Made by a program: the position numbers and the translations under genes. The notes below the pieces were generated by a model. That model was not told where the DNA came from. It made no database searches and saw nothing but the letters and a program-made list of their open reading frames with translations. Shown here piece by piece: positions 1 through 29,969 of a stretch of DNA of 29,969 nucleotides (positions within the stretch are counted from its first letter, which is position 1; each line of letters begins with the position of its first letter). The DNA is from a virus, in IMG/VR virus record IMGVR_UViG_3300009537_000116, positions 1 through 29,969 of that record. One strand, given 5' to 3'.

Positions 1-1464
1 CTGCCCCTGACCGAGCCCGAGTTCGACCGCAACATGTCCACCGGCGTCGGCGCCAAGCATCTTGTGGTGAACTACGCCGCGAAGTCCCTAGAGACCGCAC
101 CACGGATTACCGAGATCGTCAAGCTGTACCCGTATGAGATTGAGGAACGAAAACGATCCGGGACGTTTCTCGATATTGAATATGGTCTGCCGGAAGAGGG
201 GGCAGAGGATCGGGACGCGCCGCACGAGTTTCTGGAGCAGCATCGAAGGCTTGATCTAGACGGTGACGGATATCCCGAGCCATATGTCGTCACGGTGCAC
301 AAGGCATCGCGGCAAGTCGCGCGCATCGTTTCCCGGTTCGACCCGGAGGGTGTAAAATTCTCGGCCGAGACAAACAAGGTCCTCAAGATCGACGCGGTTC
401 AGTACTACACCAAATACGATTTCATGCCGAGCCCGGATGGTGGGTTCTACGGTTGGGGGTTCGGGCAGCTTCTTTATTCCCTGAACGAATCGACCAACAC
501 CGCGATCAACATGCTGTTCGATGCTGGCCATCTCCGCAACACCGGCGGCGGGTTCATTGGCAAGGGCCTGTCGATGCACGCCGGGTCCATCAAGCGTAAG
601 CTTGGCGAATGGACAATGGTCAATGCACTGGGCTCCACCGTGCGTGATGCCATTGTGCCGCTGAATCATCCCGAGCCTTCCGTTGTGCTGTTCCAGCTTT
701 TGGGCTTTCTTATCCAGGCCGGGGAAAAGCTTGCGTCTGTCAATGAGGTTATGACCGGGCAACAGACGCAGCCCAACGTTCCGGCCACGACCACACTCGC
801 CCTGATTGAGCAGGGCTTGATGGTGTTCGCCGCGACTTTCAAGCGGGTTCATAGGGCCTTAAAGGCGGAATTCGAGAAGCTGCGCCGTCTCAATCGTATC
901 TATCTCAACGAGCAGGCCAGCTACCGGCGGGGCGACGAATGGCGGCAAATCTCCCGCGAAGACTACCTACAAGGCGCCGGGGTCGAGCCGGTGTCAGACC
1001 CGAAGATGGTTTCGGGTATGCAAAAGCTCGCCATTGCGGAATTCCTTATGCAGTTCAAGGATGATCCATTGATGAACGGGCTTGAAGTAAGGCGGCGCGT
1101 GTTGGAATCCGCCAACGTGCAGGACGTGGACGAGTTGCTGCAATCCGCTCCGGCGCCGAACCCGGAAGCCGAGTTACGCGCCAAGGATCTGGAAATCAAG
1201 GCCATGACAGGTCGCGCCGGTGTCGTGAAGGATATGGCTTCAGCGGTGAAGTATCTGGCCGAGGCGGATGCCAAGGTGGCCGAAACCTTCCAAGGCTGGC
1301 TTGTCTCTCAGATGGGCCTGCTACAAAATCAAATCGAGGCAATGAATGCAGGACAACCAGGACAACCAGGACAACAGCCAGGCGCAGGACCAGGGCCAGC
1401 CGGACCAGGAATACCCCCAGGAGGTACAGGGGGTCCACCAGGACCAATACAGGGTATGGCGTAA
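1..1464 (+). CDS. Phage portal protein (5' end outside the window)
   Basis: The reading frame is open from base 1 (LPLTEPEFDRN precedes the first Met at 34), so the N-terminus lies upstream. The portal forms the dodecameric ring at the capsid vertex through which DNA is packaged and ejected. The segment around bases 440-560 (GWGFGQLLYSLNESTNTAIN, then LFDAGHLRN) is typical of portals of P22-like and related podoviruses. It is followed by a helical stem/crown region rich in charged residues. The last 40 or so residues are a Gly/Pro/Gln tail made of PGQ-like units, and the DNA there is also read in another frame by the next gene. The neighbours (scaffold, major capsid) support the call. The terminase would be expected just upstream, out of view. 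Family assignment is from recognition of motifs. Confidence 0.85.
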   Translation: MPLTEPEFDRNMSTGVGAKHLVVNYAAKSLETAPRITEIVKLYPYEIEERKRSGTFLDIEYGLPEEGAEDRDAPHEFLEQHRRLDLDGDGYPEPYVVTVHKASRQVARIVSRFDPEGVKFSAETNKVLKIDAVQYYTKYDFMPSPDGGFYGWGFGQLLYSLNESTNTAINMLFDAGHLRNTGGGFIGKGLSMHAGSIKRKLGEWTMVNALGSTVRDAIVPLNHPEPSVVLFQLLGFLIQAGEKLASVNEVMTGQQTQPNVPATTTLALIEQGLMVFAATFKRVHRALKAEFEKLRRLNRIYLNEQASYRRGDEWRQISREDYLQGAGVEPVSDPKMVSGMQKLAIAEFLMQFKDDPLMNGLEVRRRVLESANVQDVDELLQSAPAPNPEAELRAKDLEIKAMTGRAGVVKDMASAVKYLAEADAKVAETFQGWLVSQMGLLQNQIEAMNAGQPGQPGQQPGAGPGPAGPGIPPGGTGGPPGPIQGMA

Positions 1465-1714
1465 CCATCCCGTCACGGCGATGTTCAGGCGGTATCTGTT
1501 GGACGCGAGCGAGGATTTGTGGGGCGCGATCAAGGCTGACTGGGTTGGCGGGAACCTTGATCTCAGCAAGGAAGATGATGTGCGTGGCTACATGCGGGCG
1601 CATCTTGACATCGCTGATCTGCGATTTGAACAAATAGCCAGGTTTTATGTCGACCAGGACGCAATAAAAGAAAAGGAAAATGAAGCCAATGCAGCCCAAG
1701 GTTCTGAAGACTGA
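1346..1714 (+). CDS. Small acidic protein overlapping the portal C-terminus
   Basis: A 122-aa protein of unknown function. It begins inside the portal gene in a different frame, with GAGG at 1336-1339 as a well-spaced ribosome site, and overlaps the portal by about 120 bases. Residues 1-30 are a Gln/Asp/Asn-rich tract (DNQDNQDNSQ) encoded by the same repeats that give the portal its PGQ tail. From about residue 35 the sequence is ordinary and helical (VWRNHPVTAMFRRYLLDAS), ending in a charged helix. That section reads like a conserved phage protein, and the frame stays open well beyond the portal stop, so it is more than a shadow. It overlaps the start of the GroES-like gene by about 35 bases, which suggests translational coupling. 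Confidence 0.7.
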   Translation: MQDNQDNQDNSQAQDQGQPDQEYPQEVQGVHQDQYRVWRNHPVTAMFRRYLLDASEDLWGAIKADWVGGNLDLSKEDDVRGYMRAHLDIADLRFEQIARFYVDQDAIKEKENEANAAQGSED

Positions 1715-2078
1715 ACTCACCGAATATATCGAGAACGAGTGGAGCGGGCGGAACGATTCCGGGGTCGCGCCGGTCGGGGACAACGTGCTTGTGTTGCCGG
1801 ACAAGGCGGCGGAAAAAACGCAAGGCGGTATCTTTCTTAGCGAAGATATGGTCGACAAGCACGGTCTAGCCGCCGAGACGGGCATTGTGGCCGCGCTGGG
1901 CGAAGGCGCGTTCAAGTGGTCCACTGACCGGGCGCGGCCGTTCGATGGGGCAAAGCCTGAACCCGGTCAGCGGTGCTATTTCGAGCGCTATGCGGGCCGC
2001 ATAGTGCACGGCAAGGATGGGCGTATATATAGGCTCATGAGCGATGTGTGCGTCGCGGGGGTTGAAACTGCTGATTGA
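1680..2078 (+). CDS. GroES-like co-chaperonin (Cpn10 family)
   Basis: 132 aa. From about residue 29 the Cpn10 signature is visible: PVGDNVLVLPD, then a mobile loop EKTQGGIFLSE (residues 45-55) in which I51-F52-L53 sit where GroES carries its GroEL-binding Ile-Val-Leu. A roof-hairpin region follows, then GQRCYFERYAG and YRLMSDVCVAGV, matching the C-terminal beta strands of GroES. An extra N-terminal helix of about 28 residues precedes the fold. Phage co-chaperonins such as T4 gp31 replace or adapt host GroES so that GroEL can fold the major capsid protein. Position in the head operon, before scaffold and capsid, fits that role. The start could be 1680 (AAGG only 3 bases away) or the in-frame ATG at 1689, which has better spacing. 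Confidence 0.82.
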   Translation: MKPMQPKVLKTELTEYIENEWSGRNDSGVAPVGDNVLVLPDKAAEKTQGGIFLSEDMVDKHGLAAETGIVAALGEGAFKWSTDRARPFDGAKPEPGQRCYFERYAGRIVHGKDGRIYRLMSDVCVAGVETAD

Positions 2079-2098
2079 AATAAAGGGAACAACGAGAA

Positions 2099-3130
2099 AT
2101 GAACACCGACAACGATCCGACCGAAGAAGAGATCGAAGCTGCGGCGGCGGAGCTTGAGCGTGAGGCGCAAGACGCGGACCAAGAAGACGATCCTCCCCAG
2201 GAGGATGACCCGCCGCCTGTTGACTCAGACCCCAGCACCGACGAGGAACAAGCTCGCGCCCGGCGCATGGGATGGCGGCCGGAAGACGAATGGGACGAGG
2301 ATCGCGGAGGTCCGAAGCCGAAGGAATTTAAGACGGCCCGAGAGTTCATAGATTGGACCGAGGCCAACGCGCCGCTGACGCGCGAGCGCAACCGGATGCT
2401 GGACAAGAAGCTTGCCGATGTGGAGGCGGAGCTACAGCGGGCCAGAACACAAGCGGAGGATACCGGCAAGCTCGTCAAAACAATGCACGAGCAGAACAAG
2501 GTCATGGCCCAGCGTGGCTATGAGAAGGCCAAGCGAGAATTTGAACGTAGGCAAGTCGAACTTGAAGCGGAAATGGACAAGGCCATCGACGAGGCCGACG
2601 CCGAACGCGCTCGCAATGCCCGCCGGCAATTGAGGGATTTGGATCAGGACCGGCCAGAGGAACCCCCGAAAGAGGCCGAAGCGGACCAGCGGCGCGAAGG
2701 CCAAGAAGACGAAGAGGACCAACAGCAACAGCCGCGGATCGACCCTTACGTTGCGGAGTGGGTCAGCGAAAACCCATGGTATGAAAGAGACCGCGCATTG
2801 CATGACTACGCCATCGGCTTGCATCAGCAGTTGCTTGACACCAAGCCGGGACTTACCATGGAGCAAAACCTGGCAGCGGTTAGGGAAGACGTTGTGCGCC
2901 GGTTCCCGGAGAAGTTCGAAAACCCAAGACGGCGCGAACCAAGCTCCGTCAACGGGCCATCCGCGGATAAACCGGGGCAGAAGAAAATGAGGCTCGCGGA
3001 TTTGCCGGCGGACGATAGGCAAGCCTATTCTCAGCTTGCCGCACATTTCAAATCGCATGGCCAGGAATACACCGAGGATCAATACGTCAAGGACTACATG
3101 CTCGAGCAGCAAGAGGCTGCCCAAGGGTGA
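2099..3130 (+). CDS. Capsid scaffolding protein
   Basis: 343 aa, extremely hydrophilic and acidic at the N-terminus (Glu/Asp/Gln/Pro-rich residues 1-50). Next comes a motif common in phage scaffolds (ARRMGWRPEDEW, then a PKEFKTAREFIDW stretch). A long charged coiled coil follows from about residue 95 to 200 (ELQRARTQAED, then KREFERRQVELEAEM). The C-terminal 40 residues are basic and amphipathic (KKMRLADLPADDRQAY), like the coat-binding helix-turn-helix of P22-type scaffolds. It sits between the portal and capsid genes, as expected. The sequence itself is not one I can match to a named protein; the call rests on composition, motif and position. Confidence 0.75.
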   Translation: MNTDNDPTEEEIEAAAAELEREAQDADQEDDPPQEDDPPPVDSDPSTDEEQARARRMGWRPEDEWDEDRGGPKPKEFKTAREFIDWTEANAPLTRERNRMLDKKLADVEAELQRARTQAEDTGKLVKTMHEQNKVMAQRGYEKAKREFERRQVELEAEMDKAIDEADAERARNARRQLRDLDQDRPEEPPKEAEADQRREGQEDEEDQQQQPRIDPYVAEWVSENPWYERDRALHDYAIGLHQQLLDTKPGLTMEQNLAAVREDVVRRFPEKFENPRRREPSSVNGPSADKPGQKKMRLADLPADDRQAYSQLAAHFKSHGQEYTEDQYVKDYMLEQQEAAQG

Positions 3131-3156
3131 TGCCGCGAAGAAAAGGAAACAGAAAA

Positions 3157-3702
3157 ATGAATACACCTCGCAAGGTAGGCCGCCCCCCCAAAACCCAGCC
3201 AGTGGAGCAGCAAGCGCCGCCTGTGGCGCTAACGCAGCCAATTGCGTCGATCGCGCCTGACCTAGGCCAAGAACCGGCACAGGCCCGCGCTGATGATGGC
3301 CCGCGCGGCCTACCAAGGCAGAGAGTTCACCGCAAGCCGTTCGGGCGGCAAGAGGCCAAACTGAAGCTCCCGCCGTGCCCCGGATATGCGCAGCGCTGGT
3401 TCAACGATACGCCGGGGCGGATTGAAAGGGCGCTTGAGGCCGGCTATGAGCACATCAATGACCGGGACGGCAAGCCCATCAAGCGCTCGGTTGGCACTGC
3501 TGAGCGGGGCGGCGGTCTCACGGCCTACGCCATGAAGATACCGCAGGACTGGTTCGACGAGGATTTCGCTGCCAAGCAAGAGGCCAACGATGAAACAGAC
3601 CGTGCAATTCTCCGGGGCTCCTTAAACGAGCGAGAAGGCGATCACAGATACATTCCCAGCAGCGGGATCAAAATCACGTCTTCTCATAATCGGCGCGGGT
3701 AG
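3157..3702 (+). CDS. Head-region protein with an AT-hook-like N-terminus
   Basis: 181 aa from the ATG at 3157, chosen because AGGAAA at 3144-3149 is well placed; an in-frame ATG upstream (3130) lacks such a site. Residues 4-12 (PRKVGRPPK) have the GRP core of an AT-hook, which binds the minor groove of AT-rich DNA. A Pro/Gln-rich linker follows, then a conserved-looking domain (PGYAQRWFND, RIERALEAGYEHI, AYAMKIPQDWFDEDF, ending YIPSSGIKI). Similar proteins with the RIEQALEAGYE pattern are common next to capsid genes in phages and are of unknown function. It may be a minor head protein or may bind the packaged DNA. The function is not established. Confidence 0.6.
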   Translation: MNTPRKVGRPPKTQPVEQQAPPVALTQPIASIAPDLGQEPAQARADDGPRGLPRQRVHRKPFGRQEAKLKLPPCPGYAQRWFNDTPGRIERALEAGYEHINDRDGKPIKRSVGTAERGGGLTAYAMKIPQDWFDEDFAAKQEANDETDRAILRGSLNEREGDHRYIPSSGIKITSSHNRRG

Positions 3703-3703
3703 C

Positions 3704-3916
3704 GTGAGTGCCGACGCTGAAAAACTTAGAAGAGCATGCGCGACTCTCGACCAAATGGCGAAGTCCGGGGGATTAACTGGGCTAAGTTTTGTTGCGCACT
3801 TCAACGATTGCGGGAAGGCCGCAACCATGGACGGCGTGATAGGGAGAACCGACGACGAGACGTTGGGCGCGCTAATCCGCGTGGCTATAAAGGCGGCGTG
3901 CACCTACCGGCCTTAA
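3704..3916 (+). CDS. Small hypothetical head-operon protein (GTG start)
   Basis: 70 aa, starting with GTG one base after the stop of the preceding gene, with GGGTAG just upstream as a weak ribosome site. It has a soluble, mixed alpha/beta-looking sequence with two cysteines (ACATLDQMAKSGG, FVAHFNDCGKAATMDG). A second frame (3736-3954) is also open, but its composition is unnatural and it has no ribosome site. I do not recognise a family. The tight junction with the upstream gene is the main support. Confidence 0.5.
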   Translation: MSADAEKLRRACATLDQMAKSGGLTGLSFVAHFNDCGKAATMDGVIGRTDDETLGALIRVAIKAACTYRP

Positions 3917-4171
3917 GGTCGTCAACACGGGTCTTGCCAAACAGGAAAAAGTAGGGCATACTTTTGCCAAGACAGATAAAAACAAAGACGCGCGGGCCGG
4001 AATGAAACCGCGACGCACCTAGAACCGCAATCAACCACCCTTGAATGCCAACGCCCCACACATCAGCGGCGCGCATTCCTTCTTTAATCAAACTCCCAGC
4101 AGATCAACCACGAATCGCTTCATCTCTGGCATGCGGAACAGGCCCCGCTTGCTCAATAGGGAGTTTAAACT
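3917..4171 (+). other. Intergenic stretch before the capsid genes
   Basis: About 255 bases without a credible gene. The one clear structure is a hairpin at 3947-3965 (AAAAGTA, 5-base loop, TACTTTT). It is AT-rich and has no T-run after it, so it is not a convincing intrinsic terminator. It could be an RNA processing or regulatory site for the strongly expressed capsid genes. GGGAG at 4160-4164 is the ribosome site of the next gene. I see no convincing promoter pair. Confidence 0.4.
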
Positions 4172-4771
4172 ATGGCTAATTCCGATATTGCACGCGGACT
4201 GATTCCCGTGGCGCATCGGAGCGGGGCGCCCTACACAGGCGCGGCGAACGTTTACTACGTTCCGTCGAGCTACGGCACCGCTCTGTTCATCGGCGACCCG
4301 GTTATTCATGTGAATAACAGCGCCGACGCCGCCGGGATTCCGACCGTGGCGCGGGCTTCCGCTGGCGGCGGGGCCTACATTCTCGGCGTTATGGTTGGTG
4401 TCGCTTCACACGGAGACCCCAATGTCGCCCTGACCCGAGACCTTCCACGGTATCATCAGGCGAGTACCGAGGGATATATTCTCGTTGCGGACGACCCCGA
4501 CTTGCTCTTCGAGGTGCAGGAAGACGGCGTTGGCGGCGCGATGGGAACTGGTGCCGCGGGCCGTAACGTCGATGTGGTCGCGGGCACAGGCTCCACCACC
4601 ACCGGGTATTCCGGCTTTGAGCTGGATTCCAATACCCTCAACACCACCGCCACGCTTCAGATGCGCATTCACAGGCCGGTCGAGCGGGTCGACAACGACG
4701 CGACGCTCACCAACGCCAAATGGCTGTGCTCGATCAATCTGCACAGCGTGCGCAACGCCACTGGCGTCTAG
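4172..4771 (+). CDS. Capsid-associated structural protein (putative decoration/stabilising protein)
   Basis: 199 aa, predominantly small and beta-forming residues. It starts MANSDIARGLIPVAHRSG and contains GTALFIGDPV, a YILGVMVGV stretch, and the pattern YILVADDPDLLFEVQEDG. The last of these is shared by many phage proteins encoded directly upstream of HK97-fold capsid genes and assigned as head or decoration proteins. It lies 13 bases before the major capsid start and shares its strong ribosome sites, which implies high expression. A role in decorating or cementing the capsid is inferred from position and motif; no catalytic signature is present. Confidence 0.6.
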   Translation: MANSDIARGLIPVAHRSGAPYTGAANVYYVPSSYGTALFIGDPVIHVNNSADAAGIPTVARASAGGGAYILGVMVGVASHGDPNVALTRDLPRYHQASTEGYILVADDPDLLFEVQEDGVGGAMGTGAAGRNVDVVAGTGSTTTGYSGFELDSNTLNTTATLQMRIHRPVERVDNDATLTNAKWLCSINLHSVRNATGV

Positions 4772-4784
4772 GGAGGGCTGAACC

Positions 4785-5693
4785 ATGGCAATCATCACAA
4801 GAGGTTCGCACCCCAAGGCACTTTGGCCTGGCGTCAAGCGCTGGTGGGGCGTTGAGTACAAGAGGCATGACCCGATTTGGCCGAAAGTCTTCGACCGCCT
4901 CAATTCCACTCAGGCGTATGAGGAAGATGTCGAAGAGGTCGGTTTCGGGCTCATGTCGGTCAAAAACGAATCCGGGGCCATCGCATACGACACCAGCCAC
5001 CAAGGCACGGTGTCTCGGTACACCAACGTCACCTATGGCTTGGGTTACGAAGTCACGATGGAAGAGCTGCAAGACAATTTGTATGCCAAGCTGTCCCTGA
5101 AGCGGGCCAGCCGTCTTGCTCGGTCTGTCTATGAGACCGAGGAAACGATTCATGCGCAAGTGCTGAACCGGGCGTTCAATTCGTCTTACACTGGTGGGGA
5201 TGGCGTCGAGCTTATCGCGACAACCCATCCGACCGACAGCGGCAATCAATCCAACCATCTCACTGTCGCGGCTGATCTGTCCGAGGCCTCCATTGAGGAT
5301 CTGTGCATTCAGATCGCGGACGCGGTTGATTCGCGCGGTCTGAAATTCTCCAACAAGCCGCGATGCTTGATCGTTCCGAACAACCTCATGTTCGAGGCCA
5401 ATCGGATCGTCAAGAGCGTCTTGCAGAACGATACCGCAAACAACGCGGTCAACGTGATCAAGATGCTGAACATCTTCCCGGATGGAATCGTGGTGTGGCC
5501 ATACCTGACCGACACCGATGCGTGGTTCATCAAAACCGACTGCATGGATGGCATGACCCACTTTGACCGGATGCCGGCGACCTTCGATCGCGACAACGAC
5601 TTCGATACAAAAAACGCCCGAGCTTCCGTTGTCATGAGATTTTCGCAGGGATGGAGTAACTGGCGCTCGATGTATGCAAGTCCGGGCGCGTAG
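4785..5693 (+). CDS. Major capsid protein (Mu gpT-like, HK97 fold)
   Basis: 302 aa. The pattern RYTNVTYGLGYEVTMEELQD at about residues 79-98 and the C-terminal block with TDAWFIKTD, FDRDNDFDTKNA and MRFSQGW are hallmarks of the Mu gpT-like capsid family. The length is typical for the family. There is no obvious protease-cleaved delta domain, consistent with the separate scaffold gene upstream. GGGAGG at 4772-4777 gives a strong ribosome site for the ATG at 4785. The gene is followed by an intrinsic terminator, so the head operon ends here. Confidence 0.88.
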   Translation: MAIITRGSHPKALWPGVKRWWGVEYKRHDPIWPKVFDRLNSTQAYEEDVEEVGFGLMSVKNESGAIAYDTSHQGTVSRYTNVTYGLGYEVTMEELQDNLYAKLSLKRASRLARSVYETEETIHAQVLNRAFNSSYTGGDGVELIATTHPTDSGNQSNHLTVAADLSEASIEDLCIQIADAVDSRGLKFSNKPRCLIVPNNLMFEANRIVKSVLQNDTANNAVNVIKMLNIFPDGIVVWPYLTDTDAWFIKTDCMDGMTHFDRMPATFDRDNDFDTKNARASVVMRFSQGWSNWRSMYASPGA

Positions 5694-5729
5694 AGCGCAA
5701 TAAAAACAACGACTTATGAGAACTTGGTA

Positions 5730-5771
5730 AAGCGGCGCGCTAGGCACGGAACCGGCGCGCCGCTTCTTTTT
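5730..5771 (+). terminator. Intrinsic terminator after the major capsid gene
   Basis: A perfect 11-bp GC-rich stem (AAGCGGCGCGC at 5730-5740 with its complement at 5755-5765) closes a 14-base loop and is followed by TTTTT at 5767-5771. It lies 36 bases after the capsid stop codon and is the best rho-independent terminator in the window. Confidence 0.9.
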
Positions 5772-6138
5772 GTGCGTCCGTAGTGTCGGCATTGACGAGC
5801 TATGCGACGAATCTGGCTCTATTCGCCGCATGGCTCGACGGTCAAACCTAGGTAAGCATGGCCAGGGCTTAAGCCCTACTTGTGCCTAACAGGCCAGCTT
5901 GCTTCCCTATTGCCACCGCGCGCCAACTACGGTATAAGGTAATCGTACGGGACCTCCAACCGCCGCCCCGTAAGAGCAATAACAAGATTGGGGCGGCGGG
6001 CCTTAATCAACCCTTCCTTTAATGAACCGACTGTCCGCGCGCTCAAGCGCTGCGTGGCCACGCCTATTCATCAACCCCTCTTCACCGAACTTTTGAGCAA
6101 TCCCAACGGGCCGCAGCGCGGTTCAAAAGGAGGGGCAC
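5772..6138 (+). promoter_or_regulatory. Structured intergenic region between head and fibre operons
   Basis: No gene is visible. The region holds a perfect 14-bp palindrome, AGGGCTTAAGCCCT (5864-5877), and a 10-bp hairpin, CCGCCGCCCC at 5960-5969 pairing with 5990-5999 across a 20-base loop. The hairpin has no T-run. Just before the next gene is a strong ribosome site (AAAAGGAGGGG, about 6125-6135). A late promoter or operator for the fibre operon is expected here because a terminator precedes it, but I cannot point to convincing -35/-10 boxes. Confidence 0.5.
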
Positions 6139-8247
6139 ATGCCTAAACTATCTAATTTCCCGGACGGGTTTCCGGGCGGTGTTGAAATTCGCGGTATTCC
6201 CGTTCTCAACACGTATTGGGGCAACGTCTTCTGGGTCGATTCGGGCACGGGCTCGAACGGCAACAAGGGGACGTACAAGCGCCCATTCGCCGATCTGGAT
6301 TATGCCGTTGGCCGCTGTACCGCGAACAATGGCGACCTCATCATTCTTGCTCCCGGCCATACCGAAACCCTGATCGCGGACTCTGCTGTCGACATCGATG
6401 TTGCCGGCGTTTCGGTGCTCGGACTTGGCACTGGTGCTGATCGTCCGTCCTTCACATTCACCACGGATGTCGCGGCTGACTTCAAGCTTGCGGCGAACAA
6501 CGTCACGATCAAGAACCTGCTGTTCTTGGCGGGGATCGATGCACTGACCGGTCCGATCGAGGTTAGCGCCGACGATTGCGCGATCATCGGCTGCGAATAT
6601 CGAGACGACGATACCAACAATTACGAAACCACCGACGTTCTTGTGACGGCTTCCACGCCGCTCAGGATGCTCATTGACGGCTTCAGGTACGTCCACGACG
6701 GCGGTTCCGGGGGAACGCAGAACCAGTCCGTCATTCAGCTCAACGGGGCCGACAAGGCCGTCATTCGCAATTGCTGGCTGGTCGCCGATTCCGGCACGGG
6801 CGTCATTGAGGACGCTACCACGTCGGACCAAATCCTGATTGAGAACTGCATCGTCGAAAACACCGAAACCTCGCCGACCGTTACCATGCTGTTGCAGGCC
6901 ACGACAACCGGCACGGTGGTTCACTCGATGTTCCGCGTTGCGTCTGGCACGACCTACTTCACCGCAGCCAACGACATGCAGTTCTTCGAATCGTTTGGCA
7001 CCGGCACGGACGCAACCAGCGGCGAAAAGGTCGCCACTATTCTGTCCGGCGACATCGAAGCGAAGCTGGATGTGGTCGATGGCTATCATGACGTGCCAAC
7101 CGCCGATGTGACCACAAACTCTCAAATGCGCGATGTGGTCGGTAACAAGACCGACGCGGCTGCTGCTGGGGCCGTCAGCTCCACAGAATCACTGATGGCA
7201 TATCTCAAGCAACTCGTCACCGAACTGCAAATCGTGGACGAATTCCACGATGTGCCTGGGGCCGACAATGTTCTGAACGCGCAGATAAACGAGGTCATCG
7301 GCAACAAATCCGACGCCGCTGCGACCGGCGCTGTTACAGCTACCGATACATTGGTCGGCTACATCAAGCAACTGGTGACAGAGCTTGCCGTTATCGACGA
7401 GTTCCATGACGTTCCGGCTGCCGATGCGACAGCGAATTCGCAAATGAATGAGGTTGTCGGCAATAAGACGGATGCTGCGGCGACAGGTGCCGTCAGCACA
7501 ACCGAATCACTCATGGCATTCCTGAAACAGGTTGTCACGGAGATTCAATTACCAAGCGGTGATACCACTGCCAACACGCTAATGTCAGAGGTGATCGGTA
7601 ACAAATCTGATAGCGGCGCACAAGCCGATAGCTCTACTCGCAGTTTGATGTCGCGCATTAAGGGTGTGGCGGATGTATTGTGGGGCTCATCCGGTGTAGC
7701 CAGCTACCCAGCGGCTGCTGCCCCGGCTAACGGCGTTTCATTGGCAGAAGTGCTTCGAGCAATCTACGACCGCCAGCTAGGCGATGGCACGGATTCCAGT
7801 ACCAATAGCCAGTTGGGCAAAAAGGTGACCAGGGCCGCAGCCGACGTGTTCGATGGCGCAACCACAGCCCTGTTCACGGTCTCTACAGGGCGCGTTTTAA
7901 TGACTCATCTTGAGGGCGAAGTGACGGGGGCTGCAATCGATGCCGGCGCGTCGAATTTGAAGTTCGTTTCAAACCCAACGGTTGGGACAGATCGTGACCT
8001 TTGCGCGGTTCGCGATATTAACGCCGATGAATTGGGAACAATATTTACCATTACCGGGTCTGTTGCTGATGCCGTATCAGGAGGCAGTGGCGGCGGTGCG
8101 CAGGGCATGACAATTCGCGGTGTCGTGGTGCCGGAAGGTACTATCGATGTCAACACTACTGCCGATGTGGGCACGGGGGGTGCACAAGGCAAGTTTGAGC
8201 TTTGGTATATCCCGCTCGACGATGGCGCAACGGTCGCCTCTGCGTGA
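6139..8247 (+). CDS. Large structural protein: beta-helix domain plus 53-residue repeats
   Basis: 702 aa. Residues about 30-300 look like a right-handed beta-helix of the pectate-lyase type. Short hydrophobic strands alternate with Asn/Asp turns (NVTIKNLLFLAG, DCAIIGCEYRDD, QILIENCIVENT), and an early GSNGNKGTYKRPFADLDYAV motif is common to such phage proteins. Residues about 312-510 hold three clear repeats of exactly 53 residues (cores DVPTAD at 318, DVPGAD at 371, DVPAAD at 424, each followed by VGNKTDAA or IGNKSDAA and SLMAYLKQLVTEL-like segments), plus a degenerate fourth. A glycine-rich, beta-rich C-terminus follows. The likely role is a virion fibre or adhesin attached to the head or tail, perhaps acting on surface polysaccharide. 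No catalytic residues can be assigned. Confidence 0.6.
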   Translation: MPKLSNFPDGFPGGVEIRGIPVLNTYWGNVFWVDSGTGSNGNKGTYKRPFADLDYAVGRCTANNGDLIILAPGHTETLIADSAVDIDVAGVSVLGLGTGADRPSFTFTTDVAADFKLAANNVTIKNLLFLAGIDALTGPIEVSADDCAIIGCEYRDDDTNNYETTDVLVTASTPLRMLIDGFRYVHDGGSGGTQNQSVIQLNGADKAVIRNCWLVADSGTGVIEDATTSDQILIENCIVENTETSPTVTMLLQATTTGTVVHSMFRVASGTTYFTAANDMQFFESFGTGTDATSGEKVATILSGDIEAKLDVVDGYHDVPTADVTTNSQMRDVVGNKTDAAAAGAVSSTESLMAYLKQLVTELQIVDEFHDVPGADNVLNAQINEVIGNKSDAAATGAVTATDTLVGYIKQLVTELAVIDEFHDVPAADATANSQMNEVVGNKTDAAATGAVSTTESLMAFLKQVVTEIQLPSGDTTANTLMSEVIGNKSDSGAQADSSTRSLMSRIKGVADVLWGSSGVASYPAAAAPANGVSLAEVLRAIYDRQLGDGTDSSTNSQLGKKVTRAAADVFDGATTALFTVSTGRVLMTHLEGEVTGAAIDAGASNLKFVSNPTVGTDRDLCAVRDINADELGTIFTITGSVADAVSGGSGGGAQGMTIRGVVVPEGTIDVNTTADVGTGGAQGKFELWYIPLDDGATVASA

Positions 8248-8257
8248 GGGGAGCGCT

Positions 8258-8344
8258 ATGACGGATGGCCCCAGATCAAACGCCACCGACCCAGAAAAAG
8301 ACGTAAACAATTCGGGCGGTTTGATCGGGGCCTACCCCGTCTAG
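8258..8344 (+). CDS. Possible 28-aa micro-ORF
   Basis: ATG at 8258 with GAGGGGAG at 8246-8253 as a well-spaced ribosome site. The peptide begins MTDGPRSNATDPEKD and ends GGLIGAYPV. It fills the gap between two structural genes, and the strong ribosome site is otherwise unexplained. There is no family match and the length gives little statistical weight. Confidence 0.35.
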   Translation: MTDGPRSNATDPEKDVNNSGGLIGAYPV

Positions 8345-8378
8345 CAAAGGCACGAAAATCTAAAAAGGATCATTGATC

Positions 8379-8933
8379 ATGTCATCTGTCTCTTATGGCA
8401 AATACTTCCCGGAAGTCGCGGCTGGTCGCGTCTTCATCGGGTCGACGGCTGCTGCGGGCACGGCGTTTCCCATCTCTACTGGGACGGCGGTAACCTTCGG
8501 GGTCTGGAATAACAGCCCTGGCACATGGGTTGTGCCGTTGTGGTTCGGCGCGGGCTATACATCAGGCACCATCGCGCTCGGGTCTCTCGGCTTCGCCAAT
8601 CAAGACGTTGGTTTCCAGGTCGCAACGGGGTCGCCCATGACCGCGTTCAACAGCGGAACCGCGAAAAATGCGCTGCTCGGCGATGGTCGTGCTTCCAAGG
8701 TGAGCTTTTGCCCGGCGGGCACAACCACTCTGGCCTCCGGCGGAACCGGGGTCATGGTCACGGGGCACTCCATCGAATCGGCCTCAGCGGGCACGGGCGT
8801 CTATTCGTGGGACCATGATTTCGACGGCAAGGTTATCGTGCGGCCGGGCCAGATTTTCTTCGCCTGTTCATCGGTGGCGCAAACCGCGCTGTTCACCATG
8901 TCTCTTGCTTGGGCCGAAATCGACGCACAATAA
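8379..8933 (+). CDS. Virion structural protein, unknown role
   Basis: 184 aa from the ATG at 8379, chosen over an in-frame TTG at 8373 because AAAGGA at 8364-8369 fits it better. Rich in Gly, Ala, Thr and Ser with alternating hydrophobic residues, indicating a beta-sandwich-like structural protein (GRVFIGSTAAAG, VWNNSPGTWVVPLWFGAGY, SLAWAEIDAQ at the end). Such proteins occur in fibre and tail clusters of podophages. It belongs to a run of small genes with gaps of about 10 bases, hence one transcript with them. The precise role is unknown. Confidence 0.6.
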   Translation: MSSVSYGKYFPEVAAGRVFIGSTAAAGTAFPISTGTAVTFGVWNNSPGTWVVPLWFGAGYTSGTIALGSLGFANQDVGFQVATGSPMTAFNSGTAKNALLGDGRASKVSFCPAGTTTLASGGTGVMVTGHSIESASAGTGVYSWDHDFDGKVIVRPGQIFFACSSVAQTALFTMSLAWAEIDAQ

Positions 8934-8945
8934 GGGGGCCGCGCA

Positions 8946-9326
8946 ATGCAGGTCACTACGCAAACCGTTGTCGATGGCGCACGTAATCTCGTGGTGCATC
9001 TGACCGGCCTGGACACTGACGGCGGGGGGGACGAAAGCGCTGTTCGCAAGGTGGACGTGAGTTCTCTCACCCCGCCTTGCGACAGCGTGAAAATCCACAC
9101 CATTGATTACGCGGTCAGCGGCGGTTCGGTGCAGCTTTTATGGGATGCCGATGTGCCGGTGCAATTCGCACTGCTGAGCGGGCAGGGCACTCTTGATTTT
9201 CGGAAGTTCGGAGGACTTGTCAACGATGGCGGCGCTTCCGCCTCGGGCGACATTCTGCTTTCCACCATCGGCTTCGATCTCAATGCGAATTACGACATCA
9301 AGTTGGAAATGACGAAGAAATTTTAA
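8946..9326 (+). CDS. Conserved-type small phage structural protein
   Basis: 126 aa, soluble and beta-rich (TTQTVVDGARNLVVHLTG at the start, a central IDYAVSGGSVQLLWDAD, and an end NYDIKLEMTKKF). This pattern, with its L-W-D core and a terminal strand ending in Lys-Lys-Phe, is familiar from small conserved phage proteins in fibre clusters, but no function is known to me. It lies 12 bases downstream of the previous gene and 11 upstream of the next, so it is co-transcribed and probably a virion component. Confidence 0.6.
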   Translation: MQVTTQTVVDGARNLVVHLTGLDTDGGGDESAVRKVDVSSLTPPCDSVKIHTIDYAVSGGSVQLLWDADVPVQFALLSGQGTLDFRKFGGLVNDGGASASGDILLSTIGFDLNANYDIKLEMTKKF

Positions 9327-9337
9327 GGTCTCTGGCG

Positions 9338-9772
9338 ATGCCGCAATTCACCTTCTTCGACGAATTCGCCAACAACCTTGGGAAGGGTCTGATTGATCTC
9401 AGCGCCGATACGTTCAAGGCTGCATTGACCAACACCGCGCCCGACGCCGCGAGCGACGATGAATTCGCGGACATCACGGAAATCACGGCTGAGAACGGCT
9501 ATAGCGCTGGCGGTGTGACCCTGCTCAGCGTGACATGGGCGGAAACGGGGGCGGGAACCGGGATATGGAGGTTCGACGCCAGCGATTTCCTGCTTACCGC
9601 ATCGGGTGGGACATTTGGTCCGCTGCGATACATCGTCGTTTATTCCGACACATCGACCAATGACAAGCTGGTGGGCTACATCGATCATGGCGCGTCAATC
9701 CTTGTGAACACCGGGAACGCGCTGCGCGTCACATTCGACGCCAGCGGCCTGTTTCAGATCAAGGAGGTCTAA
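9338..9772 (+). CDS. Conserved-type phage structural protein
   Basis: 144 aa. It begins MPQFTFFDEFANNLGKGLIDLSADTFKAALTN and has an aromatic core (SVTWAETGAG), then YIVVYSDTSTNDKLVGYIDHG and a last strand VTFDASGLFQI. This architecture (FFDEF start, a loop beginning ALTNTAP, then YSDTS..D.LVGY) recurs in small proteins of many phage structural clusters, usually annotated hypothetical. It is probably a minor virion or fibre-associated protein, inferred from neighbours. Its last codons contain the AAGGAGG ribosome site of the next gene. Confidence 0.6.
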   Translation: MPQFTFFDEFANNLGKGLIDLSADTFKAALTNTAPDAASDDEFADITEITAENGYSAGGVTLLSVTWAETGAGTGIWRFDASDFLLTASGGTFGPLRYIVVYSDTSTNDKLVGYIDHGASILVNTGNALRVTFDASGLFQIKEV

Positions 9773-9773
9773 G

Positions 9774-10010
9774 GTGTTGGGATTTGCCGCACTGACCCAG
9801 ATTGCCATCGCGGAAGGGGCACCCCACGCAATCACGATGCTGGATGAGGCAGCGCTTCAGTTCGACGGTCAGACCGTGAATACTGCCGCCATAACACTGC
9901 TGAGCACGGACCCACGCGCACCCTTGTTAGCAGTCGATCCGGCGGTGGTAATCGCGGAGGGCGGTACGCCGTCAGATAAGCGGGCCCTATGGGGCGGGGT
10001 GGGGCAGTGA
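9774..10010 (+). CDS. Small phage protein with GTG start
   Basis: 78 aa starting MLGFAALTQIAIAEG. The GTG at 9774 is preceded by a consensus ribosome site AAGGAGG at 9761-9767, which decides the start. The LGFAALTQI opening followed by an Ala/Leu-rich segment is common to short proteins in phage fibre clusters. The stop codon overlaps the next start (TGATG at 10008-10012), so translation is probably coupled. Function unknown; likely structural or an assembly helper. Confidence 0.55.
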   Translation: MLGFAALTQIAIAEGAPHAITMLDEAALQFDGQTVNTAAITLLSTDPRAPLLAVDPAVVIAEGGTPSDKRALWGGVGQ

Positions 10011-10474
10011 TGTCCGGGCGCAACACCTATCGTCCCGGAGACTACCTGGTGATCGATGATCGTACCGGGTTCCCCGCCTATGCATCCGAGACCCGTATGG
10101 AGTGGAATGGGTCGCGCGTCCATGAAAGCGTGTTCGAGGAACGCCACCCACAGGATTTTGTCAGGGGCGTGAGAGATGATCAGACCGCACCGGGCGCGCG
10201 ACCGCGACCGACACAGGCCACGGTCGGCCCGCTCACCACATCGGTTAACGCGGCAGCGGCGATAGGGGGGCTAACGATTACCGTCGTGAACACGGCGCGA
10301 ATGCTGGCTGGCGATTCGGTGCTGATTGAGCAGGATAATAACGAAATGCACCAGGCCACACTTCAAAGCATCAACAGTCCGACCGAGTTTGTGATTAGTC
10401 CAGGGCTGAGCGCGGCCGTTTCGGTGGGGAATGTAGTGATTAACAGGAGCGCCGTGACTGTGCCAAGCCTATAA
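10010..10474 (+). CDS. Conserved-type phage structural protein
   Basis: 154 aa from the ATG at 10010 that overlaps the previous stop. The N-terminal half carries a recognisable phage pattern: DRTGFPAYASETRMEWNGSRVHESVFEERHPQDF split over bases 10060-10160, then VRGVRDDQTAP and a Pro/Arg-rich linker. That DRTGF..YAS.TR.EWNG..V....E.RHPQDFVR signature is widespread in phage proteins of unknown function. The C-terminal half is an independent beta-rich domain (ITVVNTARMLAGDSVLIEQDNNEMHQATL), resembling domains that decorate virion proteins. It ends one base after the stop of the leftward ORF, in convergent orientation. Confidence 0.65.
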   Translation: MSGRNTYRPGDYLVIDDRTGFPAYASETRMEWNGSRVHESVFEERHPQDFVRGVRDDQTAPGARPRPTQATVGPLTTSVNAAAAIGGLTITVVNTARMLAGDSVLIEQDNNEMHQATLQSINSPTEFVISPGLSAAVSVGNVVINRSAVTVPSL

Positions 10475-10774
10475 CGGCATCTCGCGGAGTTCGTCTTCTG
10501 GGGCAATCAACCAGAACATTTGACTGCCGTCCCTAGCCAATCGCAGCCCAGGCGGGGGATCGGCATAAGCGACCGGCTTGGTATTCGGGCGGCACACGAA
10601 ACACGAAACAGGGGCACATGTGTCCATGCGATTATCGGCTTTGACGCAAACGAACAGGCGCACCGTCTCGTCGTACCCATTCGCCCGCTTTTGGGCCATC
10701 GCCAAGCCCATGTTGAGCTGCGATAGCGCGGAGGTGATGACGGCATGGAATGGAAACGGAGTAGGCATTGGCAT
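10469..10774 (-). CDS. Leftward small Cys-containing protein inside the tail operon
   Basis: On the minus strand, in a stretch of about 380 bases with no credible rightward gene. The frame is open from a TTG at 10825. The likelier starts are ATGs at 10774 or 10768, the latter with GGAG eight bases upstream, giving 99-101 aa. The sequence reads as natural protein: FHAVITSALSQLNMGLAMAQKR, then FVCVKADNRMDTCAPVSCFVCR with four cysteines, then MFWLIAPEDELREM. I do not recognise a family. Being opposite to the surrounding late operon, it could be an accessory (moron) gene with its own promoter. The frame could also be fortuitous, but codon-like composition favours a real gene. Confidence 0.5.
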   Translation of the reverse strand: MPMPTPFPFHAVITSALSQLNMGLAMAQKRANGYDETVRLFVCVKADNRMDTCAPVSCFVCRPNTKPVAYADPPPGLRLARDGSQMFWLIAPEDELREMPL

Positions 10775-10852
10775 TGCTCCAGTCTCATTCCCCACGGGAA
10801 TGTCTTTTGTCACGCCCAATAACAACCGTCAATCGGAATCCGGAATTTAAAA

Positions 10853-12334
10853 ATGGCTTATCTGGCAAACCGCGTGAGAATGACAACGGCGACAACCGGG
10901 CTTGGCGCCGTCACCCTTGGGTCCGCCGTGACTGGGTTTCAGACCTTCGCGCAAGGCGGAATCCTGGACGGTCAAACCGTTTCGTATCTGATCGAGGACG
11001 GGGCTGATTGGGAGATTGGCACGGGTGTCTATACCACATCCGGCACTACCATGACGCGGACGGTGAGGGAATCGTCGAACTCGGATTCCGCCATCAATTT
11101 ATCCGGTAACGCGCAGGTTTTCATTACGGCGACAGTGGAAGATTTGATTCGGCAACAAACGCGGATAGCCACTGGAACGACGATGGCCATGACCGCCGCC
11201 GATAGCGGTTCCATGTATTTGAATAATAGCGGCGGTGTTCAGCAACGTTATGATCTTCCAGAATTGACGGATTCAACGACCGATGGAATTACGTTCGGCT
11301 TTCTGAATACAACAGGCCACGGGGTAGTAATATATTGTGGAGGTTCGGACACGATCTACATGGGCAACGTGTCCCACGCCAATTTCACGTTCAAGACGCC
11401 AAGCGCATACATTGTGTTGCGGGCGTTTAGGAGCATATCCGAACACGAATGGACCGTGGTCGGCGCAAGTCCCTCTATTTACGAGGGGCTGCCGGAGGCC
11501 GTCATTCAAAGCCGCATTCATGGAAACGTGGGCATGAGCGCGCCAGCCGTGGGGACCGGCTTTACTGATATTAACAAGGTATCCATAAATCCGTCTCACC
11601 ATGGGGGCCTTATTGTCAGGAGAGAGTCCACTGGATTTTGGGGGATGGTTCCAAACAGCGCGTGGCCGATCCAGCCAGACAGGACTAGTTGTTATGTCGA
11701 TGGTGTCCTTTCCTCTCTAACCGACGATACATTTTACACCGTTGGTGTTAAGGAAATCGGGGGAGTGTTTGTCGCAAACTTCACCGAAGGTATCAATGAG
11801 ACCGGTAGTGGAGAGCCTGCGCAAATAACCGTTTTTGCCGACGACCCATTCACAACTTTCGTTGGGTATGTTTACACGCTTAACGGGAGCTTCCTTTTTG
11901 ATCCTCTCGACGGCAGGTCTGTTGTGAGTGGAGGGCTGAAATCGAATAATCATTTCGGCGTTGACAAGCCCCAGGCGGAAACAACGGGGATTGTCGGAAC
12001 AACATTGGCTAAACTTGGCACGGCATACGATGTGGATTTCACCGTTACTCCGTCAAACCTATTTTCCGCCAAGGTCGCGGGGTGGGTCAGCAACGATACG
12101 GCGGGGGCTGAGTGCTGGATTGAGCTGCGAGTTTACAACGATGTCGGTGGCGTTAACGGAACTGGCACGCTGGTCAAGGCCACAAGTGCCACGGCGGATG
12201 CGAAGGTCCCCGTTTTCGCCTTTCTCGAACAGCCCTTTGCTCAGGGGTACTACCGCATTGAGATATGGGGCAAGGTGACCGCTGGGTCCGGTACTTTCAA
12301 TCTCAAAACAGGCGTGATGCTGCACGGGGCGTAG
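10853..12334 (+). CDS. Tail/fibre structural protein with a common phage N-terminal domain
   Basis: 493 aa. Residues 1-100 match a recurrent phage virion N-terminal module: [19 protein letters not shown], then [23 protein letters not shown], then a [19 protein letters not shown] stretch and the end of the module [12 protein letters not shown]. The module is usually followed by variable fibre domains, and here residues 100-493 are beta-rich without a motif I can name. The C-terminal 120 residues ([22 protein letters not shown] onward, split) look like a jelly-roll. It is probably a fibre or baseplate-equivalent component exposed on the virion. AT content is a little higher in the middle of the gene, consistent with exchange of the variable domain. 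Confidence 0.65.
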
Positions 12335-12355
12335 CCAAGACAGTTGGAGGATTAA

Positions 12356-13300
12356 TTGGCGACATCGAATTCCAGTGATTTCACGGCAACGCGCGATCAG
12401 ATCATCGATTCCGCCGCGCGGAAGGTGAATGCAATCGCCCAAGGCATCACGATGTCCTCCGCGATGCGTTCAGACTTTGCGTTCGATCTGAATGCCATGG
12501 TCAAGAATCTACAGGCCACGGGCATCCATGTCTGGACCATGCAGGAGGCAACGCTGTTCCCGCAAGTCGATCAAGTTCAATATGGCCTGTCCCTAACCAC
12601 GACGGACCATGTGACGCAAAGCTATGTGTCCACGGCGCTTGATGGTGCTGCGGCATCTGGTGCCACCACAATCACGGTCGATTCGATCACAGGGATTTCC
12701 AATGCCGACAACATCGGTGTGGTGGTAGATGACGGAACTATTCACTGGACCACGGTCAACGGTGCCCCCGCCGGGTCAACCGTCACGCTTACCACGGGTC
12801 TGGATGACAGTTCGGCTGACGGCAATGTGGTGTACGCCTATACGTCCAAAATAGTGCGGCCGTTAAAGGTGGTGGATGCTAGGCGCTATACAGTCGCCGA
12901 CGCGCGGGAAACGCCGCTGTTTGCGAGTGCTCGCCGAGATTACCAGGCATTGCCGGACAAGACCCAGACCGGGGCCGCGAACCAATTTTTCTATGACCCG
13001 CAGCTTTCCACAGGCCAGCTTTACATCTGGCCCGCTCCGGCCGATGTCGATGACATAATCAAGTTCACCTGGCACAGGCCGATCGAGGATTTTGACGCGG
13101 CGACCGACAATCCCGATCTACCGCAGGAGTGGATAGAGCCTCTGGTCTGGAATCTCGCACTACGGCTGACCGCGCAATACCCTGTTTCGCGTGATATCTA
13201 CAGCCGGATAGGAACAATGGCCGCCACAACGTTGGACAATGTGATGGGGTTCGATCGGGAGGAAGAGTCTATTCAGTTCCAGCCGGATATTGGGTGGTAG
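12356..13300 (+). CDS. Head-to-tail connector / tail accessory factor (P22 gp4-like)
   Basis: 314 aa with TTG start at 12356, fixed by GGAGG at 12346-12350. The start TATRDQIIDSAARKVNAIAQG, a helical segment with the pattern DLNAMVKNLQATGIHVWTMQE, then IVRPLKVVDARRYT, YQALPDKTQTGAANQFFYDP, LYIWPAPADVDD and RPIEDFDAATDNPDLPQEW form a very characteristic set found in podophage proteins that close the head and join the portal to the tail. In P22 the gp4 equivalent binds the portal after packaging. Directly followed by the gp10-like gene, as in P22. The central residues 75-160 are an inserted beta-rich domain. Confidence 0.8.
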   Translation: MATSNSSDFTATRDQIIDSAARKVNAIAQGITMSSAMRSDFAFDLNAMVKNLQATGIHVWTMQEATLFPQVDQVQYGLSLTTTDHVTQSYVSTALDGAAASGATTITVDSITGISNADNIGVVVDDGTIHWTTVNGAPAGSTVTLTTGLDDSSADGNVVYAYTSKIVRPLKVVDARRYTVADARETPLFASARRDYQALPDKTQTGAANQFFYDPQLSTGQLYIWPAPADVDDIIKFTWHRPIEDFDAATDNPDLPQEWIEPLVWNLALRLTAQYPVSRDIYSRIGTMAATTLDNVMGFDREEESIQFQPDIGW

Positions 13301-13306
13301 GCCGTC

Positions 13307-14731
13307 ATGAAGATTAGATTCGCTGTCCACTCGTATCAAAGCGATAGCTTGCCGCTCTCGGCACAGCGAGCTGTCAACGGCTACGCGGAAACGCAGCCCA
13401 GCGACGCCAAAAACGATGTCGCGGTTTTTGGCCCGCCTGGCATCACGACATTCGCGACCTGTGGCAACGGGCCGATTCGCGGATTTTTCGAAATGAACGG
13501 TGTCGTTTACATCGTGTCCGGGAACGATTTCTACAGCTTGGATTCGACCGGGGCCGAAACGCTGCGGGGCACCGGGATTACGGGGCTTGGTGTCGTTTCG
13601 ATGGACGGCAACGGAACGCAAGTCATAATCGTCAACGGAACGTTGGGCTGGGTCTACAACACATCAACGGCCGTGTTTGCCCAAATCAGCGACGGCGATT
13701 TCGATGCCGCCGATACCGTGACGTTTATCGATCAATATTTCGCGCTCGACGAGAAGGGGACAAATCAATTCAACATTTCCGATGCTCTCGACGGCACGTC
13801 GTATGACCCGTTGAACTTCGCCTCAGCGGAATCCAGCCCGGATCGTGTCATCGCGGTGCGTAGCCATGGCGGTATCCTTTATCTGTTCAATGAGGGAACT
13901 ATAGAACTTTGGGATCACACCGGAGCGGTTTCGTTTCCATTTCAGCGGTTCGATGGCGGCTCGATCCCACGTGGTCTGCTGGCGCCGCACGCCATTACAG
14001 AAGAAGATACCGCGCTGTTTTTTCTCGGCGATGATCGAATATTCTATCGGTTGGACCGTCGCGGTCTTCGAAGGGTATCGACACATGCCATAGAGCAGGC
14101 GTGGGAAAAGTACGGCACTGTAAGCGATGCGTTCTGCTTCTCGATTCCACATGACGGGCATAAATTCGTCTATCTGACCTTCCCCACGGAATCGAAGACA
14201 TGGTGCACCGACATAGCGACTGGCTATCTGTGGCATGAACGCGAATCGTTCACAACCAGCGGATCGCCTACCAGGTGGCGCGTCAACGCAGCCAAAAACA
14301 TTCGGTCATTCCAGAAAGTGCTCGTCGGCGACAACAATAGCGGGCAGATCGGACAGATCGATTCGACCGTCTACACCGAATTCGGTGAAGCGGAGGTGAT
14401 GACGCTAACCAGCGCGCCGCTTCATTCGCCGCAAGACGGCCGGCTTATGTTCATGCCGCGCCTTGAGATCGATATGGAAACTGGGGTCGGGCTGGCAACG
14501 GGTCAGGGTTCCGACCCGCAGGCCATGCTGGACTGGTCCGATGACGGCGGCAGAACCTTTACCGTTCCGCAGATGTGGCGATCGATGGGTCCGATTGGCG
14601 ACTACCAGACCAGACTGCAATGGAATGAGTTGGGCAGCTTTTATCAGCGGTGCTTGCGCCTGAGCGTATCCGATCCGGTCAAGCGCCGCCTTATCGCGGC
14701 GCGGGCACCGGGCATGTACGTGGGGGCCTAA
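13307..14731 (+). CDS. Packaged-DNA stabilisation protein (P22 gp10-like)
   Basis: 474 aa. It opens with SLPLSAQRAVNGYAETQPSDAK, in which QR..NGY.E..P is the signature of the family, followed by GPPGITTF. The middle is a beta-propeller-like repeat pattern (VYIVSGNDFYSLD, LYLFNEGTIELWDHTG, FFLGDDRIFYRLD). The C-terminus has the MFMPRLEIDMETGVG and LDWSDDGGRTFT patterns typical of the family. In P22, gp10 follows gp4 in building the tail hub that plugs the portal and anchors tailspikes. Gene order (gp4-like, gp10-like, fibre) supports the call. Length matches P22 gp10. Confidence 0.85.
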   Translation: MKIRFAVHSYQSDSLPLSAQRAVNGYAETQPSDAKNDVAVFGPPGITTFATCGNGPIRGFFEMNGVVYIVSGNDFYSLDSTGAETLRGTGITGLGVVSMDGNGTQVIIVNGTLGWVYNTSTAVFAQISDGDFDAADTVTFIDQYFALDEKGTNQFNISDALDGTSYDPLNFASAESSPDRVIAVRSHGGILYLFNEGTIELWDHTGAVSFPFQRFDGGSIPRGLLAPHAITEEDTALFFLGDDRIFYRLDRRGLRRVSTHAIEQAWEKYGTVSDAFCFSIPHDGHKFVYLTFPTESKTWCTDIATGYLWHERESFTTSGSPTRWRVNAAKNIRSFQKVLVGDNNSGQIGQIDSTVYTEFGEAEVMTLTSAPLHSPQDGRLMFMPRLEIDMETGVGLATGQGSDPQAMLDWSDDGGRTFTVPQMWRSMGPIGDYQTRLQWNELGSFYQRCLRLSVSDPVKRRLIAARAPGMYVGA

Positions 14732-14734
14732 CCT

Positions 14735-15151
14735 ATGGCACAGAACCAAGCACCTAATCGCCCGCTGCACAATTTTCCGTTCGTCGACGCACGGACCGGC
14801 AATCTAACGCAACAAGGACTCGCCGTGCTTGAACAGCTATGGCGTCAGGTCGCGGCCGGATTTGTCGTGGTGCCGTGCACCGCTGCCGGGACCAACGTCA
14901 TTACGTTGACGCCGACGCTGCACGCGGAAGGCGCGCGCACCTATGCCGATCATATGGTATTTGCAGCCGTGGCCGCGAATACGACGACTGGTCTGGCTAC
15001 GGGGAAAGTCGGTACGCTCGCAACGATCAAGGTCTACAAGACCGACGGAGCGGCGCAGGCCACCACCGGAGATATCGTTGCCGATAGTCTTTACCTGTTC
15101 GTTTACAACAGCGCGCTTGACGGGGGCGCTGGCGGGCTGGTTTTGAAATAG
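14735..15151 (+). CDS. Small phage structural protein between tail hub and fibre genes
   Basis: 138 aa. N-terminal NRPLHNFPFVDARTGNLTQQG and a helix (LAVLEQLWRQV) form a short adaptor-like segment. Next comes a beta-rich body in which VITLTPTLHAEGARTY, MVFAAVAANTTTG and TIKVYKTDGAAQATTGD can be read. Proteins with this layout are common immediately before fibre genes in podophages. I infer an adaptor or minor virion role, but no function is known. Gaps to neighbours are 3 and 9 bases. Confidence 0.6.
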   Translation: MAQNQAPNRPLHNFPFVDARTGNLTQQGLAVLEQLWRQVAAGFVVVPCTAAGTNVITLTPTLHAEGARTYADHMVFAAVAANTTTGLATGKVGTLATIKVYKTDGAAQATTGDIVADSLYLFVYNSALDGGAGGLVLK

Positions 15152-15160
15152 GGGGAATAG

Positions 15161-16921
15161 ATGTCAAATCGGCTTGCCAATCCAAATATTCAATTCCTGG
15201 ATAACTCCGGGGTCGTATTGTCCGGGGCATTTTTGTTCTTCTATGTCACCGGGACATCGACCAAAACCAACACGTATAGCGATGCCGCGCTGACGACGCC
15301 GAATTCCAACCCGATCACGCTCGATAGCGCCGGGCGCTCCGCTTCGGATATTTTCCTTGATCCAAGCATCACCTATAAAGTCGTGCTTGCCCCGTCGACA
15401 GACAGCGACCCGCCAACCGCCGCGATTTGGACCCGTGATCCGGTGGTTGATCTCGCGGCCAATGTGACGGCATCTTTCCAGGCCTATTCCGGCGACCCCA
15501 ACGGCAATGTTGCCGGTAACGCAGGTTCCGTTGGCGGTGCTGGCGCGTCTGTGGTGTGGGATATCGCCAACAATCTTCTCTATATCTGCACGACCACGGG
15601 AACGGCTTCCACGGCGGTCTGGACGCAGCAAAACGCGGATTTGTCCGGGGCTCTTATTGCATCCTCGACAATTTCTCCATCGTCCATAGGAGCGAACCAG
15701 AATGATTACGCCCCGACTGGATTCTCGACGGCATACACACTGCGCGTCACATCGTCGGCGGATTACAACATCACCGGCATTGCGGGCGGGGCGGCGGGAC
15801 GGCTTATCAATTTGGTGAATATCGGGTCGAACACGCTGACTCTAAAAGACGAGGACACCAATTCAACGGCGGCCAATCGGTTTGCATTGCCGAACGATGC
15901 AGCACTTGAGGCCGGGGCGTCCCTGAGTCTTTATTACGACGGCACATCAAGCCGCTGGCGTCTTCAGGGTTCAATGCCGTTCATGCCGGGTTTTTGCCCC
16001 GGTGGCCGTCTCACGCTGACAACGGCAGTTCCTGTTCTGACCTCCGACGTGACGGGGGCCACGACGGTGTACTACACGCCATATCTGAACAATCTCGCAT
16101 TGATCAGCGATGGCAATACCTTGTCCGCCGTGATGTTCAGCGAGTTGTCGCAGGCCACGACGGACGCGACAAAAAGCCCAGCAGCCGTGGGGGCCAATGA
16201 AGTTTTTGATATGTTTTTGTGGAACGACTCCGGCACGTTGCGCTGCACCCGAGGTCCGGCTTGGTCAAGTGCTACATCTCGGGGGACCGGTGCGGGCACG
16301 ACTGAATTGGATCGGCTCAACGGGGTGCGTGTCAACAAGGTCGCCATCACCAATGGTCCGGGAGCGCTTAGCGGCGTGTATGTCGGTACGATCGCTAGCG
16401 ATGCAAGCAGTCAGCTCAATATGATGCTTTTGCCATCGGCGGCAGCAGGGGGGTCGGCGAACCGCATCGATGTCTGGAACATGTATAACCGAATCCATAC
16501 CGCTTCGGTATGCCGCGATAGCACGGATTCATGGACCTACACCACTGCTACCATACGGGCGAAAAATGGCAATAACAGCAATAGAATAACATTTGTGCAG
16601 GGTTTGGATGAGCACTGCGTTGATGCTCTCAATTACACCTTAATGAACACCAGCGGCTCTGGTACTATTGTGGTCCACGGCATTGGCTTGGATTCCACTA
16701 CCGCGTTCGCAGGTGGGTCATTTCCACTTTCAAGATCAAAGGGAGACAACCAAGGCGGCGCGATTGGTTCAACTTCGCACTTTTCCGGGTTGGCGGGTCT
16801 TGGGCGGCATTACCTTCAATCGCTGGAATACAGCACCGCGAGCGGGACGACGACATGGTACGGAGACAACGGGACGCCCACCCTGTTCCAGGGCGGGTTA
16901 AGGCTGACGCTTTACACATGA
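15161..16921 (+). CDS. Tail fibre / tailspike candidate (receptor-binding protein)
   Basis: 586 aa with GGGGGAA as ribosome site. Residues 1-105 form a virion-attachment domain of the tailspike/fibre type: NRLANPNIQFLDNSG, LSGAFLFFYVTGTSTKTNTY, then LDSAGRSASDIFLDPSITYK and VVLAPSTDSDPP. From about residue 280 there is a second recognisable module seen in many phage fibre C-termini: CPGGRLTLTTAVPV, TGATTVYYTPYLNN, then VWNMYNRIHTASV, DSWTYTTATIRAKN and ITFVQGL. The C-terminal tip is Gly/Ser/Thr-rich. Last gene of the tail module, right after the gp10-like protein, so the likely host-recognition protein. No hydrolase catalytic residues can be assigned. Confidence 0.72.
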   Translation: MSNRLANPNIQFLDNSGVVLSGAFLFFYVTGTSTKTNTYSDAALTTPNSNPITLDSAGRSASDIFLDPSITYKVVLAPSTDSDPPTAAIWTRDPVVDLAANVTASFQAYSGDPNGNVAGNAGSVGGAGASVVWDIANNLLYICTTTGTASTAVWTQQNADLSGALIASSTISPSSIGANQNDYAPTGFSTAYTLRVTSSADYNITGIAGGAAGRLINLVNIGSNTLTLKDEDTNSTAANRFALPNDAALEAGASLSLYYDGTSSRWRLQGSMPFMPGFCPGGRLTLTTAVPVLTSDVTGATTVYYTPYLNNLALISDGNTLSAVMFSELSQATTDATKSPAAVGANEVFDMFLWNDSGTLRCTRGPAWSSATSRGTGAGTTELDRLNGVRVNKVAITNGPGALSGVYVGTIASDASSQLNMMLLPSAAAGGSANRIDVWNMYNRIHTASVCRDSTDSWTYTTATIRAKNGNNSNRITFVQGLDEHCVDALNYTLMNTSGSGTIVVHGIGLDSTTAFAGGSFPLSRSKGDNQGGAIGSTSHFSGLAGLGRHYLQSLEYSTASGTTTWYGDNGTPTLFQGGLRLTLYT

Positions 16922-17697
16922 TGACCGCTATCGCCATTGAGCGCCATACCGATGCGGAGCGCCTAAATGAGGTTGCCAATCACCCGTCCGTTTATCCGTG
17001 GGTGAAGGGGCGGACGATTGGTCGCCTTGATCTGTCGGAGCCGGTGGCAAACCCAGCTAATGTGCTCCTCATGGGGGAGCACGGCGGGATGTTTTTCATG
17101 CATCTTCAGCCGGGTCTTTATGAGGCGCATATTCTAGTCTTGCCGGGTGGGCGTGGGGAATGGGCCGAGAGGTTGGTGCATTCCTGTCTGCATTGGATGT
17201 TCTGCCGCACCGATGCGGTAGAGATTATGGCCCGCTGCCCAAGGGGCAATGTCGCGGTCAAAGCATTGGCGCGCGGTACGGGATGGAACTACGAATTCGC
17301 CGCCAATAATGCGTGGGTTGCGAACGGCAGGCCGGTCTCCGCCGATATCTACGCGATGCGGATACAGGACTGGATCAGGCAATCGCCGATTCTACTGAAG
17401 CGCGGCGCATGGTTTCGTCGCGACTTGGTTAAGAAAATTGCCATGTATGGCGATATTGGTTTCGAGGATGGGCCGGACGAATTCCAGGACCGCCATATCG
17501 GAATGGCATACGATATGCTTTGCGGTGGGCAACCGGAAAAGGCTGTGCTATTCTACAATCGAGCCGCGCTGCTTTCGGACTATCTGCCGTTTACGGTGGT
17601 GTCGCTCGCCCCCACAACAATCAACATTGGCGGTGCACTGATTATTGTGCGCCAAGATGATTTCTGGATCGCAACGATATGCGAGGAGGCGGCATAG
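16918..17697 (+). CDS. GNAT-like acyltransferase-fold phage protein
   Basis: 259-260 aa; two adjacent ATGs at 16918 and 16921 overlap the fibre stop codon (ATGATG). Residues 5-130 resemble the GNAT fold of RimJ-type N-acetyltransferases: HTDAERLNEVANHPSVYPWV, EHGGMFFMHLQPGLYEAHIL, then PGGRGEWAERLVHS where the acetyl-CoA P-loop would be, then ARCPRGNVAVKALARGTGWN. The second half has no clear similarity. Genes of this kind are frequent next to podophage ejection genes. The substrate is unknown; acetylation of a virion or host protein is speculation. Confidence 0.55.
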   Translation: MMTAIAIERHTDAERLNEVANHPSVYPWVKGRTIGRLDLSEPVANPANVLLMGEHGGMFFMHLQPGLYEAHILVLPGGRGEWAERLVHSCLHWMFCRTDAVEIMARCPRGNVAVKALARGTGWNYEFAANNAWVANGRPVSADIYAMRIQDWIRQSPILLKRGAWFRRDLVKKIAMYGDIGFEDGPDEFQDRHIGMAYDMLCGGQPEKAVLFYNRAALLSDYLPFTVVSLAPTTINIGGALIIVRQDDFWIATICEEAA

Positions 17698-17710
17698 CCG
17701 GAAAAATAGA

Positions 17711-18433
17711 ATGCCAATCAGCGCGATTTTAGCGACAGCCAGCATCGGGGCATCTATATACGGAGCCTCCAAAACCGCTAGCGCGGCGAAACGGGCCGCT
17801 GCATCTCAAGAGCGCGCCGCGGAGCGCGCCGCCGATACGCAGTTGGAAATGTATGAGCGAACCCGCGCCGATCTTGCGCCGTATCGCGGGGTGGGTGAAG
17901 GCGCGGTTTACTCGCTTGCCGACTTATACGGCCTTCCGACACCGAGCAACCCGGAAGGGGGCCAGCCGTTTTCTGATAATGCGCTTGCGGCATTTGAAAG
18001 GTCGCCGGATTATCGCTTTGCATTCGAGCAGGGCACAAAGGCAAGGGACGCATCCGCCGCGTCCAGGGGAATGCTGTTATCGGGGTCACAGCTAAAAGAG
18101 CTGACCAAGTTCGGACAGGGGCTGGCTACCCAAACCTTTGGCAATTACACAGGCAGGCTTGCTGGCTTGGCGCAACTCGGGCAGGGCGCGTCGGCGCAAA
18201 CGGGTCAATTTGGCGCTGGCGCGGCAAGAGGAATTGCTGATGCACAACTCGGTGTCGGCGAGGCCCAGGCATCCGGGATTGTCGGCAGCGCCAATGCATG
18301 GAATCAGGGGCTTCAAAGCGGCTTCAACAATCTGGCGATGCTGCCCTACCTCCCGAGTTACGGGGGGTCCGCGTATTCATCGTCGCTTCCGAGCTTCGGT
18401 GCTACGCGCGGCACTACACCAGCACTTTATTGA
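17711..18433 (+). CDS. Putative DNA-ejection (internal virion) protein 1
   Basis: 240 aa from the ATG at 17711, only 13 bases after the previous gene. Residues 1-25 are hydrophobic/Ala-rich (ISAILATASIGASIYGASKT), residues 25-60 a charged Ala-rich coiled coil, then YRGVGEGAVYSLADLYG. A diagnostic block with YRFAFEQGTKARDASAASRG, then MLLSGSQLKELTKFGQGLAT, is shared by many podophage internal proteins. The C-terminus is Gly/Ala/Ser-rich. Size and position as the first of three consecutive genes fit the P22 gp7-type ejection protein. The name is inferred from motif and order. Confidence 0.62.
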   Translation: MPISAILATASIGASIYGASKTASAAKRAAASQERAAERAADTQLEMYERTRADLAPYRGVGEGAVYSLADLYGLPTPSNPEGGQPFSDNALAAFERSPDYRFAFEQGTKARDASAASRGMLLSGSQLKELTKFGQGLATQTFGNYTGRLAGLAQLGQGASAQTGQFGAGAARGIADAQLGVGEAQASGIVGSANAWNQGLQSGFNNLAMLPYLPSYGGSAYSSSLPSFGATRGTTPALY

Positions 18434-18442
18434 GGACGGACG

Positions 18443-19900
18443 ATGGCACAGACCATAGCACTACAGGCCCGCGCCCCGGATATCGATCTTTCCACGCCGC
18501 TGCTTCGCGCTGAAGAGATCAGGCGCGCCAGGATGCAAAATGAAGCACTGGGCTTGCAGCAAGAGGGGATGCGGACAAAGAACCAGCTTTCAGCGCTTGA
18601 GCTGGCCGAGACCCAGGGCCGAATGGGCGCTCTTGGCCGTTACCGCAGCGCGGCACAGGCCGGGGATAAAGGGGCGCTCGATGAATTAGCAGGCTATCCG
18701 AAAATTCAGGCGGACTTTTTCAATGCGTTGAACAGCATGAAGCCATCCGAGAAAAAGGCGGCGGAAAAACGGGCCTCCACCTTCGGTAAATCCGCGCGCT
18801 ACATCGCAAGCTTCCCCGCCGGCAGCGTGGATCGCAAGGCGGCTGAACTGCGTGAAATAAAGAAACTCCGCGACCAGGGCTTGATCGACGAAAACCAATA
18901 CCAGGAGTGGGCGCGAACCGGGGTTTCCGACATGCTTCTGAATGAGGCCATGACGGTAGAGCAGTGGGTGAAGGCGCAAACCAAGGGCGATAAGGATTTG
19001 TCAGCCAGTGATTTGGTCAAGGTCGATACACCCGAGGGGCCGCGATATGTTCCGGCCCCGCAGGCCGTTGGCAGGGCACCATACGAGAAGCCCACCAAGC
19101 CATCGGCGATGGAAGGAAAAATTGAAGAAATCCAGAATTCGTTCGGAGTGGACCGGAAAACGGCCGCTGGGATCGCTACAGGCACAATCTCGATCAAAAC
19201 AGACCCCGTGTCCGGCAGCCACTATCTCGTTAACGCCGCAACGGGCGAGGCGCAAATGTTGAGTTATCAGGGTTCAACTGTTTCCCCAACTGCCACACGG
19301 GAGGGTAGTCCAGAAAAGAGTAGTACCGAGATCGGCCAAGATGCGCAAAGCAGCGGAAATACGCTCTGGAATTCAGTGGATGGCGTCCCCGGAGTGGTTG
19401 GATGGCTGACTGAGCAATACGGGCGTGTCGCAGGGCAGGTTCCTGGTGTCGATATAGGTGCCGGACCAACGGAGATAATGGATAATCGACAAATGTTCCG
19501 GCTTGCCCAAAATGACTTGATCCGTTCTCTTTCCATCAACCCGAGATTTCCTGTTGCTGAGATGAACCGGATCAAAGGCGAGACGGATATTGAGCCAAAT
19601 ATTTGGGATAGCCCGGCCGCCATCAAGGCACGTATGGATACGCTTGACGGCTTCCTACGAAACCGCCTTCAAAACGAGCGCCGCGCCGCACAGGATCGTG
19701 AACTCCCGGTCGATACAAGGCAAGCTGCTGCACAGGCGGTCAATGATATCACGAATTTCCTCGGCATCCTTGGCGTGCCGAAAAATGGCGCGCCAGTGGC
19801 CGAGGACCTCCAGAGAGTATTCAACGACGATGATTATGACCCATTGCCTTCCGGGACCGAATTTATAGATCCCGATGGAAATACGCGGAGAAAGCCGTGA
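18443..19900 (+). CDS. Putative DNA-ejection (internal virion) protein 2
   Basis: 485 aa; GAGGA at 18433-18437 is the ribosome site. Helix-rich N-terminus (LLRAEEIRRARMQNEALG, LSALELAETQGRMGALGRY) followed by a long, mostly helical and charged body, with no membrane segment or catalytic motif. P22 gp20-type proteins at this place are of about this size and travel into the host cell with the DNA. The stop codon overlaps the next start (TGATG at 19898-19902). Confidence 0.55.
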   Translation: MAQTIALQARAPDIDLSTPLLRAEEIRRARMQNEALGLQQEGMRTKNQLSALELAETQGRMGALGRYRSAAQAGDKGALDELAGYPKIQADFFNALNSMKPSEKKAAEKRASTFGKSARYIASFPAGSVDRKAAELREIKKLRDQGLIDENQYQEWARTGVSDMLLNEAMTVEQWVKAQTKGDKDLSASDLVKVDTPEGPRYVPAPQAVGRAPYEKPTKPSAMEGKIEEIQNSFGVDRKTAAGIATGTISIKTDPVSGSHYLVNAATGEAQMLSYQGSTVSPTATREGSPEKSSTEIGQDAQSSGNTLWNSVDGVPGVVGWLTEQYGRVAGQVPGVDIGAGPTEIMDNRQMFRLAQNDLIRSLSINPRFPVAEMNRIKGETDIEPNIWDSPAAIKARMDTLDGFLRNRLQNERRAAQDRELPVDTRQAAAQAVNDITNFLGILGVPKNGAPVAEDLQRVFNDDDYDPLPSGTEFIDPDGNTRRKP

Positions 19901-22545
19901 TGCCAAAATGGGAAGAGGCACCCATTGTCGACGATGGTGCGAAGCAAGCCGCGCGGTGGCAATCCGCCCCCATTATCAAAACACAGAAAGATGGGGGCGA
20001 TCGCGGGGTTCTTCCGTTTCTTAATCGTGGCATAGCGTCCACACTTGGCGCGCCTGTTGATGTCGTGAATCTCGGGCTGTCCCAGATTGGGATTGGCAGC
20101 GAGGAGCCGTTTTTAGGTAGCCGCTCAATTGAGCGCGGGATGTCGGCAATAGGCGTTGATCTGCCAGAGGACGATCAGAAGCCGGAGACTCTTGGCGAAT
20201 ATGTCGGTAGGGGTGTCGGCGAGGCGGCTGGAGTTCTTGTGCCGTTCGGCGGTGCTGCAAAGGTTGCGCAGGGCGCGAGAAGCGCGGTGGCACGGGGCGT
20301 GGGAGAAACACTAACACGCCCATTTGTGCGGACCCCTGTTAGAGCAGCAGCGGCGGAAACCGCTGCTGGGGCGGGGGCTGGCAGCGGCGCGCATATCGCC
20401 GAAGAGACAGACCCAGAAGACGAAACAACGCGGGTCTTGGCGGAACTCGTCGGCGGCGCGTCTGCGGCTCTGGGGCCTGGGGCAGCCATTGGCGCGACAA
20501 AGGCAATAGCTAAACGATTGCCCATTACGGGCACAGTGATTAGGGGCGCGCGAGCTGCATTATTTCCGTTCACGGAAGCAGGAGGGGTTGTGCGCGCATC
20601 GCGGCGCATCCGCGATCTTGCGGGAGACCCGGAAGCGATAGCTAGGGCATTGGAAGACCCGTCTATAGGAAATTTGACGCCAGCGCAGCAATCTGGCTCA
20701 GATCGTCTAATGGCCCTAGAAAGGGCTGTATTGGACGCAGACGTATCATTAGACGACCAATTCAAAAGACGAACAGCCGAATCCGCGCGCCAATTAAAAG
20801 AAGCCATTCGGGAACCAGCAACAGACGCATCGGCGATTGACGCACAGCGGTTCATAGCTAGGCGACAAGACTACCTCCTTGACCTTCTGGATCAGCGCGT
20901 CACCCAAGCCGCAGAGATGGCTGAGCAGCGAATTGCCAAAGTGACCCCGAAACGCCGTGCTAGCGAATCATCATCAATTGTTCGTGATGAAATCGAGGCA
21001 GCATTGAGCGCCGCAAGGAAGCAGGAAAGGCAACTATGGCAAGCTATACCGGAAGAGGTGTTGGTACCTACGAAAAAAGCGCAGGCGGCCTACGCGCGAC
21101 TTCTTGAAGATCTGCCACGTGCTCAGCGCGACGATATGCCCGAGAAGGCGCGACGATTCCTCGATCAAGAATCGAACGAGCGGCTTACGGATACCGACAC
21201 AATCAAGGAGGTGCATGGGCTTTATAGTGCAATGCGAGAACAGTCGCGTCATGCAAGGGCAGCGGGAAAGTTTAATGAGGCAAGAATTGCGGATGACATC
21301 GCAGAGGCAATCCTTGTCGATTTGGGGGCGAAAACCGATACACAGACAGCGGTAGGACGCATGATTAACGATGCGCGCGGGTTCTCAGCGGCCCTAAACG
21401 AAAAATTCCGACGCGGTGCAGTCGGGCGTATTCTTGGCTATGCACGCGAAGGCGGGGCGGCGGTGCCAGCCGAGACAACTTTAGATGTTACGATTGGGCG
21501 CGGCGGAACCAAGGCTGCAGTCAGCACGGACGATTTGCGCCGCGCGGTCGATGGTTCCTCGGGCGAGGCCGATGTTGCAATGGTTGATTATTTGCGGCTA
21601 CGCTTTTCAGATTATGCTATCCGTAATGGAAAATTGGAGCCTCGTCGCGCGCAGGAATTTCTGCGTAACAATGACGAACTCCTTGATCGGTTCCCGGACC
21701 TCAAAAAACAAATTCAAGAGGCGGAACAAGCGCAAGTTTTTGCGGAAAGGACAAGCCGGGATTCAGGTGGCCGAGCAAAAGCGTTGCAAAACCCGAGGCA
21801 GTCTAGAGCGGCCGAGTTCTTAAATGCCCCACTGGATCAGGAATTCGACACAATCATCAAGTCCCGAAGCCCAAGAGAGGCTGCGCGCGAGATTAAACGC
21901 CAGGCGTCCAAAGACAAGACAGGCAAGGCTTTGGTTGGTCTTAAGGGCGCTGTTTTTGATTACCTGATTAAGAGGTCGAAAACAACAGATTTCGACGAAA
22001 TGGGGCAATCCGTATTGTCCGGACGGAAAATGCAAAATGTACTCGGCGATGCACGGGCGCGCGCAGCAATGACCGAGATTTTATCAAAAGATGAGTTTAG
22101 GCGCGTTGAGCGAATCATTCGTGAATTGCGGAATGTTGAAACGTCACAGCGCAGACTGCCAAGCGTTGGTGGCGTAATAAGCGATACCCCCGCCACGATT
22201 ATCAGTTTGTTAGGCCGGACATTCGCAGCGAGAGCTGGCGCGCAGGCAGGTAAGGGGACATCTGGCGCTTCGCTTCTTACAGCACAATTCGCTTCGCAGC
22301 GTATGAAGAACTTTTTAAAAAACATCACCAACGATCAAGCCGAGGCGCTTATTAGGGACGCTATTACCGATAAGGAACTTTTTCGGTCCTTGCTATTGGG
22401 TGTCGATGTGCCGAAAAATGCGCGGCAGGTTGAGAATAGGATAATCGAATGGCTTGAAGGCTACGTTGGTGTCCAGGTTGGCGAGGCCAGTGGACTTGAC
22501 GAGCAGCGCAGAAAAACGTTTAATGGTGAGGGGGGGCACCCATGA
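19900..22545 (+). CDS. Putative large DNA-ejection (internal virion) protein 3
   Basis: 881 aa from the ATG at 19900 (a GTG at 19897 is also in frame); GGAG at 19887-19890. The N-terminal 60 residues are followed by an Ala/Gly-rich segment of about 150 residues with several membrane-prone stretches (AAGVLVPFGGAAKVAQGARS, AELVGGASAALGPGAAIGAT). A very long charged helical body runs to the C-terminus (ESARQLKEAIREP, RKQERQLWQAIPEE, AEQAQVFAERTSRD). This layout suits a protein stored in the capsid that forms a conduit across the envelope (P22 gp16 or T7 internal-core type). No transglycosylase motif is seen. The gene is more AT-rich in its third positions than the tail genes. Confidence 0.58.
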   Translation: MPKWEEAPIVDDGAKQAARWQSAPIIKTQKDGGDRGVLPFLNRGIASTLGAPVDVVNLGLSQIGIGSEEPFLGSRSIERGMSAIGVDLPEDDQKPETLGEYVGRGVGEAAGVLVPFGGAAKVAQGARSAVARGVGETLTRPFVRTPVRAAAAETAAGAGAGSGAHIAEETDPEDETTRVLAELVGGASAALGPGAAIGATKAIAKRLPITGTVIRGARAALFPFTEAGGVVRASRRIRDLAGDPEAIARALEDPSIGNLTPAQQSGSDRLMALERAVLDADVSLDDQFKRRTAESARQLKEAIREPATDASAIDAQRFIARRQDYLLDLLDQRVTQAAEMAEQRIAKVTPKRRASESSSIVRDEIEAALSAARKQERQLWQAIPEEVLVPTKKAQAAYARLLEDLPRAQRDDMPEKARRFLDQESNERLTDTDTIKEVHGLYSAMREQSRHARAAGKFNEARIADDIAEAILVDLGAKTDTQTAVGRMINDARGFSAALNEKFRRGAVGRILGYAREGGAAVPAETTLDVTIGRGGTKAAVSTDDLRRAVDGSSGEADVAMVDYLRLRFSDYAIRNGKLEPRRAQEFLRNNDELLDRFPDLKKQIQEAEQAQVFAERTSRDSGGRAKALQNPRQSRAAEFLNAPLDQEFDTIIKSRSPREAAREIKRQASKDKTGKALVGLKGAVFDYLIKRSKTTDFDEMGQSVLSGRKMQNVLGDARARAAMTEILSKDEFRRVERIIRELRNVETSQRRLPSVGGVISDTPATIISLLGRTFAARAGAQAGKGTSGASLLTAQFASQRMKNFLKNITNDQAEALIRDAITDKELFRSLLLGVDVPKNARQVENRIIEWLEGYVGVQVGEASGLDEQRRKTFNGEGGHP

Positions 22546-22859
22546 AATTTCTTACGATTCCTGTTTTTGTTGCGTTTGCGTTTATACCGTTACCGGGGGG
22601 CCAGGACGGGCACGCGCAGGCATGCGAATCTCACATGGCGATGTGCATGGACCATCGCGCCCTCGTCATCTTCCTTCAGGAGCGTCTTGGCCAAACGCAG
22701 CAAGGTGTCGGCGTGGCTGCAAATCAAGGGTTTGCCGAGCTATTTGCCTCACCGCGTGGGGCGTGGAGTTGGGTAAAAACCGATGCCCGCCAAATCAGTT
22801 GCATCGAGGACGCAGGCAACCGATGGGGCGGGCCAAATCCAGCCAAAGAGGGGAAATAA
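22542..22859 (+). CDS. Small exported protein with signal peptide
   Basis: 105 aa, starting ATGA-overlapped with the ejection gene. Residues 1-26 form a signal peptide (MKFLTIPVFVAFAFIPL, then a break and cleavage near GHAQA before Cys28). The mature part has three cysteines (two in CESHMAMC, one in ISCIED) and a motif GVAANQGFAELFASPRGAWS, then WVKTDARQISC. This arrangement resembles small secreted proteins of unknown function encoded in alphaproteobacterial chromosomes. It acts in the periplasm or outer envelope. It may be a host-derived accessory gene or part of lysis or superinfection control. Confidence 0.6.
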   Translation: MKFLTIPVFVAFAFIPLPGGQDGHAQACESHMAMCMDHRALVIFLQERLGQTQQGVGVAANQGFAELFASPRGAWSWVKTDARQISCIEDAGNRWGGPNPAKEGK

Positions 22860-22860
22860 G

Positions 22861-23217
22861 ATGGAACGCTATCTAGCAATGATCACATTGGGGGCGCTCC
22901 TGTTGCTGCCCGGAGGTGGCGGCGGCGCCCAGGCGCAGGAAGTGCCCTGCGTGCAGACCGACACGCTCAAGGAGGCGCTCACCCTCGTCTATCCCGGCGC
23001 CGACATCGCGGACCTGAAGGGCGGCGCGGCGGCCCTGTATGTCGGGGGCATCAACAAGCGCTTTCCGAATCGCACACCGCTGATAGCCGACCGCATTCTG
23101 ATCGTGGTCCTGGAGGATGGCGTCCTCGCCGGCCTGAGCGTCGGCGGCAAGGTCTGCAAGCGCATCTATGTCGGTATGACCCTGCACATGATCCTGTCGG
23201 CGTCGTCGGGCGCCTGA
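22861..23217 (+). CDS. Small exported protein, GC-rich, host-like
   Basis: 118 aa from the ATG at 22861, one base after the previous stop, with GAGGGGAA as ribosome site. Signal peptide MERYLAMITLGALLLLPGGG, cleavage near AQAQ. The mature part has two cysteines and a compact alpha/beta sequence (LTLVYPGADIADLKGGAAAL, ILIVVLEDGVLAGLSVGGKV). Third-position GC is markedly higher than in the ejection gene just upstream, which suggests separate acquisition. Function unknown; periplasmic. Confidence 0.6.
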   Translation: MERYLAMITLGALLLLPGGGGGAQAQEVPCVQTDTLKEALTLVYPGADIADLKGGAAALYVGGINKRFPNRTPLIADRILIVVLEDGVLAGLSVGGKVCKRIYVGMTLHMILSASSGA

Positions 23218-23230
23218 GCAGGGATAAACC

Positions 23231-23272
23231 CAAGAGGCGAGGAGGGCGGAACGCCCGACCGGGATGCAAAGA
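23231..23272 (+). repeat. Leader repeat unit 1 (box plus hairpin)
   Basis: Box CAAGAGGCGAGGAGG at 23231-23245, overlapping a hairpin GGGCG-GAA-CGCCC (23243-23255), then GACCGGGA. A near-copy follows 42 bases downstream. The box contains an SD-like GGAGG, but no gene starts here. Confidence 0.7.
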
Positions 23273-23319
23273 CAAGAGGCGAGGAGGCCCTTTAGGGCCG
23301 ACAGGGACAAGGAAAAAAG
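23273..23319 (+). repeat. Leader repeat unit 2 before the endolysin gene
   Basis: Same 15-base box, CAAGAGGCGAGGAGG, at 23273-23287, then a different hairpin GGCCC-TTTA-GGGCC (23286-23299), then GACAGGGA and a purine run with AAGG leading into the endolysin start at 23320. The stem bases differ from unit 1 on both arms and still pair, which indicates selection on RNA structure. Confidence 0.7.
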
Positions 23320-24207
23320 ATGATGGCGAACCGCTTCAACCGCCGGGTGTTTTTCGAGCAGGTCCGTGAAAGCCTGTTCCGCGGCTCCATGTCGCAAAGC
23401 CAGGTCGATGGGATGAATCAACTCTTGGATGTGTGGGATGAGTATTACGCACGCAAGGGTTGGCCCTTGGATGAGCTTGGCTACGATCTCGCCACGGCCT
23501 TTCACGAGACCGCTCGTACAATGCAACCGATCCAAGAGCGGGGCGGGAAGAAGTATTTCAATCGCTACGATATCCGCCACAATCCAAGAAAGGCCAAGGA
23601 ATTGGGCAACACTTCGCCGGGGGATGGTTATCGCTATCGCGGCGAGGGGCATGTGCAGAACACTGGCAAGCGCAACGCCCGGTTTTCGTCGCAAAGGCTC
23701 AATGAAGAATTCGGATTGAATGTTGATTTTGTAGCCGACCCAAACAAGCGTGGCGATCCATTTCTTTCCGCGCATTGTCTGTTCCTCGGCAATCACGAGG
23801 GATGGTGGACCGGCAAGCCATTGACTCGATACGTCAACGGAAAGAAACGCGACTTCAAGAATGCTCGCCGTGTCGTGAACGGCACTGATCGGGCGGCGTT
23901 AATCGCAGGCTACGCGGAGACCTTCTGCGAAGAGCTTGACGTTGCGGTCGCGGCCGCGCCGACGCCGATCCCCGATCTGCCCGAGGACCCGTCCGAGCCG
24001 GTGTTCACCGACGACCTGACCACCGGCAAGCCGCTGGGCAAGTCGACCACGTTCTGGTCTGCCATCGGGGGCTTCATCACCACGGCGGTAACGGCGGTTT
24101 CGCAAATGCCGTGGCAGGCGGCCGTCGTGCTGATCATCGTGGTCGGCGGCTGCACTGTTTGGATCGTTAAAGAGCGCAAGCTCAAAAGCCTGTTCGACGG
24201 GGTGTGA
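23320..24207 (+). CDS. Endolysin: GH19/lysozyme-like muramidase with C-terminal membrane anchor
   Basis: 295 aa (ATG 23320; a second ATG follows at once). The core fits glycoside hydrolase family 19/lysozyme-like phage endolysins: YDLATAFHETARTMQPIQE at residues 55-73, with E63 the candidate catalytic acid, KKYFNRYD, then GDGYRYRGEGHVQNTGKRNA at 101-120 (the family's YRGRG..QLTGR..Y region). From residue 210 an Ala/Pro/Asp linker leads to a membrane segment at about 266-283 (AAVVLIIVVGGCTVWIV) and a basic end KERKLKS. It should cut peptidoglycan at host lysis. The C-terminal anchor is unusual and could hold the enzyme at the inner membrane until a holin acts. No N-terminal signal. Confidence 0.78.
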   Translation: MMANRFNRRVFFEQVRESLFRGSMSQSQVDGMNQLLDVWDEYYARKGWPLDELGYDLATAFHETARTMQPIQERGGKKYFNRYDIRHNPRKAKELGNTSPGDGYRYRGEGHVQNTGKRNARFSSQRLNEEFGLNVDFVADPNKRGDPFLSAHCLFLGNHEGWWTGKPLTRYVNGKKRDFKNARRVVNGTDRAALIAGYAETFCEELDVAVAAAPTPIPDLPEDPSEPVFTDDLTTGKPLGKSTTFWSAIGGFITTAVTAVSQMPWQAAVVLIIVVGGCTVWIVKERKLKSLFDGV

Positions 24208-24209
24208 CC

Positions 24210-24371
24210 ATGATCGGATTTCTTTTCATTGTCATCGGGATAGCCGCCTTCTGTCTGGTGGCCTGGACTAGCTACAAGCGTCGGGCCGGATTTGCCGGCG
24301 ACGCAGCGCTGCTGATTTTGTCTGCCCTCTGTGCGGCCGGGGGACTGTGTTTAATGGTCCAGGGGATATGA
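24210..24371 (+). CDS. 53-aa double-membrane-segment protein A (holin/antiholin candidate)
   Basis: MIGFLFIVIGIAAFCLVAW, a short basic loop (TSYKRRAGFAG), then DAALLILSALCAAGGLCLMV. Two membrane segments joined by a positive loop, a class II holin-like topology. Start is 2 bases after the endolysin stop; the next gene begins 1 base after its stop. It is the same length as protein B and aligns without gaps (M.G...I.IG.AAF ... G..G....LLI..A.C...G..L...GI), so the two are tandem duplicates. Confidence 0.65.
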   Translation: MIGFLFIVIGIAAFCLVAWTSYKRRAGFAGDAALLILSALCAAGGLCLMVQGI

Positions 24372-24372
24372 C

Positions 24373-24534
24373 ATGACCGGGGCCGCCTTGATCGCCATCG
24401 GCGTTGCCGCCTTCGCGGCGGCGCGCCACTTCGCCGCCAAGCAAGGCACCGGGCTTGGCGGCGAAGTCCCACTGCTGATATTCGCCGGAGCGTGCGTCGT
24501 CTTCGGCGCGGGGCTGGCGGTGCTGGGGATATGA
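24373..24534 (+). CDS. 53-aa double-membrane-segment protein B (paralogue of A)
   Basis: MTGAALIAIGVAAFAAARHF, loop AAKQGTGLGGE, then VPLLIFAGACVVFGAGLAVL ending GI. Same length and layout as the upstream neighbour, with sequence strongly diverged. The first helix is less hydrophobic and Ala-rich, and the loop is less basic. Holin/antiholin pairs often arise as related short membrane proteins, so a divided role is possible. This is inference. Confidence 0.65.
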   Translation: MTGAALIAIGVAAFAAARHFAAKQGTGLGGEVPLLIFAGACVVFGAGLAVLGI

Positions 24535-24545
24535 GGGACTAGGCG

Positions 24546-24971
24546 ATGAGCATTTCAGCAATTCTGATGGGTGCTGTTACCAAGCGTCTCATTGACGGCG
24601 CGCTGGGCATTTTCGACCGATACCAGAAGAAAGAAATCACCCGCGTCCAGGTCGAGGCCGAACTCAAACAGGTCGTGATGACGTCGTGGGCCGAAGTCGA
24701 GAAGGCGTGGGCGGCGGCGACCAGTGCCATGTATGGCTCACTCATGCAGGCGGCGACAAAATCGAAACTCGTCGCGGTCGGCTGGATCGTCACGCTGTTC
24801 AGCCAACTGGCGGTGCTGCTTTGGCACCAAATCGGCATCCCGGCTTATACCCACTTCACCGGCAACACCTATCCGTCGTCCGGGACAACGGTCGAGTGGG
24901 CGTATCTCTTGATTGCCCTGCTTCTTGGCGGCGGCGGGCTGATGCTCAAAGGCCGACCGCCAAAATTATAA
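24546..24971 (+). CDS. Holin, 3TM-family-like
   Basis: 141 aa. An N-terminal amphipathic region (LMGAVTKRLIDGALGIFDRY), then a charged helix (QVEAELKQVVMTSWAEVEKAW) and clear membrane segments at about 76-93 (VAVGWIVTLFSQLAVLLW) and 117-134 (EWAYLLIALLLGGGGLML). The pattern of a cytoplasmic coiled helix followed by TM segments and a short basic tail matches the phage 3TM holins that sit next to endolysins. It probably makes the membrane lesion that triggers lysis. Co-transcribed with the endolysin and the 53-aa pair. Confidence 0.68.
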   Translation: MSISAILMGAVTKRLIDGALGIFDRYQKKEITRVQVEAELKQVVMTSWAEVEKAWAAATSAMYGSLMQAATKSKLVAVGWIVTLFSQLAVLLWHQIGIPAYTHFTGNTYPSSGTTVEWAYLLIALLLGGGGLMLKGRPPKL

Positions 24972-25011
24972 ACAAGAGCGAGGGCGGACTGGCGATGCGG
25001 GGGCGACGGCG

Positions 25012-25263
25012 ATGACGAACAGCGGGCAATGGCATCTCGATAAGCGTATTCCGGTGGCATTAGTGTTCGCGCTTCTTGTGCAAACAGCCGCGGGTGTCTG
25101 GTTTGCTGCCAAGATCGACGCTCGTGTTCAATTCCTTGAACAGACAATGAACGCCCGTGCTGACACGCGGGATCGGATTGTTCGCGTAGAAACACAGATG
25201 ATATCTATCAGGGATTTGCTCGCGCGGATTGACCGCAAGCTTGAAAAAATCTCAGGGGGTTGA
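25012..25263 (+). CDS. Membrane-anchored coiled-coil protein of the lysis module
   Basis: 83 aa. Residues 1-11 hydrophilic (MTNSGQWHLDK), one membrane segment at 13-33 (IPVALVFALLVQTAAGVWFAA), then a heptad-rich coiled coil to the end (VQFLEQTMNARADTRDRIVR, VETQMISIRDLLARIDRKL). Such single-TM plus coiled-coil proteins with a W-H-L-D-K start are frequent in alphaproteobacterial phage lysis cassettes. An inner-membrane spanin-like role is plausible by topology, but no partner outer-membrane lipoprotein is visible. Confidence 0.6.
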   Translation: MTNSGQWHLDKRIPVALVFALLVQTAAGVWFAAKIDARVQFLEQTMNARADTRDRIVRVETQMISIRDLLARIDRKLEKISGG

Positions 25264-25269
25264 TGGATA

Positions 25270-26397
25270 ATGGTCAGCCCACTATCCGATGATCATCTGA
25301 GCGAAATCATTCAGGTGTATCAGCAGAATAATTGCAATATCGCGGCTACGGCGCGCCACTTCGAACGCTCCCGGTCAACGATACACCACGCGCTATGCCG
25401 CGCGGCTGAGCGCGGGCTTGACGGCTCGACCCCAAAGCCATTGCCCCCTGGGCAGAAAATCAAGGGCATATCTACCCTCTACAACGTAGACGGAACGGTT
25501 ACGGCGCAATGGGTCAAAACCGTCACTGAGGCGGATATAGAGAGCACCCTTGATGAAATCCGCGAGGCCTTGGCGGAATTTAAGGGCGCGTCGCCCTTGC
25601 CAGCCGCCCCAGACATGGCCGCCATTGAGCCGGACATTGTGACTGTCTACCCAGTGGCGGACTGGCACATTGGTTTGCTTTCCTGGCATGAAGAAACCGG
25701 CCATAACTTTGACGTTCGCATCGCGCGCCGCACGATCGAAACGGCAATGACGCGCCTTGTTTCGGTATCCCCTAACTCCACACAGGCGGTTCTTCTTGGG
25801 CTTGGAGATTTGCTCCATTCCGATGGCTATGACCCGCTGACGGCCCGTTCAAAGAACGTCTTGGATGTTGACGGGCGCTACCCGCGCGTTCTTAAGGCCG
25901 CGACTCAACTCCTACTTTTCACCATAGACCTCATGCTGCAAAAGCATCAATCCGTTCTTGTCCGTATTCTACCTGGAAACCATGACGACCAGAGCGCCAT
26001 AGCCGTGGCTCTCGCCCTCGGTATGTACTACGCCAACAATGACCGTGTGGAGGTGGACGAAGACCCTGGGCGCTTTTGGTGGTGGCTATGGGGGAACACT
26101 CTCTTGGGAGGGACCCACGGCGACAAGGCCAAGATGAAGGACCTCCCCCTTGTCATGGCGGCGCGGAACCCGGACGCTTGGGCGCGCTCAAAGTTCCGCC
26201 ATGTCTACACAGGCCATGTCCACACAGAGAAGGGAATCGAATTGAGCGGGGTCACGGTCGAAAGCTTTCAAACTCCAGCGGCTCCAGACGCCTGGAGCGT
26301 GGCCGGCGGATATGACTCTGGCCGATCTGTTGTCGCCATTACCCACCACAAGAAGCACGGCGAGATTATGCGGCAAAAAGTGAACATCGTAAAATGA
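25270..26397 (+). CDS. HTH-metallophosphoesterase (calcineurin-like phosphatase)
   Basis: 375 aa. Residues 8-50 are a helix-turn-helix of the resolvase/transposase type (HLSEIIQVYQQNNCNIAATA, then RHFERSRSTIHHAL). Residues about 122-320 carry the complete metallophosphoesterase motif set: D131-W-H133, G179-D180, G236-N237-H238-D239, H283 in GTHGD, and G315-H316-V-H318. It should bind two metal ions and hydrolyse phosphoester bonds; the HTH suggests DNA as target or docking site. Similar HTH-phosphoesterase fusions occur in phages, with unknown physiology. It lies 6 bases after the lysis module, and its stop overlaps the next start. Confidence 0.78.
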   Translation: MVSPLSDDHLSEIIQVYQQNNCNIAATARHFERSRSTIHHALCRAAERGLDGSTPKPLPPGQKIKGISTLYNVDGTVTAQWVKTVTEADIESTLDEIREALAEFKGASPLPAAPDMAAIEPDIVTVYPVADWHIGLLSWHEETGHNFDVRIARRTIETAMTRLVSVSPNSTQAVLLGLGDLLHSDGYDPLTARSKNVLDVDGRYPRVLKAATQLLLFTIDLMLQKHQSVLVRILPGNHDDQSAIAVALALGMYYANNDRVEVDEDPGRFWWWLWGNTLLGGTHGDKAKMKDLPLVMAARNPDAWARSKFRHVYTGHVHTEKGIELSGVTVESFQTPAAPDAWSVAGGYDSGRSVVAITHHKKHGEIMRQKVNIVK

Positions 26398-26570
26398 CGA
26401 AAGCAGAGATGGTATCCGCCCTGTTGACCGAGGTGAATACGATTTTCCCTGGAGACCCCGAGCGCCAGAGGGTCGCTCTAGCCGAGCACGCGGCATATTT
26501 GAAACTGATGCTCATAAAAGAACAAACTGGCGGGTTCCACCGAAAGCCACCAAATGCCCCAAAACATTGA
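26394..26570 (+). CDS. 58-aa hypothetical protein
   Basis: ATGA overlap with the phosphoesterase stop. Sequence MTKAEMVSALLTEVNTIFPG then DPERQRVALAEHAAYLKLML, a two-helix soluble protein with a basic tail. Its end overlaps the next gene by 17 bases. No family recognised. Coupling to the phosphoesterase suggests co-expression. Confidence 0.55.
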   Translation: MTKAEMVSALLTEVNTIFPGDPERQRVALAEHAAYLKLMLIKEQTGGFHRKPPNAPKH

Positions 26571-26805
26571 AGACCTCATAGCCGAGCGTGAAGAAACACA
26601 CGGCTCCTACCGACACGTTTCCCACCTTAGCCAGGCCACCAAAGACCTTTGGCATTCCCAACCCGGCTGGCACAAACTTTCCCCCGAACGTAAAGAATCA
26701 CTGGACACAATAGCGGTCAAAATATCTCGCATTCTCAATGGCGACCCGGATTGCGAGGATCATTGGAAGGATATTGAGGGCTATGCTCGACTGGCGAGAC
26801 AGTGA
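26554..26805 (+). CDS. Small phage protein, DUF6378-like
   Basis: 83 aa. The pattern IAEREETHGSYRHVSHLSQA then LDTIAVKISRILNGDPDCED and HWKDIEGYARLA matches a widespread small phage family (xxER..THG.F....SQ ... KI.RIL.GDPD..DHW.DI.GYA.L), recalled as DUF6378. All core residues are present. Function unknown; the conserved D/H/W suggest metal or nucleotide interaction. It is the last rightward gene before the convergent leftward array. Confidence 0.72.
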   Translation: MPQNIEDLIAEREETHGSYRHVSHLSQATKDLWHSQPGWHKLSPERKESLDTIAVKISRILNGDPDCEDHWKDIEGYARLARQ

Positions 26806-26841
26806 GGCTCTCCCTCAAGCACGCATCGGCGGGCTACCCTA

Positions 26842-27033
26842 TTAGTGAAGTCCCATCTCCGGCGCCGGCAAACATCCACCGGCTGGCTTCGGTGGGGTGC
26901 TCGTGAAATCCACGTTGCATTTGCAGTTCGGAAACCTACAGCCTTCGCCTCCAGGGGGTGGCTCTCCGGCCTTCACGCGCCCTATGTATTCCATGATACG
27001 ACTTGCAAGGGCGTCTTTCTCAGGTTCGCTCAT
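26842..27033 (-). CDS. Array gene k: 63-aa Cys-rich protein
   Basis: Start at 27033 with the array start sequence AGATAGCCACCCC directly upstream (27034-27046). N-terminal helix MSEPEKDALASRIMEYIGRV, then a Pro/Gly segment holding four cysteines (GCRFPNCKC, then GGC), a possible zinc knuckle. It shares the opening MSEP with array gene b. It is the last gene of the leftward array, converging on the DUF6378-like gene with 36 bases between. Confidence 0.6.
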   Translation of the reverse strand: MSEPEKDALASRIMEYIGRVKAGEPPPGGEGCRFPNCKCNVDFTSTPPKPAGGCLPAPEMGLH

Positions 27034-27040
27034 GGGGTGG

Positions 27041-27256
27041 CTATCTTCGTTCTTGGTTAAGGGCGGCGCGGGCGAGTCGCTGGGCCTGTCCGATCGCGCC
27101 CCTGGTGTGGCCGTGGCCAAGGGCGTCAATCGCTTTAAGCGCTTCGCGCAGCCGCTCGACCTCACCCATTGCCTCAAGGATTGCATCCTGCAATTCCGGG
27201 TGCAGGTCTGGGGAGTCGGTCGATAAGCGCCGCAGGGTCTTTGTGATACTACTCAT
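27041..27256 (-). CDS. Array gene j: 71-aa helical protein (paralogue of a)
   Basis: MSSITKTLRRLSTDSPDLHP then ELQDAILEAMGEVERLREAL and a basic C-terminus (AQRLARAALNQERR). Residues 11-29 are identical to array gene a at the other end of the array, and the DNA is 57 bases identical. Start context AGGGTAAACCCCC (27257-27269). A soluble helical, probably coiled-coil protein. Its stop lies inside the start sequence of gene k. Confidence 0.65.
   Translation of the reverse strand: MSSITKTLRRLSTDSPDLHPELQDAILEAMGEVERLREALKAIDALGHGHTRGAIGQAQRLARAALNQERR
27170..27226 (-). repeat. 57-bp direct repeat, copy 2 (in array gene j)
   Basis: Identical to 29513-29569; identity continues with two mismatches to 27240. 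It encodes the STDSPDLHPELQDAILEA segment. Confidence 0.9.
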
Positions 27257-27289
27257 GGGGGTTTACCCTCGATTAGGCCGTGCTGACTA

Positions 27290-27358
27290 TCACAACGACC
27301 AACACGCGGCGACCAGCGCGCCACTCTTCGTAAAAGCCATTCCACTATTAGTTTCCAT
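27290..27358 (-). CDS. Possible 22-aa micro-ORF in the array
   Basis: ATG at 27358 with GGATAGACCGACTA upstream, a diverged copy of the array start sequence that also holds the stop of gene i. Peptide METNSGMAFTKSGALVAACW plus two residues. Support is only the context. Confidence 0.25.
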   Translation of the reverse strand: METNSGMAFTKSGALVAACWSL

Positions 27359-27366
27359 TAGTCGGT

Positions 27367-27651
27367 CTATCCTGTCGGTCCTGCGATTGCGGCTTCCATT
27401 CCCTTAAGCTCTACGTTAAATGCCACGATGGACACACCCGGCGGCGTCAGATTGAGGGCATCGATTGCTCCCCCAACAGCGCTCGCCAACAAATCGGCAG
27501 TCCTGCCATGCAGCCCGGTGGTTAGAGGATGATGCCCCGCAATGCGCACCAGGGCCGCGCGCAACCGCTCGATCTCGTCGGCGGCTTCAAACCTGCCGCC
27601 ACTGTTCCAGTTGTTTACCGGGTCGCGCAACCGTTCAACGATGTCACTCAT
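27367..27651 (-). CDS. Array gene i: 94-aa protein of a common phage type
   Basis: Opens MSDIVERLRDPVNN then GGRFEAADEIERLRAALVRI, a pattern seen in many small early proteins of alphaproteobacterial phages. The middle has GRTADLLASAVGGAIDALN, followed by a short beta segment VSIVAFNVELKGM. Start context GGATAGGCCC (27652-27661), a perfect copy. Its last codons (ACA GGA TAG) form a new GGATAG site for what follows. Shares ATGAGTGACATC with gene a. Function unknown. Confidence 0.65.
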   Translation of the reverse strand: MSDIVERLRDPVNNWNSGGRFEAADEIERLRAALVRIAGHHPLTTGLHGRTADLLASAVGGAIDALNLTPPGVSIVAFNVELKGMEAAIAGPTG

Positions 27652-27655
27652 GGGC

Positions 27656-27934
27656 CTATCCTGTTGTGCCAATCTCAGCGGCAATACGATCAACATTATC
27701 TTGCGCTGCGGTGAGCGCCTTCTTCGCGTCCTCCAGGCGCTCTTGTGGATCGCGCACTTTCCAGTTCCCAGGCCCCCAAAGGAACGCTCCTTCTGCATTT
27801 TGGGCTTCAAGATAATCTGGCGAAAACCACAGCCCTTGATAACGGCACCATAGCCATTTGCCTTCGTTGCGCGCTTGTTCGATTAACGGCTTGAGAGCGT
27901 CTGCGATAATCTGCTGTTGTGCGTTGAGTGTCAT
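27656..27934 (-). CDS. Array gene h: 92-aa hypothetical protein
   Basis: MTLNAQQQIIADALKPLIEQ, then a Trp-rich centre (GKWLWCRYQGLWFSPDYLEA, GAFLWGPGNWKVRDP), then a helix QERLEDAKKALTAAQDNVDR. Start at 27934 with AGGATGGGCCACGCC (27935-27949), overlapping the stop of gene g (ATGA). It ends GGATAG, which serves as start sequence for gene i. Unknown family. Confidence 0.6.
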   Translation of the reverse strand: MTLNAQQQIIADALKPLIEQARNEGKWLWCRYQGLWFSPDYLEAQNAEGAFLWGPGNWKVRDPQERLEDAKKALTAAQDNVDRIAAEIGTTG

Positions 27935-28032
27935 GGCGTGGCCCATCCTGTTGATTTGCGCAACCACCATCGCCACAGTGGCCGGGCGTTGAAATATAGC
28001 CACCGTTGAAATTGCATTTTGCGCACGCTCAT
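27931..28032 (-). CDS. Array gene g: 33-aa Trp/Arg-rich peptide
   Basis: MSVRKMQFQRWLYFNARPLW then RWWLRKSTGWATP. Start context GGGAAACGCCGGGCA (28033-28047) fits the array pattern, and its stop overlaps the next start. Six Trp and six Arg in 33 residues, amphipathic and strongly cationic, possibly membrane-active. The gene call rests on start context and coupling. Confidence 0.45.
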   Translation of the reverse strand: MSVRKMQFQRWLYFNARPLWRWWLRKSTGWATP

Positions 28033-28085
28033 TGCCCGGCGTTTCCCGTATTGTGCTGGCGGCTTATGATTAACGACCTTCGCTC

Positions 28086-28298
28086 TTACCTTCTGGAACG
28101 GTCAAGCAGAAGTTCCAATTCGATCACTTCCCGTAGAAGAGTAAACGCTTCGTCTTGGTCTACTTCATTGTCCCTGACGGCCTGCGCAAACATCATTCCG
28201 AGCGCATACACCACATCGGCCGGTCGGCTTCCCGCACATGATGTGTTCATAGAAGCATAGAGATCGTTCGCTCTTTCCAGTGTTCCCGGACTGCTCAT
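28086..28298 (-). CDS. Array gene f: 70-aa hypothetical protein
   Basis: MSSPGTLERANDLYASMNTS, then RPADVVYALGMMFAQAVRDN and EVDQDEAFTLLREVIELELL. An all-helical soluble protein. Start context GGGATAGGCCAGGCCA (28299-28314), a variant of the array sequence with an insertion. It is separated from gene e by the only long gap in the array, which holds the tRNA-like element. Confidence 0.6.
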   Translation of the reverse strand: MSSPGTLERANDLYASMNTSCAGSRPADVVYALGMMFAQAVRDNEVDQDEAFTLLREVIELELLLDRSRR

Positions 28299-28590
28299 TG
28301 GCCTGGCCTATCCCTTCGCCTCGTCTGAGCGCAGCATTTGGGTGTTTTCGTCGGACGCCGAAACATCCGAGCCTTCTCAATCTAGTTCAGATATGGGGCC
28401 GGTGGGTGGTCCACAGGGACGGGCTTTGCATCCTCCCGCTGCGGGTTCGATTCCCGTCGGCTCCACACCCTACTCACCGTCAAACGGCCGTGAACCGTTT
28501 GGCAATTAACGGCGGTTGGCTACCGCTAACCCCGGCCTGTGGATGGCCCAACTAGGAAGGGGGTGACGTTAAGTGCGGAAAGACCGCGCG
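28299..28590 (+). other. Non-coding gap of the array with structured elements
   Basis: About 290 bases between array genes f and e. They contain the tRNA-like element (28395-28465) and, further on, three hairpins: CAAACGG/CCGTTTG (28481-28501), GGCGGT/ACCGCT with one G-T pair (28511-28527) and GCGG/CCGC (28575-28587). No credible gene on either strand; a 23-codon frame at 28295-28366 (minus) is possible but unsupported. Confidence 0.6.
28395..28465 (+). ncRNA. tRNA-like element (Ala-type acceptor, aberrant body)
   Basis: GGGGCCG (28395-28401) pairs with CGGCTCC (28458-28464) in a 7-bp acceptor stem with a G3:U70 wobble and discriminator A, the alanine identity set. A perfect canonical T-arm follows the usual geometry: GCGGG, loop TTCGATT, CCCGT (28441-28457). 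The D-arm is GTGG-GTGGT-CCAC with no linker to the acceptor, and the anticodon-side hairpin (GGGACGG with TCCTCCC) has a mismatch and no clean 7-base loop. The text TTTGCAT could give anticodon TGC, but the stem does not support it. The 3' end is ACACC, not CCA. It could be a decoding-deficient tRNA-Ala, a tmRNA-like domain or an attachment-site remnant. Confidence 0.6.
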
Positions 28591-28779
28591 TTAAAAACGT
28601 AGCACAGACCATCGGCTGCATGGCAACTTTCCATGCTTCTCTCCTTCAAAACCATCTTCCTTATTCGGTGGCTTGCTCATGGGCGTTTCCTGTTGTTCGC
28701 GGGGCAGTTTGAGTTCGTCGTGCCCAGGACGGCGCTGCTGTGCTTTTAGGCCGAACTGTTCCAGCGCTTTCCCGGCCAT
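28591..28779 (-). CDS. Array gene e: 62-aa protein with an internal array start
   Basis: MAGKALEQFGLKAQQRRPGH, then DELKLPREQQETP, then Met34-SKPPNKEDGFEGEKH. Start at 28779 after a full GGGATAGGCCC (28780-28790). A second array start sequence, GGAAACGCCC (28681-28690), lies inside the gene and is read in frame as Gln-Glu-Thr-Pro, followed by ATG at 28680. So either a 62-aa protein, a separate 29-aa product from 28680, or both. Basic and hydrophilic, function unknown. Confidence 0.5.
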   Translation of the reverse strand: MAGKALEQFGLKAQQRRPGHDELKLPREQQETPMSKPPNKEDGFEGEKHGKLPCSRWSVLRF

Positions 28780-28783
28780 GGGC

Positions 28784-28993
28784 CTATCCCGTTGAACCCC
28801 ATCTAACGTGCCGGTCTTCCGGGTCGAACACCTTCACGCAATCGAGGTAAACGCCCATCGTCTCTTCATCAATCAGTGTTTCCGACTGGGCTGATTGGTG
28901 ACAAGATGCCTCAATCGCTTCTTTTTCGTTCTTGGCATCAACCTCATAGAAGAGTTCATATGTGGCAAGTGTCTTGACGAGATACTGAGGCAT
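28784..28993 (-). CDS. Array gene d: 69-aa hypothetical protein
   Basis: MPQYLVKTLATYELFYEVDA, then KNEKEAIEASCHQSAQSETL, IDEETMGVYLDCVKVFDPED. Compact alpha/beta, like small domains of the strand-helix-strand type. Start chosen at 28993 because AGGAATCCCCCGTC (28994-29007) matches the array sequence; the frame is open further upstream but runs into gene c. It ends ACG GGA TAG, whose last bases are the start sequence of gene e. Confidence 0.62.
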   Translation of the reverse strand: MPQYLVKTLATYELFYEVDAKNEKEAIEASCHQSAQSETLIDEETMGVYLDCVKVFDPEDRHVRWGSTG

Positions 28994-29012
28994 GACGGGG
29001 GATTCCTGTTGT

Positions 29013-29171
29013 TCACTCGATAAGGTTGCCATCAGCGTCAATCCGCCAAACCAAGCCACAATAGCCGCACTTGTATTTCACAATATAATTCTTCGAGACA
29101 GAGGCGGCCTTCGTTGGTGTCTCACATTCGGCGCAGGGCAGCACGTCGTAGTCTTTTGGGCTTGTGCTCAT
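29013..29171 (-). CDS. Array gene c: 52-aa zinc-ribbon protein
   Basis: MSTSPKDYDVLPCAECETPT, then KAASVSKNYIVKYKCGYCGL, then VWRIDADGNLIE. Two CxxC knuckles (C13/C16 and C35/C38) about 18 residues apart and flanked by beta strands make a zinc ribbon. Start context CAGGAAACGCCCG (29172-29184). It may bind nucleic acid or protein. The TGA stop lies just before the start sequence of gene d. Confidence 0.65.
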   Translation of the reverse strand: MSTSPKDYDVLPCAECETPTKAASVSKNYIVKYKCGYCGLVWRIDADGNLIE

Positions 29172-29185
29172 CGGGCGTTTCCTGA

Positions 29186-29380
29186 CTATTCCTTTGGTTT
29201 ATCGACTTCGCCGAGAGCTTCAAGGGCGATTAGCCTGCAATTGCCCTCGCCGGTTGATTGCGCGCAGGAGACGTTTTCGTCGTATGCGATACGACGCAAT
29301 GCCTCACGCAAAAGATCGGCTTCTGCCTCAGCGCGGTCTGCCCGCGCTATCTCCCAGTCAATCGTGCCAGGTTCGCTCAT
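29186..29380 (-). CDS. Array gene b: 64-aa helical protein
   Basis: MSEPGTIDWEIARADRAEAE, then ADLLREALRRIAYDENVSCA and GNCRLIALEALGEVDKPKE. A charged helix followed by a short Cys-containing turn and helix. Start context GGATAGGCCC (29381-29390), exact array copy, which also holds the stop codon of gene a. It ends in TAG, followed at once by the start sequence of gene c. Confidence 0.65.
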   Translation of the reverse strand: MSEPGTIDWEIARADRAEAEADLLREALRRIAYDENVSCAQSTGEGNCRLIALEALGEVDKPKE

Positions 29381-29389
29381 GGGCCTATC

Positions 29390-29599
29390 CTAACTATTTC
29401 TGGTTTCCTCGTCGCCGATCCCAAATGTGTCGAGGCCAATCTGTCTTTGGGCCGCTTTAAGTCTTCGATCAGTGGCGCGGAGTTGGGCGCGCAGCCGCAT
29501 GATCTCGTCTAGTGCCTCAAGGATTGCATCCTGCAATTCCGGGTGCAGGTCTGGGGAGTCGGTCGATAAACGCTGCAGGGTCTCGGCGATGTCACTCAT
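29390..29599 (-). CDS. Array gene a: 69-aa helical protein (paralogue of j)
   Basis: MSDIAETLQRLSTDSPDLHP, then ELQDAILEALDEIMRLRAQL, then RATDRRLKAAQRQIGLDTFG. First gene of the leftward array, 43 bases or so from the promoter's expected start point. Start context GAGAAACGCCC (29600-29610). The N-terminal 30 residues are nearly identical to gene j, while the C-termini differ completely, as if a conserved head were joined to different tails. Confidence 0.68.
   Translation of the reverse strand: MSDIAETLQRLSTDSPDLHPELQDAILEALDEIMRLRAQLRATDRRLKAAQRQIGLDTFGIGDEETRNS
29513..29569 (-). repeat. 57-bp direct repeat, copy 1 (in array gene a)
   Basis: Identical to 27170-27226, same orientation. The copies bracket about 2.3 kb holding most of the array. 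Confidence 0.9.
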
Positions 29600-29649
29600 G
29601 GGCGTTTCTCGCTGTTCGCGCGACGACGATTTGGCCGCCTCATTTCCCC

Positions 29650-29678
29650 AATATAATAATTAATCCTTGCAATGTCAA
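29650..29678 (-). promoter_or_regulatory. Sigma70-type promoter of the leftward array
   Basis: On the minus strand TTGACA (29673-29678), a 17-base spacer and TATATT (29650-29655): perfect -35 and 5 of 6 at -10. Transcription should start near 29643, about 40 bases before gene a. The region is strikingly AT-rich for this genome. Confidence 0.8.
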
Positions 29679-29695
29679 AACCTTTTTCCTAATAT
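29667..29695 (+). promoter_or_regulatory. Sigma70-type promoter of the rightward gene at 29730
   Basis: TTGCAA (29667-29672), a 17-base spacer, TAATAT (29690-29695). Its -35 box directly abuts the -35 box of the leftward promoter, so the two polymerase sites overlap. Confidence 0.65.
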
Positions 29696-29729
29696 GCGGC
29701 ACGATTGGTTATGACAATGAAGCAAACAA

Positions 29730-29969
29730 ATGAAAATCGCCTACGTCAACGGCAGGGCTGGCCATACGGCGCGCGAACAGCTCGCGGCCATTGAACCGGT
29801 TGAGAACGTGGAAAAGACATATATCGAGGGGCCGCACGAATCATTCGCTGATGTGCTCGCCGCGCTGCGATCCGAGACGAAGGATGTTCTTGTGATCGAC
29901 GGGCTTATAGTTCTGGGGCACACCCGCCGCGGCCGGGAGGTTGCACTCCGACAATTGGCCGAGAGGGGC
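29730..29969 (+). CDS. Resolvase-fold-like protein, 3' end outside the window
   Basis: 80 codons, open to the window edge. MKIAYVNGRAGHTAREQLAA, then VEKTYIEGPHESFADVLAAL, then DVLVIDGLIVLGHTRRGREV and ALRQLAERG. The order resembles the N-terminal domain of serine recombinases (I.YVR.S...Q...L...K.F.E......R..L..AL..LR..D.LVV..L.RLGR...). The catalytic Ser position after the first strand is Asn-Gly-Arg here, and the GR that follows the LG element is changed to GHTRRG. It may therefore be a non-catalytic or regulatory relative. The ribosome site is weak (AATGAAG). Confidence 0.45.
   Translation, partial: MKIAYVNGRAGHTAREQLAAIEPVENVEKTYIEGPHESFADVLAALRSETKDVLVIDGLIVLGHTRRGREVALRQLAERG

Follow-up and report, generated by a model that had tools for sequence, protein, structure and literature searches.

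What is a sequence that carries the acceptor half of an alanine tRNA, and neither a D-arm nor an anticodon arm of canonical form, doing in a viral genome? The question is raised by a 71-nt element at positions 28395-28465 of a 29,969-base caudovirus fragment (IMG/VR record IMGVR_UViG_3300009537_000116), the whole of which was analyzed and is referred to here as the window. A sequence-only reading had placed a tRNA-like element with alanine acceptor identity at these positions and described a compressed D-arm, a broken anticodon stem, the lack of CCA and an orientation antisense to a minus-strand array of micro-genes. These observations, coordinates included, proved sound. The element reads GGGGCCG-GTGGGTGGTCCACAGGGACGGGCTTTGCATCCTCCCGCT-GCGGG-TTCGATT-CCCGT-CGGCTCC-A on the plus strand. 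Its setting and parts are as follows:

28371..28590, about 220 nt: gap without a minus-strand gene, which holds the element (ORF table and sequence reading)
28395..28401, plus strand: 5' strand of the acceptor stem, GGGGCCG, pairing 7/7 with 28458-28464, third pair G3·U70
28402..28414, plus strand: D-region with a possible zero-spacer hairpin, GTGG-GTGGT-CCAC (from the sequence; the hairpin appears in the sub-threshold mascRNA alignment)
28416..28437, plus strand: anticodon region, either a hairpin GGGA-C-GG[GCTTTGCAT]CC-TCCC (from the sequence; present in one folding centroid) or a broken canonical stem, 28420-28424/28432-28436
28427..28429, plus strand: TGC where the canonical anticodon would lie, separated from the acceptor strand by 25 nt, just like that of the L005 tRNA-Ala
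28441..28457, plus strand: T-arm GCGGG-TTCGATT-CCCGT, 5/5 pairs, one of them G·U
28458..28465, plus strand: 3' strand of the acceptor stem, CGGCTCC, and discriminator A73 (28465); CCA is not encoded and CAC comes next

With all pairs of both stems formed, the element has the 7-bp acceptor stem and 5-bp T-arm with a TTCRANY loop that feature in Rfam RF00005, and this minihelix bears the identity set of tRNA-Ala, the AlaRS pair G3·U70 and A73. The canonical D and anticodon arms are absent, with UGC in register. Only one of four D-stem pairs can form, and the sole possible pairing in the D-region joins GTGG to CCAC around a 5-nt loop with no spacer after the acceptor. The anticodon stem in its canonical register reads C•C, G-C, G·U, G-C, C•C (3/5 pairs). 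Mismatches at both ends of this stem, together with the missing D-stem, make ordinary decoding unlikely. A P2-type helix (GGGA-C-GG/CC-TCCC) can form instead of the anticodon arm; the folding energy of the whole element is no better than that of shuffles (z -0.88), and the structure of the middle is thus not proven. The same acceptor and T-arm geometry arose in 4 of 3,000 first-order Markov copies of the window (0.0013 per window), and in none of them once A73 was required, with or without G3·U70. Since no simulated window contained an A73-bearing minihelix, a chance origin was rejected, and the element is real as a tRNA-like sequence. On the other strand the G·U pairs at 3:70 and 49:65 would read as A•C mismatches, which supports plus as the RNA strand.

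Neither ARAGORN at default settings nor Rfam at gathering thresholds made a call in the window. With ARAGORN relaxed to 90%, the element was reported as a poor tRNA-Cys(gca) alongside several spurious matches. Its score with the tRNA model RF00005 was 12.6 bits, below the cut-off of 29, and with the D and anticodon stems unformed and no ARAGORN call a canonical tRNA identity was ruled out. Under lax settings the tmRNA model RF00023 gave 19.7 bits (cut-off 47) and the mascRNA-menRNA model RF01684 gave 27.6 bits (cut-off 42.5), the best sub-threshold match by bits. Taking 28441-28566 as a permuted tmRNA (16.3 bits, E 0.23) was rejected, since the local acceptor gives better pairing.

The mascRNA-menRNA match bears on one alternative, namely that the element is a tRNA-like processing signal, an RNase P/RNase Z target that punctuates plus-strand read-through transcripts as mascRNA does for MALAT1 and whose acylation is irrelevant. 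A minihelix alone is a known minimal substrate of RNase P, and the position of the element past a late plus-strand operon and opposite a minus-strand array would suit such a role. Like the element, mascRNA and menRNA combine an intact acceptor stem and T-arm with a reduced D-arm and a poor anticodon arm. However, they are vertebrate RNAs, the match is sub-threshold and there is no evidence of common descent, so that the likeness is convergent at best. As a processing signal would also leave the retention of G3·U70 and A73 unexplained, we regard this reading as improbable.

Ancestry was approached through an exact 26-mer of the element, GCGGGTTCGATTCCCGTCGGCTCCAC, which among approximately 85,000 species genomes searched occurs in just two distant ones: in a tRNA-Ala(UGC) of a Planctomycetota genome (L005:86-160(-)) and in a Gracilibacteria tRNA that ARAGORN typed as Leu. 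Compared with the former, the acceptor (14/14) and T-arm (17/17) are identical, as are A73 and the position of UGC, whereas the D and anticodon stems are unformed, CCA is not encoded and all changes fall within a 39-nt middle that does not align; the choice of L005 through the exact search exaggerates how far the two halves differ, and the base-pairing of the window itself is independent of L005. The middle is also no clear match to 82 tRNA-Ala middles (z 1.3). In both sequences TGC stands exactly 25 nt after the 5' acceptor strand. T-N-GCA in the exact anticodon register arose in 0.29% of shuffles of the middle (p ~0.003) and in 1.5% when a shift of ±2 nt was allowed. The in-register UGC makes tRNA-Ala(UGC) descent the better bet, and on these sequence comparisons it appears to be the likeliest origin.

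Such a descent may have ended in simple decay, with a once normal phage tRNA-Ala(UGC) damaged in its centre by mutation or recombination and now functionless. We consider this the main rival and a serious possibility, if short of an even chance. The register of UGC and the nearly canonical length of 71 nt agree with it, as do the many tRNA-Ala genes of phages, aberrant ones included, and a middle without proven structure. Uniform decay, on the other hand, would not spare 12/12 minihelix pairs beside an unrecognizable middle; a single recombination swapping the middle would remove this objection.

Exact identity of the 3' end alone to a host tRNA had been named in the sequence-only reading as the mark of an attachment-site remnant, in which the 3' half of a host tRNA would have been the attP of a temperate ancestor. 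Similar 3'-end tRNA matches do adjoin integrase genes in phages Nibb, Jace and Lalka8. Those sites hold the 3' half only, whereas here the 5' acceptor strand is present too and perfectly paired, and the 26-mer is found in only the two genomes named above. No integrase was detected among the window proteins searched, in a record that ends at 29969, 1.5 kb to the right of the element, and beyond which an integrase may still lie. The intact 5' strand and the lack of an integrase among those proteins disfavor a simple attachment-site remnant, which we hold to be very unlikely.

The genomic setting is that of a late operon followed by an early array. Plus-strand genes for portal, GroES-like, head, tail, endolysin and exonuclease proteins are followed by a minus-strand array of tiny genes that has a strong promoter-like site at 29678-29650. 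Minus-strand genes stop at 28591, the first one beyond the gap is a 23-codon ORF with its start near 28370, and the element lies in between, 1.6 kb beyond the last plus-strand gene. No promoter or terminator was found beside it, and no sigma-70-like promoter directly upstream. Within the array (27640-29610, minus strand), near-identical leaders, CAACAGGATAGGCCCATG or AACAGGAAACGCCCATG, precede the starts of the tiny genes and are apparently a repeated ribosome-binding and start cassette. Downstream of the element, a closed three-hairpin fold was predicted at 28466-28592(+), with z -2.3 in one test and -1.4 in another; as a structured domain it was rejected, its z lying within regional scatter. 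Similarly, positions 28410-28417 are complementary over 8 bp to a stretch further downstream, which a rough estimate did not place beyond chance.

A loose resemblance to the tRNA-like domain of tmRNA had also been proposed from the sequence. The idea was worth testing, as the tmRNA model scored the element above the tRNA model, both below cut-off, and the comparison set that it called for turned out to be large. Viral contigs searched with a pattern for an alanine-type acceptor and a TTCGATT T-arm yielded 82 elements, 32 of them without an ARAGORN call. In about 79 nt, many of these combine UUCGAC, the D-loop hallmark of tmRNA, with one long hairpin and a GGAC that precedes the T-arm. A second pattern, in which TTCGAC was required, returned at least 120 stretches; at least 116 extracted elements with complete acceptor and T-arm pairing represent at least 81 distinct sequences of 74-92 nt. 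Among the matches listed, all 116 fully paired elements have G3·U70 and A73, an ARAGORN call overlaps 2 of them and CCA is encoded in 27. UUCGAC belonged to the pattern by which the comparison set was gathered and GGAC did not. For the phage CDS-less members listed at the gathering threshold, RF00023 gave 48-80 bits with the whole model aligned and the message deleted. In an alignment of 68 domains, structure pairs were present in 88% of cells; shuffles gave 65%, and sliding the partner no more than 55%. This count leans towards the tested structure, since the alignment was fitted to it; covariation was 0.59 against 0.11, P2 and acceptor pairs included. Message-deleted matches, pairing and covariation together identify these elements as tmRNA tRNA-like domains without a tag reading frame. 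PMC4131195 and PMC11915505 describe CDS-less tmRNA solely from phage DS6A and from a pair of plastid sequences (about 65 bp); according to these papers, expression of the DS6A-like molecule in E. coli inhibits tmRNA. Examples from viral contigs (L140-L251, and L039) and an isolate are:

L177:5624-5700, plus strand: CDS-less tmRNA domain
L141:7634-7712, minus strand: CDS-less tmRNA domain
L193:392-470, minus strand: CDS-less tmRNA domain
L039:6028-6102, minus strand: CDS-less tmRNA domain
Streptomyces phage Shaeky, 42932-43010 (L259:2601-2679, plus strand): unannotated CDS-less domain inside a tRNA array

In a sub-group of these message-less domains, UUCGAC is replaced by AUGGAUAGC, AUGGACAGC or AUGGCUUGAGC and the P2 hairpin and G/AGACA linker remain:

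L025:160-238, plus strand: UUCGAC-replaced domain
L063:1095-1174, plus strand: UUCGAC-replaced domain
L031, L078, L079, L080, L092 and L093: further UUCGAC-replaced domains

Could the element be a divergent member of this DS6A-type set, titrating SmpB? Like the domains, it has an alanine-type acceptor and T-arm, is short and message-less and has a non-canonical centre, and R1, a covariance model built from 25 message-less domains, scores it at 36.9 bits (E 4.8e-7). This score is not diagnostic: true members reach 44-85 bits and canonical tRNA-Ala genes of the same acceptor type 28-40, and the overlap with the latter indicates that the element's score reflects the shared minihelix. In it, GGTCCAC stands in place of the D-loop UUCGAC and GCT in place of the GGAC that precedes the T-arm; it appears to lack their covarying P2 helix and, at 71 nt, it is shorter than their 74-92 nt. 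Its middle, compared with 76 domain middles, gives z 0.73, whereas members without exact UUCGAC reach 4.6-6.0. Its RF00023 score is far below the cut-off that most true members tested exceed. By the tests run, the element is not one of the CDS-less tmRNA domains; membership would be the least probable of the readings considered here, and a specific tmRNA kinship is unsupported, which leaves the earlier interpretation only partly right.

No full-length relative was found in 50,697 phage records or in viral contigs searched with three patterns, and plasmids held only 26-nt matches to its 3' end. A targeted scan of viral contigs for TCCAC variants returned no paired relative. An array gene from its neighborhood has no protein relatives; the exonuclease and one head protein of the window have relatives only at 31-54%, and no convincing R1-type element was found in the genomes of neighboring-protein relatives that were searched. 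In an exonuclease relative (L003), a noncoding gap of about 400 nt (7190-7598) contains a weak tRNA-like fold at 7308-7384, which was rejected as poor, with no Rfam match, no RF00005 match and a dissimilar middle.

Other aberrant elements were encountered. L007, L041 and a tandem trio in L089 are fellow outliers to the domain set, and their middles bear no clear similarity to the window element's own. For example, L007:7917-8013(-), a 97-nt element of a 126-kb phage, has the acceptor and T-arm of the window element around a longer, unrelated middle; the tmRNA model gives it 32.9 bits, below cut-off, and ARAGORN calls it tRNA-Pro(agg). The tandem tRNA-like elements of the trio at L089:5058-5303(-) all escape ARAGORN, and two or more of them have a perfect anticodon-type stem closing a loop of about 9 nt rather than 7 (e.g. 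GGGGG-ATCCTTGAC-CCCCC). Aberrant phage tRNA-Ala in L036, L037, L045, L072, L074, L091 and L100 resemble the window element in their alanine acceptor, UGC loop and escape from ARAGORN; those examined (L036 and L037) align to tRNA-Ala at z 4.6-5.8, unlike the window element. The tRNA-Ala(UGC)-like elements of L037, L045, L072, L074, L091 and L100 have in common an unusual D-arm similar to CATGTNCCAAGGNGGCGA.

Taken together, we favor an alanine-type minihelix RNA that does not decode and may be a decoy or a processing signal, and give this reading a probability of roughly 0.4. A tRNA-Ala(UGC) gene would have kept its acceptor-T-arm minihelix while its D and anticodon arms were replaced or lost, and selection on the acceptor half, as the sequence-only reading had it, is plausible. 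The element would be transcribed from the plus strand, through a promoter of its own or by read-through from the late operon. RNase P would cut the transcript at 28395 and RNase Z after 28465, and a host enzyme would add CCA. The RNA may then occupy enzymes that need only a minihelix, such as AlaRS, EF-Tu and maturation enzymes. Most likely it would act on host translation or on ribosome rescue, as a decoy or competitor, in the mode proposed for the message-less tmRNA of DS6A and without membership of that family. Consistent with this, its RF00005 score is as low as those of phage tRNA-like domains that do not decode (from undetected up to 26.7 bits, where canonical tRNAs of the same phages mostly score 45-71), it sits in a gene-free slot, and phages repeatedly carry alanine-type tRNA-like RNAs that lack a canonical body, that of DS6A reportedly inhibiting host tmRNA. 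The lack of a homologue, the unremarkable folding energy, the lack of an adjacent promoter or terminator and the antisense position count against it. A bolder version appears unlikely on present comparisons: an alanine-accepting phage minihelix RNA whose decoding half was swapped for an unrelated body, competing for AlaRS, EF-Tu or ribosome rescue, or baiting defense enzymes that target acceptor stems, and so reaching by an independent route the same end as CDS-less tmRNA.

If functional, the element would represent a virus that keeps only the aminoacylation and elongation-factor half of a tRNA. The widespread class of message-less tmRNA domains in phages is better supported than the finding on the window element itself, and with strong covariation and no fewer than 81 distinct versions among viral contigs it makes phage interference with ribosome rescue a testable general question.
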